This document shows positions 1-64,000 of a stretch of DNA of 64,000 nt, in pieces. Origin of the DNA: an uncultured Dehalococcoidia bacterium (GTDB lineage: Bacteria; Chloroflexota; Dehalococcoidia; Lucifugimonadales; UBA3495). The position numbers were made by a program, and so were the translations under genes. The DNA is taken from positions 75,029 through 139,028 of the forward strand of contig OX638345.1 of assembly GCA_951813535.1 (NCBI GenBank). Direction: 5' to 3'. Numbering within the stretch: position 1 is the stretch's first letter; every line of letters starts with the position of its first letter. Below the pieces are notes generated by a model that saw nothing but the letters and a program-made list of their open reading frames with translations, searched no databases and was not told the origin of the DNA.

Positions 1-497
1 TCGAGGGCGGCCACCTCCTCGGGGGTCTTGATCCAGCGCACCCGGTCCATCAGCTCGGTGCTGTCCACGATGCGCGCCCGGGGCAGCAGCCGGCCGATCT
101 CCTCCCAACGGTTGGCGCTGACGTAGCTCTGCTCGAACCCGATGGTCTCCTCGGCCAGGCCCAGGTCGCGCAGCACTTCGGCGGCCCGCTCGTAGGGTGA
201 CTCCGCGTAGTCGTCCACCACCTCGATGTTCTCCAGCCACGAGTCCCGGCGTGCCAGCGGCGCGGCGTAGGAGTTGAGCACCAGCGCCGGCTCGCCCGTG
301 CGCGGCCACACCAGCAGCACCTCCCGGGGCGAGTCGGGGAACTCCAGGTGCCGCGCCAGCGTGCCGGGATAGGCAAAGCCGGCCAGGTAGGTGAAGTTCT
401 TGCCCGAGCGGGCGACCACGGCCGAGACGCCCGCCTCATCCATCAGCCGGTGCAGCCGCTCCACGTTGGCGATTATCTTGCCGAAAGCGTTAGCCAT
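1..497 (-). CDS. M24-family (Xaa-Pro peptidase/creatinase-like) protein, N-terminal part
   Basis: The reading frame runs off the left edge, so only the first ~165 residues are visible. The protein begins MANAFGKIIANVERLHRLMD, continues with GVSAVVARSGKNFTYLAGF and ends near the edge with MDRVRWIKTPEEVAALE. This is the creatinase/prolidase N-terminal domain that precedes the pita-bread metallopeptidase domain in Xaa-Pro dipeptidase-like M24 proteins. The metal-binding catalytic half lies outside the window, so activity cannot be judged. The ATG has a good AAGGAG site about 10 nt upstream. It is the last visible gene of a minus-strand operon, 76 bp downstream of the DUF35 gene. Confidence 0.8.
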   Translation of the reverse strand, partial: MANAFGKIIANVERLHRLMDEAGVSAVVARSGKNFTYLAGFAYPGTLARHLEFPDSPREVLLVWPRTGEPALVLNSYAAPLARRDSWLENIEVVDDYAESPYERAAEVLRDLGLAEETIGFEQSYVSANRWEEIGRLLPRARIVDSTELMDRVRWIKTPEEVAAL

Positions 498-573
498 AAC
501 TCTCAATCTCCTTGGGAACGGCTGTCGCGTGCTGGCGAACCTCGAAACCGTAGCGCTGACCAGCGCCCGTCGC

Positions 574-1062
574 TTACTGCTGTGGGGCCGGCAGGAACAC
601 CGGCAGCGTCACCTCGGGATCGTCCGCCACGGGCATGAAGGTCACCTGAACCGGCATGCCGATGCCGATGTCCTCCGGCGCAACCTGGAGGATGTTGCTG
701 CAAACCCGCAGGCCTTCCTGCTCTTCCAGCTCGATCATGCAGATGTTGTAGGGGGTCTGCTCCCTCTCCCGGATCGCCGGATGCACCGGATGGCGCACGA
801 TCACGAAGGAGTACACGAAGCCCCGGCCGCTCACCTGGGTCCAGCTGTATTGCAGCGACGAGCATTCCGGACACATAGGGGTGGGCAGGTGCCGGAACCG
901 TCCGCAATCCGCGCACCGTTGGATGCGCAGCTCTCCGTTCCGTGTGCCCTCCCAGAATCCGCGCTCGTAGTCGGGCACCCGTTCCATGTCGGGCAGTGGC
1001 ACGCCCTCCAGGGGTGCGGTCATGGGCGGCGACTTGGCTGCGGTTTCGCTTTGCTGGGTCAT
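574..1062 (-). CDS. DUF35 Zn-ribbon/OB-fold protein, thiolase partner
   Basis: Predicted 162-residue acyl-CoA-binding partner protein. A rubredoxin-like zinc ribbon is visible as RCADCGRF...MCPEC (two CxxC knuckles), followed by an OB-fold with G-RGFVYSFVIVRHPVHPA. I start it at MTQQSET (ATG at 1062) because longer in-frame extensions run into the upstream thiolase gene and lack family sequence. It begins 11 bp after the thiolase stop, which is the usual arrangement. DUF35 proteins pair with SCP2-type thiolases, for example ChsH2-DUF35 with the aldolase Ltp2 in steroid side-chain degradation. By inference it forms a complex with the product of 1074-2264. The substrate is unknown. Confidence 0.85.
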   Translation of the reverse strand: MTQQSETAAKSPPMTAPLEGVPLPDMERVPDYERGFWEGTRNGELRIQRCADCGRFRHLPTPMCPECSSLQYSWTQVSGRGFVYSFVIVRHPVHPAIREREQTPYNICMIELEEQEGLRVCSNILQVAPEDIGIGMPVQVTFMPVADDPEVTLPVFLPAPQQ

Positions 1063-1073
1063 TGGGTCCCTCG

Positions 1074-2264
1074 CTATCCCCGGCGGATTATCACCGCCCC
1101 GCTGAGCTGGGCCACGCTGCTGCAGGAGAGTACCCGGTTGATGGCCTTTTGGGGCGGCTGCGCGGTCGAGTCGCCCCGGATCAGCCGCACCGCCTCCTGC
1201 ACGTGGGTCAGGCCGTGGATGTACGCCTCGGAGTGGTTGCCCCCGTGGGTGTTGACCGGCAGCATCCCATCGAACCGAATGTTGGCGCCACCATCGACAA
1301 AATCCTTGGCCTCGCCCCGGGGCACGAAGCCGTAAGTTTCCAGGTTGATCAGGCAGAAAGGGGTGAAGTGGTCGTAGAACATCATCGCGTCCATATCCGA
1401 CGCGCTGAGGCGGGCGCGGGCCCACAGGTCACGGGCGGTGTGCTCCGACTCCGCCGCGGCCAGGTCGGGGCGGTAGACGATGCCGTCGTTGCGCGGGCCG
1501 GACCCCTGGGCCGCCGCCTCCACCAGGGTCAGAGTGTCGGAGTGGCGCAGCTCCCGGGCGCGCTCCGGCGTGGTCATCACCACGGCGGCCGCCCCGTCGT
1601 TCTCCTGGCAGAAGTCCAGGACGTGCAGCGGGTCCACCACCATGCGGGAGTTCTGGTGGTCGTCGATGGTGATCGGCTCCCGGCGCAGGGCGCGTGGGTT
1701 CCGGGAAGCGTGCTCGCGCAGGGTCACCGCAACCCAGCCGAAGTGCCGGGAGGTGGCGCCGTATTCGTGCATGTAGCGCCGCACGAACATGCCGAACCGG
1801 TGCGCCGGCGCCATGCTGCCCCACGGAACTGCAAAGCTATCGGCTCCGCCGGCGATGCGCTCCGGCCCCCGGGCCCGACCCAGGCGCACGCCGGACCGCA
1901 GGTTGGCGGCGCGGAAGCACACCACGTAGTTGGCGTATCCGGCGGCGATGGCCGCGGCAGCGTGTCCAACCGTGGCGTTACCCGCCCCGCCCCCGTAGGA
2001 GACCGACTCCCAGTGCCGCAGGTTCTTGATGCCCAGGGACTGCGTCAGCAGGGTCTCGTGGTTCGACTCCATGTCGTAGCGGATCAGGCCGTCGATGTCC
2101 TGCGGTGCGATGCCAGCGTCGTCGCACGCGGCCTTGATCGCTTCCGAGGCCAGCTGCAACTCGCTGCGGCCTGAATCCCATGAGAACTCCGTTTCGCCGA
2201 TGCCGACGATGGCGGCCTTGTCCCGTATGCCGTTGGTGTCGGCGGGGATGATGTTCGGCGGCAT
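1074..2264 (-). CDS. SCP2-type thiolase-like protein (non-decarboxylating lipid-transfer/retro-aldolase family)
   Basis: 396 residues of the thiolase fold: N-terminal AAIVGIGETEFSWDSGRS, a central SYGGGAGNATVGHAAAAIA segment, and a C-terminal NTHGGNHSEAYIHG box carrying the conserved His. At the position where classical thiolases have the nucleophilic Cys I see no clear cysteine. This suits the Ltp/SCPx branch acting as a retro-aldolase or acyl-binding protein rather than a true acetyl-CoA acetyltransferase. GGAGGAA precedes the ATG. It starts 6 bp after the stop of the double CoA-transferase and is followed 11 bp later by its DUF35 partner. The operon suggests CoA-activated breakdown of a branched or cyclic acid. 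Confidence 0.85.
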   Translation of the reverse strand: MPPNIIPADTNGIRDKAAIVGIGETEFSWDSGRSELQLASEAIKAACDDAGIAPQDIDGLIRYDMESNHETLLTQSLGIKNLRHWESVSYGGGAGNATVGHAAAAIAAGYANYVVCFRAANLRSGVRLGRARGPERIAGGADSFAVPWGSMAPAHRFGMFVRRYMHEYGATSRHFGWVAVTLREHASRNPRALRREPITIDDHQNSRMVVDPLHVLDFCQENDGAAAVVMTTPERARELRHSDTLTLVEAAAQGSGPRNDGIVYRPDLAAAESEHTARDLWARARLSASDMDAMMFYDHFTPFCLINLETYGFVPRGEAKDFVDGGANIRFDGMLPVNTHGGNHSEAYIHGLTHVQEAVRLIRGDSTAQPPQKAINRVLSCSSVAQLSGAVIIRRG

Positions 2265-2270
2265 AGCCGT

Positions 2271-4697
2271 CTATTCCTCCTCCCAGTCCACCACTTTCCG
2301 CTGTTTGAAGTCGTGGATCTGCTCGTCGGTGTACCCCAACTCCCGCAGGATGAGGCGGGTGTGCTGGCCCTTCAGCGGCCCCGGCCCGGCCTTGCCCGGG
2401 GTCTCCGAGAAATCCACCACGGGGGAGTACCGCCAGAACTCGCCGTAGCGCGGCGCATCCACCTGGGTGAGCATCCCGTTCTCCCGCACGTGGGGGTCTT
2501 CATCGAAGAAGAAATACATCCCCCGGTCTTCGGCCTTGACGCAGGCCACATCGGCGGCGGTCAGCAGCCGCTCCCAGTGCATCGGTTCTTCGGTGGCGAA
2601 CACCCGTCCCAGCTCATCGGCCAGCGCGTCGTCGTGTTCCTCCCGTGCCTCGGGAGTCGCATAGCGCGGATCAGACAACAGGTCGGTCCGGTCGATGGTG
2701 CGGCAAAGCGTCTCCCACTCTTCATCAAATGGGCAGGCCAGGAACACCCAGCCCGTCTTGGCCCGGTACAGGCGGTACAGGGCGTGCAGCCCGTATCCGT
2801 CGCCGTCCGGCAGCGGGCGCGGCTGCTTGCCCTCGTGCCAGTAGAAGTCGTCGATGTTGGCGTAGGCGTTGGCCGCGATCATCGTGGACTCGACGTATTG
2901 CGCCTTGCCGGTGCGCTCCCGGGCGTAGAGGCCCAGCAGCAGGCCCACCGCGTTGACCATGCCCGTGCTGTGGTCGGCGGTGCCGTCGTTGGCCCGCTTG
3001 AGCCGTTTGGATACGGCCGCAATATCGTCGATGGACATGGCCTGATCCGCCGGCGGGAAAGCATCCCTTCCCATCTGCGCCACGCCGCCGCCGGATACCG
3101 CGCCGGCGATGGGAGCCATGGACGGCCGGTGCGAGTAGGACCCGGTGGAGCCGTACCCGCCGGCGTAGAGGTACACCAGGTTGGGGTTGATCTTCGCCAA
3201 CTGCTCGTAGCCGATGCCCGTTCGTTCCGGCGCTCCGGGGCGCATGCTGTGGAGCAGCAGGTCGGCCCTGGCCGCCAGCTTTCCCATGATCTCCTGGCCC
3301 TCCGGCGTCTTGAGATCCACGCAGATGTCCTCGGAACCGGCCATGGTGCGGTGCACCGACATCGGCATGCCCTGCCGGCCCCAGTCGCCACCGGGCGCCT
3401 CGATGCGGATCACCCGCGCGCCCAGCTCGGCCACCAACGCGCATCCCAGCGGGCCGTTGATTACCGTTCCCAGGTCCAGCAGGGTGATGCCTTCCAGGGC
3501 ATGTTTCGGCATTGGCGCTTTTGTGCCATTAGAACGACTCTCAACGTCGCTTCCCAATCGCGCCAGCGCCTCCACCGTGTGCTGTCCCAACGCTGGAGCC
3601 GGCCCCTGAGTGCGCCCAGGCGTCCCGCTCATGTTCACCATAGGACCGAGCTGCCGCGTCGCGCCCACGCCCGGGGCCCGCAGGTCCTGCACATTGCCGT
3701 TGTGCACAATCTGGGGATGGTCCAGGGCCCGCTCGGAGGCGTAGTAAGGCTCGGCGGCCACGTTGCCGGCCTCGCCGAGGAATATGTCCATCCACTCGGC
3801 CAGCGTCTTCTCCTGGACCTTCTCCAGCATGATCCGTTCCAGCGACGCGACGGCCTCTTGATCCAGGAAGGGGGCGTTCTTGAACCTGGGGTCCTCGTAA
3901 ATGAAGTCCATATCCAGCCAGTGCATCATGGACCGGAACAGACGCTCCACCACGTTTCCCAGCTGAATCCACTGGCCGTCTTTGGTGCGGGCGGGCAGGT
4001 AGCCCGTGGGGTTGGGACGGCCGATGCCCACCCTCGGGTCCGGCGGATAGGTATCGGGCAGGTTCTCGATCATCTGGCCGTACACCCACGAAACGTGGTC
4101 GTAGGTGGTGACGGCCTTAAGTAGACTGGTCTCCACCCGCTGGCCCAGGCCGGTCTTTTCCCGCACATACAGGGCGGACGTGATGCCGCGGATCAGCGCC
4201 GTGGCGGCAGAGTGGCAGACGCCCTGCACGACCACGTAGTTGGGGCCTTCCCTCGGATTCTGCTCGGCGAACATCATCATCCGCCCGCTCTTGGCGGCCA
4301 CCACCCCGTCGTAGCCCTTGTAGTGGGCGTAGGGCCCGTCGGATCCGAACCCGGTCAGCGTGGCATAGACTAGGCCGGGATGGCCGTCCCGCAGGCTGTC
4401 GTAGTCGATTCCCAGCCGCTCGGCGACGCCCGGTCGGAAATTCTCGACCACCACGTCGGAGAGTTGCGCCAACTCCCGGGCGTTGTCTCTGCCTTCCGCA
4501 GTCTTCAGGTTCAGGACGACGCTCTTCTTGCCGCGATTCCACTGGATGGAGCCCGGTGAGTTCCGGAACTTTTCGCCGTCCGGCGGTTCCACTTTGATCA
4601 CCTCGGCCCCGAAGTCCGACAGCACCATGGTGGCAACGCCGCCCGCTCGGCCGCTGGTGAAATCCAGGACGGTGATCCCATCAAAGACCTGCGCCAT
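2271..4697 (-). CDS. Fused tandem CaiB/BaiF family III CoA-transferase
   Basis: 808 residues containing two complete CaiB/BaiF-type units in one chain. Unit 1 begins at FDGITVLDFTSGRAGGVATM and includes GAEVIKVEPP and NRGKKSVVLNLKT. Unit 2 begins near residue 398 at MPKHALEGITLLDLGTVING and includes GARVIRIEAPGG and ICVDLKTPEG. Single-domain members are about 400 residues and act as dimers, so this is a covalent pseudo-dimer whose halves have diverged. The family moves CoA between carboxylic acids. I chose ATG 4697 rather than GTG 4700 because the G-rich ribosome site is too close to the GTG. It is the first gene of the operon with the thiolase and DUF35 genes, so it probably activates their substrate. 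Confidence 0.9.
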   Translation of the reverse strand: MAQVFDGITVLDFTSGRAGGVATMVLSDFGAEVIKVEPPDGEKFRNSPGSIQWNRGKKSVVLNLKTAEGRDNARELAQLSDVVVENFRPGVAERLGIDYDSLRDGHPGLVYATLTGFGSDGPYAHYKGYDGVVAAKSGRMMMFAEQNPREGPNYVVVQGVCHSAATALIRGITSALYVREKTGLGQRVETSLLKAVTTYDHVSWVYGQMIENLPDTYPPDPRVGIGRPNPTGYLPARTKDGQWIQLGNVVERLFRSMMHWLDMDFIYEDPRFKNAPFLDQEAVASLERIMLEKVQEKTLAEWMDIFLGEAGNVAAEPYYASERALDHPQIVHNGNVQDLRAPGVGATRQLGPMVNMSGTPGRTQGPAPALGQHTVEALARLGSDVESRSNGTKAPMPKHALEGITLLDLGTVINGPLGCALVAELGARVIRIEAPGGDWGRQGMPMSVHRTMAGSEDICVDLKTPEGQEIMGKLAARADLLLHSMRPGAPERTGIGYEQLAKINPNLVYLYAGGYGSTGSYSHRPSMAPIAGAVSGGGVAQMGRDAFPPADQAMSIDDIAAVSKRLKRANDGTADHSTGMVNAVGLLLGLYARERTGKAQYVESTMIAANAYANIDDFYWHEGKQPRPLPDGDGYGLHALYRLYRAKTGWVFLACPFDEEWETLCRTIDRTDLLSDPRYATPEAREEHDDALADELGRVFATEEPMHWERLLTAADVACVKAEDRGMYFFFDEDPHVRENGMLTQVDAPRYGEFWRYSPVVDFSETPGKAGPGPLKGQHTRLILRELGYTDEQIHDFKQRKVVDWEEE

Positions 4698-4775
4698 CAC
4701 GCCCCCCTTTCACAGTTCGTGGGTCTGTCGCGCCATGGTACGGCGTTTTCGCCGCCGGCGCCATCAGCTGCTAAC

Positions 4776-4941
4776 CTCACGCATACCCATTTTGCGGTGG
4801 GGGAATGTCAGAATCAGGATTTTCAAGATTTGTGGATTATCAGGATTGGGACCGTTCGGTGATGGTCCTCTCCCAATCCTGTCCGATCATAAAATCCCGC
4901 AAATCCTGCTTCTGACGATATGCGAAAGTGCGCGCGCACGA
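4776..4941. repeat. Nested palindromic repeat, copy 1
   Basis: The inner palindrome is 4807-4916 (110 bp), starting GTCAGAATCAGGATTTT and ending AAATCCTGCTTCTGAC. An outer arm with CACGCATACCC lies to the left; the right outer arm is degenerate. It fills the intergenic space between the divergent genes at 4697 and 5051, and no gene is visible in it. Seven further copies occur in the window. Confidence 0.9.
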
Positions 4942-5050
4942 GTCCCCATGTTTCGTTGACGCCTCAAACCCTGCGGACTACACTGCCGGCCACCGTATCG
5001 GATGACTCGCGTGGGTTCCAAAAGACCCACGCCACAGGGAGGCGCTCATC

Positions 5051-5959
5051 ATGCCTTTGCCGCCGAACCGCGTAGACTACAGCCCCATCATCGACCGCCC
5101 GGTCATCAAGTGGCCCAACGACGCCCGGGTCGCGTTGTGGATCGCGCCCAACGTCGAGCACTACGAGTACGAGCCCGAATTCGACGGGCACCGCGACCCC
5201 TGGCCGCGCATGCCCTATCCCGACGTCCAGCAGTACTCCTACCGCGACTACGGCAACCGGGTCGGCTTCTGGCGCATGGCCGACGTGCTGGACAAGCACG
5301 ACATCCGCTGCTGCGTGTCCCTGAACATGGCCGTCCTCGAGCACTTCCCCGAGATCGGCGAGGCCATGGTGCAGCGCAACTGGGACTTCATGAGCCACGG
5401 CATCTACAACACCCGCTACCTGAACCACTACACCGAGGAGCAGGAGCGGGAGTTCTACCGCGACACCATAGACACCCTGAAGCAGCACACCGGCAAGCAG
5501 CTCAAGGGCATGCTGGGTCCGGCCATATCCGGCACCGAGCGCACCCCGGACCTGATGGCCGAGGCCGGCCTCATCTACCACACCGACTGGATGCACGACG
5601 ACCAGCCCGTGCCCATCCGGGTCGAGAGCGGTAAGCTCGTCTCGGTGCCCTACTCCATCGAGCTGAACGACGCCCCGCTGTTCCGCCAGCACTACGAGGG
5701 CGACTACTTCGCCGAGATCTGCAAGGCCCAGTTCGACCAGCTCTACCAGGAAGGCGCACACAGCGGGCGCGTGATGTGCATCGCCCTGCACCCGTACCTG
5801 ATCGGGCAACCCCACCGCGCCCGGTACCTGGACGACGTGCTGGGCTACATCATGTCGCATGACGGCGTCTGGCAGACCACCGCCGACGACATCGCCGAGT
5901 ACTACATCGCCAACTATTACGACGAGGCGATGGCCCACGCGGCGAAGCTGAACGGCTGA
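5051..5959 (+). CDS. PuuE-like polysaccharide deacetylase-family hydrolase
   Basis: 302 residues of the NodB/PuuE (beta/alpha)7 fold: WPNDARVALWIAPNVEHYE at the start, GNRVGFWRMADVLDKHDIR, the DFMSHGIYNTRY strand, TERTPDLMAEAGLIYHTDW and a C-terminal HPYLIGQPHRARYLDDVLGYI. The HxxxH metal pair of true chitin deacetylases is not obvious (SHGIYN instead). This resembles the PuuE allantoinase-like branch, which cleaves amides in small molecules. A GGGAGG site lies upstream of the ATG. It forms a same-strand pair with the paralogue at 6134. Substrate unknown; probably cytoplasmic, with no signal peptide. Confidence 0.85.
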   Translation: MPLPPNRVDYSPIIDRPVIKWPNDARVALWIAPNVEHYEYEPEFDGHRDPWPRMPYPDVQQYSYRDYGNRVGFWRMADVLDKHDIRCCVSLNMAVLEHFPEIGEAMVQRNWDFMSHGIYNTRYLNHYTEEQEREFYRDTIDTLKQHTGKQLKGMLGPAISGTERTPDLMAEAGLIYHTDWMHDDQPVPIRVESGKLVSVPYSIELNDAPLFRQHYEGDYFAEICKAQFDQLYQEGAHSGRVMCIALHPYLIGQPHRARYLDDVLGYIMSHDGVWQTTADDIAEYYIANYYDEAMAHAAKLNG

Positions 5960-5971
5960 TCGCGCCTCAAT

Positions 5972-6076
5972 CGTCGTTCCCGCGAAAGCGGAAACCCAGA
6001 GGACATCAAGCGGAGTCATCTGCAAGGCGTCCGACCCATTCGATCAATGGATCCCTGCTTTCGCAGGAATGACGGG
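5972..6076. repeat. CGTCATTCC-type inverted repeat, copy 1
   Basis: Left arm CGTTCCCGCGAAAGCGG and right arm GCTTTCGCAGGAATGACGGG are imperfect reverse complements separated by about 70 bp. A second copy of the same kind is at 59734-59833. It sits between two paralogous deacetylase genes. Confidence 0.7.
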
Positions 6077-6133
6077 AATGAGTCGGGTGCGGCGAGGATA
6101 CAGAGGGCTCAGTAGGAATCACGGAGGAAAGTC

Positions 6134-7048
6134 ATGCCCGCAGAACGGCGCTTCGGGATGGACCACCCGCACTACGACTGGTCGCCCCTCAACACGCGGG
6201 GGATCCTGCGCTGGCCGGATAACGCGCGGGTTGCCCTGTGCGTCATCGTAAATCTGGAGCACCCGGAATGGGACCCGCCGGCCGACAGCTTCACCACGCC
6301 CTTCTCCGGCGGGTTGGGAGCGAGGGGCTTCCCCGACTACGCCCGGTTGTCCCACCGTGAGTACGGGCACCGGGTGGGCATCTTCCGCGTGCTGGACACC
6401 CTGCGGAAGCACGGCATCCCGGCCACGGTGGCCATGGACGCCATGACTGCCGAGAACTATCCCTACCTGGTGCGGCATTGCCAGGAGGCCGGCGCCGAGA
6501 TCATCGGCCATGGGGTATCGCTGTCGCAAATGATATCCAGCAACATGTCTGAGGATGCCGAGCGGGAGTACATCAGCCAATCGGTGGCCGCCCTCACTCG
6601 CGCCACCGGCAGCGCGCCCGCCGGCTGGCTGGGGCCGGAGTACGGCGAGTCCAACCGCACCCCGCAGCTGTTGTCCGAGGCCGGCCTGCGCTACGTCTGC
6701 GATTGGGTCAACGACGAGCAGCCCTACCCGCTGCACAGCCCCCACGGCGAGATGTTCACCCTGCCCGTGATGTGGGAACTGGACGACGTGTCCGCTCTCT
6801 GGGAGCGCCGGGTGGTCGTCGGCCGGTATCAGCAGTTGCTGGAAGAGAGTTTCGAGACTCTGTACGAGGACGGCCAGCAGAACGGGCGGGTGATGGCGCT
6901 GAACCTGCACCCCTGGCTCATCGGCCAGCCCTTCCGCATCGGCTACCTCGACCGCGCGCTGGGGCTAATGATGCGCCGGGGCGGCGTGTGGGCCGCCACC
7001 GGCTCCCAGATCGTGGACTGGTACCGGGACAACCCGCCAACGGCATAG
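6134..7048 (+). CDS. PuuE-like polysaccharide deacetylase-family hydrolase (paralogue)
   Basis: 304 residues, paralogous to the gene at 5051: RWPDNARVALCVIVNLEHPEW, EYGHRVGIFRVLDTLRKHGI, EIIGHGVSLSQM, ESNRTPQLLSEAGLRYVCDW and LHPWLIGQPFRIGYLDRAL align segment by segment. The ATG follows GGAGGAAAGTC, a strong ribosome site. As in its neighbour, the classical HxxxH metal motif is replaced (GHGVSLSQ), placing it with PuuE-like amidases rather than peptidoglycan or chitin deacetylases. The two copies probably arose by tandem duplication and may act on related small amides. Confidence 0.85.
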   Translation: MPAERRFGMDHPHYDWSPLNTRGILRWPDNARVALCVIVNLEHPEWDPPADSFTTPFSGGLGARGFPDYARLSHREYGHRVGIFRVLDTLRKHGIPATVAMDAMTAENYPYLVRHCQEAGAEIIGHGVSLSQMISSNMSEDAEREYISQSVAALTRATGSAPAGWLGPEYGESNRTPQLLSEAGLRYVCDWVNDEQPYPLHSPHGEMFTLPVMWELDDVSALWERRVVVGRYQQLLEESFETLYEDGQQNGRVMALNLHPWLIGQPFRIGYLDRALGLMMRRGGVWAATGSQIVDWYRDNPPTA

Positions 7049-7056
7049 GCGTTGTC

Positions 7057-7230
7057 CCCACGCATACCCACTTTTCGTAACTCGTCAGAATCAAGATTTA
7101 CCGGATTAGAGGATTATCAGGATTGGAACCGTTCCGCGATGGAGCTCTCCCAATCCTGCCAAATCATAAAATCCCGCAAATCCTGATTCTGACATTCCTC
7201 CCCCCGCAAACCGTGTTACGCGCGAGGAGC
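7057..7230. repeat. Nested palindromic repeat, copy 2
   Basis: The inner palindrome is 7084-7193 (110 bp), from GTCAGAATCAAGATTTACC to AAATCCTGATTCTGAC. The left outer arm contains CACGCATACCCAC; the right outer arm is decayed. It lies between convergent genes. Its right end matches the target read by the IS110 guides described at 34630-34785. Confidence 0.9.
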
Positions 7231-7253
7231 ATTGCCCCGGCTGTCGCCGAGCC

Positions 7254-7766
7254 TCAGCGGGTAATCGCGTAGAGAAACTGATCGATGACCTGGCCGTCCT
7301 TGGTGACGCTCTTCCTCAAACGCCCTTCGCACTGGTAGCCCACCTTCTCCATCACCCGGGCCGAGGCGGGGTTCCATTCGTAGACGTACCCGTACACGCG
7401 CACCAGGTTGAACTCCTCGAACGCGTACTCAGTGAACGCGCGCAGCGAAGCCGTTGCGATGCCGCGCCCCCAGAACGGTTCTCCCAGCCAGTACCCGATT
7501 TCACCGGACCGGCGGTGAACGTCCCGCTGCGTCTGGAGCCCGATTCCGCCGATCAACTCGGTCTCCGAGGCGATGGCGAAATCGCTTTCCGTGGCCTCCT
7601 GGGCCACCAGGTCGATCCAGGTCTCCGCATGGGCCAGGGTGTAGGGATGGGGAAAGGCGTCGCGCAGGTTCCGGGACACGTTCCGGTTGTCGGCGTAGCG
7701 GGCCAACGCCTCGGCGTCCTCGCGGCGGAAGCTCCGGATCTGCCATTCACCCAAGTCTATGCGCAT
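7254..7766 (-). CDS. GNAT acetyltransferase, RimJ/RimL type
   Basis: 170 residues with the GNAT plan of the RimJ/RimL branch: an N-terminal LGEWQIRSFRREDAEAL, GGIGLQTQRDVHRRSGEIGY, then the acetyl-CoA pyrophosphate loop region GEPFWGRGIATASLRAFTEY, and NPASARVMEKVGYQCEGRLR near the end. This family transfers acetyl groups from acetyl-CoA to protein N-termini or small amines. The target here is unknown. It stands alone, convergent with the preceding plus-strand genes, and has only a weak ribosome site. Confidence 0.85.
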   Translation of the reverse strand: MRIDLGEWQIRSFRREDAEALARYADNRNVSRNLRDAFPHPYTLAHAETWIDLVAQEATESDFAIASETELIGGIGLQTQRDVHRRSGEIGYWLGEPFWGRGIATASLRAFTEYAFEEFNLVRVYGYVYEWNPASARVMEKVGYQCEGRLRKSVTKDGQVIDQFLYAITR

Positions 7767-7918
7767 CGTTCACGACCTGCGGTATGCAATATGCGGAACA
7801 GCATACGCTCTCTTAAGGCGACTTTGCTGTGCCGGCGGAACGGGAGCGACGGCCGTCAGACTTTCGTGCACAGCGGTTGAGCCTTGGTTGGCGTCAATCC
7901 GCCGGCCGGAGTTCCCGT

Positions 7919-9001
7919 TCAATCAAGAGGTAAAACTTCGTAGGCCCACCATCCTTTCCCCGAGCAATCCTGGGCATCCGGAAAGTCAGGGACCGTAGCC
8001 TCCCCGCCACCCAAGTTGACCTTATCGCCAACCCACGCGATGACTGCGCCACCGCCGTTAGTAACCACTATCCGGTTCCCACGGACGTCAACCTGAAAGC
8101 CCGGCGGCCATACCACCACAGGCTCAAAAGCGCCTCCTGATCTTTCGATGCGTAGGCAACGCCCGCGCAATACCAGCCGGCCTCCCTTCAACAGGGCCGA
8201 CGGAGATTGATGTGGCCCCTCTTGGTGCTCCACTCTCGGAACCACAATGCCGGCATCGGAGACGATGGTGCGCGGTTCATCTGTGACCACGCTCACCTCG
8301 TCACCGACCAACCACTGGAACCCGGCGCAATCCCTGACGGCATCTTCGCTCCAGTCCCAGAACTCCGGATCGTCAACGTTCTCTCTCGACCCTTCGCCGG
8401 ATATGCGAACCCTGTCGCCAACTTTGGCCATCAGCAGGCCGTCTTGGCTCACCACCTCGATGACGTCATTGACGCGGCGCGCGGTGAATCCCGGGGGCCA
8501 GATGATCCATATTCCGGCCGGTATGTGATCTTCGACATACGGACCCAAGAATGAGATGCGCAGACACCCGTCTGCTTCGAAAAGTTCACCGTAGAGATAG
8601 TCGAACCCGGCATTTACCACCGGTTCATAATGGTGCCGCGGCAGAGCGACAGTTCCGGTCGTTCCCGAAACGGCTATGTCGTTGGCCCAGGGCCCTGCCG
8701 CACGGGTTGGAGCGCCATTGCTCTCAGGAGTTTCGACCGTAACCGTGGGTTTGGCGGCAGGCGTGGGTTCTGCCGCAACCGTGGGTTGTTGGTCCTGCCG
8801 TGTGGGCTCCGCTACGGGCGACGTGGGAACGCTCTGGGGTGGCATTTCCGTGGGCTTTGGTTCCGTGGCGACGGTGGGCGTGTCCGTCGGTGCGACATCC
8901 TGAAATCCTCCAGAAACCGGCTGCACAGCTTCGGCGTCATCGCGGCAAGACATCGAGATAACCAGGACGATTGCGCACAAGCACAGGAACGAAGAGTACA
9001 T
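7919..9001 (-). CDS. Predicted secreted/lipoprotein with Thr-Pro-rich linker
   Basis: 360 residues of unknown function. The N-terminus MYSSFLCLCAIVLVISMSC looks like a lipoprotein signal, although the residues before the Cys are a poor lipobox match. It is followed by a long Thr/Pro/Glu-rich linker (about residues 25-110) and two similar globular segments, each with a WPPGF strand and a VGD-V motif (IWIIWPPGFTARRVND and VVVWPPGFQVDVRGNR). The duplicated C-terminal domain is probably a small beta-structure. I use the ATG at 9001 because AGGAA lies just upstream and the longer frame adds non-protein-like sequence. Such Pro/Thr linkers are common in Chloroflexota surface proteins. Confidence 0.65.
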   Translation of the reverse strand: MYSSFLCLCAIVLVISMSCRDDAEAVQPVSGGFQDVAPTDTPTVATEPKPTEMPPQSVPTSPVAEPTRQDQQPTVAAEPTPAAKPTVTVETPESNGAPTRAAGPWANDIAVSGTTGTVALPRHHYEPVVNAGFDYLYGELFEADGCLRISFLGPYVEDHIPAGIWIIWPPGFTARRVNDVIEVVSQDGLLMAKVGDRVRISGEGSRENVDDPEFWDWSEDAVRDCAGFQWLVGDEVSVVTDEPRTIVSDAGIVVPRVEHQEGPHQSPSALLKGGRLVLRGRCLRIERSGGAFEPVVVWPPGFQVDVRGNRIVVTNGGGAVIAWVGDKVNLGGGEATVPDFPDAQDCSGKGWWAYEVLPLD

Positions 9002-9301
9002 AGTTCCTGGACTCCCCCGGTGGCGCCCCTTGGGCGCTGCGCCAGCTTTGCGCGCGGACCCGAGCGATGGCGCCAGCGTCATCGTCGCCGCCTGTCGAGC
9101 AACAAAATTCTCCATGAATGCCCGTGACCGGAAGATGGAGCCGGAGTCTGCTCTCGCGTTGCGAGAGTCGTCAACGGAAGCGACAAACGAATAGTACCCA
9201 AATGCAAGGATCCACACCCTGGGGTTGCAGTCTGCTACGAGGCGACAGTTGGTGTTGGATGTCCTCAGCGCAAGTTCCGATGGTCCGGCTGCGGCCCGCG
9301 T

Positions 9302-9307
9302 TATACT
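9302..9307 (+). promoter_or_regulatory. Putative -10 box TATACT
   Basis: The sequence CGTTATACTGGCAT lies 33 bp upstream of the acetyltransferase start at 9340. The same 14-base string recurs upstream of the gene at 10292, which suggests a shared promoter. No convincing -35 is visible. The rest of 9002-9301 shows no gene. Confidence 0.45.
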
Positions 9308-9339
9308 GGCATGCCCAATCGCATAGACCCGGAGCGAGC

Positions 9340-9951
9340 ATGACGACTGAACTCACCAGGAAACTGGACCCGCAACCGGTCACCCTGACCGGCAGCCTGG
9401 TGCGCCTGGAGCCCTTGGGACTCGAGCACGCCGACGACCTTTACGAGGTGGGCGCCGATGACTCGATCTGGCGCTACCTGCCGAGGCCCGCTTTCGCCAA
9501 CTACGAAGACGCCGAGGAATGGATCCGGCAGTCCATGGCAGAAACGAGCCGGGGCGAACGGGTCGCCTTTGCCGTGGTCCACCAGGAGAGCGGCAAGGCC
9601 ATCGGCTCCACGGCGTACTTGGACATTGACCGGGGCCACCGCGCGCTGGAGATTGGAATGACGTGGTACGGCACGGCGTGGCAACGCACTGGGGTCAACA
9701 CCGAGTGCAAGTACCTGCTGATGGGTCACGCCTTCGAAGAGCAGTCCGCGCGACGGGTCAGCCTCAAGACGGACAGCCGGAACGAACGGTCGCGGCGCGC
9801 GATCCTCAGGATCGGTGCGGTGGAAGAGGGCACCTGGCGCAACCACCGCATCGCCTGGGACGGCGTCGACCGCCATTCGGTGTACTTCAGCGTCATCGAC
9901 AGCGAGTGGCCCGACGTGAAGCGCCGCCTGGAAGGTTTCATGCGGCGGTGA
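9340..9951 (+). CDS. GNAT acetyltransferase, RimJ/RimL type
   Basis: 203 residues: VTLTGSLVRLEPLGLEHADD, an acceptor-side segment SIWRYLPRPAF, AIGSTAYLDIDRGHRALEIG, the TWYGTAWQRTGVNTECKYLL acetyl-CoA binding region and NERSRRAILRIGAVEEGTWR. The final HRIAWDGVDRHSVYFSVID strand is typical of this subfamily. The ATG at 9340 is preceded by GGAG; upstream in-frame extension looks non-coding. It is a monocistronic gene with a TATACT promoter element about 33 bp upstream. The acceptor substrate cannot be told from sequence. Confidence 0.85.
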   Translation: MTTELTRKLDPQPVTLTGSLVRLEPLGLEHADDLYEVGADDSIWRYLPRPAFANYEDAEEWIRQSMAETSRGERVAFAVVHQESGKAIGSTAYLDIDRGHRALEIGMTWYGTAWQRTGVNTECKYLLMGHAFEEQSARRVSLKTDSRNERSRRAILRIGAVEEGTWRNHRIAWDGVDRHSVYFSVIDSEWPDVKRRLEGFMRR

Positions 9952-10008
9952 GCCTCGCGCCGCGACGGGGCGACGCTGACTCTTTGCCCCGGCACGGGCA
10001 CCATTACC

Positions 10009-10172
10009 CTCACGCGTACCCGGTTTGCGGTGAGGGAAACGTCAGAATCAGGATTTGCGGGATTATATGATTTGGCAGGATTGGGAGAGTTCCATCATCG
10101 AACAGCTCCAATCCTGATAATCCCCAAATCTTGAAAATCCTGATTCTGACGATTTACGAAAGCGGGTACGCA
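10009..10172. repeat. Nested palindromic repeat, copy 3
   Basis: The inner palindrome is 10041-10150 (110 bp) and both outer arms are intact: CTCACGCGTACCCGGTTTGC on the left and ACGAAAGCGGGTACGC on the right. The internal asymmetric part is inverted relative to copies 1, 2 and 4. Confidence 0.9.
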
Positions 10173-10209
10173 CCGGCCCCATTCCCCGGTGTCTCCCCGC
10201 GCGAACCGT

Positions 10210-10215
10210 TATACT
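10210..10215 (+). promoter_or_regulatory. Putative -10 box TATACT
   Basis: CGTTATACTGGCAT repeats exactly the element seen at 9300, here 77 bp upstream of the flavin monooxygenase ATG at 10292. It lies just outside the palindromic repeat, so it is unlikely to be carried by that repeat. Confidence 0.45.
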
Positions 10216-10291
10216 GGCATCGCAAATCGCCTTGCCGCCGGACGCATCGCTTCCGGAATGCCAAGGCGAAACCGACGGAGGAACACACCAA

Positions 10292-11425
10292 ATGCACTGT
10301 GGAGTGATGGTCACCGGTTACAACCAGGGCGACTGGCCGCGCCTGATGGCGGAGGACTACGACCGGCCGCCGGAGAGACCCGACGCCAGCAACATGGACG
10401 ACACCCTCTATATGGGTGAACTGGTCGAGCCGCTGGGCTTCGACTCCATCTGGGCCACCGAGCATTACGGTTCCGCGTATTCCATGCAGCCCAACCCGCT
10501 ACAGTACCTGGCCTACTGGGCGGGCCGCACCAACCGGGTCGATGTGGGCACTGCCGTCGTCGTCGCCCCCTGGTGGAACCCGGTGCGATTGGCCTCCGAG
10601 CTCTCCATGCTGGACATCCTGCTGCAGGGACGTCGCCTCCACCTGGGCATCGGGCGTGGTATCGCTCCTCACGAGTACGCGTCGCTGGGCTACCCCATCG
10701 GCGAGTCGCACAAGTACTTCTACGACGTGATCAACGCCATCAAGGCGGCTGACGGCGCGGAACGTTTCGAGTTCCAGGGCGAGGTCTATGACATCCCACC
10801 GACTACCATCCGACCCCAGGCGCGGCACAAGGGCGAGCTGACCCGTGACATCAAGGTGGCGTTCACCACCGAGGCATCGGCGCGGATGGCCGCCGAAAAC
10901 GGCCTGGGCCAGATGTTCGTTGCCGGCGACGACGTCGACGAGATGATCGCCAAGGTGCGCCGGTTCAACCGGATCCGCAAGGAGCTGAGCCTGCCCCCGG
11001 ACCAGCCCACCACTCTGCTGTGGATGTACTGCGCCGAGTCCACCGAGGAAGCCGAGGAGGGTTGGATCTATTTCCACAACCAGCTGATGGCGGCGCAGCA
11101 CCACTACTTCGAGTGGAACAACCCGGGCTATGAGGGCATCAAAGGCTACGAGGAATACCTGACGCGCCAGCAGGCCGACGTGGGCACTGCGGACGCCGGA
11201 TTCGCCGCCCGCCGCGCCACCCAGCCCATCGGCACGCCGGACGAGATCATCGAAAAGATCCGGACGCTGCAGTGGACCATCAGCCTGGAGAAGGTGGTGA
11301 TCCACATGTTCTACGGTGGAATGCCGCGGGACAAGGCGGAAAAGAGCCTCCGCCTCTTCGCCGAAAAAGTCCTGCCGGCGGTGCAGGCCATGCCCACGCC
11401 GATCAATCCCGATTCGCTGGAGTAG
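10292..11425 (+). CDS. Luciferase-like (LLM) flavin-dependent monooxygenase
   Basis: 377 residues with the bacterial luciferase TIM-barrel signatures: GFDSIWATEHYG near the N-terminus, RTNRVDVGTAVVVAPWWNPV, SMLDILLQGRRLHLGIGRG, a central IRPQARHKGEL variant and TPDEIIEKIRTLQW near the C-terminus. Members use reduced FMN or F420 with oxygen to hydroxylate or cleave organic substrates. The ATG follows GGAGGAACACACCAA; the 20-residue upstream extension is not protein-like. It is followed 53 bp later by a Gfo/Idh/MocA oxidoreductase on the same strand, so the two probably form an operon. Substrate unknown. Confidence 0.9.
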   Translation: MHCGVMVTGYNQGDWPRLMAEDYDRPPERPDASNMDDTLYMGELVEPLGFDSIWATEHYGSAYSMQPNPLQYLAYWAGRTNRVDVGTAVVVAPWWNPVRLASELSMLDILLQGRRLHLGIGRGIAPHEYASLGYPIGESHKYFYDVINAIKAADGAERFEFQGEVYDIPPTTIRPQARHKGELTRDIKVAFTTEASARMAAENGLGQMFVAGDDVDEMIAKVRRFNRIRKELSLPPDQPTTLLWMYCAESTEEAEEGWIYFHNQLMAAQHHYFEWNNPGYEGIKGYEEYLTRQQADVGTADAGFAARRATQPIGTPDEIIEKIRTLQWTISLEKVVIHMFYGGMPRDKAEKSLRLFAEKVLPAVQAMPTPINPDSLE

Positions 11426-11478
11426 GCCAGAGCCGCAAGCGAAACTCATCCATTCAAGACAACTCAGGAGCCCGCATC

Positions 11479-12579
11479 ATGACAGACAAGATCCGCCTCG
11501 GTTTCGTGGGAGCCAACGTCAACTCGACGTGGGCCGGCCAGTCGCACTTTCCCGCCCTGCTGGCCAGCCCGGATGTGGAGTTCACTGCGGTTTGCACCAC
11601 CAGGCCCGAGAGCGCGGAAGAGGCCCGACAAGCCTTCGGCGCGAAGCTGGCCTTCCACGATTTCCGCGAGATGGCAGCGTCGCCCGAGATTGACGCCGTG
11701 GCCGTGGTGGTGCGGGTGCCGTCGCACTATGAGCCGACGAGGGCCGCCATCGAGGCCGGCAAGCACGTCCTCACCGAGTGGCCCCTGGGTCGTACCACTG
11801 CCGAGGCCGAGGAGTTGACGGAACTGGCCCGGGCGAAGGGCGTGCAGACGGCGGTCGGTTTGCAGTCCCGCGTCAGTCCGGCGTTGATGTACGTGAAGGA
11901 TCTGATCGATACCGGCTACGTGGGCGAGGTGATGACCTGCACCGTAACCACGTTCCGGGACGGGCCCGTCAACCGCCAGTCCGGCGGCACCTGGCAGCGC
12001 GACCCCGCCATGGGCGCCAACACTCTGACCATTGCCACCGGCCACGTGATCGACGCCCTGCGCTTCGTAGCGGGCGATTTCAAGCGAGTGGCCTGCATGG
12101 TGACCAACCAGGTGCGCCAGTGGTATGAAACCGACACCCAGCAATACGTCGACGTCACCTCGCCGGACAACGTGCGGGTATCCGGAGAGTTGGCGCGTGG
12201 CGCCGCGGCGTCGGTCCACGTCGGCGCCGTGCCCTGGGCCGGCAGCGGGTACCGCATGGAGATCTATGGACGGGAAGGGACGTTAATAGTTACCGGCAGC
12301 GTATCATCGCAGCGGGGCGAGATGCTGCGGATTCAGGCGGCCCAGGGCAACCACGCGTTGGCAGACCTGGAAATCCCCCAGCAGTTCGAGTATGTTCCCG
12401 ATGATTTCCCCCGCGGCGACCCCTACAACGTCGGGCAGCTATACGCCCTGTTCGCCGAGGCGATAAGGACGGGCGAGACCAGTCGCCTGCCCACGTTCGA
12501 TACCGCCGTCGGCCTCCATCGCTTCCTCGATACCGTTAATCAGGCGTCCGATGCGGGCCGGGAACTGCCCGTCGGCTGA
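11479..12579 (+). CDS. Gfo/Idh/MocA-family oxidoreductase
   Basis: 366 residues. The N-terminal Rossmann domain shows IRLGFVGANVNSTWAGQSHF, then TAVCTTRPESAEEA, the IDAVAVVVRVPSHYEP strand and GKHVLTEWPLGRTTAEAEEL, where the EWP replaces the usual EKP of the family. The C-terminal half has GEVMTCTVTTFRDG and the substrate-domain sheet. These NAD(P)-dependent enzymes oxidise or reduce sugars, inositols and related compounds. The Lys of the EKP motif being Trp suggests altered catalysis. The paralogue at 26442-27536 shares the same EWPLGRTT sequence. An AGGAG site precedes the ATG. Confidence 0.9.
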   Translation: MTDKIRLGFVGANVNSTWAGQSHFPALLASPDVEFTAVCTTRPESAEEARQAFGAKLAFHDFREMAASPEIDAVAVVVRVPSHYEPTRAAIEAGKHVLTEWPLGRTTAEAEELTELARAKGVQTAVGLQSRVSPALMYVKDLIDTGYVGEVMTCTVTTFRDGPVNRQSGGTWQRDPAMGANTLTIATGHVIDALRFVAGDFKRVACMVTNQVRQWYETDTQQYVDVTSPDNVRVSGELARGAAASVHVGAVPWAGSGYRMEIYGREGTLIVTGSVSSQRGEMLRIQAAQGNHALADLEIPQQFEYVPDDFPRGDPYNVGQLYALFAEAIRTGETSRLPTFDTAVGLHRFLDTVNQASDAGRELPVG

Positions 12580-12624
12580 GGTGGTGGCCCAGCCTCCGCG
12601 CGGTTTCGCGCCGGCTATCCGGCG

Positions 12625-13038
12625 GTGATTCCGCGCCGCGGACCGTTACTCGGGCGTGCTCGGTTTCGTGAATCGGCATTCGTACGCGGCTCCTGCCTGT
12701 CCAACGGCGAGCGTTTCAACTACGTCGTTGAGGTCGCCATCAGCGTGGCATCCAACTCGGTTGCCCGTGGGCCACGGGTGGAAATGACCGCGGAGAACCT
12801 GAAGGTCCGCAAGCCGCCGACCTTGCCGGGCGCCGCGCAAACCGGGACCTACGACCCACCCTGCGTAATCCGCAAGGCGGACTGGCCCGGGACCGCTCGA
12901 TTCAGTATGGACATGCCTCTGGAAGGCACCGCGCTCACACCCCGGGGCCAGATCGTGCAGATCCGGGACTACGACGCCGGGCACTGGCAAGTCTGGGCCT
13001 CGCGGGGCAGTTTCCCCATCGAGGTGCGCTGGAACTAA
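12625..13038 (+). CDS. Hypothetical protein, possibly a decayed gene
   Basis: 137 codons from a GTG without a clear ribosome site. The stretch from SAFVRGSCLSNGERFNYVVE to the end (WQVWASRGSFPIEVRWN) has natural protein composition with beta-strand character, and is more convincing than the antisense frame. The first ~15 residues are doubtful. The frame is the same as that of the preceding oxidoreductase, separated by its TGA. I see no hairpin to suggest recoding. It may be the tail of a gene that lost its 5' end. Function unknown. Confidence 0.35.
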   Translation: MIPRRGPLLGRARFRESAFVRGSCLSNGERFNYVVEVAISVASNSVARGPRVEMTAENLKVRKPPTLPGAAQTGTYDPPCVIRKADWPGTARFSMDMPLEGTALTPRGQIVQIRDYDAGHWQVWASRGSFPIEVRWN

Positions 13039-13136
13039 ACCCGCCAGCACCTTCACCTCACGGCCCAGGCATGACCTGACAGCCCGTCCAGACCCGCACC
13101 GGGGGATGCGCCTGGTGGCCTCCTTCAAAGATATAT

Positions 13137-13164
13137 CCCCGTCGGCCGGGAACGGCCGGCGGGG
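13137..13164. other. GC-rich hairpin in intergenic space
   Basis: CCCCGTCGGCCG and CGGCCGGCGGGG pair across a GGAA loop with a single G-U. No T-run follows on either strand, so it is not a canonical terminator. The rest of 13039-13405 shows no gene. Confidence 0.5.
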
Positions 13165-13405
13165 TGCTCAACTTGCCGGCCTATCGACCAGCGCGCGGGA
13201 TGATACTGAGGCATCCGACATTTCGCCAGTCGCTATGCCGGTATGAAACGCCATCCGCGCTGCACAACCTCTCCCGGCTAAACCGCTTGCGCACATCACC
13301 TACAGACGTATTGCACATGATGTTCATCTGCGATCCGAATCGCTGACATTACACCCGTAGATTGACCGTTTTGCTGAAAATCTGCGCGCGCATCTAATGC
13401 CGTCG

Positions 13406-14407
13406 TCAAACGCCCAGGAGCGCTTCCAGGTTGCGCCACGAAATCTTTTCTTTCTCCTCCCGGGAAAGGCTTTCCAGGCCTTCCAGCCACCCGCCCGGCG
13501 AGGGGTCCCAACCCACGAAGGGCCAGTCGCTGCCGATGACGACGCGGTCGACGCCGACGCTGTCGATCAGGAACCGCAATCCGGCCTCGCTGCTGGTCAG
13601 GAAGTCGTAGTAGATCTGCTTCTGGTAGGAACTGGGCGGCTTCTGGATGTTCACCCGCGCCTCCGAGCGCACCTGCCACCCGTGATCCAGCCTACCCATG
13701 CCGAAGCAGGCCCCGCCGCCGCCGTGGGCGATGCAGACCCGCAGGTTGGGGCACTCGTCCAGCACGCCGCTGAAGATCAGGGTCGCCACCAGCAGGGCAT
13801 CCTCGAGGACGACGCCCACGCTGTTGGGGATGCCGTAACGCAGCGTCCGCTCCAGCGCCATGATGTTGTCCTGGGGCTGCGGGTGGAAGAACAGCAGGGC
13901 ATCGAGTTCCTCGGCGGCCTTGAACAGCGGCAGGAAGTGCGGTTCGTCCCAGTTCTGGCCGTTGACCACCATGTCGAGTTCGGCGCCCTTGAGGCCCAGA
14001 ATCTTCACGGCTCTTTCCAGCTCGGCGATGGCGGCGTCGACGTCCTGCGCCGGCAGCGTCGCCAGTCCGGCGAAGCGGTCGGGCCACCTTTGGGTCATGC
14101 CCGCGATCTCGTCGTTGACCTCCTGGGACGCCTTGACCGCCTCCGCATTCTCCCAGTGGTACGGGAACAGCGGCGTGTGGATGGACACCACCTGCACGTC
14201 CGTCCCCTCGGCGTCCATGTCCGCCAGCCGTTCCTCCGGCGTGTACCGTATCTTGGGCGAGTTGATCAGGATGCGCTTGCCGTTGCCGACGATGAACTCA
14301 AGATCACCCTGGACCTCGTGCTGCATCCCGTGCCAGTCCTCGCCGTTTGCGAAGGCTTTCCACAGGATCTGCGGCGCCAGGTGGGTGTGAACGTCAATGT
14401 GTCTCAC
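13406..14407 (-). CDS. ACMSD-like amidohydrolase
   Basis: 333 residues of the amidohydrolase_2 (ACMSD/gamma-resorcylate decarboxylase-like) TIM barrel. Metal and catalytic residues are visible: MRHIDVHTHL (HxH), LLFFHPQ, CIAHGGGGACFGMGR and VVIGSDWPF (the conserved Asp). These enzymes decarboxylate or hydrolyse aromatic or ring-cleavage acids using a divalent metal. The start is a GTG preceded by GGAGGA. It is the second of two paralogous genes in tandem (the other is 14460-15455), 52 bp apart on the same strand, which suggests related substrates. Confidence 0.9.
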   Translation of the reverse strand: MRHIDVHTHLAPQILWKAFANGEDWHGMQHEVQGDLEFIVGNGKRILINSPKIRYTPEERLADMDAEGTDVQVVSIHTPLFPYHWENAEAVKASQEVNDEIAGMTQRWPDRFAGLATLPAQDVDAAIAELERAVKILGLKGAELDMVVNGQNWDEPHFLPLFKAAEELDALLFFHPQPQDNIMALERTLRYGIPNSVGVVLEDALLVATLIFSGVLDECPNLRVCIAHGGGGACFGMGRLDHGWQVRSEARVNIQKPPSSYQKQIYYDFLTSSEAGLRFLIDSVGVDRVVIGSDWPFVGWDPSPGGWLEGLESLSREEKEKISWRNLEALLGV

Positions 14408-14459
14408 GAGTTGTCCTCCGGAACACGGGCTTGCGGAATGCTATTCGGGAAGCCGGCGC

Positions 14460-15455
14460 TCAGATCCCCAGCAGGGTTTCGAGGTTCTTCCACAGGATGG
14501 CGTCCTTCTCGTCCTGGGTCAGGCTGTCCATGGCCAATATCCACGAAACCGGCCAGTCCTGCGCCATGTCGTAGGGCCAGTCGGTGCCGAAAACCACCCG
14601 GTCGATGCCCACCGAGTCGATCAGGAACCGCAGCGATTCCTCGGTGTACACGATGCAGTCGTAGTAGAACCGGCTCAGGTACTGGCTGGGCGGCAAGGCT
14701 GCCAGGCGATCCGGTGGCGGGATACGGTCCCAGCCCCGGTCCATCCGGCCTGCGCCGTAGCAGGCGTAGCCGCCGCCGTGGGACAGGCAGATGCGCAGGT
14801 CGGGGCAGGCGTCCATGACGCCGCCCATCACGAGCGACGCGAAGGTGAGCGTGCGGTCGGCCAGGTTGCCCACCGAGTTGGGCAGGTGGTAGCGCTTGAT
14901 GCGCGCATCGACAATGGTGTCGCCCGACTGGTGAAACAGGATGACCGCGCCCAGCTGCTCGGCGGCCTTCCAGAAGGGCATGAACTCCGGCTCGTCCAGC
15001 AGCTTGCCGTTGATCTTGTCGTCGATCATCGCGCCCTTGAACCCCAGGTTCACCATGACCCGCTCCAGCTCGGCGATGGCGGCGGGCACGTCCTGCATGG
15101 GCAGCGTCGCCAATCCGGAGAACCGGTCGGGCCAGGATTGCATCATCTGGCTGATCTCGTCGTTGCACTCCCGGGACGTCGCGACGGCCACGTCGGTGTC
15201 CATGTCGTAGTTGTAGAACCCGCCGAAGGGCGAGACCACGTGCACGTCCACGCCCAGGGAGTCCATGTCGGCCAGGCGTTGCTCCGGGGTCCAGCTGGCC
15301 TTGGGCGGAAGCTGGCCCCGTCCGGTTCCCGAAACCAGGATGGGGCGTCCGTTGGCGTCCTGTTCCCGCCGGAGGGTGTGCCAATCGCCGCCGTCCTCGG
15401 TGGCGCGCCAGAAACACTGCGGGGTCAGGTGGGCGTGAATGTCGATGCTGCGCAT
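14460..15455 (-). CDS. ACMSD-like amidohydrolase (paralogue)
   Basis: 331 residues, clearly paralogous to the downstream gene: MRSIDIHAHLTPQCFW (HxH), GAVILFHQSGD, CLSHGGGYACYGAGRMDRGW and RVVFGTDWPYDM (catalytic Asp) are all present, and both proteins end with LWKNLETLLGI/SWRNLEALLGV. The ATG is preceded by AGGAGA. As with its neighbour, decarboxylation or C-C hydrolysis of a 2-amino- or hydroxy-muconate-type acid is plausible from the family but not shown. Confidence 0.9.
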   Translation of the reverse strand: MRSIDIHAHLTPQCFWRATEDGGDWHTLRREQDANGRPILVSGTGRGQLPPKASWTPEQRLADMDSLGVDVHVVSPFGGFYNYDMDTDVAVATSRECNDEISQMMQSWPDRFSGLATLPMQDVPAAIAELERVMVNLGFKGAMIDDKINGKLLDEPEFMPFWKAAEQLGAVILFHQSGDTIVDARIKRYHLPNSVGNLADRTLTFASLVMGGVMDACPDLRICLSHGGGYACYGAGRMDRGWDRIPPPDRLAALPPSQYLSRFYYDCIVYTEESLRFLIDSVGIDRVVFGTDWPYDMAQDWPVSWILAMDSLTQDEKDAILWKNLETLLGI

Positions 15456-15549
15456 GTTCGTCTCCTGAGGGAGGATGCCAAGAACGGTTGGACGAGAAGG
15501 GCGTGCGTCGCGAGCGAGAGATCATCGAACTTGGAGGTTGTCGCTGTGG

Positions 15550-16905
15550 TCAGGACAGCCGGTCGGTCAGGACCTCGCTGCGGCTGGACCACGCCAGATC
15601 CAGGATGTGTTCCATCATGTCGTCGGGCAGCCGGTGGTGTTCGCCAACCCAGGCAACCTCGTCGGCCAGGGTGATCCCGAATATCCCGGGATCATCGCTG
15701 GCGATGACGAATGGAGCGTTGCTGGCGATGAACTGCTGCACGGGGTGATGTTCGGGGTTCGTTATTCCCCCGATGCGTCGGTTTGACGTTGGACACACTT
15801 CGATCACCGCGCCCAATTCCCGAACGCAACCGATGACAAACTCCTGGCGTTGCCGCAACTCGTCGAGTTTCGCGTCGTCGTATTCCATCGTGATCCGGTG
15901 GTCCATCGGCAGAGCACTGATGCGCTCCAACTCCTCAGTGGCGGTGGCCACGTCTACTTGGACACCAAATTCGCCCAGCCCTTCCCGGTATCTCAAATCA
16001 TACCGCAATTGATCCACACGCTCCGAGACGCTTTCGGTCCGGGTGTGCCTGCCGTACCGCTCCGGGTCAACGCCCAGCGCGATGGCGTGACCCAGGCGAT
16101 GCGCGCCGAGTTCCGCAGCTTCGTGAACCCAGCGCACCGCGCTCTCCAATGACTTGTCGTTGAAACTCTCGCCAACGTGATACAGGATGGCCAACGCCCG
16201 CGCGGGGTGCTGGCGGTTGAAATCCTTCACCTCGTTGAACAGCTCGCGCTGATCATTGGGAGGATAACCCTCTTCCAGGTAGCAGAAGTCGATCCCGGTT
16301 AACAGGTACCCCAGCGGACCCAGCGCAGCCTCCCGGACCACCTCCCAGTTCGGCCATGGGTTGTCCCTGGGCAGGCTTATGGCGAGCCTCGCCTGGATGT
16401 CGGCGTCCTGGTACTCCGCATAGGCTGCCAGCATCGTGCGCAACATCTCTCTCGACTGGGCTTGTGCGCCATCGGGTCCGAGCGCCATCCGGTGCTCCAC
16501 ATAGCCGAGATTTTGGCGGTGTTGCCTGGCGATGATTTTATGGATGAACGCGCACGTTTCGTCGATGACCGCCGACGCCGGCAATTCACCCCGCCAGAAT
16601 CCTGACATGACACCGCCGTGATTCAGCATGTTGTATTTGGCCTGGAACCTGTCGAAGTTGCCGGCATCGTCATCGCCGAATACGAACAGCCGGTCAAACT
16701 CGGCTCCAGCACCAGCGATCCCCCGGCGGCACCTCTCCAGGATGTCCGTGATGAGCGGGGAAACCCCGTAGACCCGGTGGTAATTGCTCTCGTATCTGGT
16801 CCAATCCACCTTGCGATCTTTGAGGAACTCCAGAAAGTCCGCAGAGTGGATGCACCCGTACAGATGCGTATGGAGGTCCGCCAGTTTTCTGGGGTGTATA
16901 TTCAT
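15550..16905 (-). CDS. Adenosine deaminase-like amidohydrolase
   Basis: 451 residues. The adenosine/AMP deaminase motifs appear in order: LADLHTHLYGC (metal HxH), ILYHVGESFND (third His plus catalytic Glu), GAHRLGHAIALG (catalytic His), VIEVCPTSNRRIGG and FVIASDDPGIFG (metal Asp). At 451 residues it is longer than typical bacterial adenosine deaminase (~340), with additional helical sequence near residues 60-150. It could deaminate adenosine, adenine or a modified purine. The ribosome site is weak. It is probably transcribed separately from the amidohydrolases downstream. Confidence 0.85.
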   Translation of the reverse strand: MNIHPRKLADLHTHLYGCIHSADFLEFLKDRKVDWTRYESNYHRVYGVSPLITDILERCRRGIAGAGAEFDRLFVFGDDDAGNFDRFQAKYNMLNHGGVMSGFWRGELPASAVIDETCAFIHKIIARQHRQNLGYVEHRMALGPDGAQAQSREMLRTMLAAYAEYQDADIQARLAISLPRDNPWPNWEVVREAALGPLGYLLTGIDFCYLEEGYPPNDQRELFNEVKDFNRQHPARALAILYHVGESFNDKSLESAVRWVHEAAELGAHRLGHAIALGVDPERYGRHTRTESVSERVDQLRYDLRYREGLGEFGVQVDVATATEELERISALPMDHRITMEYDDAKLDELRQRQEFVIGCVRELGAVIEVCPTSNRRIGGITNPEHHPVQQFIASNAPFVIASDDPGIFGITLADEVAWVGEHHRLPDDMMEHILDLAWSSRSEVLTDRLS

Positions 16906-16953
16906 TTGCGAGTTACCGGCGCGGTTGGACGCTCGCCCGGTCTACCCGGCGGT

Positions 16954-17835
16954 TCAGCGCCGCGGATGCCGCGCCAAAAAGTCGTCGGCAATCTCCTCGA
17001 AAGTCACGAATCTCACGCCGTCGTGGGAGCGGATGTACTCGATGATGCGCTCCAGCATCAGCAGGACCTGGGGCCGGCCGCTGACGTCGGGGTGGATGGT
17101 GATGGGGAAGACCGCGTCGTCGTACTCCCGGTATACCCAATCGAACTGGTCCCGCCACATCTGCTCGATATCCCGGGGGTTGACGAAGCCGTGGCTGTTG
17201 GGCGACTTCTTGATGAACATCATCGGCGGCAAATCGTCCAGGTACCAGTTGGCCGGTATCTCGACGAGATCGGTCTCCTGGCCGCGCTCCAGGGCGTGCA
17301 TCCAGTAGTCGGCGGGCATGGCGTAGTCGATCTTGGTCCACCGGTCGCCGACGCGGACGTAGTAGCACTCGAAGTCCCGGTGCATCAGGCTGTGGTCGTA
17401 CTTGATGCCGTGCTTGAGCAGCAGTTCGTTGGTGACGTGGCTGAACTCCCACCACGGCGCCACGTAGCCCCGGGGCCGTTTGCCCGAAACCTCGGTGATC
17501 AGGTCGATGCAGCGGAGCAGCACCGCCTCCTCCTGCTCCGGCGACATGGAGATCGGGTTCTCGTGGGAGTACCCGTGCATGCCCACCTCGTGGCCCTGCT
17601 CCACGATCATCCGGCACTCTTCCGGGAAGGTCTCGATGGAGTGGCCCGGGATGAACCAACTGGTCTTGATACCCAAACGGTCGAAGAGCTTGAGCAGCCG
17701 AGGGGTGCCCACCTCGCCGGCGAACAGACCCCGGGAGATGTCATCGGGCGAGTCCTCGCCTCCGTAGGATCCCAACCAGCCGCCCACGGCGTCCAGGTCG
17801 ACGCCGATGGCGCACAGAATTTGTTTGTCGGGCAT
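16954..17835 (-). CDS. NodB-type polysaccharide deacetylase
   Basis: 293 residues with the NodB homology domain: [12 protein letters not shown] (catalytic Asp region), [16 protein letters not shown], the metal-binding HxxxH in [20 protein letters not shown] and a C-terminal [14 protein letters not shown]. Unlike the two PuuE-like genes at 5-7 kb, it keeps the metal His pair, so de-N-acetylase or related amidase activity is likely. I prefer the ATG at 17835 because the upstream GAGGAG abuts the first possible ATG (17844) with no spacer. It lies 48 bp upstream of the deaminase-like gene on the same strand. No signal peptide is seen. Confidence 0.85.
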
Positions 17836-17915
17836 GGTGTTCATCTCCTCGGTAGGGTCCGCTCACGGTAGGAAGGCGTGGCGCGTATAGTACCCGAAAC
17901 CGGGATAGTTGATAC

Positions 17916-17946
17916 AAGAAAAAGGGGGCGACCGTTGGTCGCCCCC
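17916..17946 (-). terminator. Intrinsic terminator after the coiled-coil gene
   Basis: Read on the minus strand, GGGGGCGACC and GGTCGCCCCC form a perfect 10-bp stem with an AAC loop, followed by TTTTTCTT. It lies 28 bp after the stop of the gene at 17974-18663. Confidence 0.9.
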
Positions 17947-17973
17947 GAAGCATTTCGTCGGCCAGGAAGCCGA

Positions 17974-18663
17974 TTAGTCTCCAGCCGGGTCTCCGCTCCC
18001 CTGGGTAACGGGAACCGCCGGCTCGGTCACTTGTGGCGGCGGCGCTGGGCGGCGTGCTGCGGGCGCCGGCCGGCTGGACTCGGCTTCGGCGGCGAGCTTG
18101 GCCATGATAAGAGTGGTCAGTTCACCGCGCATGGGGTCGGCGTTGAGGTTGCATCCGGCGAAGACCTCGAAGCCCGGCGACAGCTCGTCGATCATGCGGC
18201 GGACCCTGGTGCTGCCGTGCCGCGAGGCGACCAGCATCCGGATGGACTGGGCGTCGCGCGGGATGGTGGCGTTCTCTTCTTCCTCCTCGTGCTCCTCCAT
18301 GGCCCGGTCCAGCTCGTCCTCGTAGTCCATGCGGTCAACCACGCTGAGGGCGGCGGTAGCCTCGCGGCGAAAGGTGTCAACCTCGCGCAGGGCGCGGGCC
18401 AGTTGGTTCACCAGGTTGGCGGCGTTTGCGATCAGGTCGGGCAGCTCACGCTGGGCTTCCGCGGCGGCGGACAGGGCGTAGTGGGCGTTTTCGATGGCGT
18501 CCTTGCGATGACTCTCCCGCTCTTCCATGCGCTGCAGCAGGCTGACCTGCTCCCGCAGGGTGGGCGCCTCGGATGCCAGCGTCTCCAGACGTTCCATGTA
18601 GCTGGCGGCCTCTTCGGCCTTGCGCAGGCGCTGGGCCAATTCGTGTGCGCGTTCATCTGGCAT
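17974..18663 (-). CDS. Coiled-coil protein of unknown function
   Basis: 229 residues. Residues ~5-140 are rich in Glu, Arg, Ala and Leu with heptad spacing (KAEEAASYMERLETLASEAP, LLQRMEERESHRKD) and a very acidic patch EEHEEEEEN. This is followed by a small globular segment (DAQSIRMLVASRHGSTRVRR) and a Pro/Ala-rich tail. There are no membrane segments and no recognised domain. It is monocistronic with a strong terminator. The organisation suggests a structural or scaffold protein, but I cannot name a function. Confidence 0.7.
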   Translation of the reverse strand: MPDERAHELAQRLRKAEEAASYMERLETLASEAPTLREQVSLLQRMEERESHRKDAIENAHYALSAAAEAQRELPDLIANAANLVNQLARALREVDTFRREATAALSVVDRMDYEDELDRAMEEHEEEEENATIPRDAQSIRMLVASRHGSTRVRRMIDELSPGFEVFAGCNLNADPMRGELTTLIMAKLAAEAESSRPAPAARRPAPPPQVTEPAVPVTQGSGDPAGD

Positions 18664-18853
18664 GGTTGATTCCTACCTCTACCGATGGGCTCGGAATGTC
18701 GAGCCGGTGATATTGGAAACGGCCCGGGGCGGCAGCTAGTTGTGCGAAGCAACGGGCGAGAGGCTGCCGTTCCCGGTAACAAGTTCGTTATAGCAAAGGG
18801 CAAGCCGATAGTGAGACGGGAAATGTTGACGTGTTTGCGTGATTTTTGAAAAT

Positions 18854-18898
18854 CAGGACGGTGTTTTGCAGGACGGTGTTTTGCAGGACGGTGTTTTG
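18854..18898. repeat. Three perfect 15-bp tandem repeats
   Basis: The unit CAGGACGGTGTTTTG occurs three times in direct succession at 18854, 18869 and 18884. It is in the intergenic region upstream of the structured leader at 19009-19298. The repeats are too short and have no spacers, so this is not CRISPR. Function unknown. Confidence 0.9.
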
Positions 18899-19008
18899 TT
18901 CGATGCGCGGCCAGCGACTGTCCCCCACGGCGGGTCGCCCTGATGATTGATCATCAGCCCTGCTGCCGGCGGCTTGCGGAAAACGCTGAATCGGTTTCTC
19001 ATTGGGGG

Positions 19009-19035
19009 TTGACAAGTATCTCCAAACCGTATAAT
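19009..19035 (+). promoter_or_regulatory. Sigma-70-like promoter (TTGACA-15-TATAAT)
   Basis: TTGACA at 19009-19014 and TATAAT at 19030-19035 are both perfect consensus boxes; the 15-nt spacer is shorter than the usual 17. Transcription would start near 19042 and run into the structured leader ahead of the stress-protein gene. Confidence 0.75.
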
Positions 19036-19121
19036 CTGTATTCAAGGTGCCGGGGTTGCAGTTGGAAACCCCGCTCATCGCAACCCGACGGAAAAACCGT
19101 CGTCATCACAGGAGGTAGAAA

Positions 19122-19202
19122 GTGGTTTCTCTGATCACGAGGCACCACAAGTGGCATTTCCCGTGTCAGGTCCCTGTCGGTGGCGTAGCGGCGATCCGAT
19201 AG
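19122..19202 (+). CDS. 26-codon leader peptide candidate
   Basis: GTG start with a consensus AGGAGG 5 nt upstream. It encodes MVSLITRHHKWHFP followed by CQVPVGGVAAIR and stops at TAG. It overlaps the 5' arm and loop of the 11-bp hairpin at 19170-19222, so translating it would disturb that stem. This is the layout of a transcription-attenuation leader, but no run of one amino acid reveals a sensed metabolite. His, Lys and Trp cluster in HHKWH. Confidence 0.4.
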   Translation: MVSLITRHHKWHFPCQVPVGGVAAIR

Positions 19203-19263
19203 TCGTAGTGGCCGACAGGGACGAGAGATAGGGTCGGGGGCATTGAGGCCCCTGGCGCGCGAA

Positions 19264-19298
19264 GGCCAGGATCGGCAACGGTCCTGGCCTCGGTTTTT
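19264..19298 (+). terminator. Intrinsic terminator ahead of the universal stress protein gene
   Basis: GGCCAGGA and TCCTGGCC form an 8-bp stem with a 10-nt loop, followed after TCGG by TTTTT. It lies between the promoter at 19009 and the stress-protein start, so it would cut the leader transcript unless it is read through. Confidence 0.65.
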
Positions 19299-19394
19299 AC
19301 CGTGTCAGCCCGGGCGGACGCGCCAACCCCGCGACAACGGCGCGGATGGGCAAATGCATCCCGGCGGCCCGTGGACGGGGACCTGGGTGAAAAC

Positions 19395-20459
19395 ATGGCA
19401 GCGGTCGATCTCGCCCCATTGATCCAACCTGCGCAGCGAGCGTACGTCATGTATTCCAATGTGATTGTTCCTCTGGACGGATCCGAGTTTTCCGAGATGG
19501 CGTTGCCATACGCCCGGGTCATCGCGGAGCGGCTGGCAATTCCCATCGAGCTGGTCGAAGCGTTCGATGCCTTCCCGCAAGCGGCTCATCGTCAGCGACA
19601 GGCCCTGGCGACGGAGCGGATGCTGGCAGAGGCGGAACGACAATCTCGAAACTACCTGGCGCAGATCCAGGAGGGGCTGAGGTCCGGGGGCCTTGCCGCC
19701 GCCGCTACCACGCTGCCGGGCCAGCCGGCGCGAGCCCTGGTGGACTGGCTGGTGCGCGAACCGGAGGCGCTGGTAGCCATGTCTACCCACGGCCGGAGCG
19801 GCATCGCGCGTTGGGCGCTGGGCAGCGTCGCGGACAAGGTGCTGCACTCCATTCCCAACCCCGTGCTGCTGATACGCAGCGCCGCTGAAACTGCACCGAC
19901 GGACCGGGTCGAAATGAAAACGGTATTGGTGCCCTTGGACGGGTCGGAGCTATCGGAACAATCATTGCCGCATGCCGCCGCCGTGGCCACCGCGCTGGGC
20001 GCGCGTATCACATTGTTGCGGGCGACCGGTACCGCGGACTTCTATCGGCGGTACCTGAACCAGGCTCCCGAAAGTGGGGACTTGCTGACGGCCGACGACC
20101 TGGTGCAGGCCGATTCCGACGAAGCCCGGGCGTCGCTGCGTGACGCATCGCGACGGTTGGCCCAAGAGTTCGGATTCGCCAACGAAGTCGCCGCGCGCCA
20201 CATCCAGGGTCAAAATCCCGCCGAGGCAATCGTGGAAATGGCAGGAGCCGAGCCGACCCTGGTGGTGATGACCACCCACGGTCGCAGCGGGATCAACCGA
20301 ATGGTGCTGGGCAGCGTGACGGACCGCGTATTGCGCCACTCCACCGCGCCGTTGCTGGTGGTGCGAAAGTGGGACGAGCCCGGTCCCATCGGGATGGAAG
20401 CAAGGGCGTCCGAAGAATTCTCGGCTGGCTTTGGGAACCCGGCAGTCCAGCCGGCGTGA
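19395..20459 (+). CDS. Tandem universal stress protein (two UspA domains)
   Basis: 354 residues with two UspA domains. Domain 1 starts at MYSNVIVPLDGSEFSEMALP and carries MSTHGRSGIARWALGS. Domain 2 starts near MKTVLVPLDGSELSEQSLP and carries MTTHGRSGINRMVLGSV. The HG-x9-GS pattern is the ATP-binding loop of ATP-type Usp proteins, present in both halves. Such proteins help cells survive starvation and oxidative stress. Two starts are possible: ATG 19395 (chosen, GGTGA upstream) or ATG 19449 directly before domain 1. The leader and terminator upstream suggest regulated expression. Confidence 0.85.
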   Translation: MAAVDLAPLIQPAQRAYVMYSNVIVPLDGSEFSEMALPYARVIAERLAIPIELVEAFDAFPQAAHRQRQALATERMLAEAERQSRNYLAQIQEGLRSGGLAAAATTLPGQPARALVDWLVREPEALVAMSTHGRSGIARWALGSVADKVLHSIPNPVLLIRSAAETAPTDRVEMKTVLVPLDGSELSEQSLPHAAAVATALGARITLLRATGTADFYRRYLNQAPESGDLLTADDLVQADSDEARASLRDASRRLAQEFGFANEVAARHIQGQNPAEAIVEMAGAEPTLVVMTTHGRSGINRMVLGSVTDRVLRHSTAPLLVVRKWDEPGPIGMEARASEEFSAGFGNPAVQPA

Positions 20460-20547
20460 CCGGCATCGTCCATTGACCAACCGGGCATTCCCCGAGCTCG
20501 ACGCGGCTGCCCTGCCTGCGTTGCGGTAGGCCTGGCGATACGTGGCT

Positions 20548-22487
20548 CTAGCGCAAGGTTAGACCCCAGCACCTGATGGTACCCTCGGTAGTTATGCCGC
20601 AGGAATGCAGGTCGGCGGTGGTGATCGAGGTGAATTGGACGTCAGTCGGCGGATCGGTTTCTCCGGAGTGGCCGTGCCCCCAGCACTCGACCGTACCATC
20701 GGGTCTCAGGCCGCAGCCGTGGGCTTCGCCCGCGGTGACCTGATCGAATTCGCCGGTAGGAGGTTCAACCCGCGTGTACCAGCGTGCCCCCCAACAGCGG
20801 ATCGAGCCGTCGGTAACGATGCCGCACGAATAATGTGTCCCGGCAGCGAATGAGCGAAATTCCACGTCGGGGACCTGTTGCTGGTAACGCCGGAAGTGAC
20901 GATGCCCCCAGCAAACGACTTCGCCGTCCGTGGTCAACCCGCAGGACAAGTCGTCCACGAGGCTGAGCTGCACGAAGGAGCCTTCCGGTGTGTCGGTCTG
21001 CCCGTCCTCGTTGTCTCCCCAGCATTCCACGGCGCCGCCGGGCCGGATGCCGCAACTGTGATGACCCCCGGATGCTATCTGTGTAAATTCTCCTGCAGGC
21101 GGAGTAGTCTCACCGAAGTCGCTTTGGCCCCAGCAGTGCACCGTGCCGTCCGTTCTCAGACCGCAGTTGTGGTGCCCGCCCGCGCTGATCATGCTGAAAT
21201 TCCCGGGCGGGTCGGCGTTTTCTCCGAAATGGTCCGAACCCCAGCATTGCACGGTGTTGTCTGGCCTGATGGCGCAGCTGTGCTCCCAGCTGGTTCCGAC
21301 GGCAGTGAACATACCGGGCGGGGCATTCTCGGGGCCGGGTCCGGTCCAGCCCCAGCAGGCCCGGCTCCCGTCCGGTCGAACGGCGCAGGTGCGGTCCCGG
21401 CCGGCGCTGAGGGAAATGAACGTTCCGCCCGGCCTCTCCGCAAACCCCGCGAAGTTGTCTCCCCAGCATTCGACGGTTCGGTCTAGCTCCAGGCCGCAGG
21501 TATGGATGTAACCGGCGCTGACTGAGCGGAATTGTCCGCCGGGTTTTGGCTGTTACGGCCCCAGCACTCCACACTACCGTTGCTTCTGACGCCACAGGTG
21601 TGCAGATACCCCACCCCGATTGAGCGAAACTCGCCGGCCGGTGGATAGATGGCGCCAAAGAAGGGAAAGCCCCAGCAGTCCACGCCGCTGTCGGACCGCC
21701 GAACGGCGCACACGTTCAGGTAGCCCATGTCTATCGACCGGTACTGAACCTCGGGCATTTGGACTTCCTTGATAGGACCCACCAGGCCCCAGCAGCGGAC
21801 GCCGCCCGTGCTCAGAATGCCGCAGCTCCACGAGATATCGGCGGCGATGGCGGTGAACTGCCCTTTGGGGGCGTCGGTTTCGCCGTGATGGTTGTTGCCC
21901 CAGCACTCGACGGTACCCTCGGTGCGGAGGCCGCAGGTGTGCAGGGCGCCGGCCCGCACTTGGGTGAACCGGCCCTCCGGAGCCGAGCTCTGGCCGAACC
22001 GGTTGTCGCCGTAGCAAACCACGGACCCGTCGTCCAGCAGGCCGCAGCTGTGGAAGCCGTTGGCCGAGAGGGACAGCGATCCCGGCACGAGCATGGGTTC
22101 CTCACCGAAGTCGTCGTCCCTGACGATGGTCGGTCCGTCGAAAGTGCCGTCATCCCGGTAGATGTAGATGCACAGCACGTCGTCTTCGATCCAGTAATTG
22201 CGCAGGTGGTAGTATCCGTTGCTGGAGCTGGTCATAATGACGCCGTCCATCTCGCGGATCATCTCTCCGGAGGCGACGAACTCCGCCATCTCGTCGGCGT
22301 AATCGGTCGGCGTGAAGCTGCAGAGATGATCGTCAGCGAACGCAGGTTGGACAGTGAAATAACCGCCAACAGCGGCCAGCACAATAGCGGCCAACACGGC
22401 GATCCAGATGCCTGGCTTCCAGACATGAAAAACGCCCAGCCCGGACGGGCGCGGGAGCCGTCCGAAACGCCGGGCGCGATGAGTCAT
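20548..22487 (-). pseudogene. RCC1-repeat beta-propeller protein, interrupted by a frameshift
   Basis: Two overlapping-frame halves encode one protein. The N-terminal half has a signal/anchor segment (IWIAVLAAIVLAAVGGYF) and repeats such as CGLRTEGTVECWGNNHHGET. After about 21535-21548 the frame changes and repeats continue (SAGYIHTCGLELDRTVECWG, then CGLRTDGTVHCWGQSDFGET). I count 14 CxG-type repeats (13 CWG and one CYG), which would make two seven-bladed propellers. The stop in the first frame is TAG at 21483-21485. The break sits at CCAAAACCCGGCGG, where a one-base indel restores the frame. It may be a real mutation or an assembly error. Exported and likely extracellular; function unknown. 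Confidence 0.75.
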
Positions 22488-22608
22488 GTGACGTGTATCT
22501 GAAGGTTGTGTGCCGCCAGCAATGGTCATGTGTGAACTTGCACCGCCGTCATTTAATGGTTGCGGTCGTCCGTCGCATTGTTTGCCGGCATAAACATATA
22601 TCACCTTT

Positions 22609-24006
22609 TCAGTTGCGGCGTTCGAGCGAAAGGGGCATGCCGCCCCTGGGGCGCAGCGAAATCAGCGGGTGCAGTTCCACCGTGTGGCCCGCGTCATGGC
22701 GCACGGTCCAGCGCTGGCCCATGGTTGCCAGCACCAGCATGGCTTCCATCCATGCGAAACCCTCGCCGATGCACAGGCGCGGCCCGCCGCCGAAGGGATA
22801 GTAGGCGAACCGGTGCAGGCCGGCGCGAAACTCCGGCGTCCAGCGGTCGGGCTGAAACTCCAGCGGGTCATCGAACCAGCGCGGGTCCCGGTGGATGACC
22901 AGTTGCGGAGCCGACAGGGCGGCGCCGGCCGGGATGTCCCAGCCGCCCAGGGTGATGGGCTGGAAGGTCATGCGGCCGGTGGACCAGATGGGCGGGTACA
23001 GCCGCATGGACTCGGTCAGGATCCGCTCCGTGAAGGGCAGGTTGCTGAGATCCTCAAGGGTCGGATCTCGCCGGCCCAGCACGTCGTCCAGCTCGGCGTG
23101 GAAGCGGGCCTGGATGTCCGAATGGGTGGCCAGCAGGTACCAGGTCCAGGTCAGGGCGACGGCGGTCGTCTCGTGGCCGGCGGCGAATAGCGTGATCACC
23201 TCGTCGCGCAACTGGATGTCCGTCATCACGGCGTCCTCGGGATTGGCGGCCTCCTCGTCCCGGACGTTGAGCAACAGGGACAGGAGATCGTCGCCCTCCA
23301 GGCCCGACCGGCGGCGCTGGTCGATCAGGCCATAGACGGTCTCATCCAGGAACGCCCGCCCACGCCGGAACCGCACCGTGAAGGGCAGGGGCAGGCGGTT
23401 CGCCAGCCGACGCAGGCGCGGAGGGAAATTGCCGCGCTTGGTCAGGTACTCGTTGCCGATCTCGAAGGCCGCGCCGATCCGGCGCACGGCGTCGGGCAGA
23501 TCGAGGCCCATCAGCGTCCGGACCACGATGTGCAGGGTGAGCTCTCCCATCTCGCGGGCCATGTCGACGCGGGCGCCGTCCTGCCACCGGTTTTCGTGTC
23601 GCCGGGCAAAGTCGGTCATGACCTCGGCGTAGCCCGCGATGCGGCGGTGGTTGAACTGCGGCTGCATCAGGCGGCGTTGACGCAGATGCAGCGGGTCGTC
23701 CGAGGTGACCAGACCCAGGCCCAGCAGGTCCTGCCAGGCGGCGGTGGTCCAGCCCCGGCCCACGGACCGGTGGTTGGTGACGAAGAGTTCCTCGATCAGG
23801 TCAGGATGATTGACCAGGTACGCCAGGATGGGCCTGGTCGACATGGTCACCAGGTCGCCGTAGCCGGCCGACTCCCGCGCCAGCCCCAGGAAGTCGGTCA
23901 TGTAGCGGAAGGACTGGCCGACGATGGGCCACTCGGGCGGGCCGGGCGGCAGAGCGGAACGATCCACCACCGGATCGGGCGGGTAGGCAACGGTGGGGGT
24001 GGTCAT
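22609..24006 (-). CDS. Cytochrome P450
   Basis: 465 residues with all P450 hallmarks: a Pro-rich start (ALPPGPPEWPIVGQSFRYM), the I-helix oxygen-binding motif AAGHETTAVAL, the K-helix ESMRLYPP (ExxR), and the heme loop YPFGGGPRLCIGEGFAW with the Cys thiolate. No membrane anchor is present, so it is soluble. The sequence type (fatty-acid/alkane hydroxylase-like, FGGGPRLCIGEGFA) points to a monooxygenase of hydrophobic substrates. ATG 24006 is chosen for its GGAGG site; the upstream extension lacks P450 sequence. No ferredoxin gene is adjacent, so electron donors must come from elsewhere. Confidence 0.95.
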   Translation of the reverse strand: MTTPTVAYPPDPVVDRSALPPGPPEWPIVGQSFRYMTDFLGLARESAGYGDLVTMSTRPILAYLVNHPDLIEELFVTNHRSVGRGWTTAAWQDLLGLGLVTSDDPLHLRQRRLMQPQFNHRRIAGYAEVMTDFARRHENRWQDGARVDMAREMGELTLHIVVRTLMGLDLPDAVRRIGAAFEIGNEYLTKRGNFPPRLRRLANRLPLPFTVRFRRGRAFLDETVYGLIDQRRRSGLEGDDLLSLLLNVRDEEAANPEDAVMTDIQLRDEVITLFAAGHETTAVALTWTWYLLATHSDIQARFHAELDDVLGRRDPTLEDLSNLPFTERILTESMRLYPPIWSTGRMTFQPITLGGWDIPAGAALSAPQLVIHRDPRWFDDPLEFQPDRWTPEFRAGLHRFAYYPFGGGPRLCIGEGFAWMEAMLVLATMGQRWTVRHDAGHTVELHPLISLRPRGGMPLSLERRN

Positions 24007-24230
24007 GGCCGCCTCCAACGCGAGGATGTATTCATTCTGCCAGCGGCACACCTGACGGGCAACCGGGCGGCCCTGCGGTCATGGGACGGCAGACTACCCC
24101 ATCGGCGTGGGTGTCCACCTACGCCGATCAATTGACGCGGCAACGAAGACGTCGCCGTCCTCACCGCGCCGTCCGATCCCAACCCACCGGGCGGTCGGGA
24201 TTCGGGATGCGTTTGTCTGTTGCGGGAGGT

Positions 24231-24470
24231 TCAGGCCGAGACGGCGCGCCGGCGCAGGAACGTCTCAAACAGCGCCGTGGCAATGGTGGCGACCGACACC
24301 AGTCCGATGGTGAACGGGGCCGTCATCATGGCCGTCAACACCCAGGCCTCAGGGTAGATGCCGGCGATCATCACGCTGAAGGCCCGCACCACGGCAACGA
24401 ACACGGCAATCACGGCCAGCAACGCCACGCCGCCGATAGCCACCCGCAGCGTCCAACGATAGCGGTCCAT
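24231..24470 (-). CDS. Small membrane protein
   Basis: 79 residues with two hydrophobic segments (VAIGGVALLAVIAVFVAVV and a segment around MMTAPFTIGLVSVATIATAL) and a positively charged C-terminus FLRRRAVSA. GGAGG lies right before the ATG. No recognised family. It sits upstream of the P450 on the same strand but 224 bp away, so linkage is uncertain. Confidence 0.6.
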   Translation of the reverse strand: MDRYRWTLRVAIGGVALLAVIAVFVAVVRAFSVMIAGIYPEAWVLTAMMTAPFTIGLVSVATIATALFETFLRRRAVSA

Positions 24471-24896
24471 CTTTCCTCCAAGCCCTCCGGGCAAGTGTCG
24501 AAAGTTCCCGACGGGTGCAAAGTATACCCGCAGTTAGACACAATATACGCTACTTCGGCGACGGCGGATTTGGGGGCGTTTGACGTGGAGTGGGGTGCGG
24601 TGCCCGCCACAGAATAAGCGTGGGTTGATGTACCGACTGGCGGAGAATAGCAGATTTCCGTTCAAACTCTGCCATCGCGCCTCACGTAACGCCCGTTGGG
24701 CGAACCTTGGGGGCGGCGGTTGCTCATGAGCAATCGGATACGTTGCTACTGCTGGCTTTGTGTGTGCGACGGAATATGATAAGGTGAATTTATCGAACAT
24801 AAAGCCTTGGCTCGGGTAGCCGGGGCAACGTCGATAGGGCGCGGGCGAAAGCTCCCAATCGCAGGCGATATTAGCCGTTGCGGAGGCAATCGTCTA

Positions 24897-24920
24897 GCCC
24901 CGTGGGAATTCCCGCGGGGC
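24897..24920. other. Strong hairpin in a 505-bp gene-free stretch
   Basis: GCCCCGTGGG and CCCGCGGGGC pair over 10 bp (one G-U) around an AATT loop. It ends a stretch (24790-24920) with several short GC-rich complementary segments, which might be a structured RNA upstream of the gene at 24976. I recognise no riboswitch class. The rest of 24471-24975 holds nothing I can support. Confidence 0.4.
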
Positions 24921-24975
24921 CTATTGGTGGGTATTCGGGACGCGCCGTCAACGATACGTTTGGTGGCTCATCTGA

Positions 24976-25908
24976 ATGTTAAAATTCGCAACGATTCCTT
25001 ATGTTGTGTTGGGCACGGTCGCATCAATCATCACTATAGCGGTGTTTCTGGTTGGATTTACGGATTGGGTTGGTTTCGGAGATCAAGCGGACAGGCCTGA
25101 ACAGGCGACCAGCCTGTCGCCTGCGGGACCAGCTTTGCCGACAACTACTCCGAGCCCAACAATTACCCCGTACCCGACCGCTACCCCGTACCCGACTCAA
25201 ATGTTTTCCTTGGACCGGATGATGTTAGCGGCCGAAACGGGAACTACGTCCGAAGGACAAGACGGGGCTATGCGAGAAATAGCCGAGATCGCCATCAACC
25301 GTGGCAATTACCCTAAAGCAATCGAAGCAGGAACACGCAGTGCTAGGTATTCTCAAGAAGCCAAGACACTGACGTTTGTGGCTCGTCGCGCCGTGGAAAA
25401 CGGTGAATATGCGTACGCACTAGAAGCCGCGATGTCGATCACTTTGGACTCCGATCTCGACAACGCTCGGTACGAAGTTTTCTGTGCGATTGGAGAAGCG
25501 TTTTCTTCGGTTCTTACTTGGAAAGACGTCCAGACGAGGTTAATTTCTGGCCGCTTCCCTACAGTTGAGAAGATGCTGGAGAGCGGAAGCTCATCAGGAA
25601 CGTATAGTGGGCAGGCGCGGTCCCTAAGAAAGGTAGCCGAGATAGCAATTATTCTCGGCCAACATGCGCAAGCAATCGAGGCTGGAAAGTCGACGGTTCT
25701 TGACGACCCAGCGGGGGAGACACTCACTTATGTTGCGCGATGTTTTGTCGAGGGAGGACGACTCGAGCAAGCTTTGGACGCTGCCAACGCTATACCCACC
25801 TACTCCAGTCGCGACGTGATGAAGGTGGAAGTATTGGCCGCCATCAACGCATTTAGCCGTGAGCCGTATTCTGCTTTTTCAGATCCGATATCCCCGAGTT
25901 GCCGATGA
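24976..25908 (+). CDS. Membrane-anchored helical-repeat protein
   Basis: 310 residues. An N-terminal membrane segment (IPYVVLGTVASIITIAVFLV) is followed by a Pro/Thr-rich linker (TTTPSPTITPYPTATPYPT). The rest is helical repeats with TPR-like spacing (REIAEIAINRGNYPKAIEAG and RKVAEIAIILGQHAQAIEAG are clear repeats). The architecture, anchor plus linker plus repeats facing outward, suggests a surface scaffold or protein-binding role. Base composition is noticeably less GC-rich than its neighbours, possibly a sign of recent acquisition. The ribosome site is weak. Confidence 0.65.
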   Translation: MLKFATIPYVVLGTVASIITIAVFLVGFTDWVGFGDQADRPEQATSLSPAGPALPTTTPSPTITPYPTATPYPTQMFSLDRMMLAAETGTTSEGQDGAMREIAEIAINRGNYPKAIEAGTRSARYSQEAKTLTFVARRAVENGEYAYALEAAMSITLDSDLDNARYEVFCAIGEAFSSVLTWKDVQTRLISGRFPTVEKMLESGSSSGTYSGQARSLRKVAEIAIILGQHAQAIEAGKSTVLDDPAGETLTYVARCFVEGGRLEQALDAANAIPTYSSRDVMKVEVLAAINAFSREPYSAFSDPISPSCR

Positions 25909-26441
25909 TCATCGGATTTCGTTGCCCCATCGGACACCTACTTTACCTAGCCAGGTACCCATTCGGCTGCACCACCACTTGCAGAGACTCCATGCCGCGA
26001 TCCTGTCATTATTAGCAAAACCCACGACCCTCCTCCAATTACCCTTGGGCTGAACAAGCCACTGTTAACGAGTGGCTGGCTTTATGCCGCTAACGATCGT
26101 AGACCGGGCGCTCCGTAAAGAGTCCACAATCGAATCGAGCCTGTCATTTGTTGTGCTTCGGGTTGCTCGTGGATCCCAAATGGCAGATTTTGGTATGAAG
26201 TCTGCCATTACAAATGAGGAATAACACGATCTGCCAGGCTACTGCGCCACCCGGATAATGCGCTACATGTGGCGATACACCCGCCACGCGCCTTGCAGCA
26301 GCGGCGCCTATGCGGTGTCGGCGTTGGGGACCACGTGGCGGAAGATGTCGGTCTCGGTGTAATAGACTCGCGCGCACGGCCGCTGCTGGGCCAGGGCGGC
26401 GACCAGGCGGCGGGATTCGCTCACCAAAAAGACAGCCGCCT
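25909..26441. other. Gene-free stretch, possible C-terminal gene fragment
   Basis: No complete gene is visible. On the minus strand at about 26310-26430 one frame reads LVSESRRLVAALAQQRPCAR followed by VYYTETDIFRHVVPNADTA and a stop. It looks protein-like but has no start or recognisable family; it may be the tail of a lost gene. Confidence 0.3.
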
Positions 26442-27536
26442 TTACTCGAAGGCCACTTCCCGCCCGGTGTCCGACGCTGCCTGGATGCCGTCGATGAGGT
26501 GGTGCAGCCGTACCGCTTCGTCGAAATCGGGCTGGCTGTCGGTTCCGTTGCGGATGGCCTCGCCGAACTGGTAGTACATCTGGCCGACGCAGTACGGCGC
26601 GCCGTGGGGCATGCCCTCCAGCACGAAGGTGTATTGCGGCGGCACCACGAGGTCTTCCAGCCGGTTGCTGCCCTGCGAGCCCCGAAGCGTCACGCCCTCG
26701 TGGTTGGGCGTATCGTCTGAGCTTGCCACCAGGGTGCCCTCCCGGCCGTGGATCTCCATCAGGTAGCCGCTGTCCACCCAGGGATTGCTGGCGACGTGGG
26801 CGGATGCCACCGCGCCGTTCACCAGGCGGCCGCTGACCAGCACGTTGTCGGGCGAGGTCACGTCCACCATCTGGTTGGTATCCGACTCGAACCACTGGTT
26901 GGCCTGCGTGCTCACCACCGTGGACACGTGGCTGAAATCGCCCACCACCATCCGCAGGACGTCGATGGTGTGGCCGAAGGTGATGGTCAGGGTGTGCGCG
27001 CCCAGCTCCCGGTCGCGCTGCCACGTCCGGTCGGACTGGCGCGTCAGGGAGCCGCCGGAGATGCGGCGGACGTGGCAGGACATCACCTCGCCCACGTAGC
27101 CTTCGGCAACCAGGTCCCGCAGGTACAGCAGCGCCGGGTTGGCCCGCGCCTGCAGTCCGACCATGTTGCGCACGCCCGCGGCCCGGGCGAGATCGGCCAT
27201 CTCCTGGGCCTCCTCCGTGGTCCGGCCCAGCGGCCATTCGACATAAACGTGCTTGCCGGCGTTGATGGCCGCCACGGTGGGATCGTAGTGGTTGGGCACC
27301 CGCAGGCTCACGGCCACGGCGTCGATTTCGGGGTGGGCCAGCATGGTGTGGTAGTCGTCGAACGCCAGGCGGGCGCCGAACATCTGGCGCGACTCCTCGG
27401 CGCTCTCCATGCGGGTGGTGCAGACGGCGGTGAGCTCGAACTCGGGGCTGGCGACCACGGCGGGCAGGTGCGAGCGCACGGCCCACCCCCGGTGGATGTT
27501 GGCGCCGATGATGCCCAGGCGAATCTTGTCGGCCAT
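26442..27536 (-). CDS. Gfo/Idh/MocA-family oxidoreductase (paralogue)
   Basis: 364 residues, paralogous to 11479-12579: IRLGIIGANIHRGWAVRSHL, ELTAVCTTRMESAEESRQMF, GKHVYVEWPLGRTTEEAQEM and GEVMSCHVRRISGG match it block by block, as does SPDNVLVSGRLVNGAVASAH in the substrate domain. Both share EWP in place of the family's EKP, so this pair forms its own subgroup. An AGGAG site precedes ATG 27536. Probably an NAD(P)-dependent dehydrogenase of a polyol-like or cyclic compound. Confidence 0.9.
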   Translation of the reverse strand: MADKIRLGIIGANIHRGWAVRSHLPAVVASPEFELTAVCTTRMESAEESRQMFGARLAFDDYHTMLAHPEIDAVAVSLRVPNHYDPTVAAINAGKHVYVEWPLGRTTEEAQEMADLARAAGVRNMVGLQARANPALLYLRDLVAEGYVGEVMSCHVRRISGGSLTRQSDRTWQRDRELGAHTLTITFGHTIDVLRMVVGDFSHVSTVVSTQANQWFESDTNQMVDVTSPDNVLVSGRLVNGAVASAHVASNPWVDSGYLMEIHGREGTLVASSDDTPNHEGVTLRGSQGSNRLEDLVVPPQYTFVLEGMPHGAPYCVGQMYYQFGEAIRNGTDSQPDFDEAVRLHHLIDGIQAASDTGREVAFE

Positions 27537-27624
27537 GATGGTACTCCTGCAGCAGATTTTCGGGCATCGTAACATAGCCGCCTCACCGTCTCCGACGGCT
27601 CCGGCACGCATGACGACGCGCCAT

Positions 27625-27789
27625 CTCATGCATACCCGGTTTGCAGCGGGGAAACGTCAGAATCAGGATTTTCAAGATTTGGGGATTATCGGGATTGGAA
27701 ACATCGTTGATGGACATCTCCCAATCCTGCCAAATCATGAAATCCCGCAAATCCTGCTTCTGACGATTTACGAAACTGGGTACGCATGA
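27625..27789. repeat. Nested palindromic repeat, copy 4
   Basis: The inner palindrome is 27656-27764; outer arms CTCATGCATACCCGGTTTGC and ACGAAACTGGGTACGCATG are both present. It lies between the divergent genes at 27536 and 27885. Confidence 0.9.
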
Positions 27790-27884
27790 CGACGTGCCAA
27801 GCCTTGCCACGGACGCCGCCAAACCTATACCATCCCGCCACAATTAGAGCCGACCCGCCCTGGAACGACCGGGAGGTATGGGCC

Positions 27885-28493
27885 ATGACCGTTACCAACG
27901 ATGCCGAGCTGCGCGAGGTCTACCGGCCGCCGGCTCCCCGGGCGGCGCAGAAGGTGTTGAACCGCCTGGACGTCCACTGCCGGAACTTCATCGAACTGTC
28001 CCCCTTCTGCGTGCTCAGCTCCAGCAACGCCGACGGCCAGGCCGACGCCTCGCCCCGGGGCGACCCGCCCGGCTTCGTCAAGGTGCTGGACGAGAAGACG
28101 TTGCTGCTGCCGGACCGGCCGGGCAACAACCAGGTCGACTCGTTGCAGAACGTCGTGCAGAACCCGGGCGTCGGCCTGCTGTTCTTCGTCCCGGGCATGA
28201 ACGAGACGCTGCGGGTCAAGGGCAAGGCCGAGATCACCACCGACCCCGCCCTGCTGGAGCCGTTGACCGTGGGGCGCAAGGCTCCGCTCTCCGGTCTGAA
28301 GGTCTCGGTGGAGGAGGCGTTCCTGCACTGCGGGCGCGCGCTGATCCGCGGCCGCATCTGGGACACCGACGCGCAGATCGACCGGTCGTCGTATCCCACC
28401 TACGGGCAGGTGCTCGCCGACCAGATCGCCGGCGCCGACGCCCGGGAGATCGACGCCGACGAGGACGAGGCCAACCGGGAACGGCTGTACTGA
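27885..28493 (+). CDS. Pyridoxamine 5'-phosphate oxidase-family FMN flavoprotein
   Basis: 202 residues of the PPOX split-barrel fold, the branch resembling mycobacterial MSMEG_1061-type proteins: HCRNFIELSPFCVLSSSNAD, GQADASPRGDPPGFVKVLDE, TLLLPDRPGNNQVDSLQNVV and NPGVGLLFFVPGMNETLRVKG. The split barrel binds FMN (or F420) and reduces small molecules. GGGAGG lies 8 nt upstream of ATG 27885. It is followed by a RidA-family gene 23 bp downstream in the same direction, so the two are probably co-transcribed. Confidence 0.85.
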   Translation: MTVTNDAELREVYRPPAPRAAQKVLNRLDVHCRNFIELSPFCVLSSSNADGQADASPRGDPPGFVKVLDEKTLLLPDRPGNNQVDSLQNVVQNPGVGLLFFVPGMNETLRVKGKAEITTDPALLEPLTVGRKAPLSGLKVSVEEAFLHCGRALIRGRIWDTDAQIDRSSYPTYGQVLADQIAGADAREIDADEDEANRERLY

Positions 28494-28516
28494 CCCCGCC
28501 AGGAGGCAACACCACC

Positions 28517-28984
28517 ATGGCCGACGTTGAAGCGAAGCTAGCCGAGTTGGGCTACGAACTGCCGCCCCCGCCCGATCCGGTGGGCAACTACCTGCCCCTC
28601 GCCCGCAGCGGCAACATCATGTGGCTGGCCGGCGTCGGCTCACGCATGGCCACCGGCGAGGGCATCGCCGGCAAGCTTGGGGACGACCTGACCGTGGACC
28701 AGGGCTACGAGGCGGCGCGTTGGGCCGCCCTCAACCTGCTGTCCCGGATGAAGGCGGAACTGGGCGACCTCGACCGGGTCACCCGCATCCTCAAGGTGGT
28801 GGGCATGGTCAACAGCGATCCATCATTCACCCAGCAGGCCCGCGTGGTGGACGGCGCGTCGGACCTGTTCGTCGCGCTGTACGGTGACCGGGGCCGCCAC
28901 GCCCGCTCCGCCCCCGGCATGGGCGCCCTCCCCGGCAACACCGCCGTCATCTGCGACTGCGTGATCGAGGTGGACGGCGGTTAG
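28517..28984 (+). CDS. RidA/YjgF-family protein
   Basis: 155 residues: LPLARSGNIMWLAGVGSRMA, ARWAALNLLSRMKAELGDLD, VTRILKVVGMVNSDPSFTQQ and ARSAPGMGALPGNTAVICDC are the ordered RidA/YjgF segments (the Arg that binds the substrate carboxylate lies in HARSAPG). RidA proteins hydrolyse reactive imines and enamines, and relatives act in catabolic pathways. The subtype with SAPGMGALPGN is the larger RidA branch. AGGAGG lies ideally before the ATG. It is the second gene of an operon with the PPOX flavoprotein. Confidence 0.9.
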   Translation: MADVEAKLAELGYELPPPPDPVGNYLPLARSGNIMWLAGVGSRMATGEGIAGKLGDDLTVDQGYEAARWAALNLLSRMKAELGDLDRVTRILKVVGMVNSDPSFTQQARVVDGASDLFVALYGDRGRHARSAPGMGALPGNTAVICDCVIEVDGG

Positions 28985-29075
28985 GCCCGACCGGCTCTGC
29001 TCCTTCCGATCCCTTGTAGGCATTGTTGACAGTGCACGACTGGTAACATAGACCGAAGCTGCCAAGGAGCCAGAC

Positions 29076-29462
29076 GTGACCACCACTTCTATTCGAGACC
29101 GCGTTGCCGAGCTGTTCACCGACGCCCGACAGGTCCAGTCCCAAGCCATCGAGCGCCTTGAAGCCGGCGATCTTCGGGACGCGGCCGAGAAAGCCTGGTG
29201 CGCCACCAAGCGCGCCACCGACGCCCTGATCCTCGCTCATACCGGCGAGGAACCACCCACGACTGCGGCCACCACCGATCTCCTGGACGATCTGTGCCGC
29301 GTCACGCCGCAGGCTGAAGCGCTCCAAGGCCGTTACTACAGCCGCATATACCACCTGCACGGCATGTGCTTCTATTCCGGCTATTGCAACAGCCAGACCG
29401 AACGCCGCATCCGGGAAACCGTCGCCTACATCGACGACGCCGAGAACCTGGCCGGAGGCTAG
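29076..29462 (+). CDS. HEPN/PaREP1-like small helical protein
   Basis: 128 residues, mostly helical. The segment DLRDAAEKAWCATKRATDAL resembles the PaREP1/HEPN-like helical bundle in which an Ala-Glu-Lys-x-Trp-x-Ala core recurs. The catalytic RxxxxH of HEPN nucleases is not obvious, so an RNase role is not claimed; no partner nucleotidyltransferase gene is adjacent. The start is a GTG with AAGGAG upstream. Confidence 0.5.
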   Translation: MTTTSIRDRVAELFTDARQVQSQAIERLEAGDLRDAAEKAWCATKRATDALILAHTGEEPPTTAATTDLLDDLCRVTPQAEALQGRYYSRIYHLHGMCFYSGYCNSQTERRIRETVAYIDDAENLAGG

Positions 29463-29571
29463 GCACTCGCCCTGTCTTTGTCTTGAACAGACTGTCGATA
29501 TCCCAACAGAAAAAGGCTGGATTGCCACCGCAGCGCCCAGCCTTCCATGTAGATCGGGCGCGCCCGCGAGA

Positions 29572-30051
29572 TCAGTCGTCGGCAGCCACCGCCGGTTCGC
29601 GTAGCTTCAGCGGGAAGGTGCCGCCGAACAGGCCCTTCTCCGGATGGCGCTCCCACTGCGAGGCGGGCATCTCGTAGTAGACCTCGATCTCGTTGTCGTC
29701 GGGATCCAGCAGGTACACGCCCAGGGACACGCCGTGGTCACTGATGCGATTGATGCGGACGCTGTTCTCCAGGAGCCGGTCATAGAGTTCCTGCAGGTCC
29801 TCGAAGGTCTCCATCTGCCACGCCATGTGCGCCTGCCCGACGATGCTGTGATCCGGGCCACCGGCGTCCATGCCGATGGCGCGTATCGCCAGCTCGTGGG
29901 ACTTCTCAGTGTTGGCCGACATGAACACCGTTCCGCTGGGCGACCGCTCCATGATGGTCAGTCCCATCACGCGGGTGTAGAAGTCCAGCGAGCGTTCCAT
30001 GTCCCGCACCCGCATTACCAGGTGCCCCAGATGCTTCGGTGTGTACGACAT
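29572..30051 (-). CDS. VOC-family, extradiol-dioxygenase-like protein
   Basis: 159 residues of the vicinal-oxygen-chelate fold: HLGHLVMRVRDMERSLDFYT (first His ligand), VGQAHMAWQM (second His) and PDDNEIEVYYEMP (Glu ligand), the 2-His-1-Glu set of glyoxalase/type I extradiol dioxygenases. SLGVYLLDPDDNEIE is characteristic of catechol 2,3-dioxygenase relatives. I use the third ATG (30051) because GGAGGG is too near the first two. It is the last gene of the minus-strand cluster with a HpaB-like hydroxylase, flavin monooxygenase and ring-hydroxylating dioxygenase, so a ring-cleavage role is a reasonable inference. Confidence 0.8.
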   Translation of the reverse strand: MSYTPKHLGHLVMRVRDMERSLDFYTRVMGLTIMERSPSGTVFMSANTEKSHELAIRAIGMDAGGPDHSIVGQAHMAWQMETFEDLQELYDRLLENSVRINRISDHGVSLGVYLLDPDDNEIEVYYEMPASQWERHPEKGLFGGTFPLKLREPAVAADD

Positions 30052-30088
30052 CTTCATTCCCTCCAATGCAAAGTGTGACGATTGGCCA

Positions 30089-31540
30089 TTACTCTTGATC
30101 CAGGAACGCCTGCACCTTCTGGCGGAAGGGTTCCTTGTCGTAGTTGTTGAACAGCATCATGGCGTTGCGCACCGGGTTGCCGCCAAACATCCGCTCATAG
30201 AGCACCTGCCGGCCGCTGAATGAACTGCACGACGCGTCCCACGCCAGGTGGAAGAGCTTGGAGCGGTCCCACGCGCTGGTGGAGTCGGTGGCCAGGTAGT
30301 GGTTGACCTCCGGCGCGATGCCGGCGGTGAAGTCCGCCTCGGCCGGCAGGGCCATCAGGCTGCTGGTGCCCAGCAATTGGGCGATCTCGATCATGCGGGG
30401 ATACAGCGTCCTGCCGAACAGGGCGCGGCCGGCCTGGATCGGCCCCATGGCCGGACACATCATGCCCCACTGGTTGGGCCGGGCGTCGGCCTCGGCGGCG
30501 CGCAGGCAAGCCCGCAGCATGTCCCGGTAGGTGATGATCTCGGCCACCTGCTCCTGCACGTAGGGGATGGAACCGGAACCCAGCGTTTCCACCATCAGAT
30601 CGGCCAGGCCCAGCATGAACTCGGCCTTGACCACACAGCGGTTCAGCACCTGGTAGCCGGTGTGGGCGTTGGACATGGTGCCCGTGCCGTAGCCGTTGCA
30701 CAGCTCCACGTCGCCCAGCAGGAAGACCCGTTCCCACGGCACCAGCACGTCGTCGAAGAATACTACGGTGTCCATCTCCTCGAAGCGCGACCCCAGCGGG
30801 TGGTCGAAATGGGACCGGCCCTGGTCCAGGCTCTGCCGGCACAGGAACTTCACCCCCGGAGTGTCGCACGGGATGGAGAAGGAGAAGGAGTGCTTCCAGT
30901 CGTCGTCGGCCAGACGGTGGCTGGCGACGGGATAGATGGCGATCTCGTCCGAGATTGGACCCAGAGTCGCCAGCACCCGGCTGCCCCGCACCACCAAGCC
31001 GGCGTCGGTCTGCTTGATGGCGGTCAGCGCCACCTCCTGGGTCAGGTTGTCCGCGGCGGCCGGCGTGCGGCTGCGCTGCAGGTTGACCAGGGCGTGGGTC
31101 AGGGTCACGTCGTTCTCGCGCAGGAACTCGTGGTAATTCAGGACGTTCTTCTTGAACTCCGGCCGGTCCTGAGCGAAGTAGTCCGCCGAGCCAGCCCACG
31201 CAGTGAAGATCGAGTTCATGAAGTCCGGCGAGCGGCCCATCATGCCGCAACTGGCCCAGGCCCAGTGAGACATCATCTCCCGCTTGCGTATCAGATCCTC
31301 CTCGGTGCGGGGGATCTGGAAGGACAGCCCCACCGGGTCCCCGGTGCTGGGCGAGGCAAAGGTCATCTCCTCCCGCAGCGTGGGGTCGTGCTGCATGTCG
31401 TACAGCGCGGCCACCCCCTTGACCCCGTTGCGCAGGCCCGGGTGGGTGGTGACGTCCTTGACCTTCTCGCCGTCGATCCACACCTCCCGCGGGCGGTCTT
31501 TGAGGCCGGCGATGTATTCCTGTCCGGTGCGCGCTGGCAT
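30089..31540 (-). CDS. 4-hydroxyphenylacetate 3-hydroxylase (HpaB)-family monooxygenase
   Basis: 483 residues, the usual HpaB length. Seen: RTGQEYIAGLKDRPREVWID at the start, AWASCGMMGRSPDFMNSIF, VNLQRSRTPAAADNLTQE, FFDDVLVPWERVFLLGDV and GSSLMALPAEADF-type sequence near the C-terminus (LLGTSSLMALP). These FADH2-using enzymes hydroxylate phenols ortho to the hydroxyl or act as related dehydratases. AGGAGGTGAAGGATC precedes the ATG. It lies 37 bp upstream of the VOC gene and is followed in the operon by it, consistent with making a catechol for ring cleavage. A reductase partner is not visible nearby. Confidence 0.85.
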   Translation of the reverse strand: MPARTGQEYIAGLKDRPREVWIDGEKVKDVTTHPGLRNGVKGVAALYDMQHDPTLREEMTFASPSTGDPVGLSFQIPRTEEDLIRKREMMSHWAWASCGMMGRSPDFMNSIFTAWAGSADYFAQDRPEFKKNVLNYHEFLRENDVTLTHALVNLQRSRTPAAADNLTQEVALTAIKQTDAGLVVRGSRVLATLGPISDEIAIYPVASHRLADDDWKHSFSFSIPCDTPGVKFLCRQSLDQGRSHFDHPLGSRFEEMDTVVFFDDVLVPWERVFLLGDVELCNGYGTGTMSNAHTGYQVLNRCVVKAEFMLGLADLMVETLGSGSIPYVQEQVAEIITYRDMLRACLRAAEADARPNQWGMMCPAMGPIQAGRALFGRTLYPRMIEIAQLLGTSSLMALPAEADFTAGIAPEVNHYLATDSTSAWDRSKLFHLAWDASCSSFSGRQVLYERMFGGNPVRNAMMLFNNYDKEPFRQKVQAFLDQE

Positions 31541-31589
31541 GATCCTTCACCTCCTTCTCAAAAAACCTGAGCGACGACGTTGCGAAGCT

Positions 31590-31691
31590 GTCAGAAGCAG
31601 GATTTTCAAGATTTAGGGACTGCCGGGATTGGAACCGTTCCGTGATCGATCTCTCCTAATCCCGCCAAATCCCGTAAATCCTGCTTCTGAT
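31590..31691. repeat. Nested palindromic repeat, copy 5 (inner part only)
   Basis: GTCAGAAGCAGGATTTTC to AAATCCTGCTTCTGAT, about 102 bp, lacking the outer arms. It lies between the HpaB-like and flavin monooxygenase genes inside the same-strand cluster. Confidence 0.85.
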
Positions 31692-31703
31692 GATTTCTCC
31701 TGG

Positions 31704-32756
31704 TTACTTGAACTCCGGCATGACCTCCTGGGTCAGCAACGCCAGGCTGCGGTGCACCGCTTCCTTGGGCAGGAAACCGCCGGGGTTCAGCTCGGCGGTG
31801 ATGCCGGAGATACCCAGCATGTCCTTGAACTCGTGCAGTCGGTCAACAACCTGCTCCGGGCTGCCGAATACGACCCGCGTCTCCAGCAGGTCTTCGTAGG
31901 TCGAGTTGGCCAGCTTCTCGTAGCGGGCCTGGCGCTTCTCCGAGGCCTCCACGCCGGCCCGGCCCAGGGAGTACTCGAACAGCTCACGCTGGCGCCGGAA
32001 GAAGGCTTCGATGCTGTCCCGGGGTTCCTCAATCGCCTCGGCCTCGCTGGGCGCGATGTACACCGGAACGCGCACGTTGATGTCCCCGCCGTCGCCCGGG
32101 TGACCGGCGGCACGCCACTCGTCCTTGTATTCCTGCAGGTTGGTCTTCAGCTCCTCAACGTCCATGGTGCGCAGACCCAGGAAGATGGGTTGGCCCAGCC
32201 GGCCGATGCGCCCGAAACTGTCCTCGCTGCTGGCCGCGATGCGGACCTTGGGGTGCGGCTTCTGGTACGGGACCGGCGACAGGGTGGCGTTGGTGATGGT
32301 GTTGTACTTGCCCTCGTAGGAGAAGGTCTCCCCGGACCACGCCTGCAAGATGATGTCCAGGGCTTCCTGGAACCGCTCCTTGCTCTCGCCGTAGTCGATG
32401 CCCATGATGTCGTAGGCGCGCACGTTGCCGCTGCGTCCCACGCCCAGCTCGAAGCGGCCCTCGCTGAGCTGGTCCACAGTGGCCGTTTCCTCGGCGATGC
32501 GCAGGGGGTGAATCAGCGGCAACACCTGTACCGCCATCCCCGTCCGCAGCCGCTTGGTTCGGGTCGCGATGGAGGTGGCGACGATTATGGGCGCGGACAG
32601 CACGGACCGGTTGGGGTTGAAGTGCATCTCGCCCAGCCAGACGGTATCCAGCCCCAACTCTTCGGCCAGGTCGATTTCCTCGAAGGCTTCCTGGAATGCG
32701 TCTGCGTGGGTGGGATGGCCGCCGATGTTGAAGTTGGCGTTGATTCCGAAGTCCAT
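31704..32756 (-). CDS. Luciferase-like (LLM) flavin-dependent monooxygenase
   Basis: 350 residues: MDFGINANFNIGGHP, EELGLDTVWLGEMHFNPN, IATRTKRLRTGMAVQVLPL, QLSEGRFELGVGRSGN and PYQKPHPKVRIAASSEDSFG show the LLM barrel. FGSPEQVVDRLHEFKDMLG closes it. GAGGT lies before the ATG. It sits between the dioxygenase beta subunit and the HpaB-like hydroxylase on the same strand, so it may supply an extra hydroxylation or ring-opening step in the presumed aromatic pathway. Confidence 0.9.
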   Translation of the reverse strand: MDFGINANFNIGGHPTHADAFQEAFEEIDLAEELGLDTVWLGEMHFNPNRSVLSAPIIVATSIATRTKRLRTGMAVQVLPLIHPLRIAEETATVDQLSEGRFELGVGRSGNVRAYDIMGIDYGESKERFQEALDIILQAWSGETFSYEGKYNTITNATLSPVPYQKPHPKVRIAASSEDSFGRIGRLGQPIFLGLRTMDVEELKTNLQEYKDEWRAAGHPGDGGDINVRVPVYIAPSEAEAIEEPRDSIEAFFRRQRELFEYSLGRAGVEASEKRQARYEKLANSTYEDLLETRVVFGSPEQVVDRLHEFKDMLGISGITAELNPGGFLPKEAVHRSLALLTQEVMPEFK

Positions 32757-32941
32757 GTGTCTACCTCATACGTGTTTGGAGGCGTATGGGCCGGAAAAAT
32801 TCGCCCGACACCAGCGCCATGTCTGATAGCGGCAAAGTACAGCACGGGCCAACCGGCGGTCAAGGCGGAGCGGCGGCGGCGAGCACGGTCAGCGCGTCCT
32901 GTCGAGTAGCGCAGCGGCGCCGAGACGCGGAGACGAGAGCG

Positions 32942-33475
32942 TTAGAAGAACACGCTCAGGTTCTTGGCGAGAATGACGTTGCTGTCCAGCACGATCGTGC
33001 GGCGCGCGATTTGCCAACTCCCATCCACGGGACGCAGGATGTCCTCGCGGTAGCCGGAGAACAGGTTTTCCTCGGTCTCGTGATGGGACCGGTACAGGAG
33101 AAACGCCGTCTTCGCCCTGACCTCGCCGTCGGCCTGCGGCTCAACCACCAGGTTGCCCACGATGTGGCGGGTGCGCGACGGCGGGTCCTCGCCCCAGGCC
33201 ATGCCCGTCTCCAGCCGTTCCACCCGCATGGTGAGGTAGGTCTTGTCGTCCTCGAAGATGGCCAGGTCGCCCACGGGCGTTAGTTCCCGGTCAGTCTCGT
33301 GGCGGTGCACGTTGAGCCGCCGGGGCATGAAGTAAAACACGTCCTCAGTGAACAGGTCCAGCCACTCCCGGAACCGTCGCTCGTCCAGCAGCCACGCCTC
33401 CCGGATGTAGAACTCCATCAACTCGTGCCAGAGTTCCATCCGGCTTGCGGCAGTCATCCGCGTTTCGGTAGCCAT
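32942..33475 (-). CDS. Aromatic-ring-hydroxylating dioxygenase, beta subunit
   Basis: 177 residues with the NTF2-like fold of small dioxygenase subunits: FYIREAWLLDERRFREWLDL, FTEDVFYFMPRR, SRTRHIVGNLVV and a C-terminal SWQIARRTIVLDSNVI. Beta subunits give structure to alpha3-beta3 Rieske dioxygenases. The matching alpha subunit is at 34922-36262 on the same strand, but the IS110 element and a palindromic repeat now lie between them. Start ATG 33475 with GGAG upstream; the longer upstream frame reads through the IS and is not used. Confidence 0.9.
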   Translation of the reverse strand: MATETRMTAASRMELWHELMEFYIREAWLLDERRFREWLDLFTEDVFYFMPRRLNVHRHETDRELTPVGDLAIFEDDKTYLTMRVERLETGMAWGEDPPSRTRHIVGNLVVEPQADGEVRAKTAFLLYRSHHETEENLFSGYREDILRPVDGSWQIARRTIVLDSNVILAKNLSVFF

Positions 33476-33493
33476 AACTCTCCAGGAGCGCCA

Positions 33494-33528
33494 CTCGCAT
33501 ACGCTTTCGCGCAAATTGTCAGAATCAG
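33494..33528. repeat. Nested palindromic repeat, copy 6, left fragment split off by the IS110 element
   Basis: The left outer arm (CTCGCATACGC...) and inner start GTCAGAATCAG (33518-33528) are present. The repeat then breaks and resumes at 34793 on the other side of the insertion sequence. Confidence 0.85.
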
Positions 33529-33551
33529 CAACTGTCTGGAAGGTCAAGGGG

Positions 33552-34589
<1,038 letters not shown>

Positions 34590-34629
34590 TTACACTCCCC
34601 GTACCTTTGGTTTGGCGTAGCCGGCCATT

Positions 34630-34785
34630 CCCGGACTACCCTGCCTTGCAATACGGGGTCTGGTCAGTCAGCCCCTCACAACTGTTCGGGTTAGCCAAGG
34701 GTGAACGACGCGGCGACCTTGCTGATTCACGGCTTCGCACAGCGAGCCCCAGGATTAACGGTCTGCCGCGTCGTTGGCTTCTTCA
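34630..34785 (-). ncRNA. IS110 bridge RNA (target and donor guide loops)
   Basis: Read 5'-3' on the minus strand. Target loop: outer stem CGACGCGGC-A-GACC/GGTC-GCCGCGTCG (34760-34773 with 34706-34718), left guide GTTAATCCT (34751-34759), inner hairpin GGCTCGC/GCGAAGCC (34731-34748), right guide GAATCAG (34722-34728). Donor loop: outer stem GGCTAACCC/GGGTAGTCC (34688-34696 with 34633-34641), left guide ACAGTTG (34679-34685), inner hairpin GGGGCTG/CAGACCCC (34655-34675), right guide TTGCAAG (34646-34652). The guides match the target AAATC-CT-GATTC and the donor ACAGTTG-CT-TG as expected for a bridge RNA. Exact 5' and 3' ends are unknown. Confidence 0.85.
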
Positions 34786-34792
34786 AGATACA

Positions 34793-34915
34793 AGGATTTA
34801 CCGGATTAGAAGATTCACAGGATTAGGGATGTTCCACGAGCAAACGGTTCCAATCCTGTCAATCCTGAAATCCAGAAAATCCTGATTCTGACAATCCACC
34901 AAACCGCAAACGCAC
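34793..34915. repeat. Nested palindromic repeat, copy 6, right fragment
   Basis: Continues the repeat interrupted at 33528: AGGATTTACCGGATTAG to AAATCCTGATTCTGAC (ending 34892), then the weak outer arm CCAAACCGCAAACGC. Together with 33494-33528 it makes one normal copy. Confidence 0.88.
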
Positions 34916-34921
34916 CAACCT

Positions 34922-36262
34922 CTACCCTCGCAACGTCGCCGTGCCCTCATAGTCCATCGCCTTCGGCTCCAGGGGGATGTCCTCCCAGTTGTCGGCGTTC
35001 ATGAACTGCTCCCAGCGGCGGTAGAAGAGACGCTGGTTGCTTTCCGAGGTATAACGGCCTGCCACCACGCCCGGGTAATCGGGATGGCGGCGATCGTGGC
35101 CCACCCCCATGGAGAGGTCCTGCGTGTACTTGCGCCCCATGCGGGTCAGGCCCGATTCGGTGACTCCGCGCCAGTTGTCCATGTCGTCCTGCTCGAAAAT
35201 GCCGTTGACGCCGTTGTAGTTGGCGCTGCCCCGGCGCAGGGCGGTTTTCAGCTCGTCGGGCATATCCTTCTCCAGCACGACGAAGTGCCAGAACTCGGTT
35301 TCCAGCGGCCCTCGCGGGTGGGCCAGCCGCAGCCCCAGCACGCCGTTGGGGAACAGGCTGTGATTGCCCAGATGCAGCCGGGTGCGCAGGCTGCCCAGCC
35401 GTCGCTCCGCCTCGGGCAGGGTGGCGCGGTAGTATTCCTCGAAGGCTTCCCGGTTCTCGGCGGTAACGCCGTGGGTCTGGCGGACCTGGTCGCCGCGCTC
35501 CAGGAACCGCATGGTGAGGGAGTGGCCGTTGACGAACAGGTGCTTGTTCTCCGACTGGAACTGCTGCTCGTGGGTCAGGCGGGGGATGCCGCGATGCCGT
35601 CCCTGCACGATGATGGTGGACAGGTGCGTCGTGGGCACGTGGTAGTTGTCGGAGCAGTTATCAACCGCTGTCTTCCAGTTCAGCGGCTCGATCCACTTGA
35701 TGGGGCCGATGGCCTCGGTGCCGTTGTCCAGCCGGTTGAAGCTGACGTCCAGCAGCCACCGCGCATCGCCCAGGTAGTCGTCCAGGCCGGGCGCGCCGTG
35801 GTCCCAGGTGGCGAACACGATGCCGGCGTAGGTGTCGACCCGCGCCTCTATGAGCCCCAGGCAGTCGCGGTCCAGCGCGCCGTAATATGCTTCCTCGTCG
35901 CCGGGCACGTACTCCAGTACGCCCTCGTTGGAGAAGGTCCAGCCGTGGTAGGCGCAGGCGAAGTTGCGGGAGTTGCCTACGTCGGTGCGGACGATGCGGT
36001 TGCCCCGGTGGCGGCACATGTTCAGGTAGGCGCGCAGGTTGCCACGACCGTCGCGGCACAGGATCACCGGCTCCTCGCCCATGTAGGTGTGGAAGAAATC
36101 GTTGGTGTTGGGCACCAGCGACTCGTGGCCGATCATCAGCCACGCCCGCCCGAACACCTTCTCCTGTTCCTCGGCGTAGATGTCCGGGTCGACGAATATG
36201 CGCCGGTCCAGCTTTCCGGTTTCGAGGTCGATTATCTGGTGCTTGCGGCCCACGGCAACCAT
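34922..36262 (-). CDS. Aromatic-ring-hydroxylating dioxygenase, Rieske alpha subunit
   Basis: 446 residues, normal for alpha subunits. The Rieske cluster ligands are in NMCRHRGNRIV (CxH) and FACAYHGWTFS (CxxH). The mononuclear iron site has the DNCSDNYHVPTTHLS motif (bridging Asp and two His), and a WRGVTESGLTRMGRKY segment follows in the catalytic domain. The enzyme would add both atoms of O2 to an aromatic ring with its beta subunit (32942-33475) and an electron-transfer chain not seen here. The start ATG 36262 is 122 bp from the divergent hydrolase gene, so the two genes share a regulatory region. Confidence 0.93.
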   Translation of the reverse strand: MVAVGRKHQIIDLETGKLDRRIFVDPDIYAEEQEKVFGRAWLMIGHESLVPNTNDFFHTYMGEEPVILCRDGRGNLRAYLNMCRHRGNRIVRTDVGNSRNFACAYHGWTFSNEGVLEYVPGDEEAYYGALDRDCLGLIEARVDTYAGIVFATWDHGAPGLDDYLGDARWLLDVSFNRLDNGTEAIGPIKWIEPLNWKTAVDNCSDNYHVPTTHLSTIIVQGRHRGIPRLTHEQQFQSENKHLFVNGHSLTMRFLERGDQVRQTHGVTAENREAFEEYYRATLPEAERRLGSLRTRLHLGNHSLFPNGVLGLRLAHPRGPLETEFWHFVVLEKDMPDELKTALRRGSANYNGVNGIFEQDDMDNWRGVTESGLTRMGRKYTQDLSMGVGHDRRHPDYPGVVAGRYTSESNQRLFYRRWEQFMNADNWEDIPLEPKAMDYEGTATLRG

Positions 36263-36383
36263 CGCACACCCCCGGTGATGTCAAATCAGGGCTTCCGCAC
36301 CAGTATCAATCATCCGGTGCGCCGTGTCCATCCATGCGGTAGAGTACGCGTGGACCGCACCAACATTTCAGGAGCGCAACAAC

Positions 36384-37229
36384 ATGACCGCCGCCGCGTT
36401 CACCGAAGCATCCACCAGCCGCACCATCATGGTGAGCGACATGCCCGTGCACTACCACGACGTCGGCGACGGCGAGCCGGTGGTGATGCTGCACTCCTAC
36501 GGCATCGGCACCACCGGCTGGATCACCTTTCACAAGGTGCTGCCCGCCTTCGCCCAGCGCTACCGCTGCATCGTCATGGACCTGCCCAACTTCGGTCGCA
36601 CCGGGCCGGTGGTCTACAACGAACCGCTGCACAATCTCCAGGCCCGCACCGCCCTGGGCCTGATGGACGCGCTGGGCATCGACAAGGCGCACCTGCTGGG
36701 TAACTCGCAGGGCGGGCAATCCGCAATGGTGCTGGCGATGAAGGAGCCGCAGCGGGTCAACAAGCTGGTGTTCGGCGCCTGCCACATCCGCACCGGCGGC
36801 GACCTGTACCTTATGGGCAACCGCCCCTCCGAGGGCAGCCTGATCACCCGGGAGACGCGCGACAACCCCACCCGCGACAACGTCCGCCGCTACCTGCAAA
36901 CGCACATCGACGACAACGCGCTGGTGACCGACGAGCTGGTGGACTACATCCACGGCCACTACACCGGCAACCCCGACCACATTGAGGCCGACGCGAAGTC
37001 AGTCAGCGTGCCCTACGACCACGGCGTCGACCTGCCCAACATCACCGCGCCCAGCCTGATCATCTGGGGTCGCTACGACCGCATGTGCGTCTTCGAGATC
37101 GGCATCGCCGCCCTGAACAACCTCGCCGACTCCCGCTTGGTGGTGCTCAACAACTGCGGCCACTGGGTACCCTTCGAGAAGCCCGAGGAGTACACGTCGC
37201 ACGTGCTCAACTTCCTCCAGGGCTGGTGA
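36384..37229 (+). CDS. Alpha/beta hydrolase, meta-cleavage-product hydrolase-like
   Basis: 281 residues. Catalytic triad seen: nucleophile Ser in LLGNSQGGQSA, Asp in IWGRYDRMC, His in NNCGHWVPFEKPEE. An oxyanion-type HSYGIGTTGW loop follows strand 3. The GNSQGG elbow and GHWVPFE ending are typical of C-C bond hydrolases (BphD/HsaD type) that cleave ring-fission products. It is divergent from the Rieske alpha gene and preceded by AGGAG. With the VOC, HpaB-like and dioxygenase genes it completes a plausible meta-cleavage route; this is inferred from context. Confidence 0.85.
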   Translation: MTAAAFTEASTSRTIMVSDMPVHYHDVGDGEPVVMLHSYGIGTTGWITFHKVLPAFAQRYRCIVMDLPNFGRTGPVVYNEPLHNLQARTALGLMDALGIDKAHLLGNSQGGQSAMVLAMKEPQRVNKLVFGACHIRTGGDLYLMGNRPSEGSLITRETRDNPTRDNVRRYLQTHIDDNALVTDELVDYIHGHYTGNPDHIEADAKSVSVPYDHGVDLPNITAPSLIIWGRYDRMCVFEIGIAALNNLADSRLVVLNNCGHWVPFEKPEEYTSHVLNFLQGW

Positions 37230-37325
37230 TCCAACGCCTGGAATTCGGGCAAGCATGACGGCCACGACGGCGCCCAGGGCGAGGCGAAACGCCAGTCAGG
37301 GTAAGGCAAAAGGAGTTCAATCGCA

Positions 37326-37982
37326 ATTAACAAAAAACTGGTACTTGGCGTCGGGATCCCGGTGCTGCTGCTCGCCCTGGCGGTCGTTGTCTTTTGGGCC
37401 TACAGTGCGATGTTTGCTGGCGGAGGGTCGGCGGGGTCGTGGAACGACTATCGGACTGCCGACAGGCTCTTGGCCGATTCTGGCCTGATAGTGTCGGCGA
37501 CGTATCTCGGTGAGGAAGCCCATGTGATACCGACCTACACGACGGACGATGGTGAGGTGCTCTCAACGGTGACGGAAGCATTCCAGCGTTTCCGGGTGGT
37601 GGAGGCATTGAAGGGAGCAGCTGCGGCTGGAGATGTGATGTACGTCGTCAACTCGGTGGGGTACACGAGTGTGACGGCAGATTTGAAGTCGCTATCCCAT
37701 GAGTACGATGGAATCGACCTGGCAGTTGACCAGAACTACGTCATGTTCTTGGAAAGCAGGGCGAGACCGGCCGGGTATCCACCTCAGTACGGGGATACTC
37801 TCTGGACGCGTCCCGGGGAACCCGCGATTGCGCAAGTGGACGATGCTGGGCGCCTCACGTTCCTTGCCACCACCAGGTACAAGGATACGATCAAAGGTGA
37901 AGGGTTGGAACGCGCCGCCGGATCGGACGCGCCTTTTGAGATGACGAAGGGTGACATCACGGGGACTCCGTCCCCGAAATAG
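37326..37982 (+). CDS. Secreted/anchored protein of unknown function, probable AUU start
   Basis: About 218 residues. The only canonical in-frame start, GTG 37362, lies inside the hydrophobic core. Starting at ATT 37326 gives (M)NKKLVLGVGIPVLLLALAV, an ideal signal sequence, with AAAAGGAG about 10 nt upstream. The mature part (ADSGLIVSATYLGEEAHVIP, FRVVEALKGAAAAGDVMYVV, NYVMFLESRARPAGYPPQYG) resembles small exported beta-rich domains that recur in bacterial lipoproteins, but I cannot name a family. It follows the hydrolase gene by ~95 bp; functional linkage is unclear. Confidence 0.65.
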   Translation: MNKKLVLGVGIPVLLLALAVVVFWAYSAMFAGGGSAGSWNDYRTADRLLADSGLIVSATYLGEEAHVIPTYTTDDGEVLSTVTEAFQRFRVVEALKGAAAAGDVMYVVNSVGYTSVTADLKSLSHEYDGIDLAVDQNYVMFLESRARPAGYPPQYGDTLWTRPGEPAIAQVDDAGRLTFLATTRYKDTIKGEGLERAAGSDAPFEMTKGDITGTPSPK

Positions 37983-38098
37983 TTTGCTCCTGACTCCGCC
38001 ATGCTATGGCGTAAATCACTTGGAAACTCGGCCAAGTATAATGACCGCGCCATCGCCCGGAGCGGGGCAAAACGTAGAGTAGCGATGAGGTGCATGCA

Positions 38099-39061
38099 AT
38101 GTCATTGGTGAACAACTTCGGCGTCCTGCTGCCCACGCGGGGCGTGCTGGTATACGCCGGCAGCAACGGCCCCCGGGTGGAACTCACCTGGCAGATGGCC
38201 GAAACCGCCGAGCGCGCCGGTTACGACTCCGTCTGGGTCGGCGACAGCATCACCTCCAAGCCCCGCATGGAGCCACTGACGGCCATGGCCGCCATCGCCG
38301 CCCGGACCAACCGGGTGAAGGTCGGCACCGCCGTCCTGCTCAACGCCCTGCGCCATCCCGTGCATCTGGCCCACTCCGCGGCCACCATCGACAACATCTC
38401 GGCGGGTCGAACGATCCTGGGCCTGGGCGCCGGCCGTGGCAATAACCAGATGTTCATCGACGAGCACAGCGCGGTGGGCGTGCCAATAGAGGAACGCGCT
38501 CCCCGCATGGAGGAGAGCATCCGCGTCATGCGCGCGCTGTGGACCGGTGAGCCGGTCACCTCCGACGGCGAATTCTTCCCCCTCGAGAACGTCACGCTGG
38601 AACCCGGACCCGTCCAGTCTTCGATCCCCCTCTGGATTTCCAGCAACTGGGTGCGCCGCGGCCTGGCCCGGGTTGCCGAGCTGGGCGACGCCTGGATCAC
38701 CAACGTCCCGTCCGTGGAGATGTTCGACCGCTGCTGGCGGCGGATCGAGCAGAACGCCGGGGAACTGGGCCGCGATGCGTCGACCATCGGCCGCTGCCTG
38801 TACATCTCAGTGAACCTGAAGGACGACACCGAGGCGGCCCTGGCCGAGGGCGACCGGTTCATGCAGGCCTACTACAGCGTGCCCTACGACGTCATCAGCA
38901 AGCAGTTGCTGTGCGTCTTCGGCCCACCGCAGAAGAGCATCGACGCCATCAGGGCGTACCAGGACAGCGGCGCCGACTACTTCATCGTCAGGTTCGCCTC
39001 GCCGGACCAGATGGGCCAGATGGCGCGGTTCACCGAGGAAGTCCTGCCCCACGTCTCTTGA
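38099..39061 (+). CDS. Luciferase-like (LLM) flavin-dependent monooxygenase
   Basis: 320 residues, F420/FMN luciferase-like barrel: FGVLLPTRGVLVYAG, AERAGYDSVWVGDSITSKPR, RTNRVKVGTAVLLNALRHPV, ISAGRTILGLGAGRGNNQMF and PVQSSIPLWISSNWVRRGLA. The SKPRMEPL loop resembles the methylene-H4MPT reductase-like F420 branch. The chosen ATG 38099 has GAGG about 8 nt upstream; a GTG three codons earlier is possible. A TATAAT box lies at 38036-38041. It appears monocistronic; substrate unknown. Confidence 0.9.
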   Translation: MSLVNNFGVLLPTRGVLVYAGSNGPRVELTWQMAETAERAGYDSVWVGDSITSKPRMEPLTAMAAIAARTNRVKVGTAVLLNALRHPVHLAHSAATIDNISAGRTILGLGAGRGNNQMFIDEHSAVGVPIEERAPRMEESIRVMRALWTGEPVTSDGEFFPLENVTLEPGPVQSSIPLWISSNWVRRGLARVAELGDAWITNVPSVEMFDRCWRRIEQNAGELGRDASTIGRCLYISVNLKDDTEAALAEGDRFMQAYYSVPYDVISKQLLCVFGPPQKSIDAIRAYQDSGADYFIVRFASPDQMGQMARFTEEVLPHVS

Positions 39062-39120
39062 CGAGCCGGGAAGCCACGCATATTCCCTTCTGCTCCCAAC
39101 GCGTACCAGTCGCGTTCAAA

Positions 39121-39150
39121 CCGTCATTGCGAGCGCAGCGTGGCAATCTC
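39121..39150. repeat. CGTCATTGCGAGC-type repeat fragment
   Basis: CCGTCATTGCGAGCGCAGCG followed by TGGCAATCTC is a half-palindromic intergenic repeat of a type common in diverse bacterial genomes. Only one copy is seen here. The rest of 39062-39287 shows no gene. Confidence 0.5.
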
Positions 39151-39287
39151 GTCGGCGGGGCAACCCTCGCCCAGAGGCCATTTCATACTGTTCGCTCCAA
39201 TCTGCGAGGCACTGGATCAGCGTGAATACGCCTTGGTGAACCGACGCGGCAGGCGCAATGACTATCTGGGGCTAATCCGGAGGAGAT

Positions 39288-39707
39288 TTGGGAACTCAGC
39301 CACAGACCGGACTATCGAGGACCGTCAAGGGAACGCCGGCAAGAATCGTGGTTGCGTCGTTATTGACCTTATTGGCATTGCCGGTGATATATCTGGGGAT
39401 ATGGGGAATCTCCGCTCTGTTCTGGTCAGGCGATGCTGTCGCGCCAAGTTTAGTTATGTTCGTTCTTGCCCCAGTCTTTGTGGTGTTGGGCGCATTTGGA
39501 ACACTCCTATCGTTCCGATCTGCGCTGATTACCGCCGCAGCGTTGTCCGTGTTTTATCTGGGCTGGGCTTTCACCCTTTACCCGTTCCCCGGCCTTTTGC
39601 CAAGTTCATTCTTCTATTGGGCCAGGGTGACTATGTTGGTCGTTCTCTGCCTGAATTTGGGTTGCATGGCCTGGACCTTTCGCAGGCGCGCGGTCACGCA
39701 TCGCTAG
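39288..39707 (+). CDS. Four-helix membrane protein of unknown function
   Basis: 139 residues from a TTG start with GGAGGAG five nt before it. Four hydrophobic segments: IVVASLLTLLALPVIYLGIW, PSLVMFVLAPVFVVLGAFG, ALITAAALSVFYLGWAF and VTMLVVLCLNLGCMAWTF. No motif identifies a family. Its 3' end overlaps the end of the convergent sugar dehydrogenase gene by 4 bp. Confidence 0.65.
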   Translation: MGTQPQTGLSRTVKGTPARIVVASLLTLLALPVIYLGIWGISALFWSGDAVAPSLVMFVLAPVFVVLGAFGTLLSFRSALITAAALSVFYLGWAFTLYPFPGLLPSSFFYWARVTMLVVLCLNLGCMAWTFRRRAVTHR

Positions 39708-41020
39708 TCGACCAGCCGGTAGATGCCGGATTTCTGCGAGAGCAGGTAGAGCTGGCCGTCGTTGTCCTCGGCGAACGACATGATGCGCAGGCGCGTGTCG
39801 GCAAGCCTCCGGTGCTCCATAACCTGTTCGTCCGCGTAACGCAGCACGAAGACCTCACCGGTGCAGAAGTCGCCGTACACGTAGACGCCCTGCAGCCACG
39901 GGATCGCGGAGCCGCGGTAGACGTAGCCGCCGATCACCGAGCAGGGTTGGCCGTCCAGCGAGTACTCCCACACCGGCGGAACCGTGCCCGTTCGGTCGCA
40001 GTCCCTGGCGCTGAAGCAATGGTTGCCCTCCAGCCGGTTCCAGCCGTAGTTAGCGCCCCGCTGGATGAGATCGATCTCCTCCCAGCGGTTCTGACCCACG
40101 TCGCCGGCCCACAGCTCGCCGGTTTCGCGGTCGAAACTGAACCGCCACGGGTTGCGCAGGCCGTAGGCCCAGATCTCGCCGCGCCCGCCTCCTGACGCGA
40201 AGGGGTTGTCCGGCGGGATGGCATAGAGGCGCTCCGGCGCGGACTGGGACACGTCGATGCGCAGGATTGAGCCGAGCAGAGTCGACGTATCCTGCCCGCT
40301 GCCCAGCGGATCGCCCGCAGACCCGCCGTCGCCCAGACCGATGTACAGGTGGCCGTCGGGCCCGAATGCGATTTGACCGCCGTTGTGGTTGGCGTAGGGC
40401 TGCCCCACCTCCAGGATCACCAGTTCACTGTCCGGATTAGCACGCGATTGATCGGCAGCCAGCGTGAAGCGGGAGACCACCGAGCGGCGGGGGTCGGCCG
40501 CCGAGTAGTAGACGTACAGGCGCTGCTCGTTTGCCGGGTCCAGCGCCACCCCCAGCAACCCCTCCTCGGAGCGGCGGCTGCTGACCCGGTCGGTGATGTC
40601 CAGCAACTCCGTCGCGGCAGGCACTTCCGAACCCGCCGGGTCGAACGCCCAGATCCTGCCATCCTGTTCGGTCACCAACAGCCGGCCGTCCTGCGCCTGC
40701 ACCAGGTTGGTGGGCTCCCGGAACTCGCGGTCGGTCCACAGCGGCTCCAGCCGCAACGTCTCCAGGGGCGGCGCGTCAGTGGGCGCAGGTGGAGTAGGAA
40801 GAGGCGAGGTCGGCGGCGGGAGCGTCGGAGATACGCGGGCCGCGCCGGGCGACGGTGACAACGCAATCGTGGGCGTCGGTTCCGGCAGCAATGCCGTAGC
40901 CTCCGGTGGCGGAGGAGACGGCGCGGCCATCGGAGTAGGCGTTGGCTTTGTCGGCATACCCTGGCAGCCGACGGCCAGCGCCAAAAGCAGGACCGTGAGA
41001 ACTGTCGCTATAGCTGCCAC
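39704..41020 (-). CDS. PQQ-dependent glucose/sorbosone dehydrogenase-like lipoprotein
   Basis: 438 residues. Signal peptide with lipobox LLLALAVGC, then a Pro/Thr-rich linker (about residues 25-85) and a six-bladed GSDH propeller: PTNLVQAQDGRLLVTEQDG, EEGLLGVALDP, NHNGGQIAFGPDGHLYIGLG, AYGLRNPWRFSFDRETGELW and GDVGQNRWEEIDLIQRGANY. His in NHNGGQ and the RNPW strand are cofactor/catalytic positions in soluble glucose dehydrogenase. It probably oxidises aldoses at the cell surface. The start codon is GTG with a weak ribosome site. Cofactor genes are not in the window. Confidence 0.9.
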   Translation of the reverse strand: MAAIATVLTVLLLALAVGCQGMPTKPTPTPMAAPSPPPPEATALLPEPTPTIALSPSPGAARVSPTLPPPTSPLPTPPAPTDAPPLETLRLEPLWTDREFREPTNLVQAQDGRLLVTEQDGRIWAFDPAGSEVPAATELLDITDRVSSRRSEEGLLGVALDPANEQRLYVYYSAADPRRSVVSRFTLAADQSRANPDSELVILEVGQPYANHNGGQIAFGPDGHLYIGLGDGGSAGDPLGSGQDTSTLLGSILRIDVSQSAPERLYAIPPDNPFASGGGRGEIWAYGLRNPWRFSFDRETGELWAGDVGQNRWEEIDLIQRGANYGWNRLEGNHCFSARDCDRTGTVPPVWEYSLDGQPCSVIGGYVYRGSAIPWLQGVYVYGDFCTGEVFVLRYADEQVMEHRRLADTRLRIMSFAEDNDGQLYLLSQKSGIYRLVD

Positions 41021-41038
41021 ATTTTCAAGATACTACGT

Positions 41039-41198
41039 TTCTCGCGCTTGCCCACTTTGGGTAGTTTGTCAGAATCCGGATTATCAGGATTCACGGATTG
41101 GCTGGATTGAGACCATTTGGGGCAGTGAGCTCCTAATCCTGGTAATCCATAAATCCCGCAAATCCTGCTTCTGACGATTTACGCAACTGGGTACGCTT
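41039..41198. repeat. Nested palindromic repeat, copy 7
   Basis: The inner palindrome is 41068-41175, starting GTCAGAATCCGGATTATC and ending AAATCCTGCTTCTGAC. The right outer arm GCAACTGGGTACGC is clear, the left degenerate. It lies between divergent genes; a TATAAT at 41210-41215 follows it. Confidence 0.88.
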
Positions 41199-41268
41199 CC
41201 CCAAAAGCATATAATCCATTCTGGCATATCAGGCAGACCGGACACATTTTCAACTTCGGAGAAACGAT

Positions 41269-42087
41269 ATGAGCGCGATCGAAACCTGGGGCGAGATGGT
41301 GCGGGTGGAGCACGCCCAGTCCGACCGCATGCGCGGCGTGCGCCCCACCGATACCTGGAGCCAATCCGCCTCCCAGTTCAAGGCCGACCCCCACCGCACC
41401 GGCGACCGGACGGTCGAGGCGTTGCGCTCGCGCGTGCTGCCCGGTGAAACCCTGCTGGACATCGGCGCTGGCGGCGGACGGCTGGCACTGCCCCTGGCGC
41501 TCACTTGCAACGCCGTCACCGCCGTCGAGCCGTCGCCCAGCATGTGCGCCGTGCTCCGGGAGACTGCCGAGGAGTACAGCATCGAGAACGTCTCCATCGT
41601 CGAGTCCGGCTGGCTGGACGCGAATGTCGAACCCGCCGACGTGGCCCTGTGCAGCCACGTGGTCTACGTCGTCGAGGACATCGGAGCCTTCGTGCGCAAG
41701 ATGGACAGCCACGCCCGCCGCCTGGTCATGGCCGTGGTTTTCGAAGCGTCGCCGCTATCGCAGGTCTACGGGCTGTGGGCACAGGTCCACGGCGAGAGGC
41801 GGCACGCGCTGCCGTCGCTGCCCCAGTTCCTCCCGGTGCTGGATGAGTTGGGCATTCAACCCGAGGTGACCGAATTGGACCAACAGCCGCCGCGGACATT
41901 CAGCAGCGTCGAGGAAGCCCGGGAAGCCGTCGCCCGCTGGCTCTTCATCACCCCCGGCGCCGACGCGATGACCCGCCTGGATCACGTCCTGCAAGACGCG
42001 TTGCGCGAAGAGGACGGCGCCTGGCAAATCAATGGATCACAGCCGCTGCGCCCCTGCCTCGTGACTTGGGAAACCGCCCTCGGCTAG
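41269..42087 (+). CDS. Class I SAM-dependent methyltransferase
   Basis: 272 residues. Motif I is LLDIGAGGGRLALPLAL, the acidic end of strand 2 is VTAVEPSPSMCAVL, and motif IV-like VALCSHVVYVVEDIGAFVRK follows. The C-terminal part (FSSVEEAREAVARWLFITPG) is helical and may set substrate specificity. The acceptor is unknown. CGGAG lies upstream of the ATG; a TATAAT is about 54 bp upstream. It stands alone between the sugar dehydrogenase and the helicase. Confidence 0.85.
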   Translation: MSAIETWGEMVRVEHAQSDRMRGVRPTDTWSQSASQFKADPHRTGDRTVEALRSRVLPGETLLDIGAGGGRLALPLALTCNAVTAVEPSPSMCAVLRETAEEYSIENVSIVESGWLDANVEPADVALCSHVVYVVEDIGAFVRKMDSHARRLVMAVVFEASPLSQVYGLWAQVHGERRHALPSLPQFLPVLDELGIQPEVTELDQQPPRTFSSVEEAREAVARWLFITPGADAMTRLDHVLQDALREEDGAWQINGSQPLRPCLVTWETALG

Positions 42088-42304
42088 CCCGGCCTCCCAA
42101 TTTTCGGCAGCGTTCTGTTTGAGGCGGTCGCGTACGCTGGGTAACGTTTTGGCGCCGCAATGCGCCAGCCGGGCGGGCTCAGAATAATCGACGCCAACGC
42201 CGGCCCCGGGCCAAGCCGAAACGGTTGCGGTCGATCACTGTGGACGAGCTCAAGCATCGAGGAATACCCCGCCGACGGACCAAGGTGGATGACCCTCGGC
42301 AAAC

Positions 42305-45300
42305 TCAGTTGAGGTTGAAACGGCCGGCGGGCGCGTACTCCGGCAGTGCCTGGTCCGGCATCGGCCATCCCGGTTGAATGGAGTCCTGGTAGGCGTCGAA
42401 GGCCCGACGCTGGTCCGGCAGGGGAGGCAGGATGGGTCCGTACAGGAGATTTGCAGCGGCAGTCATCGTGTCGGAGTCGGCGTTGGAGCGGTTGACGACG
42501 ATGCCCTTTTCCAGCGACGCCACCGGGATGCCGTCCCGAAACACAACCCGGTTCCCAGGTTGCGACGGCACCCGTTCGCCGGGCGTGACGATTCCCACCA
42601 GGTTCAGCGGATCACATGCCGAAACCACTTCCATGGTACCGGTGGCAGGAGCGCGGTGCGCTTCCCGCAGAGCGGTGACGGCGTCGGGCAGGGCGAACTG
42701 CTCGCCGACAAAACCGAACACGAACCGCCCGCCCCGGATCTCGCCTTTAGCCTCCAGTCGGCGGTAAACTCGCACCAAATCCCGCCAGCGGGGAGCCATC
42801 TTTTCCCTGGCCATCAGCTCGGGGAACACCACGCCGTAGCGGTGGAGCAGTTGCATCGCTTTGGCTTCCAGGGGGTCTTCCGACGAGTCGAAGGATTCCA
42901 GGAGAGACCACCGTCCGGCGCCGACCTGCCGTTGCGACCGGGGACGGCGAGACGCCGGGGGTTGGCTGTTGCTGACGCGTGAGCTGACGGAACCTGGTGC
43001 GGCGTTGCCGTTGCGGCGGGAGCGGTTCCGGTCGGGGCGGCCCCGCTGTTTGTTTCCCTGGATGCGAGCGCGGAGGGGAATGGCGCTGTCGCAAGTCACC
43101 AATCCGTTGGCTGCCAGCAGCCACAGCGCCTCCTCCACGTCCGACGGTAGGCGTCGCGTGCGGGAGATCAGGTCGGCCTGGAAGCAAGCGCCCCGGGTGG
43201 ACAGCATCTCCAGTATCTCCGCCCCGGCTCCCTTCAAATTGTCGACGCCCTCGGGCGCGGGGTCCAACAGCCACTCCAGCGACTCGCGCAGAGATATGGT
43301 TATGCTGGAGGCGCGGGTCAGGGGAGCGGCGCGCGGAACGGCTCCCACAGTTGATGCGGAGTTGCTGCCGCGGGACAAACGTCCCCAAACGACGTCCCCG
43401 CCGGTGGACAGGCGATCCAGCAGCTCCGGACCGTAGTCGGAGACGCGGCGGGCCAGCAGTTCCGATTCCCACGCCGCGGCGGCGGTTTCGAACCCCTGGA
43501 GCTTGTCGATGACGTCCAGCAGTCCACCTTCGCCGGCGGTCTGCCAACCGGTCGCCGCGTGCTGCCATTGAAACAGGAAGCGCATGAAGGACGATTGCGG
43601 AACCGGTTCGACCTCTCGCCGCAAACGTCCCACGGTGGCGCGGTGGATCCGAGCGAGGATGCGCCGGTCACAGAACTCTTCCTCGTCGACGCCGGAACGA
43701 AAACTGCCCCGCAGCGCCAGTCCCTCGTTTTCCAGTCCGGCCACGGCGGTTTGGACGTCGGACCGGGACAGGTGGAGCAGCCCGGCCATCTCGCTGGTCG
43801 TGAATGGGCCGGAGGACTCAGCCCAGCCGCGCACGGCGTGAAGCACGCCTGTTTCGCGGTCGATTTCATCCCCGCCACGTCCGCCACCTGCGCCGGCGGG
43901 AGGCATCAGGCCGACTTTCCCTTCCAGCGTGGCATCCGGGTAGACGGAAACGGCGAGACCGGCGTGTTCGGCGGCCAGCCAGAGGGTTGCGCCGTCCGGC
44001 TGCACTACGCGCAGCGCTCGCCCCGCCTGGGCCAAGTCCTGCAGCCATGCGAGGAGCATCTCCCGGGAAGCGACCTCGGTGCGCGACGCCAGCTCGTCCA
44101 GCGGAGCCACCCGCAGGGTCAGCAGGGCATCGTGAAGTTCGTCGGCGTCGCGGATGGCCGGCCAGGCGTAGGCCGTCTCTTCCCTGATGGCCTCCGGGTC
44201 CAGGGCGGACAGGTCGCGGGCGTCCTCGGGGAGGGCGCGGCGCAGGGACACGGCCCGGGCTCGCCGCTCCTCCAACGGCGCATCGTCCAGGAAGGCATAG
44301 GGCATGGCGTTGAGAATCTGGTGGGCGAACACCGAAGGCTGCACCGTGTCTTTGGCGAATACTTCGATCTCCCCGGCGCGGATGGATGCCAGGACGCTCT
44401 TCAGACCCTCCAGGCTCATGGCCTCGTTGAGGCAATCGCGGGTGGTCTCGAACACCAGGGGGTGGTCCGGCGGCTCGATGTCCCCGGGCCCGGCATTGTC
44501 CTGGCACTGGACCTGAGCCGGAAACACGGCGGCCAGCAGGTCGTCGGAGCGCATCCTCTGCAGCGGGGCCGGCACCTTCTTGCCGCCGGAATGCCGCAGC
44601 AGGGCCAGGAACCGGGAGGCGTTCCAGCGCCAGCGGGTGCCGTACAAGGGGGCCTGGAACACCGCTTGGGTCAGCACCTCCTCCACCGTGTTGGGCGATA
44701 GGTAGTTAAACACGTCGCCCAGGGGGAAGGCCATGCTGGGTCCCAGGGAAAAGTTCAATCCGTCGTCGGTGGCCGTGGCCTGGAGCTCGAAGTCGAAGGT
44801 GCGGCAGATGCGTTTTCGCAGGGCCATGCCCCAGGCCCGGTTGATCGCGGCGCCGAAGGGGGCGTGAATCACCAACTGCATCCCGCCGCTCTCGTCGAAA
44901 AACCGCTCGGCCACCACCCGGCTGGCGGTGGGCACGACGCCGAGAACCCGCTTGCCTTCGATGAGATAGGCCACGAGTTGGCGCGCGACCTCCGGCGATA
45001 CACCGGCTTCGGACACCAGCCATGCCTCGGCGTGTTGCGGGTTGTCGAGCAGCCGATCGATCCCTTCCCGCAGCTGCGTGATCTCGTCGGAGAGTTCCCA
45101 GGTGCGGCCGGGGGCTTCGCCCAGCCAGAAGGGGATGGTCGGCAGATTGCCCTGGGCGTCTTCGACCCGAACCCGTCCGCTTTCCACACGGCGGACCTTC
45201 CAGGGGGTGTTGCCCAGCAGGAAAATGTCGCCGGCCATGCTCTCGATGGCGAAGTCCTCGTTGACGGTGCCTACGAACGTGCCGTCAGGGTCGGCCACCA

Positions 45301-46819
45301 CGTCGTAATCAGCGTTGTCGGGTATGGCCCCGCCGCTGGTCAGGGCGGCGATGCGGGCTCCCCGGCGTCCCTTCAACTGGTGGTTGATACCGTCCCGGTG
45401 CAGGTGGGCGCCGTTCCGTCCCAGGCGTGGCGCGAACCCCTGGGAAAGGGACTCCACCACCTCGTCGAATTTGTCCCGAGGCAGGTCCCGGTAAGGGTAG
45501 GCTCGCCGGCACAGCTCGAACAGCGCATCCTCGTCCCAGTCTTCGGAGGCGCAGGCGGCCACCATTTGCTGGGCCATCACGTCCAGCGGCCAGGATGGAA
45601 TGACGAAGGTGTCCAGGTTGCCCCGCAGCAGCGCCCGGGACAGCGCGGCGCACTCCAGCATTTCGTCCCTGGTGAGGGGGAACAGCTTGCCTTTCGGCAC
45701 GCCGCCGACGGTGTGTCCCGACCGCCCCACCCGCTGCACCAACAATCCGATGGAGCGTGGCGAGCCAATCTGGCAGACCAGGTCGATCTCGCCGATGTCG
45801 ATGCCCAGTTCCAGCGAGGCGGTGGCGACGCAGACCTTGACCTGCCCGTTTTTCAGCTTCTGCTCGGCATCCCACCGGGTGGCCCGGGACAGGCTGCCGT
45901 GGTGGGCGACCACCGCTTCTTCGCCCAGGCGCGAAGTAAGCTGGTGGGATACCCGCTCCACCAGCCGGCGGGTGTTGACGAAGACCAGGGTGATGTCGTG
46001 CGTCTCGGTGAGCCCGGCGATGGCATCCAGGGTCTCGCCCCAGATTTCGTGGGTGGCGATGGGACCAAGTTCCTGCTCCGGTAGCGCCACGGACAGGTCA
46101 ACCTTCCGGCGGCTGCCCGTGTCCACGACCACGCAATCCGGATTGCCCTCGGCGTCGATGTGCCGGTTGCCCACTAGAAAACGGGCCATTTCCGACAGGG
46201 GCCGCTGGGTGGCGGACAGACCGATGCGGGTGATGGGCTCCTCGGAGAGCTGGCACAGGCGCTCCACCGACAGGGCCAGGTGGGCGCCGCGTTTGTCGTC
46301 GGCCACGGCGTGGATCTCGTCCAGGATCAGCGTATGGACGTGCTTCAGCCCTCGCCGGCCGCTCTCCGAGGTCAGCAGGATGTACAGCGACTCGGGGGTG
46401 GTGATCAGGATGTGCGGCGGCCGCTTGGCCAGCTTCTGCCGTTCCGACGCCGGGGTGTCCCCAGTGCGCACCGCCGTGGTTATCCGGGGTATCGGAGCGC
46501 CGGTCTCCTCGGCCAAGGCCGCTATCTCTGCCAGCGGGGTCGCGAGGTTTTTCTGGATGTCGTTGGACAGGGCTTTCAGGGGCGAGACGTAGACCACCTG
46601 CGTGGCGTCGGGCAACTCCGCCTCCATGCCCTGCCGCACCAGTTGATCGATGCAGGTCAGGAAGGCGGTGAGGGTCTTGCCCGACCCGGTGGGAGCGGCG
46701 ATGAGCGTGTGCCGTCCCTGGGCGATGGCCGGCCAGCCGGCGGCCTGGGCCTCCGTGGGAGCGTCAAACCGGCTGCTGAACCAGCGTTGAATGACGGGAT
46801 GAAACGAGGAGAGCGGCAT
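42305..46819 (-). CDS. lhr: Large Lhr-type DEAD/DEAH helicase
   Basis: 1504 residues, matching the ~1500-residue bacterial Lhr (core plus long C-terminal domain). Motif Q/I: FDAPTEAQAAGWPAIAQG and LIAAPTGSGKTLTAFL; motif II: LILDEIHAVADDKRG; motif III: IGLSATQRPL; motifs IV-VI: TLVFVNTRRLVERVSHQL, VAHHGSLSR, ASLELGIDIGEIDLV and SIGLLVQRVGRSGHTV. A winged-helix and the Lhr-specific domain follow, then a C-terminal extension with basic patches (near RPDRNRSRRNGNA). Lhr is an ATP-dependent 3'-5' helicase linked to DNA repair; the C-terminal part of such proteins assembles separately. The ribosome site is poor. Confidence 0.93.
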   Translation of the reverse strand: MPLSSFHPVIQRWFSSRFDAPTEAQAAGWPAIAQGRHTLIAAPTGSGKTLTAFLTCIDQLVRQGMEAELPDATQVVYVSPLKALSNDIQKNLATPLAEIAALAEETGAPIPRITTAVRTGDTPASERQKLAKRPPHILITTPESLYILLTSESGRRGLKHVHTLILDEIHAVADDKRGAHLALSVERLCQLSEEPITRIGLSATQRPLSEMARFLVGNRHIDAEGNPDCVVVDTGSRRKVDLSVALPEQELGPIATHEIWGETLDAIAGLTETHDITLVFVNTRRLVERVSHQLTSRLGEEAVVAHHGSLSRATRWDAEQKLKNGQVKVCVATASLELGIDIGEIDLVCQIGSPRSIGLLVQRVGRSGHTVGGVPKGKLFPLTRDEMLECAALSRALLRGNLDTFVIPSWPLDVMAQQMVAACASEDWDEDALFELCRRAYPYRDLPRDKFDEVVESLSQGFAPRLGRNGAHLHRDGINHQLKGRRGARIAALTSGGAIPDNADYDVVADPDGTFVGTVNEDFAIESMAGDIFLLGNTPWKVRRVESGRVRVEDAQGNLPTIPFWLGEAPGRTWELSDEITQLREGIDRLLDNPQHAEAWLVSEAGVSPEVARQLVAYLIEGKRVLGVVPTASRVVAERFFDESGGMQLVIHAPFGAAINRAWGMALRKRICRTFDFELQATATDDGLNFSLGPSMAFPLGDVFNYLSPNTVEEVLTQAVFQAPLYGTRWRWNASRFLALLRHSGGKKVPAPLQRMRSDDLLAAVFPAQVQCQDNAGPGDIEPPDHPLVFETTRDCLNEAMSLEGLKSVLASIRAGEIEVFAKDTVQPSVFAHQILNAMPYAFLDDAPLEERRARAVSLRRALPEDARDLSALDPEAIREETAYAWPAIRDADELHDALLTLRVAPLDELASRTEVASREMLLAWLQDLAQAGRALRVVQPDGATLWLAAEHAGLAVSVYPDATLEGKVGLMPPAGAGGGRGGDEIDRETGVLHAVRGWAESSGPFTTSEMAGLLHLSRSDVQTAVAGLENEGLALRGSFRSGVDEEEFCDRRILARIHRATVGRLRREVEPVPQSSFMRFLFQWQHAATGWQTAGEGGLLDVIDKLQGFETAAAAWESELLARRVSDYGPELLDRLSTGGDVVWGRLSRGSNSASTVGAVPRAAPLTRASSITISLRESLEWLLDPAPEGVDNLKGAGAEILEMLSTRGACFQADLISRTRRLPSDVEEALWLLAANGLVTCDSAIPLRARIQGNKQRGRPDRNRSRRNGNAAPGSVSSRVSNSQPPASRRPRSQRQVGAGRWSLLESFDSSEDPLEAKAMQLLHRYGVVFPELMAREKMAPRWRDLVRVYRRLEAKGEIRGGRFVFGFVGEQFALPDAVTALREAHRAPATGTMEVVSACDPLNLVGIVTPGERVPSQPGNRVVFRDGIPVASLEKGIVVNRSNADSDTMTAAANLLYGPILPPLPDQRRAFDAYQDSIQPGWPMPDQALPEYAPAGRFNLN

Positions 46820-47025
46820 GGCCGGATTTTAACACAGCGGCGCCGGAGCGCATCCCTACGATTGTCAGCGCTCGAATATCAGTAGCGGCGGGGAAACGGA
46901 CGGTCGCATCCGGTGGGTACTGGGCAGCAAACCCGGCAATCGACGCCGTCTTTTCGCCGATACTGGATCGGTCGCAATCGCAGTTCGGGCGGAAATGCGT
47001 GCCACGCGATGTTTCGGACGCGCCC

Positions 47026-47838
47026 CTACTCGGTGGTTTCGCCGGTGGCCGCAATCGCCGCGCTGGGCCCGGCGTACCGGGTCATGAAGCCCCTGATGGC
47101 GTTGAAGTACTGCTGGGAGCCCACGTACATCAGGTCGTTGTGGCCCGCGCCCGGTATGATCTCCAGGTGCTTGTGGGCGGTCTCCAGCTTGTTGAACATG
47201 TCCACCGCTTCGGCCAGCGGCGCCGATTCGTCCCACTGCCCGTGGATCACCAGCGCGGGTATGTCGATGGAATAGAACTTGGCCTGGTAGTCGTCCTCCA
47301 GCGCCTGCGCCACCTCCGGCTCCAGTCCTTCAGCGATTCGTCCCAGGTTGGGCCGCCCGCTCTCGATGATGACGCCGTTGATCCGGTCGGCGGCGGTGAT
47401 GGCGAGTTCCCCGGCGGAGTGACGACCCATGGAGCGCCCCATGACGTAGAGCGGGCCCGTGAACCGCAGCGCCCGCATCGTCTCCTGCAGCCAGTCCAGC
47501 ACCTCGCGCGCGTCCGACAGTATGGTGTTGAAACTGGGCGACCCGCTGGACGCGCCGAAGCCCCGGTAGTCGGCGACGAAAAAGTTGGCGCCGATTCCGT
47601 TGTAGTGAGGCGCGATTTCGTCGTAACGGGCCACGTTCTCGCCGCCCCCGTAGAAAAACAGCACGGTGGGGTTTTCCCGCCCCACCGCAAAAAAACGGCA
47701 CGACAGCGTGGTCCCGTCGGCGACGGTAACCCCGTAATCGATCGCTCCCGGGGGTGTTTCGTTCCAGCCCCGCAGCGGGTGAAAAGAACGGGCCGACGTC
47801 TCGGGGTTGTCCAGCACGGAGTAATCAACGGCAGTCAT
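47026..47838 (-). CDS. Alpha/beta hydrolase
   Basis: 270 residues: VLFFYGGGENVARYDEIAPH, FVADYRGFGASSGSPSF, nucleophile Ser in YVMGRSMGRHSAGE, Asp in VIHGQWDESAPL and His in IPGAGHNDLMYVG. The layout matches the FrsA/BAAT-like and dienelactone-type serine hydrolases of the 'YRGFGAS' group. Substrate unknown. A GGAGG site precedes the ATG; a TACAAT-type -10 lies about 30 bp upstream on the minus strand. The C-terminal ATGETTE tail is short and probably disordered. Confidence 0.8.
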   Translation of the reverse strand: MTAVDYSVLDNPETSARSFHPLRGWNETPPGAIDYGVTVADGTTLSCRFFAVGRENPTVLFFYGGGENVARYDEIAPHYNGIGANFFVADYRGFGASSGSPSFNTILSDAREVLDWLQETMRALRFTGPLYVMGRSMGRHSAGELAITAADRINGVIIESGRPNLGRIAEGLEPEVAQALEDDYQAKFYSIDIPALVIHGQWDESAPLAEAVDMFNKLETAHKHLEIIPGAGHNDLMYVGSQQYFNAIRGFMTRYAGPSAAIAATGETTE

Positions 47839-47976
47839 GGCGGTCCTCCAGCAGTCGTGGGCCGCATTGTACTATGTCCGACCGCTCCATTTGGCGCTCC
47901 CCGTTCTACTTGCTCCTCGTTCCACAATCGCCGTCGCGCGGGACACGGCCACAACATCAACGCCGTCGCCGTTGGC

Positions 47977-48753
47977 TCAACTCCAGACCTCGGCCGCTAT
48001 GGAGATGGCGTTCAACGCCGCCGGGTAGCCGGCGTAGCCTCCGGTCTGGATCAGCACCTCCACCATTTCCTCGTTGGAGAAACCCACTCGAGGGCCGGCC
48101 CGCAGGAAGTTCCGCAACTGGCCATCGGCTCTCAGCGCCGTCAGCGCGGCCGTGGTGCACACCACCCTGGATTTCAGGTCCAGGCCCGGGCGGAAGAAGA
48201 TCTCCCCAAACCCGTACTGGTAGGTGAGCACTCGCAGGTCCGGCGCGAGGTCCATCAGCGCGCTGGCGTAACCCTGCTGTCCCTCCGCGCCGAAGAGCTG
48301 TTCCCGGAGCTCTCTTCCTCGCGTCTCCATCTCCTCGAGGCTGAGCTCCGGCACCTCCGTCTGCGGCGCCTCGATGCCTCGCTCGCGAAAGGCCTCATGC
48401 ACCAGCTCCAGGGAGTTTACCGCCGAGGGGAACCCGGCGTAGAGGGAGCAATGGATGGGCACTTCCTGGATTTCCTCCGCGCCCAAACCCATGTTCAGCG
48501 CGCTGTGCACGTAGGTCTGAAACTGCGATAGGCGCTGGAGCGAGGACAGGACCGACAGGGTCGCAAGCATCCGATAGCGGATGTCCAGGCCGGGACGGGC
48601 CCACACCGCGCCGAAGATAGACTCCCCGGTATAGTTTCGCAGGCCGGGGATGCCGGTCGTCGCCCGGGGCCTCTCCCGCACCGGATACGTGCCGTGTTGC
48701 AGGCGCTCCCGTATCTCATTGCCCTTGCGCCTGAGTTCCTCACGATCGTTCAT
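47977..48753 (-). CDS. Carboxymuconolactone decarboxylase-family protein (two domains)
   Basis: 258 residues containing two CMD/AhpD-like helical domains. Each has a helix-turn-helix core: domain 1 around RYRMLATLSVLSSLQRLSQF...VHSALNMGLGAEEIQEVPIH, domain 2 around LKSRVVCTTAALTALRADGQ...GFSNEEMVEVLIQTGGYAGY. The CxxC of AhpD peroxidases is absent, so this is a gamma-carboxymuconolactone decarboxylase-like member. Such proteins act in the protocatechuate branch of aromatic degradation, and this fits the window's aromatic genes. GGAG precedes the ATG. Confidence 0.85.
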   Translation of the reverse strand: MNDREELRRKGNEIRERLQHGTYPVRERPRATTGIPGLRNYTGESIFGAVWARPGLDIRYRMLATLSVLSSLQRLSQFQTYVHSALNMGLGAEEIQEVPIHCSLYAGFPSAVNSLELVHEAFRERGIEAPQTEVPELSLEEMETRGRELREQLFGAEGQQGYASALMDLAPDLRVLTYQYGFGEIFFRPGLDLKSRVVCTTAALTALRADGQLRNFLRAGPRVGFSNEEMVEVLIQTGGYAGYPAALNAISIAAEVWS

Positions 48754-48805
48754 TGCTTAACTCCAGCATGTGTTTTGAAACCATCTCGAAACCGGCGACC
48801 TGCCC

Positions 48806-48834
48806 AACCCGTCATTCCGGCTGGTGCAGGAATC
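48806..48834. repeat. CGTCATTCC-type repeat fragment
   Basis: CCCGTCATTCCGGCTGGTGC followed by AGGAATCG is one arm of the repeat family seen at 5972 and 59734. No gene is visible from 48754 to 49004. Confidence 0.4.
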
Positions 48835-49004
48835 GTCGATTCACCCGGTCTGCGATCGGAGACTTGGAGAGCATGGCGAATGTTGAGATAGTTCGCCAAC
48901 CCCCTCGGCCAATCCGCCCTTCTCCAATTCAAGGGCGCCATGCCGAGGCCGTCACGCCCGACCAGACAGCATCCGAGCCGTTTTATGGCAAGCAGGTACG
49001 GTAG

Positions 49005-50384
49005 TTACGCCGCTCCCAGGTCCGAAGCCGCCTGACCGATTACGCTGTCCATCGTGGACACGATCTGTTCAATCTCGCCGGGTGTGACGCAAAGGGGCGG
49101 CATGATGTTCATGAGGTCTCCACCGCGCAGGAAGAGGCCATTGTCGGCAAAGCCCTGGGTCAACCTTGGGCCCAGGCCGGCGTCGGCGGGGAAGTGTTCC
49201 CGGGTCTCCCGATCCTTCACCAGTTCCATGCCGCACATGAGGCCGAGGCCGCGCACGTTGCCGACTATAGAGTGCTTTTCCTTGATCTCTTCGAGGCCGT
49301 CCAGAAGATATTTCCCCATCCGGGCCGAATTTTCCACCATGCCTTCCCGTTCCATGATCTCCAGGTTCTTCAGGGATGCAGCCGCGGCTACCGGATGGCC
49401 GCCGAAGGTGATCACGTGCCGGAATGCCGCCTTGGGGCCACCCACGAAAGCGTCGGCGATGGGCTTGCGAAGAATGGTGCCGCCCATGGGGATATAGCCG
49501 CTGGTGATGCCCTTCGCCACGGTCATCATGTCCGGGACGATGCCCCAGTGGTCGCAGCCGAACCATTTGCCGGTGCGCCCAAAGCCGGTAATCACCTCAT
49601 CGGCAATCAGCAGGCAGCCGTACTTGTCGCAGACTTCCCGCAGCAGAGGCCAATAGTTGTCCGGCGGCACCACTGCGCCCATGGGGCTGGAGATGGGTTC
49701 AGCGACGACGGCGGCCACGGTCTCCGGTCCCTGGAACTGGATGATGCTCTCGATGGCGTCCACGCACCGTTGGCCGCATTCTTCCGGAGTTTCGCTCTTG
49801 AACTCGCAGCGATAGAAGTTGGGCTGGGGAGCGTGGAATGTATTCGGCATCAGGGGCTCGTAGTCTTCCCTGGGGTAGAGAAAGTTGCCCCCCAGGGCCA
49901 TCGCGCCCATGGTGGCGCCGTGGTAGGAGTCCCTGCGGCTGATGAACTTGGTGCGCTGCGGTTCGCCGATGCGCTTGAAATAGGCGCGGGACAGCTTCAG
50001 CGCCGTTTCCACCGACTCCGACCCCCCGCTGGTGAAAAAGCAGCGGGAAAGATCTCCCGGCATCATGTCAGCGATCTTCTCCGACAGCATAACCGTGGGT
50101 TCGGTGGTGGTGCCCAACGGCATATAGGTGATCTTGAGCATCTGCTCGTAGGCTGCGTCCGCAATTTCCTTCTGGCCATAGCCGACGTTCTTCAACCAGA
50201 GGCCCGACATGGCGTCGATGTAGGTATTGCCCAGCGCGTCCGTAACCTGGCAACCCTTGCCTTCCACGAAAATCTGGGGCTCACCCTTCTCGGCCATGTC
50301 GCTGGGTTCCCGCAGATACACCCAGAGATTTTCGAGGGCGGTCCTTTGCAGATCGTTGACCGCAGTTTCAGAATGGGTAGCCAT
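49005..50384 (-). CDS. Class III PLP-dependent aminotransferase
   Basis: 459 residues. Substrate/PLP binding blocks: ALGNTYIDAMSGLWLKNVGY, FFTSGGSESVETALKLSRAY, ISRRDSYHGATMGAMALGG, LLIADEVITGFGRTGKWFGC (PLP-phosphate and ring region) and MMTVAKGITSGYIPMGGTIL, where the Lys of VAKG forms the Schiff base. The family includes omega-amino acid and beta-alanine:pyruvate aminotransferases. GGAGGAAAGC precedes ATG 50384. Downstream at 48754-49004 there is only repeat sequence. Substrate is likely an omega-amino acid or amine, not shown. Confidence 0.92.
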   Translation of the reverse strand: MATHSETAVNDLQRTALENLWVYLREPSDMAEKGEPQIFVEGKGCQVTDALGNTYIDAMSGLWLKNVGYGQKEIADAAYEQMLKITYMPLGTTTEPTVMLSEKIADMMPGDLSRCFFTSGGSESVETALKLSRAYFKRIGEPQRTKFISRRDSYHGATMGAMALGGNFLYPREDYEPLMPNTFHAPQPNFYRCEFKSETPEECGQRCVDAIESIIQFQGPETVAAVVAEPISSPMGAVVPPDNYWPLLREVCDKYGCLLIADEVITGFGRTGKWFGCDHWGIVPDMMTVAKGITSGYIPMGGTILRKPIADAFVGGPKAAFRHVITFGGHPVAAAASLKNLEIMEREGMVENSARMGKYLLDGLEEIKEKHSIVGNVRGLGLMCGMELVKDRETREHFPADAGLGPRLTQGFADNGLFLRGGDLMNIMPPLCVTPGEIEQIVSTMDSVIGQAASDLGAA

Positions 50385-50437
50385 GCTTTCCTCCGAATGC
50401 TGTTTTGGGCGCAAAATTCAGGACGTCTTTTGGCACG

Positions 50438-50599
50438 TCAGTCTAACATCGGGCCCGGGCTGCCACAAACGAAGGCTGGCCGCCCGGTCAAGAGGTCCCG
50501 CGTGATCTGCTCGATCAGCAGGGTGTTCAAAACCCGCAGCCGTGCCAGTTCTGTTGAAGTGAATACCGCGCTTTCCACGGCCTGACGTGTTCCACGCAT
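50438..50599 (-). CDS. Small hypothetical ORF
   Basis: 53 codons on the minus strand reading MRGTRQAVESAVFTSTELAR, then LRVLNTLLIEQITRDLLTG and ending PAFVCGSPGPMLD. The composition is protein-like and helical but there is no ribosome site and no known family. It lies between the IS3 relic and the aminotransferase, and may be a fragment of a larger gene. Confidence 0.3.
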   Translation of the reverse strand: MRGTRQAVESAVFTSTELARLRVLNTLLIEQITRDLLTGRPAFVCGSPGPMLD

Positions 50600-50618
50600 C
50601 GGCGGCACCGGGCGGGGC

Positions 50619-50795
50619 TCAGAGGTTTCCCTCGGCTGCTCCGTTGAGCAGTTGATTGCCCAGGGTAAATCCCACCACCGCCCGCTTGAGCCGGACGTTC
50701 CCGGTTTCTGACTGCTTCAGGCGCGGCGCCTGGTCCACCCGAAGACCACCGTACTCGGCCCGCCGGTGGTAGGGGTTCTGCTCCGAGACGCCGGT
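50619..50795 (-). pseudogene. IS3-family orfA relic
   Basis: The frame reads VSEQNPYHRRAEYGGLRVDQ, then APRLKQSETGNVRLKRAVVG and ends NQLLNGAAEGNL and a stop. This matches the C-terminal half of the IS3 OrfA helix-turn-helix/leucine-zipper protein (typical: AEYGG-RxDQA-RLK-LE-EN-RLK). The N-terminal part and OrfB are gone. A second relic of the same type is at 52850-53106 on the same strand. Confidence 0.8.
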
Positions 50796-50858
50796 GCGTC
50801 GGTTGGGCTCAGCCGGTTGATGATTTCGTCGGCTGCTTGCTTCCGCTACGGCATGTCT

Positions 50859-50918
50859 TGTCCCCCGAGAGCCGATCCAGGATCCCAACACTGATCCTGG
50901 ATCGGCTCTCGGGGGACA
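50859..50918. other. Perfect 26-bp inverted repeat with 8-bp loop
   Basis: TGTCCCCCGAGAGCCGATCC plus AGGATC pairs perfectly with GATCCTGGATCGGCTCTCGG plus GGGACA, loop CCAACACT. It lies directly downstream of the thiolase gene (50955-52271), next to the IS3 relic. No T-run follows on either strand, so it is a stable hairpin of unknown origin, possibly a mobile-element end. Confidence 0.85.
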
Positions 50919-50954
50919 GATCATCTCTGAACCTTCACGCCGTTCTCGGAATAA

Positions 50955-52271
50955 TCACGAAGGGTGCTTGCCCAGCATCAGCCAGCCGCCGCTGCTGGGG
51001 GTGGTGAACGCGCACAGGGCGGTCTCGGCCCGCACGTTGACCTGACGGTCGCCCGCAGTGCCCCGCAGTTGCTCGATGCTGTCGGTGTACATGGCGGTGC
51101 GGGTGCGCCCGTTGCCCAGGTTGCCGCCGCTGGAACTGAAGGGGTGGGGGCCCTTGACGCTGATGTCGCCGGCGTAGAAGGAAAGGGCTTCGCCCCGCTT
51201 GACCCCGTGCCACTGGAAGCCCTCCAGGAAGAACTGGGTCATTATGGAATAGCCGTCGTAGGGGTTGAAGATGTCCACGTCGGCGGGGCCAAGGCCGGCG
51301 CCTTCGTACATGCGGGCGGCCTGCCGGTCGGTCCACATCTCCACTTCGTCCAGGTCCGGCTGGGTGGTACGGAACCGGAAGTTGTGCTGGGAATGGTTGA
51401 GCACGTACACGGGCTGGGATTTCATGTCCTGGGCCCGCTCAGCGGTGGTGAACAGGTAGGCCGCCGAGGCGTTGACGGGACGGTCGCAGTCCCAGATGCG
51501 CAGGGGATTCAGGATTGGGCGGGAGCCGATGTAGTCTTCCACCGATATGGGCTGGACGTTGTGGGTTGCGTTGTACCCCCAGGGGGTGAGCATCCCGTTC
51601 TTGTGCTGGTTGCGGACAAAGTGGACAAGGTCCTCATGTTCGCCGCCGTACTTCGTCAGGTACTGGCGATGGGGGAAGATGTTGATGAAGTCGTTGCCAC
51701 CGTGATTGCCCCACGGCACGGTCCACTGGCGTGCGCCCCGAGCGTAGTCGTCGGCATTCTCGCCGCCCCGCCGGTACCGGCCTTCCATGTTGCCGGTGGG
51801 ATAGATGACCAGGCAGGTGGAGCAGACGCCGTCGCCCACCGCCTGCGAGGCCATGCCCACCATCTCGCCGATGGTCGGCACCCCGGTGGGGGCGAATTTG
51901 ACGTTCTTGAAGCCCATGGTGTCGATGAGCCACTGGGCGTTGATCAAGGTCAGGCCGTACTCCGAGTCGTAGGGCGGGTCGAAGTAGGGCCGGGGCGCCC
52001 ACTGGGAGGCGGTCCCGCCGCTGGCGCCGGCGATGTGGCTGTCACAGCAGACGATGCCGTCCACCTGGTCAATGGTGACGCCGGCCTGCTCCATGGCCTT
52101 CTCGCAGGCCATGATGGTGTAGGCGCCCAGGGAGGTATCCAGGTTCTTCTCATCCCACCGCCGGTCCACCGGCGAATGGCCGTAGCCAGCGACGGCCACC
52201 TTGCCCCGGTGTTCCCACACGCCCAGGCCGTCCCGGTCCCTGCGCCATTGGAAGTCATTGCTGCTGGTCAT
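50955..52271 (-). CDS. SCP2-type thiolase-like protein
   Basis: 438 residues, a thiolase-fold protein paralogous in type to 1074-2264: KVAVAGYGHSPVDRRWDEKN, MEQAGVTIDQVDGIVCCDSH, VPTIGEMVGMASQAVGDGVC, a VDIFNPYDGYSIMTQFFLEG segment and PHPFSSSGGNLGNGRTRTAM in the C-terminal half. The classical Cys-His pair is not evident. It is downstream of a DUF35 gene (49 bp apart) and lies between two IS3 relics. Function as in the first pair: retro-aldol or thiolytic step on an acyl-CoA, substrate unknown. Confidence 0.85.
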   Translation of the reverse strand: MTSSNDFQWRRDRDGLGVWEHRGKVAVAGYGHSPVDRRWDEKNLDTSLGAYTIMACEKAMEQAGVTIDQVDGIVCCDSHIAGASGGTASQWAPRPYFDPPYDSEYGLTLINAQWLIDTMGFKNVKFAPTGVPTIGEMVGMASQAVGDGVCSTCLVIYPTGNMEGRYRRGGENADDYARGARQWTVPWGNHGGNDFINIFPHRQYLTKYGGEHEDLVHFVRNQHKNGMLTPWGYNATHNVQPISVEDYIGSRPILNPLRIWDCDRPVNASAAYLFTTAERAQDMKSQPVYVLNHSQHNFRFRTTQPDLDEVEMWTDRQAARMYEGAGLGPADVDIFNPYDGYSIMTQFFLEGFQWHGVKRGEALSFYAGDISVKGPHPFSSSGGNLGNGRTRTAMYTDSIEQLRGTAGDRQVNVRAETALCAFTTPSSGGWLMLGKHPS

Positions 52272-52320
52272 AGTCCGTCCTTTTGTCGCTTGTCAACGAA
52301 CAGGGAAATTTCGACGGTGG

Positions 52321-52731
52321 TTATTCCACCACCCGCCACTCGTGGATCAACTGGCCGGGGGCCACTTCCTCAAAGGTAACCTCCACCGCCGCACCCACCG
52401 GCACCTCGTAGGCCGGGACGCCCGGCAGGTTGGAATAGAAGTTCACCGTGGGATCCTGGTCCAGCGTCACCAGGGCCAGATTGTAGGGTTGGTCGAGCAT
52501 CCGGCGGTTGAGGCGGCCGTCCTCGATGACGATGTAGGCGGCGATGTGGCCATTGCCTTCCACGTCTGTCCATTCTAGCCCGTCGGCGGACCCGCACGCC
52601 TGGCAGGACGCCTGGGGCGGATACTGGAGCTTGTCGCAGGCGGTGCAATTCTGGAGGATCAGACGCTGTTCGTTCACCGCGTCCCAGAAGGGCTGGCTGA
52701 GTTCATCGGGTACCGGGATTATCTTGGGCAT
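52321..52731 (-). CDS. DUF35 Zn-ribbon/OB-fold protein, thiolase partner
   Basis: 136 residues. Zinc ribbon LQNCTACDKLQYPPQASCQA (CxxC...CxxC with the second pair ASCQACGS), then the OB-fold VEGNGHIAAYIVIEDGRLNR and YNLALVTLDQDPTVNFYSNL. GGAGA is just upstream of the ATG. It precedes the thiolase gene in the same transcript; in the first operon the order is reversed (thiolase then DUF35). Confidence 0.88.
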   Translation of the reverse strand: MPKIIPVPDELSQPFWDAVNEQRLILQNCTACDKLQYPPQASCQACGSADGLEWTDVEGNGHIAAYIVIEDGRLNRRMLDQPYNLALVTLDQDPTVNFYSNLPGVPAYEVPVGAAVEVTFEEVAPGQLIHEWRVVE

Positions 52732-52849
52732 TGCTTGTCTCCAACAATTCCTTTTCGGGCAACGTCATTATAGAACAGGATTTGCGGGCGGCTGCGGATC
52801 GCCCCGGTTACCAGCAGGATAGCCGCTAATACTCCTGACCTGCCCCAGA

Positions 52850-53106
52850 GGTTTTACCACTTTCCACGTCCCTCCGGCCAGTTCCGGAGCAGTATCCTCG
52901 GGCCGGATGGTCTCCGGCGCGGGTGGCCGATAGCCCAGGGAACTGTGCGGCCTGACGCGCTTGAGAATGTGATTGTCCAGGGTGAGTTTGGCCACCGCAC
53001 GCCTGAGCCGGCTGTTCTCGGTCTCCAACTGCTTGAGGCGCCGGGCCTGGTCCAGCCGAAGATCGCCGCACTCGGCCCGGCAGCGGTGGAAGGCCTGCTC
53101 CGAGAC
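52850..53106 (-). pseudogene. IS3-family relic: orfA end fused to orfB end by internal deletion
   Basis: One open frame reads VSEQAFHRCRAECGDLRLDQ and LKQLETENSRLRRAVAKLT (OrfA) and passes directly into RVRPHSSLGYRPPAPETI (the conserved end of IS3 OrfB). The whole catalytic DDE core between them is missing. The segment abuts the 3' end of the amidohydrolase gene at 53246. Confidence 0.85.
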
Positions 53107-53245
53107 CCAAATGGGCCGCTTGGCCTCAGCCGCGTTAAACCGATACGGATGGTATGGATTCTCCCTCGGCCCAAGGCTGCAAAACTGCCGACAACGGCAG
53201 GCAGCACCATTCCAGGGGTGTCGAGCCATTGCCCCGGGTGTTCGG

Positions 53246-54403
53246 CTACGGCTCTCCGAAACACGCCACCGCATTGTCCCACATGATTCGCTGCAAGAGA
53301 TCCTGGTCCAACGCTTCCCAGCCCATCACCAGATCCACCGAGCCGGGGAACCGGGTCTCCGGGTGGGGATAATCGGAGCTGTACATGAGAAGTTGTTTGC
53401 CCATCAGGTCGGACACCATCTTCACCATCTCCGGCCCCTCGTGGAGCACGATGGAGGCGAAAAATCGGCCGCTGGACATATACTCGGCCATGGTGTGTTT
53501 CAACTCCGCCACGTAGCCCATGTATTCCACCTGATCCTGCATCCGGGCGGCCCAGAAAGGCAACCAGCCGAAGCCCGACTCCAGGATGGAGAAGCGTATG
53601 CTGGGATATTGGTCCATCAGGCCCGCTCCCAGGAACGACGCCACCGCGCGCATTGCCCCCCAGGGATGGGATGCCGTGCGGCCCATGAATGGGTTTTGCC
53701 ACAGGTCGCGGTAGCCAGGGTAGCCTCCGGAGAAGGAATGGTGCACGACGCACAGACCTTCGTCTTCCACCGCGCGCCAGACGGGATGCAGCGAAGGGTG
53801 GTCCAGGGGAAAGTCCAAGGGAAGGTTGAGCCAGATGCCCGCCGTCCAGGCGCTTTCGCCCCAGGTCCTGATCTCCTGCGCGGATTCTTCGATGAAACGG
53901 GCATCCAGGGTCAGCAGGGCCTTGAGGCGGTGGGGAGCCGTGCCGCAGAAGTCGTTAAGGAACCGGTGGTTGGCCCGGATAAACTCCAGGTCCACAGATG
54001 GGTCCTGATGCCCCCGGGGCACGCCCGGAACCATGAGCTGCACATCCACTCCCTCTTCGTCCATATCCCGCAGGCGGCTTTCGGCAACCCATTCGCCGTC
54101 GGCGGCGGGCAGTTTGGCGCCCATAAACTTCTGGGGACGCCGTTCCGCGTCGCGGTCCGGCTCCGCCTGTCCCAGAGTCCGCGGCGCGTCCGAACCCCAG
54201 CCGCCGCCCGAGCTGCCCAGGCTGAACCGGTGGGCATAGGGAGATTCCAGGGTGGCGCCCGCAGAGGTCCGGCGGATGGGCGTCTTGTACTGATCCAGGT
54301 CGGGAAGCTTTTCCCTGACCGATGCAGCCAGGTAGAGGTCCAGTCCCTCCGCCGTGGCAGTCACGTGAGTATCGGAATCGTAAACTTTGATGCCGTTTCT
54401 CAT
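53246..54403 (-). CDS. Amidohydrolase_2 (ACMSD-like) family protein
   Basis: 385 residues. KVYDSDTHVTATAEGLDLYL near the N-terminus (D-x-D-x-H variant of the HxH metal motif), VDVQLMVPGVPRGHQDPSVD, LCVVHHSFSGG (His), FSILESGFGWLPFWAARMQD and LLMYSSDYPHPETRFPGS with the catalytic Asp. Such enzymes decarboxylate or hydrolyse carboxylic acids of cyclic compounds. GGAGGAAG precedes the ATG. It is 96 bp downstream of the linalool-dehydratase-like gene on the same strand and probably in its operon; the IS3 relic lies right after its stop. Confidence 0.85.
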   Translation of the reverse strand: MRNGIKVYDSDTHVTATAEGLDLYLAASVREKLPDLDQYKTPIRRTSAGATLESPYAHRFSLGSSGGGWGSDAPRTLGQAEPDRDAERRPQKFMGAKLPAADGEWVAESRLRDMDEEGVDVQLMVPGVPRGHQDPSVDLEFIRANHRFLNDFCGTAPHRLKALLTLDARFIEESAQEIRTWGESAWTAGIWLNLPLDFPLDHPSLHPVWRAVEDEGLCVVHHSFSGGYPGYRDLWQNPFMGRTASHPWGAMRAVASFLGAGLMDQYPSIRFSILESGFGWLPFWAARMQDQVEYMGYVAELKHTMAEYMSSGRFFASIVLHEGPEMVKMVSDLMGKQLLMYSSDYPHPETRFPGSVDLVMGWEALDQDLLQRIMWDNAVACFGEP

Positions 54404-54499
54404 TTGTTGCTTCCTCCCGAGTACCTGTTGTCCGAGCAGTGGCAGCCGGCGAATTGGACTTGCGACCAGTTGAGGTGGCCGGCCAAATTCCCAATCCCC

Positions 54500-56038
54500 T
54501 CACCACTGCTGGCTGATCACGAACGTGTGCTCACCGACGGTAGTTGTGATCTCCAGTTCATCGCCGACGATGCGCCAGTCCTGGGAGGGCTGGCCGTCCA
54601 TCACGACCCGGCATCTCTGGGCATCCACGTTGTTGACCCTGAACGAGGTCGGTTGTCCGACGGCGCCGGGCCGGCCGGCGTCCGTGGACACCAGCAGGGA
54701 GCGGCGGTCGACGTCGTAGTACGCCTGCGAGAGGCAGACGGTGGGGAAATCCACGGCGTACACCGTGGGCTCGATGAATTTGCGCAGGTTGGGCGCGTCG
54801 TAGATGCGCGCCATCGCACCCGGAGAGCAGGCTTCGGCGGTCGCAATGTGCCCGTTGTACTGGCCCCTGGGATGGGGCTCGTCCAGCCCGAATCCCCAGG
54901 TGAATTCACCAGAGGCGGCGTCCCAGGTCGGCTCATAGTTTTCTTCGGCGTGGGCCATCAGCTTGGCGTAGATGGCGTCCTCTCCAAACTCCTTCGCCAG
55001 CGCCAACCCACGCACCGTGGTCGTCGGTGTGGGCTCTCCAGTTGCATAGTCTATCGATCCCTCTCGGACCGGCTGCAGAGTTCTCCATCCCAGGGCGTCG
55101 GCAGCGCCGTTGAAAAGCATCCGGGACTCCTCGTTCTTCTGGCCAAGCAGTTCTCTGGCCAAGCCCAGATGCCCGGCGGCCCGCGTTGGAACATGGAGGT
55201 CAATCAGAGGGTCGTAGAATCGCGTGGACGTGTCCCGGGACGTGCCCGTGATGCGCCCCAGCCCGTAAAGTTCCTTGGCCGTCTCCCACCAGTTGTTGAA
55301 GACCCGATGGTGGTCGCTGCCGTAGAGGATGTCGTGTAGCCTCAGACCGAGGCCCGCTCCGGCCAATCAATTTGGCCAGACCTTGGTGTTCTCTCAATGG
55401 CACCCCTCAGCCCTGGCGGACCATTGTCTCGCCAGGTGTTCGGCGGTTTCGGAATGGGTCCAGGTGAAGGTGTTTTCGCCGTCGCGTACGATTTCGAAAG
55501 GTTGGTTCCACTTGTGGTCGCCGGTCACATACACGTAGTAACCGAGCAGTTGCAAGAACCATCCCTTGAAGAAGAGATTGCCGTCGGCGCCGATGGGGTC
55601 CATCTGCAGGCCCCAGGGTTCAACGCCGTTGGCCGTCCAGCCGATGACGTCGTAGCTGCCCCTGAGGTGCCTGGGGATCAGGTTCCGGTACCATCCCTCG
55701 GGGTAATTTTCCCGCCGGGGGTCGGGGCCAATCTGGTCAAGCCAGTCCTTGGCGGCCCAGTATCCGGTGTGCCTGAAGGCGAGTTCGTCCAGCACCCTGC
55801 CGTAGACCTCGCGCCAGGCGGGAGTGGTGTCTGCCATCAGCACCATGGCGTACATTGAGGCCCACAGGTCGAACCGGTGCCACGAAGCCGGGGGCTCGCC
55901 GGAAACATTATCCCAATGCGGATGGGGTTCGCCGTCCTTGTCCCAGTTGTCCTCGGTGGTGGCCTTGCGATACATGTACCTCAGCCAACCCCGGCTGCGG
56001 TCCGAGGTCGCCGGATACCCCAATACGGTTACAGCCAT
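54500..56038 (-). CDS. Linalool dehydratase/isomerase-like enzyme with two in-frame TGA codons (predicted di-selenoprotein)
   Basis: 513 codons from ATG 56038 (AAAGGAG upstream) with TGA at codons 215 (55394-55396) and 224 (55367-55369). Both halves read in one frame, before and after. Around them the protein reads EGCH-U-ENTKVWPN-U-LAGAGLGLRLHDILYG. The Ldi family carries a C-E-x5-(F/W)-x2-C pattern here, whose two Cys (C171 and C180 in Castellaniella Ldi, nine apart) are catalytic. The substitution of exactly both by TGA indicates selenocysteine. A GCCTC-GGTCT-GAGGC hairpin follows the second TGA (55339-55353). The N-terminal helices (WHRFDLWASMYAMVLMAD) and the downstream half fit the alpha/alpha barrel. 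Ldi hydrates or dehydrates allylic alcohols; the substrate here is unknown. The alternative is a pseudogene with two coincidental nonsense mutations. Confidence 0.78.
55339..55353 (-). promoter_or_regulatory. Candidate bacterial SECIS hairpin
   Basis: Read on the minus strand, 13 nt after the TGA at 55367-55369: GCCTC, loop GGTCT, GAGGC (5-bp stem). As I recall the E. coli fdhF SECIS, its apical loop is also GGUCU, at the same 18 nt from the UGA. A second GGTCT occurs 11 nt after the first TGA (55378-55382) with only a 3-bp CCA/TGG stem around it. Confidence 0.6.
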
Positions 56039-56129
56039 TGCTCGGCTCCTTTTGTCGTACCGATGCCCGCTCGTCCAAAATAGTCCATCGGCGATGACGA
56101 TCCACCTGACTCCATCGCGTGCCGACGAG

Positions 56130-56157
56130 TTTATTTTTGGCAGCGAACGAGTGTCAA
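56130..56157 (-). promoter_or_regulatory. Candidate promoter for the Ldi-like operon
   Basis: On the minus strand TTGACA (56152-56157) is followed after 16 nt by AATAAA (56130-56135), 92 bp upstream of ATG 56038. The -35 is perfect, the -10 weak. The region 56039-56347 holds no gene and is less GC-rich than its surroundings, as expected of a divergent regulatory region. Confidence 0.45.
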
Positions 56158-56347
56158 TATCCGTCGCTATGTCCAGATGTTGCTGGCATTTTAGTCGCAA
56201 TCGGCTGATACGTGGTCCGGCTTCGATGCCGCGCCGTTGATTCGCGTCTCGCGTTGTGCTATACGCCGAGTTCAAGACCCGTGTCGGATCGCGAACTGTT
56301 GGATTCGTTCTCAAGGGGGACGGTGCAACATCGAGAGGAGGGGGAAA

Positions 56348-57061
56348 TTGCAGACCACCGATTTGTCAAATCTACTGGAGAGACAACTGGGCGTTACGGA
56401 TCCGCCGGTAGCGATAGCATTTGTTGACGAGCCGCCGCCCGGGGTTCCCCGCACGTTGAGCGTCGTGCCCTCGGCTTGCGCCTTCTGGCGGCAGGCGGAG
56501 CAGGGCACGTTCTACGCTGCGGCGGAGGACCATTTCAACTGCCCGCTCGGCGCCATGGTGATGGGGTTCCCGCTTGGGGAGCAGCAGGTGGCGCAATTGC
56601 AGGAAGAAGTGGGGATGATGTGCGGAATATCCTACGTCAGGGAGGAGGAAGTGCCGAACGTTCCCAAGGTGAGCCGAGCCTCCGCCGGCATCGTTTACGG
56701 ACCGCTGGCGGGATTTCCCGTGGAGCCCGACGCGGTCATGATCTGGTGCACGCCCCACCAGGCGATGAAGATGAGCGAGTGCTGCGGAATGATCAACTGG
56801 GCGGCGAGCCCTGCCGGAATGTTCGGCCGGCCCGGATGCGCCGCGCTTCCGATTGCGCTGGCCCTGGAATCGCCATCCCAATCTTTCGGGTGCGTGGGCA
56901 TGCGGATCAACACCGGAGTTGATGAAAGCAAGCTGCTCATGGTGATCCCCCGGAACATCCTGACAACCCTCACTTCCAGCCTGCCGCAGATGTCGCAAGT
57001 CCACCAGCAGATGGAATCCCACTACCAAAGCCGGCTAGCCAATCTTCCGCAAAGCCCCTAG
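56348..57061 (+). CDS. DUF169 family protein
   Basis: 237 residues from a TTG start with GAGGAGGGGG upstream. Segments LERQLGVTDPPVAIAFVDEP, PSACAFWRQAEQGTFYAAAE, CPLGAMVMGFP and CGMINWAASPAGMFGRPGCA match DUF169, a family with several conserved cysteines (ACAFW, FNCPLGA, GRPGCA, FGCVGMR) whose function is not established; metal or small-molecule binding is often suspected. It is divergent from the Ldi-like operon and may share its regulatory region. No membrane segments. Confidence 0.8.
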   Translation: MQTTDLSNLLERQLGVTDPPVAIAFVDEPPPGVPRTLSVVPSACAFWRQAEQGTFYAAAEDHFNCPLGAMVMGFPLGEQQVAQLQEEVGMMCGISYVREEEVPNVPKVSRASAGIVYGPLAGFPVEPDAVMIWCTPHQAMKMSECCGMINWAASPAGMFGRPGCAALPIALALESPSQSFGCVGMRINTGVDESKLLMVIPRNILTTLTSSLPQMSQVHQQMESHYQSRLANLPQSP

Positions 57062-57159
57062 AAATCAATCCCGGTAGCAACCGCAGTAGCCGACCGGGAT
57101 ACCGGTGACGATCCCCATGACGGTGACGATCCCCGACGAGTAACCCATCAAGGTCAAGG

Positions 57160-57360
57160 AATCTGCGTTACGACTTCGTGGTCGTACATGCCGTACGAGG
57201 GACGATCGTGGTGCGCGGGCTCGGCTCCCAGCACGTGGTCGGCAATGAAGAATCAGGAACATCCCATGTTCCGCGTCGCCTCGGCGGAGTCACGGACGGC
57301 ATGGCGGTCCGGCTCGATCTCGGTCTGGGGAAATACCACGCCAATTTCCGTCCGCGCACT
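57160..57360 (-). pseudogene. Relic of a luciferase-like monooxygenase N-terminus
   Basis: On the minus strand one frame reads TEIGVVFPQTEIEPDRHAVR, RNMGCS, a TGA, then FFIADHVLGAEPAHHDRPSY GMYDHEV. This is the LLM/F420 type N-terminus (EIGVVFPQTEI...ADHVLGAEP). The remainder of the ~300-residue protein is missing, so I treat it as a decayed fragment; the TGA is not considered recoded. Two copies of GGTGACGATCCCC lie just beyond it (57100-57135). Confidence 0.7.
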
Positions 57361-57400
57361 CTTTCCGTGTATCTGACAGCGGTTGCGCCACCCACCGGGC

Positions 57401-58585
57401 CTACAGGAGCCGGCCCTTCAGCGACTCAAACTCCTCGCGGGTGATGTAGCCCTGTTCCAGCAGGCGGGCCAGGCGCTCCAGCTCGCCCACCACGCCGCCG
57501 GCGCTGTGCGTACTCGGGTCCTGGGCAACGGAGCGATCCACCTGCTTCACGTCGGTCACGCCGCAGAGGCCCATGGTCACGCTGAGTTCGGCGCGCAGAA
57601 TCTCCAGGCAGTGGCGGACCCCCTCTTCGCCGTTGACCGACAGCCCCCAGAAGATGGGCCGGCCCACGAAGACCGCCCGGGCGCCGAGGGCCAGCGCCTT
57701 CAGCACGTCCGCGCCCTTGCGGACGCCGCCGTCGAAGTAGACCTCCAGCCGGTCGCCCACGGCGTCTGCGATCTTGGGCAGCATCTCGATGGTGCCCTCG
57801 GTGCCCTGCAAGGCGTGGCCGCCGTGGTTCGAGACCACCAGCGCCTCGCAGCCGTACTCGGCGCAAAGGCGGGCGTCCTCGGCAGTTTGCACTCCCTTGA
57901 TGACCAGCGGCATCGAGGTGATGGAGCGCAGCCACTCCAGGTCGGACCAGTTGAGGCCCGACTCGAAGCTCTCGGCGAAATTCTCCCGCGTGGGCAGGTT
58001 GGGCAGCTCGATTCCCTGGAAGTTCTTCAACGTGCGTTCCTGGTCCAGGATGTAGGCGTAGCGGTGCTCCCGCTCCCGGGAGTTGGCGCCCAGGTTGTCC
58101 ACCGTGAGCATCATGGCCTTGTAGCCCGCGTTTTCCGCCCGGCGCACCAGGATCTCGGTCAGCTCCCGGTTCTCGAAGAAGTAGAGCTGAAACCAGAGTG
58201 AATTGGTGGCAACCTCGGCCACTTCCTCAATGCTGTAGCTGGAGGCGGTGCTGAGTCCCAGGATGGTCCCCGCGCCGCCGGCGGCCCGGGTGGAAGCCAG
58301 CTCACCCATGGGGTGGGCGCGCTGGTGGGTGCCGGTGGGGGCCAGCATCACCGGCATGCTGATCTCTTCGCCCAGGACCGTGGTGGTCATGTCCCGCTCG
58401 GTGACGTCCACCAGGATCCGGGGACGCAGTTTGACTTCGCTCATGGCCTGGACGTTGCTGGTGTTGGTTATCCAGTCGGGCGCGCCCAGGTCGCCGAACA
58501 GCCGGTCGAACAGGGCCTGGGGCATGGTCTGCCTGGCCCGGGCTTCGTAGTCTCCAATGGTCAGCAGGGTCGGCTGGGTAGTCAT
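57401..58585 (-). CDS. FMN-dependent alpha-hydroxy-acid oxidase with SHOCT tail
   Basis: 394 residues of the lactate/glycolate oxidase (LldD-type) TIM barrel: RPRILVDVTERDMTTTVLGE, MPVMLAPTGTHQRAHPMGE, WFQLYFFENRELTEILVRRA, PLVIKGVQTAEDARLCAEYG, ALVVSNHGGHALQGTE and VYFDGGVRKGADVLKALALG. The catalytic His (SNHGG) is kept, but the substrate-carboxylate Arg of the usual SNHGGR is His here. The last ~32 residues (GELERLARLLEQGYITREEF) are a SHOCT-type module, unusual on this enzyme. GGAGGAAGC precedes the ATG. The substrate is therefore probably not simple lactate. Confidence 0.88.
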   Translation of the reverse strand: MTTQPTLLTIGDYEARARQTMPQALFDRLFGDLGAPDWITNTSNVQAMSEVKLRPRILVDVTERDMTTTVLGEEISMPVMLAPTGTHQRAHPMGELASTRAAGGAGTILGLSTASSYSIEEVAEVATNSLWFQLYFFENRELTEILVRRAENAGYKAMMLTVDNLGANSREREHRYAYILDQERTLKNFQGIELPNLPTRENFAESFESGLNWSDLEWLRSITSMPLVIKGVQTAEDARLCAEYGCEALVVSNHGGHALQGTEGTIEMLPKIADAVGDRLEVYFDGGVRKGADVLKALALGARAVFVGRPIFWGLSVNGEEGVRHCLEILRAELSVTMGLCGVTDVKQVDRSVAQDPSTHSAGGVVGELERLARLLEQGYITREEFESLKGRLL

Positions 58586-58702
58586 GCTTCCTCCATAGTG
58601 GATCGGCTGTGGCGGGCCGGCGTCAGCAGTCGGGTCCCAAGCCGTTGGTATGGTCCGGCCCGGCGGTGCGCTGCCGGAGCGGGTAGTAGCCCCTCTGGGG
58701 AA

Positions 58703-59716
58703 CTACAGGGCGTGCAGCGCCGGTATGACCTCTCTTCCCACCAGGTCGATATGCTCCAGCACTTCGGCCTGGGACATCTCGGGGTAGAACAACCGGATGG
58801 CCACGTCGGTAAACCCCATTTCGTGATAGGCGGCGATCTGCTCGACGCATTCCTCGGGGCTGCCCACCAGGAAGGTGTCGTCCATCAGCGTTTCGAGGTC
58901 GCCGGTTACCTTCCGGGTCAGCTCGTCGTCGGTGCCGTGGAGACCGTGATAGGCGTAGACCTCGTACTTCTTGGCGAAGTTGGCCCTGGCCCGCTCCAGC
59001 GCCTCCTCGTGGGTCGGGGCGCAGAAGAACTCGCGCACGATGACCATGTCCTCGGGAACCTCGTGGCCGTTTTCGTCGAGAGTCTGATGGTACAGCGATA
59101 TCTGGTGCCGGATGGTGGCGTTGGACTGGGCGGGTCCGACGTAGAGAATGTCGCCGCCCCGGCCGACCCGGCGCACCGCCGGATCGCTCATCGCGGCCTG
59201 CCAGATCTTGGGATGGGGCTGCTGGTAAGGCCGGGCGGTGGGCCGCGCCCCGGTTACGTTGTAGTAACGGCCGTGGTGCGTCACCTCGTCGTCGGTCCAC
59301 AGCCGGCGCATCAGGCCGAGCGCTTCGGTACAGCGGGCGCCGCGCTGGGACATCTTCGTTCCGAAGGCTTCACACTCCTCAGGGCGGTAGCCCAGCCCGA
59401 TGCCGAGGATGAAGCGCCCTTCCGCGATGTGGTCGAGGGTTGCCGCCTGCTCGGCGACCTCGACCGGATTCAGCAGCGGCAGCAACAGGACCGAGGTGGC
59501 CAGTTTCATGTCTCCCGGCTCTGCGGCGAGCCGCGCCAGCACCGGCCAGGGCTGAAAGTGCTGGAAGGGGTCGATCAGGTAGTGGTGGGCCCAGCAGTAG
59601 ATGTCGAACCCGGCGTCGCGGGAGGCTCGGAACTGCCCCAGGTGGTTTTGCCACTGTTGCTGATGGTCAATGCTGTCCCGCTGCACCACCTGACCGACCT
59701 GATAACCAACGCGCAT
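58703..59716 (-). CDS. Luciferase-like (LLM) flavin-dependent monooxygenase
   Basis: 337 residues: GFDIYCWAHHYLIDPFQHFQ, EPGDMKLATSVLLLPLLNPV, HIAEGRFILGIGLGYRPEEC, RPYQQPHPKIWQAAMSDPAV and TFLVGSPEECVEQIAAYHEM follow the LLM fold in order. FMN or F420 reduced elsewhere is the cosubstrate. GGTGA lies just before the ATG. It is 117 bp upstream of the hydroxy-acid oxidase on the same strand, which suggests a joint catabolic step. Confidence 0.9.
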   Translation of the reverse strand: MRVGYQVGQVVQRDSIDHQQQWQNHLGQFRASRDAGFDIYCWAHHYLIDPFQHFQPWPVLARLAAEPGDMKLATSVLLLPLLNPVEVAEQAATLDHIAEGRFILGIGLGYRPEECEAFGTKMSQRGARCTEALGLMRRLWTDDEVTHHGRYYNVTGARPTARPYQQPHPKIWQAAMSDPAVRRVGRGGDILYVGPAQSNATIRHQISLYHQTLDENGHEVPEDMVIVREFFCAPTHEEALERARANFAKKYEVYAYHGLHGTDDELTRKVTGDLETLMDDTFLVGSPEECVEQIAAYHEMGFTDVAIRLFYPEMSQAEVLEHIDLVGREVIPALHAL

Positions 59717-59733
59717 ATCGTCACCCTGTCACA

Positions 59734-59833
59734 CCGTCGTTCCTGCGAAAGCAGGAACCCAGGCAATCGTTGCCTTATGAAAGTTGGCTTGTTTGTACCT
59801 ACTCTGGATTCCCGCTTTCGCGGGAATGACGGG
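59734..59833. repeat. CGTCATTCC-type inverted repeat, copy 2
   Basis: Left arm CCGTCGTTCCTGCGAAAGCA and right arm GCTTTCGCGGGAATGACGG are imperfect reverse complements, as in 5972-6076. It fills the space between the NHL-repeat and flavin monooxygenase genes. Confidence 0.7.
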
Positions 59834-59848
59834 AAATGGCAACACGCC

Positions 59849-60742
59849 CTAGCCTCCGACGTGGCGGTACTTGATGAGGCGCTCGCCTTCGAGGTTCTGG
59901 TTCACGTAGATGTCGCCGTGGGAGTCGACCCAGACGGCGTGGGCGCCGTTGCCCCACCCGGCGTCGCGGGGGCTGCCCCAGCGGGCCAGGACATTGCCAT
60001 CGATGTCCAGGATGGACATGAAACCGTCGAGTTCCGGCACGTACACCGCCAGATCGTCGTCGATGTAGATGTCGCAGGGTCGCGCCAGGTCCGTCCACTG
60101 CTCCAGGAAGTTGCCCTCCGAGTCGAAGATCTGCATGCGGTTGTTCTCGCGGTCGGCGACGAACACCCGCCCGTCCGTGTGCACCCAGACCCCGTGGGGG
60201 ACGTGGAACTCGCCGGGAGCGGTCTTCCCCGGCGCGCCCCAGGAGTCCACCAGCTCGCCGTCGGGAGTGAACCGGTGCACCCGGGCGTTGCCGTAGCCGT
60301 CGGAGATGTACAGCAGACCGTCCGGGGAAATGGCGACGTCGCTGGGGCTGTTGAATGGCCCGGCCGCCCTGACGACCGGGTCGCTGTAGTTCCCCGACCA
60401 GCCGGTGTCCGAGGGCTTATCCCACTCGCCCATGGTCATCAGCAGGTTGCCCCTGGGGTCGTACTTGAGGACCACATGGCTGTTCTTGACCGGCATGTAG
60501 AGGTTTTCGTCGTCGTCGATGAACATGCCGTGGGCGTCGGTGAGAACGCCCTCGCCCCAGGAGGCGAGATAGTTGCCGTCCCGGTCGAGGACGATCAGCG
60601 GGTGTTCGCCGCGGTTGAAGAGGTACACCCGGTCCTCGGAGTCGGTGACGATAGCCGTCTGCCCCAGCGCCCATCCCTCGGGCAGCTTCTCCCAGTTCTC
60701 GACCTGCTCGTAGGTGTACTTGCCACTGCCAACGGTAACCAT
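59849..60742 (-). CDS. NHL-repeat beta-propeller protein
   Basis: 297 residues with about six NHL-type blades: ALGQTAIVTDSEDRVYLFNR, TDAHGMFIDDDENLYMPVKN, NSPSDVAISPDGLLYISDGY, HVPHGVWVHTDGRVFVADRE, RPCDIYIDDDLAVYVPELDG and GAHAVWVDSHGDIYVNQNLE. There is no signal peptide, so it is probably cytoplasmic. The pattern resembles peptidyl-alpha-hydroxyglycine alpha-amidating lyase-like and SMP-30-like proteins; the exact reaction is unknown. GAGGA precedes the ATG. It lies 54 bp after the UGSC selenoprotein gene on the same strand. Confidence 0.85.
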   Translation of the reverse strand: MVTVGSGKYTYEQVENWEKLPEGWALGQTAIVTDSEDRVYLFNRGEHPLIVLDRDGNYLASWGEGVLTDAHGMFIDDDENLYMPVKNSHVVLKYDPRGNLLMTMGEWDKPSDTGWSGNYSDPVVRAAGPFNSPSDVAISPDGLLYISDGYGNARVHRFTPDGELVDSWGAPGKTAPGEFHVPHGVWVHTDGRVFVADRENNRMQIFDSEGNFLEQWTDLARPCDIYIDDDLAVYVPELDGFMSILDIDGNVLARWGSPRDAGWGNGAHAVWVDSHGDIYVNQNLEGERLIKYRHVGG

Positions 60743-60796
60743 ATCCTCGCCTCCTCGCTCGTGCCCGGTGACACCGGGGGTAGGTTGTTGGTCGCT

Positions 60797-61354
60797 CTAG
60801 TAAGTAGTCAGCGTATCGATAACCGCCTGTTCCAACTCCCCGGCGCGCACCGAGACCTGATCGGCCGTCAGCCCGCCCAGGGGATGGGGAATGCCCAGCG
60901 GGTGGAAGTCAGGGCGGCCAAAGGTGCGGGCATGGAGGAAGGCCGAGTTCAGGAACGGGTCGGTGCAGAGCACCACCGTGGGGATGCCGAGGTTCTCCAG
61001 GGTCATTGCGTCGTGCACACTGCACGCGGTGCAGGAGCCTCAATCGGCAATCGCCGTGACCACGAAGTCGCAGCGCTCGGATAGGTCGCTGATGATGTCA
61101 TCGGCGGCCGGCCGGGAATAGACGAACTTGTCGACCGCGAGGATGTCGCCCAGTTCGAGGTCTTTCGCCATCCGCTCGCCGATGTTGCGCAACAGGAGGT
61201 CGGCGTTGGCCTTGCGGTTTCCCAGAAAGCCGCCGACCTTGTCGTGCAGCGTGTCCAACCGGGGCGCGGCCCGCCAACGGGACGCCGCCTCCGGGTCGAT
61301 GGGAAGGGCCAAACCCAGTTCCCGCATCCGGTCCTGGTAGTTCGTGACAGTCAT
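60797..61354 (-). CDS. UGSC-motif selenoprotein (in-frame TGA)
   Basis: 186 codons with a single in-frame TGA at codon 105 (61040-61042), giving VVTAIAD-U-GSCTACSVHDAMTLEN. The UGSC motif is that of a known selenoprotein family (Sec-Gly-Ser-Cys, with Cys homologues CGSC). The sequence on both sides is one continuous frame and is well-formed (SRPAADDIISDLSERCDFV before, NLGIPTVVLCTDPFLNSAFL after). A hairpin CGTGCA-GTG-TGCACG (61012-61026) starts 13 nt after the TGA. Its reaction is not known to me; it is a small, probably redox-active protein. ATG 61354 with GAGGG upstream. It lies 62 bp after the gene at 61417-62448. Confidence 0.88.
61012..61026 (-). promoter_or_regulatory. Candidate SECIS hairpin of the UGSC gene
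   Basis: Perfect 6-bp stem CGTGCA/TGCACG with loop GTG, beginning 13 nt after the TGA at 61040-61042. The spacing to the TGA equals that of the hairpin in the gene at 54500-56038. Confidence 0.6.
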
Positions 61355-61416
61355 CGTTCCCTCTTCAATAACGTCACCCCGTACTTGATACGGGGTCTGA
61401 AATCTCGGATCTACTA

Positions 61417-62448
61417 TTAACCTGGGATCTTTCGCGTGACTCTCTGCGAGCCCCAGCCGGGCAGGTAGGCCGAGTGGGGGCCGCCGGCGCCGCCGGCGAC
61501 GAAAATGTTGATGCGGTCCGGGGCGCGGACCACCGGCACCATCTGGTCGTCGTCGTCAGCGTCGATGTACCTGGGCCAGAAGTGGCCGCGGCGGGAGTCG
61601 CCCTGAGGCGGGCCGCCCTGGCGGATTTTCCGCACCGGCTTGCGGGCGTGCTCGTAGAGGAACTGGCGGATGTCCCGTTTGTTCCACCCGTCGCGGTGCA
61701 GGAACTTGGCGTGCTCGGGGCCGATGACCACGAAGGTGTCGCCCATGACGTACATCTGGACGTTGCCCAGGGTGCACATGGTGTCGGCAAGAACCGTCAG
61801 GAAGTTCCGCGAGTGGGAGGCGTGGTACATGATGTTGTGAGGCGCCTCCGCCGGGAACACCGACACCGTGCTGTCGGTCGGGGCAAAGCCCAACTCGACG
61901 TGCATCGGCTCCCAGGGGTTGGCGTCCTCGTCCTCGGCGACGCAGTAAGTGTAGGCGCCGGGATGGCCGAAGGTGGCCTTGTTGGTCTCGCCAGGTATGG
62001 CGCCGCCCAGGTTGAGCAGGGCCAGCTTGACCGCGCGGCCGATGGTGGCGTTGGCCCGCCAACCGGAGCCGAAGCAGTTGTAGCCGCCGTTGATGCCCAG
62101 CTCCTTGACGATGGGGCCGTTGACGATAAGCAGCGGAGTGTGGATGCCGGTGGAGCACATCACGCCACGCAGGTTGAACCGGTCATCCATCATCGCTTCG
62201 AGGGCGGTGATGATCACCGGCATGTGCTCCGGCCGGCAGCCCGCCATGACCGCGTTGACCGCGACGCGCTCGACGGTGGCCCGTCCGCCCAGGGGCGGCA
62301 GTTCCGCGATGAGTTCGTCGCCCCCGCGGCCGGCGCTCGCCACGAACCGGCGGACCAGGTCTTCGGACGGCGGCACGACCGGCAGGCCATCGGTCCACCC
62401 GGTCTCGAACATCAATTCGATGGCATCAGAAATGTCGGTGGAAAGCAT
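61417..62448 (-). CDS. Conserved protein of unknown function, neighbour of the UGSC gene
   Basis: 343 residues: TGWTDGLPVVPPSEDLVRRF, PPLGGRATVERVAVNAVMAG, FNLRGVMCSTGIHTPLLIVN, GINGGYNCFGSGWRANATIG and PDRINIFVAGGAGGPHSAYL. The TDGLPVVPP and GGRATVE...NAVMAGC blocks recur in a protein type I know only as uncharacterised. Cysteines in CRPEHM, MCSTG, NCFGSG and TMCTLG could bear metal or redox functions. It precedes the UGSC gene in the same direction, so the two likely act together. Confidence 0.7.
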   Translation of the reverse strand: MLSTDISDAIELMFETGWTDGLPVVPPSEDLVRRFVASAGRGGDELIAELPPLGGRATVERVAVNAVMAGCRPEHMPVIITALEAMMDDRFNLRGVMCSTGIHTPLLIVNGPIVKELGINGGYNCFGSGWRANATIGRAVKLALLNLGGAIPGETNKATFGHPGAYTYCVAEDEDANPWEPMHVELGFAPTDSTVSVFPAEAPHNIMYHASHSRNFLTVLADTMCTLGNVQMYVMGDTFVVIGPEHAKFLHRDGWNKRDIRQFLYEHARKPVRKIRQGGPPQGDSRRGHFWPRYIDADDDDQMVPVVRAPDRINIFVAGGAGGPHSAYLPGWGSQRVTRKIPG

Positions 62449-62537
62449 TATCGGGCCATAAAGGACGTTGGATTATCCGCGATTCAGCCGGGGCGAGTGT
62501 AATCCTAGCAGATAGTGCCGTCAACGCGAGAACCGCC

Positions 62538-62704
62538 CTCATGCGTACCCAGTTTGGCGGCGGGAAACGTCAGAATCACGATTTTCCAATTTTGGGGATT
62601 ATCGGGATTGGAACCGTCGTGTGAGGGACATCTCCCAATCCTGCCAAATCATAAAATCCCGTAAATCTTGATTCTGACGATTTACCAAACTGGGTACGCG
62701 TGAG
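62538..62704. repeat. Nested palindromic repeat, copy 8 (best preserved outer arms)
   Basis: The outer arms CTCATGCGTACCCAGTTTGG and CCAAACTGGGTACGCGTGAG match 19 of 20; the inner palindrome is 62569-62678. It occupies most of the gap between the divergent genes at 62448 and 62856. The remainder to 62855 shows no gene. Confidence 0.92.
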
Positions 62705-62855
62705 CTGTTGATCTGGATCGACGGGCAGTTGGACTCCGCCAATCTCGCGTCGCTTTTGGAAGACTGCTACGGTCATTGCTTCGGCCGACCTGTGATCCGG
62801 AACTCGCTCGCCGTTGGCGTGTACAATCGGGACGCGAGCAAAGAGGAGGTCGCTC

Positions 62856-64000
62856 ATGGCTACGGGACTGCTGGCAGGGGTAACGGTTCTGGATTTCACG
62901 GCGGCGTTTGTCGGGCCGTTTTGCAGCCGGATCATGGCCGATATGGGGGCGGAGGTTATCAAGATCGAGCGGCCGGCGGCGGACCAGGACGAACGGTTCA
63001 CGCCGGAGTCGCTGCCCACGCGCAACGGCGTGCCGTATCTGCACCTGAACGGCGGGAAGAAGAGCCTGTGCGTGGACCTGAAAACCGACGCTGGGCTGGA
63101 GATCGTTCACGCGCTGGTGAAGCGTGCCGACGTGTTCGTGGAGAACTACACCCCCCACGTGGTGCGGAGCTACGGGCTGGACTACCCCAACCTGCGCAAG
63201 CTCAATCCGGGCATCATCATGTGCTCCATGACGGGCTACGGTCAGGAGGGGTTCGCGCACAATCCCGAGCACGTCTGCACCGATCCGGTGGCGCAGGCGG
63301 TCAGCGGCCTCAACTGGATCACGGGCGAGCGGGACGGCGCGCCGTACACCATCGGCGGCGGCATCGGCGACACCGTCACCGGCATGACCGGGGCAATGGC
63401 CGTGGGCTACGCGCTGTTTCACCGGCAGCGGACGGGCGAGGGCCAGTACATCGACCTGTCCATGATCGACAGCCTGCTGTTCCTGGACTCGCTGGCGATG
63501 CCCCACGTGGCCGCCAACCACGGGGTTCCGCTGCACTACCGCAACGGGGAGCAGAACACCTACACCTTTCCCATGGGCATACTCAAGGCCAGGGACGGCT
63601 ATATCTCGCTGCAAGCGCCGGGGCAGGGTCCGAACAGCGCGTGGGGCCGGCTGTGCGAGTGCATGGGACGGGAGGACCTGATCGAAGACCCACGCTACCT
63701 GACGGACGACGACCGGGTGGAGCGTCGGGACGAGATCGTGGGCATCATCGAGGAATGGCTCCAGACCCTGCCGGACGACGAGGCGGCGTTGCTGGTGCTG
63801 GCGGAGGCGCGGATCTCATCGGGCCCGGTGCTGTCGCAGCAGGAGATCTGGCGGCATCCACACTACCGGGCGCGTGGGGCGTTCCAGGAGATTGCGTACC
63901 CGGAGGTCGGGCCGGTGGGGGTGGTGTCGCCGCCGTACCGGTTCTCGGCGACGCCGGCGGCGGTGAGCGGGCCGGCTCCGCAACTGGGCGAGCACAACTA
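62856..64000 (+). CDS. CaiB/BaiF family III CoA-transferase, 3' end cut by window
   Basis: About 381 residues visible, single-domain: AGVTVLDFTAAFVGPFCSRI, MGAEVIKIERPAADQDERFT, LNGGKKSLCVDLKTDAGLEI, ADVFVENYTPHVVRSYGLDY and YIDLSMIDSLLFLDSL are the standard blocks. The final residues SGPAPQLGEHN approach the usual C-terminus, so only a few dozen bases are missing. GAGGAGG precedes the ATG. It is unlike the fused transferase at 2271-4697 in having one unit, and transfers CoA between carboxylic acids; substrate unknown. Confidence 0.93.
   Translation, partial: MATGLLAGVTVLDFTAAFVGPFCSRIMADMGAEVIKIERPAADQDERFTPESLPTRNGVPYLHLNGGKKSLCVDLKTDAGLEIVHALVKRADVFVENYTPHVVRSYGLDYPNLRKLNPGIIMCSMTGYGQEGFAHNPEHVCTDPVAQAVSGLNWITGERDGAPYTIGGGIGDTVTGMTGAMAVGYALFHRQRTGEGQYIDLSMIDSLLFLDSLAMPHVAANHGVPLHYRNGEQNTYTFPMGILKARDGYISLQAPGQGPNSAWGRLCECMGREDLIEDPRYLTDDDRVERRDEIVGIIEEWLQTLPDDEAALLVLAEARISSGPVLSQQEIWRHPHYRARGAFQEIAYPEVGPVGVVSPPYRFSATPAAVSGPAPQLGEHN

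Follow-up and report, generated by a model that had tools for sequence, protein, structure and literature searches.

What does a bacterial gene encode when its reading frame is open except for TGA at the two positions where its family carries a catalytic pair of cysteines? The question is raised by a 64,000-nucleotide stretch of DNA from an uncultured Dehalococcoidia bacterium (the window, here always meaning that whole stretch), in which a first-pass annotation picked out a gene resembling linalool dehydratase/isomerase (Ldi) and proposed it as a candidate di-selenocysteine enzyme. Judging from comparative sequence evidence, we hold with high confidence that the product of this gene is a selenoprotein with the Ldi fold (PF18566) that carries selenocysteine (Sec) in place of each cysteine of the catalytic pair, and we infer that Sec is inserted at both sites in vivo. 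Coordinates of the gene, its two in-frame TGA codons (U1 and U2), the associated RNA elements and the neighbouring genes are collected in Table 1.

Table 1. Position and strand of the features discussed, in window coordinates.
Feature	Position	Strand	Basis or remark
Predicted Ldi-like selenoprotein gene, 512 residues	54500..56038	minus	frame, PF18566 match, predicted fold
U1, first in-frame TGA, codon 215	55394..55396	minus	Ldi Cys171 column
U2, second in-frame TGA, codon 224	55367..55369	minus	Ldi Cys180 column
SECIS-like hairpin for U2: 6-bp stem, GGUCU apical loop (55348..55344)	55338..55354	minus	
Second hairpin: 8 bp, 7-nt loop holding the UGA of U2	55358..55380	minus	proposed part of U1 decoding
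Amidohydro_2-family protein (PF04909)	53246..54403	minus	about 97 nt downstream of the Ldi-like gene
ChsH2-like zinc ribbon/OB-fold protein (zf-ChsH2/OB_ChsH2_C)	52321-52731	minus	catabolic context
Thiolase-like protein	50955-52271	minus	catabolic context

Re-reading of the sequence bore out the single frame of the first-pass annotation, which lies on the minus strand and is broken just at codons 215 and 224, both of them TGA. It opens with ATG (56038) and closes with a TGA as codon 513 (54500), and no TAA or TAG occurs inside the 512-residue frame; the plus strand of 54500-56038, which was read too, gave nonsense and no gene. The residue context around both codons, EGCH-U-ENTKVWPN-U-LAGAGLGLRLHD, matches the one originally quoted. 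The argument that a random pair of nonsense mutations would be unlikely to fall on these codons also stands: the chance of two TGAs hitting two given codons out of 511 is 7.7e-6, and, decisively, 22 sequences, the window gene included, carry TGA at one or both of these exact columns. Standard gene calling delivers such genes as two fragments, as happened with the window gene.

Pfam returned a single match for the window protein, PF18566 (Ldi), which scores 51 bits where the cut-off is 26.1, and the same family matches all 13 members of our alignment A1. A profile built from these 13 members and compared with all PDB sequences finds Ldi (E 5e-9), aligning eGchCentkiwplClsaaGLGL with aGivCepdnyfvqCnsvaylsl. 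This alignment places U1 on Cys171 and U2 on Cys180 of 5G1U (Cys170 and Cys179 in other numbering), so that the TGA columns are the catalytic cysteine columns of Ldi, as had been claimed from the motif. The window protein consists of an (alpha,alpha)6-barrel (residues 1-421) followed by a C-terminal beta domain (about 425-512). Its AlphaFold model (mean pLDDT 79.6, pTM 0.85, with low confidence at residues 31-54) matches Ldi with a Z score of 30.5 over 327 residues; the next family after Ldi, other (alpha,alpha)6 barrels, reaches 19.2.

Besides the cysteine pair, the active site of Ldi includes His129, together with Asp39 and Tyr45. The His129 column holds Trp160 in the window protein and Phe or Asp in its relatives. 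Ldi also has a Cys48-Cys101 disulfide and a periplasmic signal (PMC6600392). The window protein has no Cys before residue 213 and therefore lacks that disulfide, and its N-terminus is not signal-like on inspection. Because His129 is replaced and the disulfide cysteines are absent, the Ldi reaction may not be conserved in this family: the window protein is a distant relative that shares the fold and the catalytic pair, not the Ldi enzyme itself.

The comparison set comprised 27 sequences spanning the motif, the window gene counted. A search for homologues with TGC/TGT or TGA at the same two columns, suggested in the first-pass annotation, was productive. TGA stands at both columns in eight sequences (the window gene, L028, L029, L066, L067 and the L035-L037 group, in which L036 nearly duplicates L037); in 14, from hosts among the Alphaproteobacteria, one gammaproteobacterium and Entotheonella, U1 is TGC or TGT and U2 alone is TGA; and five have Cys at both. 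Counted by column, U1 is TGA in 8/27 and TGC/TGT in 19/27, and U2 is TGA in 22/27 and TGC/TGT in 5/27; none of the 27 family sequences has an in-frame TGA at any further column. In the tree, the Cys/Cys rows are split from all Sec rows by a branch supported 99/99, and three state changes suffice overall. The family history was probably stepwise, from Cys/Cys to Sec at the second site and then to Sec at both. Between Sec/Sec genes with computable dS, dN/dS is 0.18-0.20 over the whole gene and 0.21-0.24 downstream of U2, with synonymous sites near saturation; the low ratio downstream of U2 indicates that the part behind the TGAs is translated.

Some of the relatives call for separate mention. 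An Entotheonella-related genome contains a Sec/Sec copy (L066, G789:C1:3254613-3256139) that groups with the Chloroflexota Sec/Sec clade (support 100/99), and also has its own Cys/Sec copy, L063; the placement of L066 inside the Chloroflexota clade suggests gene transfer between phyla. In Entotheonella, another Sec/Sec copy (L067-L069, G498:C1:1725377-1726837) is apparently split over two frames, with its middle part shifted, and may be decaying or misassembled. On JAGWAU010000029.1 / G495:C115, two Ldi-like Sec genes (L030, L047, L060, L061) adjoin in opposite orientation, the second of them spread across several frames. The alphaproteobacterial genomes G495-G497 yield three to five matches each, and every full-length one has one TGA. 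A distant Cys/Cys relative (L073, G1168:C277:15850-16872) has a single TGA at the Gln of the family motif PRGQ, probably through error or decay; this TGA sits at an unrelated column of a fragmented gene, and L073 was set aside. A search for relatives in viral contigs found none.

The window gene's genome (G000) is a single contig of 4.38 Mb, from the same order as genome G095 (L027/L029). The Sec machinery, named by the first-pass annotation as a check on its proposal, is present in this one genome: a tRNA-Sec with anticodon tca (66.4 bits against a gathering score of 47, the next-best seven matches to the model being Ser, Leu, Gly and Arg tRNAs), SelB with a match spanning the full model (355 bits), SelA (445 bits) and SelD (370 bits). 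The selD gene (L022, G000:C1:1105770-1106690, minus strand) itself has an in-frame TGA and reads HCAGUAAK; this position, the known Sec site of SelD, is an internal control for the decoding of UGA as Sec in the host. With tRNA-Sec, SelA and SelB present, and a selD that itself contains an in-frame TGA, the organism very probably decodes UGA as Sec, and it probably makes at least two selenoproteins, the Ldi-like protein and SelD. SelA was found in 11/11 TGA-bearing genome handles tested (one genome entered under two handles). It was also found in 63/67 of the relatives and Cys-form genomes tested (Chloroflexota), so that SelA co-occurrence is uninformative as evidence in Chloroflexota, where SelA is nearly universal, Cys/Cys genomes included.

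Just downstream of U2, all genes with a TGA at that site have a 6-bp stem closing a GGUCU loop (GGUUU in L035). Counting from the T of U2, the loop starts with its first G at base 22, which is also where GGUCU begins in E. coli fdhF. Published constraints on bacterial SECIS elements are a loop of 3-9 nt with a G within its first two bases, a spacing of 16-37 nt and an MFE of at most -7.5 (PMC13188914). The U2 hairpin conforms to them with its GGUCU loop and 18 nt spacing; its MFE in the window gene is -9.7 (computed on 24 nt that contain the hairpin), and the L035-L037 clade, at -7.3 kcal/mol on the short stretch folded, falls just short of the limit. The apex of the hairpin corresponds to codons +6 to +8 after U2, CTC/GGT/CTG (Leu-Gly-Leu), which are kept in 20/20, 20/20 and 19/20 members, respectively. 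Among 64 invariant four- or six-fold columns, only these three are near-invariant in codon, with no other within one sequence, and GGT accounts for 19% of the Gly codons in these genes. Cys/Cys genes encode the apex residues by different codons. Stem pair 45-57 occurs as C-G (13), G-C (6) and U-A (2), every cell being paired, and sliding the partner strand as a control abolishes the pairing. Under synonymous resampling, the hairpin is stronger than expected in genes with U2 (combined p 7e-12) and shows no excess strength in Cys/Cys genes (p 0.91), p-values that overstate the independence of related sequences. These observations support a model in which the second UGA would be recoded by an E. 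coli-type SECIS hairpin, with GGUCU placed as in fdhF.

U1 is a different matter: the two UGAs are 27 nt apart, which puts U1 at 45 nt from the GGUCU loop, beyond the 16-37 nt range. The first UGA would need a further hairpin between the two UGAs, specific to genes with UGA at U1. Measured against synonymous variants, the inter-UGA hairpin is stronger in 8/8 Sec/Sec genes (z -1.4 to -2.9), with z around zero or positive in the 14 Cys/Sec genes; both the contrast between the two groups (Mann-Whitney p 3e-6) and the Fisher combination over five separate Sec/Sec rows (p 3e-5) are inflated by relatedness and amount to moderate evidence. The Cys/Cys gene L042 is an exception, reaching z -2.3. The loops of the inter-UGA hairpin—CAAUGAC, CAUUGAC, CAGUGAC, AAUUGAU and CGUGAC—mostly have no G at either of their first two bases, where the standard bacterial SECIS model requires one. 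The data moderately support a putative U1-specific RNA element in Sec/Sec genes and, more weakly, a need for this hairpin in the decoding of U1. It may be U1’s own unusual SECIS or a collapsible spacer, neither of which we strongly prefer.

A tentative model, which we rate as possible rather than probable, is a telescoping SECIS, in which one SelB-binding GGUCU hairpin would serve both UGAs and a non-redox hydratase/isomerase fold would thereby acquire an active site with two selenocysteines. With the ribosome at U1, the inter-UGA hairpin would fold away 23 nt, so that U1 would be about 22 nt from the loop instead of 45 nt, or 29 nt in the case of the L035-L037 clade. As the ribosome advanced, the inter-UGA hairpin would melt, and the same SECIS would then stand 18 nt from U2.

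Three other readings of the TGAs have to be weighed against a Sec/Sec protein. An Ldi-like gene in decay that had picked up two nonsense mutations, or a sequencing error, would show a frame interrupted by two stop codons, but the identical two TGAs recur in independent assemblies at 55-69% identity, which also disposes of the read error that the first-pass annotation had allowed for. Moreover, dN/dS is low, the frame has no further stop, the Cys/Sec genes keep the second TGA and the RNA elements are conserved; conservation of the TGAs across clades refutes this reading, and we give it a negligible chance. Decoding of TGA as Trp or another standard residue, through a code change or readthrough, would explain the open frame and nothing beyond. 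The window gene and several relatives terminate in TGA, sequences without the TGA have Cys in its place (19 at U1, five at U2) and never Trp, an RNA element resembling a SECIS sits exactly downstream, and the genome has a tRNA-Sec. An alternative genetic code is rejected on the normal use of TGA as terminator and on the Cys counterparts, and other recoding in general is very improbable. It is also possible to suppose that U2 alone is read as Sec, with the UGA of U1 serving mainly for selenium-dependent termination or regulation, or being inefficiently read, so that the double-Sec enzyme would be a minor product. Only U2 has a SECIS that conforms to the standard model, the linear distance from U1 to the GGUCU loop exceeds the usual range, and the Cys/Sec relatives manage on one Sec. 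Against this, the TGA at U1 is kept in eight sequences from two divergent clades, along with a hairpin peculiar to these genes, and purifying selection extends over the 298 codons that follow U1; we consider such a reading improbable, though less so than the other two.

If Sec does occupy both sites, the pair would, by analogy with the Cys pair of Ldi, carry out acid/base or covalent (selenoether) chemistry of the hydratase/isomerase type on an alkenol or alkene-like substrate, and the enzyme would be a cytoplasmic catabolic hydratase, dehydratase or isomerase. As the first-pass annotation proposed, Sec may there serve as a more nucleophilic and more acidic catalyst for putting water onto an alkene or taking it off. 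An alternative that bears on function alone, and leaves the Sec claim intact, is a redox Sec pair (diselenide/dithiol-like) in place of a hydratase/isomerase. Most known selenoproteins are thiol oxidoreductases or have redox motifs (PMC13188914), and the loss of Ldi His129 also fits this alternative; the fold and the positions of the pair, however, match Ldi, the window protein has no redox domain and no U-x-x-C motif, and both Ldi cysteines are essential for activity and must stay reduced (PMC6600392). On balance we think a redox role rather unlikely and keep to the hydratase/isomerase-type reading.

The Ldi-like gene lies upstream of, and on the same strand as, the amidohydrolase, ChsH2-like and thiolase-like genes. 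These downstream genes suggest catabolism of a lipid or isoprenoid, and the amidohydrolase is a possible operon partner. Pairs of ChsH2-like and thiolase-like genes occur in steroid side-chain aldolase complexes, and the two genes adjoin in the same manner here (50955-52731), near the Ldi-like gene. Across the neighbourhoods of relatives no conserved partner gene was found; the neighbours include cyclase-like proteins, alpha/beta hydrolases, LamB/YcsF and gamma-glutamyltranspeptidase, and in the window the amidohydrolase. Elsewhere in the window, 57401-58585 encodes a protein of the FMN-dependent alpha-hydroxyacid dehydrogenase family, the best NCBIfam match of which, below cut-off, is MftD (pre-mycofactocin synthase).

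The predicted Cys/Cys, Cys/Sec and Sec/Sec forms together make up a new selenoprotein family. Neither Ldi nor any other PF18566 protein is listed among the 119 prokaryotic selenoprotein families and subfamilies catalogued in 2026 (PMC13188914), NCBIfam offers no model for the window protein, and we found no open-access paper joining linalool dehydratase with selenocysteine or selenoprotein with SAR202. Most known selenoproteins are redox proteins; here, predicted Sec replaces the catalytic pair in a family that adds water to alkenes or removes it. Selenium in acid/base or covalent non-redox catalysis thus becomes directly testable, with natural Cys/Cys, Cys/Sec and Sec/Sec forms available for comparison, and the gene offers a clear case for asking how bacterial ribosomes deal with two UGAs so close together. 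Ldi enzymes are also of interest in biocatalysis, for the hydration of alkenes.

Among known systems, Ldi of Castellaniella defragrans (PDB 5G1U, 5HLR, 5I3T; PF18566) has the same (alpha,alpha)6-barrel as that predicted for the window protein and the same two catalytic columns nine residues apart, with Glu after the first (C-E in Ldi). It differs in having Cys where the window protein has predicted Sec, in having His129 where the family of the window protein has Trp, Phe or Asp, and in its Cys48/Cys101 disulfide, which the window protein lacks along with any apparent signal peptide; the window protein has the extra C-terminal beta domain, and identity in structural alignments is 15-18%. The linalool isomerase (Lis) of Thauera linaloolentis is Ldi-like, with a cytoplasmic catalytic domain (PMC4791888). 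It has an N-terminal membrane domain and no reported Sec, and is likened here by description. The SECIS of E. coli fdhF has the same apical loop at the same distance from its UGA, but fdhF has one UGA, whereas the window gene has two ahead of its single GGUCU hairpin and a further hairpin in the interval between them. More than one Sec per bacterial protein is also known from a putative mercuric reductase (UxxU), an FmdB-like protein (UxxU) and the rhodanese/DsbD protein TsoB (UxxxxU) (PMC13188914). These belong to other families and have their Sec residues 3-5 positions apart, whereas those predicted for the window protein are nine apart, in the (alpha,alpha)6-barrel of a hydro-lyase/isomerase family.

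Follow-up and report, generated by a model that had tools for sequence, protein, structure and literature searches.

A gene of an uncultured Dehalococcoidia bacterium seems to represent a new selenoprotein family, in which selenocysteine (Sec) occupies one or both of the places held by the catalytic cysteines of linalool dehydratase/isomerase (Ldi). The gene, designated here as Sec-Ldi, lies within the 64,000-nucleotide stretch of DNA that was analyzed (the window) and contains two in-frame UGA codons, each followed by a hairpin. We consider it highly likely that the Sec-Ldi hairpin, that following the second UGA, is the SECIS of a bacterial selenoprotein family not catalogued previously. Direct data on Sec insertion, expression or activity are lacking; the insertion of Sec and the reaction catalyzed by Sec-Ldi are both inferred.

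The gene, its UGA codons and its relatives

With TGA read as Sec, translation of the gene yields a single open frame of 512 residues that includes U215 and U224 (Table 1). The protein matches the Pfam family PF18566 (Ldi, linalool dehydratase/isomerase) with an E-value of 2e-13 and 51 bits, relative to a gathering cut-off of 26.1. When a profile of 12 family members was compared with the solved Ldi chains (E 2e-9), Cys was aligned at both UGA positions. Counted from residue 112 of the 5hlr chain in the printed alignment, these residues are C170 and C179.

Table 1. Positions in the window of Sec-Ldi, its UGA codons and hairpins, and the downstream gene
Feature	Position	Strand	Description
Sec-Ldi gene	54500..56038	minus	ATG 56038-56036, 512 codons, stop TGA 54502-54500
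First UGA, codon 215	55394..55396	minus	at Ldi C170 (profile alignment to 5hlr/7ad2)
Second UGA, codon 224	55367..55369	minus	at Ldi C179 (profile alignment)
Hairpin 1, candidate SECIS for the first UGA	55358..55380	minus	9-bp stem, loop ATTGA 55371-55367
Hairpin 2, very probably the SECIS for the second UGA	55338..55354	minus	6-bp stem, GGUCU loop 55348-55344
Amidohydro_2 gene (PF04909)	53249..54403	minus	downstream, same direction as Sec-Ldi; Pfam E 4.3e-16

A search of genome contigs revealed 11 relatives with 54-68% identity, whose records are assigned to Dehalococcoidia/Chloroflexi, Alphaproteobacteria, Gammaproteobacteria and Candidatus Entotheonella; further relatives were obtained by genome searches. 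Among 30 distinct sequences, the pair of sites is UGA/UGA in seven, Cys/UGA in 14 and Cys/Cys in nine. The UGA/UGA and Cys/UGA forms occur in relatives from Chloroflexota, Pseudomonadota and Entotheonella, the Cys/Cys form in more distant ones. At the site of codon 215, UGA is present in 7 and TGC or TGT in 14 of the 21 distinct UGA-bearing sequences; at the site of codon 224, the corresponding numbers are 21 and 9 of all 30. Neither TAA nor TAG was found at either site in the 30 sequences. The criterion for a selenoprotein, in-frame UGAs aligned with Cys of homologues, is thus met at both sites.

These counts refer to 30 distinct stretches of 122 nt, from which repeats (for example L028, identical to L027, and L018, identical to L020), the distant Ldi matches L042 and L043 (C..C and C..G) and the partial matches L061, L064, L067 and L068 were omitted. 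Copies that are broken or split in frame (L021_999, L066, L072 and L073) were counted but not included in the tree. In the tree of 27 rows, all 20 Sec rows form one clade (99/99). The UGA/UGA state requires two changes on this tree, and a single origin is not excluded. Because the sequences are related, and the label changes only three times on the tree, the counts of UGAs and hairpins given here and below do not represent independent events. The distribution of the gene is patchy: it was found in two further genomes among 98 relatives and in none of 13 genomes of the same genus. A scan of viral contigs yielded 38 stretches that fit a pattern, of which none was confirmed as a relative.

Several genomes contain more than one copy. 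Three alphaproteobacterial genomes (G495, G496, G497) each encode three to four Sec-Ldi paralogues, and on L021 two paralogues (1-1405 and 1853-3358) are arranged head to head; one of these, close to the end of the contig, is split in frame. The Entotheonella genome G498 carries an intact Cys/UGA copy and, in addition, a second, UGA/UGA copy in three frame pieces (L066-L068) that is apparently decaying. The Ldi-like Cys/Cys genes of G1072 (L072-L075) are more distant and are split in frame or over several pieces; in one of them a stop is located at query position 393, away from the active site.

Predicted Ldi-like fold and the possible role of the Sec pair

Both C170 and C179 are essential in Ldi, as their replacement by Ala or Ser inactivates the enzyme (PMC6600392). 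The catalytic Cys-pair criterion of Ldi is met by the Sec-Ldi family, in which the two positions are filled by Sec or Cys. An AlphaFold model, built from the 12-row alignment with Cys substituted for Sec, attained a pLDDT of 76.9 and a pTM of 0.83. Its top match in the PDB is Ldi (Z 26.8, rmsd 2.9 over 325 residues), followed by the next fold at Z 16.4. According to this model, the first ~420 residues are predicted to have the fold of linalool dehydratase/isomerase.

The likeness to the Castellaniella defragrans Ldi (PF18566; 5hlr, 5g1u, 6tfn) thus consists of the (alpha/alpha)6 barrel, as judged from the predicted structure, and of the place and spacing of the two catalytic cysteines. The differences are considerable. 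The identity is only ~16-17%, Sec replaces Cys at one or both sites, and Sec-Ldi has an additional, beta-rich C-terminal part past about residue 424. H128, named as a key residue of Ldi (PMC12455561), has no equivalent; its place is taken by W160 in the window protein and by W, F or D across the 12 rows of the alignment. Nor is the capping disulfide C48-C101 of Ldi matched, as the window protein has no Cys in residues 1-212. Given the loss of H128 and the lack of the disulfide cysteines, Sec-Ldi is expected to differ from Ldi in its substrate and perhaps also in the reaction. For the same reasons the protein is called Ldi-like, and linalool is not claimed as its substrate. Ldi proper is a homopentamer that acts on linalool, myrcene or geraniol.

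The gene neighborhood does not reveal the substrate, since no neighbor is conserved across lineages. This also applies to the amidohydrolase gene downstream of Sec-Ldi (Table 1), which is not conserved in other lineages. An SDR-like cluster is common to 8 of 12 loci, at varying distance, and the other neighbor clusters are common only to close relatives. Just downstream of the amidohydrolase gene, at ~52830-53150 on the minus strand, lie pieces that we take, from their read-through translation, to resemble an IS3-type transposase.

Ldi works by acid-base chemistry, in which a covalent adduct may be involved (PMC6600392). By analogy, the two selenols of Sec-Ldi would lie opposite one another in the active site and take over the function of the Ldi thiols. 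They might serve in acid-base or nucleophilic catalysis, in which a leaving group is added to, removed from or shifted along an unsaturated substrate that would differ from linalool. A redox role of an inserted Sec pair, in the form of a diselenide or selenenyl sulfide that acts, for example, in reductive elimination or dehalogenation, remains a possibility. The majority of known selenoproteins are regarded as redox proteins (PMC13188914), H128 of Ldi has been lost, and the Cys/UGA form retains a C-x8-U pair. Arguing against a redox center is that the reactions of Ldi require its pair to remain reduced (PMC6600392), that Sec-Ldi has no CxxU or UxxC motif and that no conserved reductase neighbor was found. 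The gene context does not decide between the two readings. The non-redox double-selenol site is our first choice and the redox pair our second.

The two hairpins

On the minus strand, the second TGA (55369-55367) is followed after 13 nt by GCCTC (55353-55349), GGTCT (55348-55344) and GAGGC (55343-55339), exactly where the original prediction had placed them, and the loop starts 18 nt past the UGA. One extra G-U pair lengthens the stem to 6 bp. The original prediction also stated that the SECIS of E. coli fdhF carries a GGUCU loop at 18 nt, which is true for the sequence of E. coli K-12 fdhF. The two elements resemble each other in the UGA-to-loop distance, the loop and the location of the hairpin in the coding region directly past the UGA. 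They differ in the sequence of the stem and in its length (4 bp in fdhF, as determined by a simple scan, vs. 6-7 bp in Sec-Ldi); moreover, fdhF contains a single UGA and the proteins are unrelated.

According to the bSECIS model, the apical loop comprises 3-9 nt and the upper stem 4-16 bp, the loop has G in its first two positions (mostly GG or GU), the distance from UGA to loop is 16-37 nt, and the free energy is -7.5 kcal/mol or lower (PMC13188914). In all 21 UGA sequences, hairpin 2 has a loop of 5 nt, a stem of 6-7 bp and a spacing of 18 nt; the loop is GGTCT in 20 and GGTTT in one. The energy criterion is met by the window sequence (-8.6 kcal/mol) and by 19 of the 21 sequences in total. 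The stems of L026 and L027, at -6.2 kcal/mol, fall short of the rule, and by the same count the SECIS of E. coli fdhF reaches only -2.0 kcal/mol.

Single-sequence folding was rejected as proof of a SECIS. The 36-nt piece that contains hairpin 2 folds no better than its shuffles (z -0.24), and its minimum-energy fold is a structure other than hairpin 2. In 20,000 synonymous recodings, a bSECIS-like hairpin of equal or greater stability arose in 2.2%, and one with -7.5 kcal/mol or better in 6.2%. Neither the shuffles nor the synonymous null is sufficient alone; considering only the window sequence, hairpin 2 is within the reach of chance. Its significance derives from the comparison with relatives.

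Hairpin 2 is present at 18 nt in 21 of 21 distinct sequences with a second UGA vs. none of nine Cys/Cys sequences, in which the stem at this place amounts to 0-2 bp. UGA-containing homologues without the hairpin, which would have refuted the original prediction, were therefore not encountered, and the proposed resemblance to a bacterial SECIS is supported by this distribution together with the covariation and the fixed wobble bases. In 19 distinct stretches, 98.5% of the cells of hairpin 2 pair. The covariation score of 0.364 compares with 0.136 in shuffles, none of 500 of which scored as high, and the signal was lost when the partners were slid. Two control measures, the pairs changed on both sides and the number of pair types, were not above the shuffles (465/500 and 239/500), because four of the seven pairs of hairpin 2 are invariant. 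Of the others, the pair with the clearest variation links the third positions of two codons and is seen as C-G, G-C and U-A. Hairpin 2 is very probably a genuine Sec-insertion signal; the binding of SelB and the insertion of Sec are inferred.

Hairpin 1, which the original prediction did not include, has the sequence TCTGGCCAA / ATTGA / TTGGCCGGA and contains the second UGA in its loop. It begins 13 nt past the first TGA (55396-55394), as hairpin 2 does past the second TGA. A hairpin with 21-22 nt to the loop and -6.9 to -13.0 kcal/mol was identified in all seven UGA/UGA sequences vs. none of the 14 Cys/UGA sequences at a stem of at least 5 bp, where the best value was -4.4 kcal/mol (Mann-Whitney p 1.4e-4, for sequences that are not independent). 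A similar hairpin with -11.0 kcal/mol is found in the Cys/Cys gene L041. Among synonymous recodings of the window sequence, 0.5% were as stable as hairpin 1. The loop of hairpin 1 in the window fails the loop-G criterion, which is met by L026 and L027 (CGTGAC) and also by L066, with a shorter stem. The pairing register is unlike between the two UGA/UGA lineages.

A second GGTCT, with a stem of 3 bp, had been noted after the first TGA. It is indeed present, but it is located at the foot of the 9-bp hairpin 1 and is not a loop. As a SECIS loop it was rejected: a 3-bp stem at a spacing of ~10 nt does not comply with the model, and the strand instead adopts the structure of hairpin 1. The accompanying suggestion, that the two Sec codons are served unequally or share one element, is weakened by the separate hairpin that follows the first UGA in all UGA/UGA sequences. 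It is probable that hairpin 1 serves the first Sec codon, with the reservation that in the window it breaks the usual bSECIS loop rule. It is proposed that SelB with Sec-tRNA binds the GGUCU hairpin 2 when UGA 224 occupies the A site of the ribosome. Hairpin 1, holding UGA 224 in its loop, would serve UGA 215 and be unwound before hairpin 2 is needed. UGA 215 would thus be read before the ribosome opens hairpin 1, and once the ribosome is at UGA 224, hairpin 2 would lie 13 nt ahead.

Hairpin 2 might instead serve both UGAs, hairpin 1 being incidental. This is rather unlikely but cannot be dismissed, given the absence of a loop G from hairpin 1 in the window, the different registers of the two UGA/UGA lineages and the fact that hairpin 2 is the sole strongly conserved element. 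In this case, however, the loop of hairpin 2 would have to act from a distance of 45 nt on the first UGA, beyond the 16-37 nt of the model (PMC13188914). Hairpin 1, moreover, completely separates the UGA/UGA from the Cys/UGA sequences.

A decaying gene, or split genes in which the UGAs are ordinary stops, could be suspected from the two in-frame stops, from the weak single-sequence statistics of the hairpin and from the broken copy in the Entotheonella genome. This is very improbable, as the full-length frame is kept and UGA, never UAA or UAG, lies exactly at the two Cys positions, a pattern that holds in Chloroflexota, Pseudomonadota and Entotheonella and is accompanied by a conserved, covarying hairpin.

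Conservation of hairpin 2 merely through the protein motif GLGLRL was assessed by counting wobble bases in 19 UGA and five Cys/Cys genes (excluded were L021_999, L066 and L028 on the UGA side, and L044, L071, L072 and L073 on the Cys side). The 19 UGA genes share 54 columns in which Gly, Ala, Val, Pro, Thr or Leu is invariant. The third base is fixed in only three of these four-fold columns, those of residues 230, 231 and 232, which form the inner stem and loop of hairpin 2; in the five Cys/Cys genes with the same residues, these third bases vary. Arg 233 is encoded by AGG or AGA in all 13 genes with Arg at this position, compared with 98 AGR codons among the 638 Arg codons of these genes. Coding constraint alone does not account for the fixed bases of hairpin 2. 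The motif explanation can claim that AGLGL is also present in five Cys/Cys relatives, but these have no hairpin (stem 0-2 bp), and in the UGA genes the wobble bases are fixed only at the hairpin-loop codons and covary, which leaves it with very little credibility.

Sec machinery, known systems and implications

The genome to which the window belongs encodes a tRNA-Sec (66.4 bits, anticodon TCA) as well as SelB, SelA and SelD (scores of 354.8, 542 and 370), all above their cut-offs. Reassignment of UGA to an ordinary residue in this genome, to which the in-frame UGAs might otherwise be ascribed, hardly merits consideration, since TGA is also the terminal stop of the Sec-Ldi gene, homologues have Cys in place of the UGA-encoded residue and the full Sec machinery is present.

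SelD (L035) of the same genome contains one in-frame TGA (HCAGU), followed by a strong hairpin with its loop 27 nt away, which is probably a second SECIS of this genome. Sec-Ldi and the Sec form of SelD have in common the in-frame UGA and the subsequent stable hairpin with G in the loop. They differ in that the loop is GGC in SelD and GGUCU in Sec-Ldi, and in that SelD belongs to a known family. SelD served as a second control; formate dehydrogenase could not, because no in-frame stop was present in its four matched stretches in this genome.

Among the other genomes searched, a tRNA-Sec above the cut-off was present in 14 of 14, and SelB exceeded its cut-off in 12 of 13. The exception for SelB is G049, which holds L019; only an end fragment with 31.2 bits was found in this MAG, which is 84% complete. 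Both tRNA-Sec and SelB are also present in two genomes with Cys/Cys genes, G435 and G328, so the Sec machinery is necessary for, but not diagnostic of, the UGA genes. G500 and G499 each contain two tRNA-Sec-like matches above the cut-off, with 68 bits for one and 50 or 48 bits for the other.

A review published in 2026 catalogues 119 families and subfamilies of prokaryotic selenoproteins (PMC13188914); in the available portion of its family table, no entry for Ldi or PF18566 was found. Two nearby Sec residues also occur in the metal-binding UxxU protein NF041115 and in the UxxxxU rhodanese/DsbD fusion TsoB NF045694, which represent different families and have a shorter Sec spacing than Sec-Ldi (PMC13188914). 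None of five Sec-Ldi members tested matched an NCBIfam model, and a full-text search of a collection of open-access papers, which excludes subscription papers and preprints, yielded no paper that links linalool dehydratase with selenocysteine or that names PF18566.

Sec-Ldi adds a selenoprotein family that extends over at least three groups of bacteria. Its genes would be broken by ordinary gene callers, for which UGA is only a stop. Cys/Cys, Cys/Sec and Sec/Sec at the same catalytic positions constitute a natural series for determining what selenium buys an enzyme, and the two hairpins provide a clean case for the successive decoding of two Sec codons that are nine codons apart. To our knowledge, the Ldi fold has no redox history. 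The complete scheme, a non-redox two-Sec site of the Ldi type that is translated through two successive SECIS, with the second Sec codon held in the loop of the first, is put forward only tentatively. If it is correct, Sec-Ldi would be the first selenoenzyme to act on a carbon skeleton through the acid-base or nucleophilic chemistry of a selenolate pair; its pathway would be an environmental, catabolic one, whose substrates might be halogenated or terpenoid natural products.
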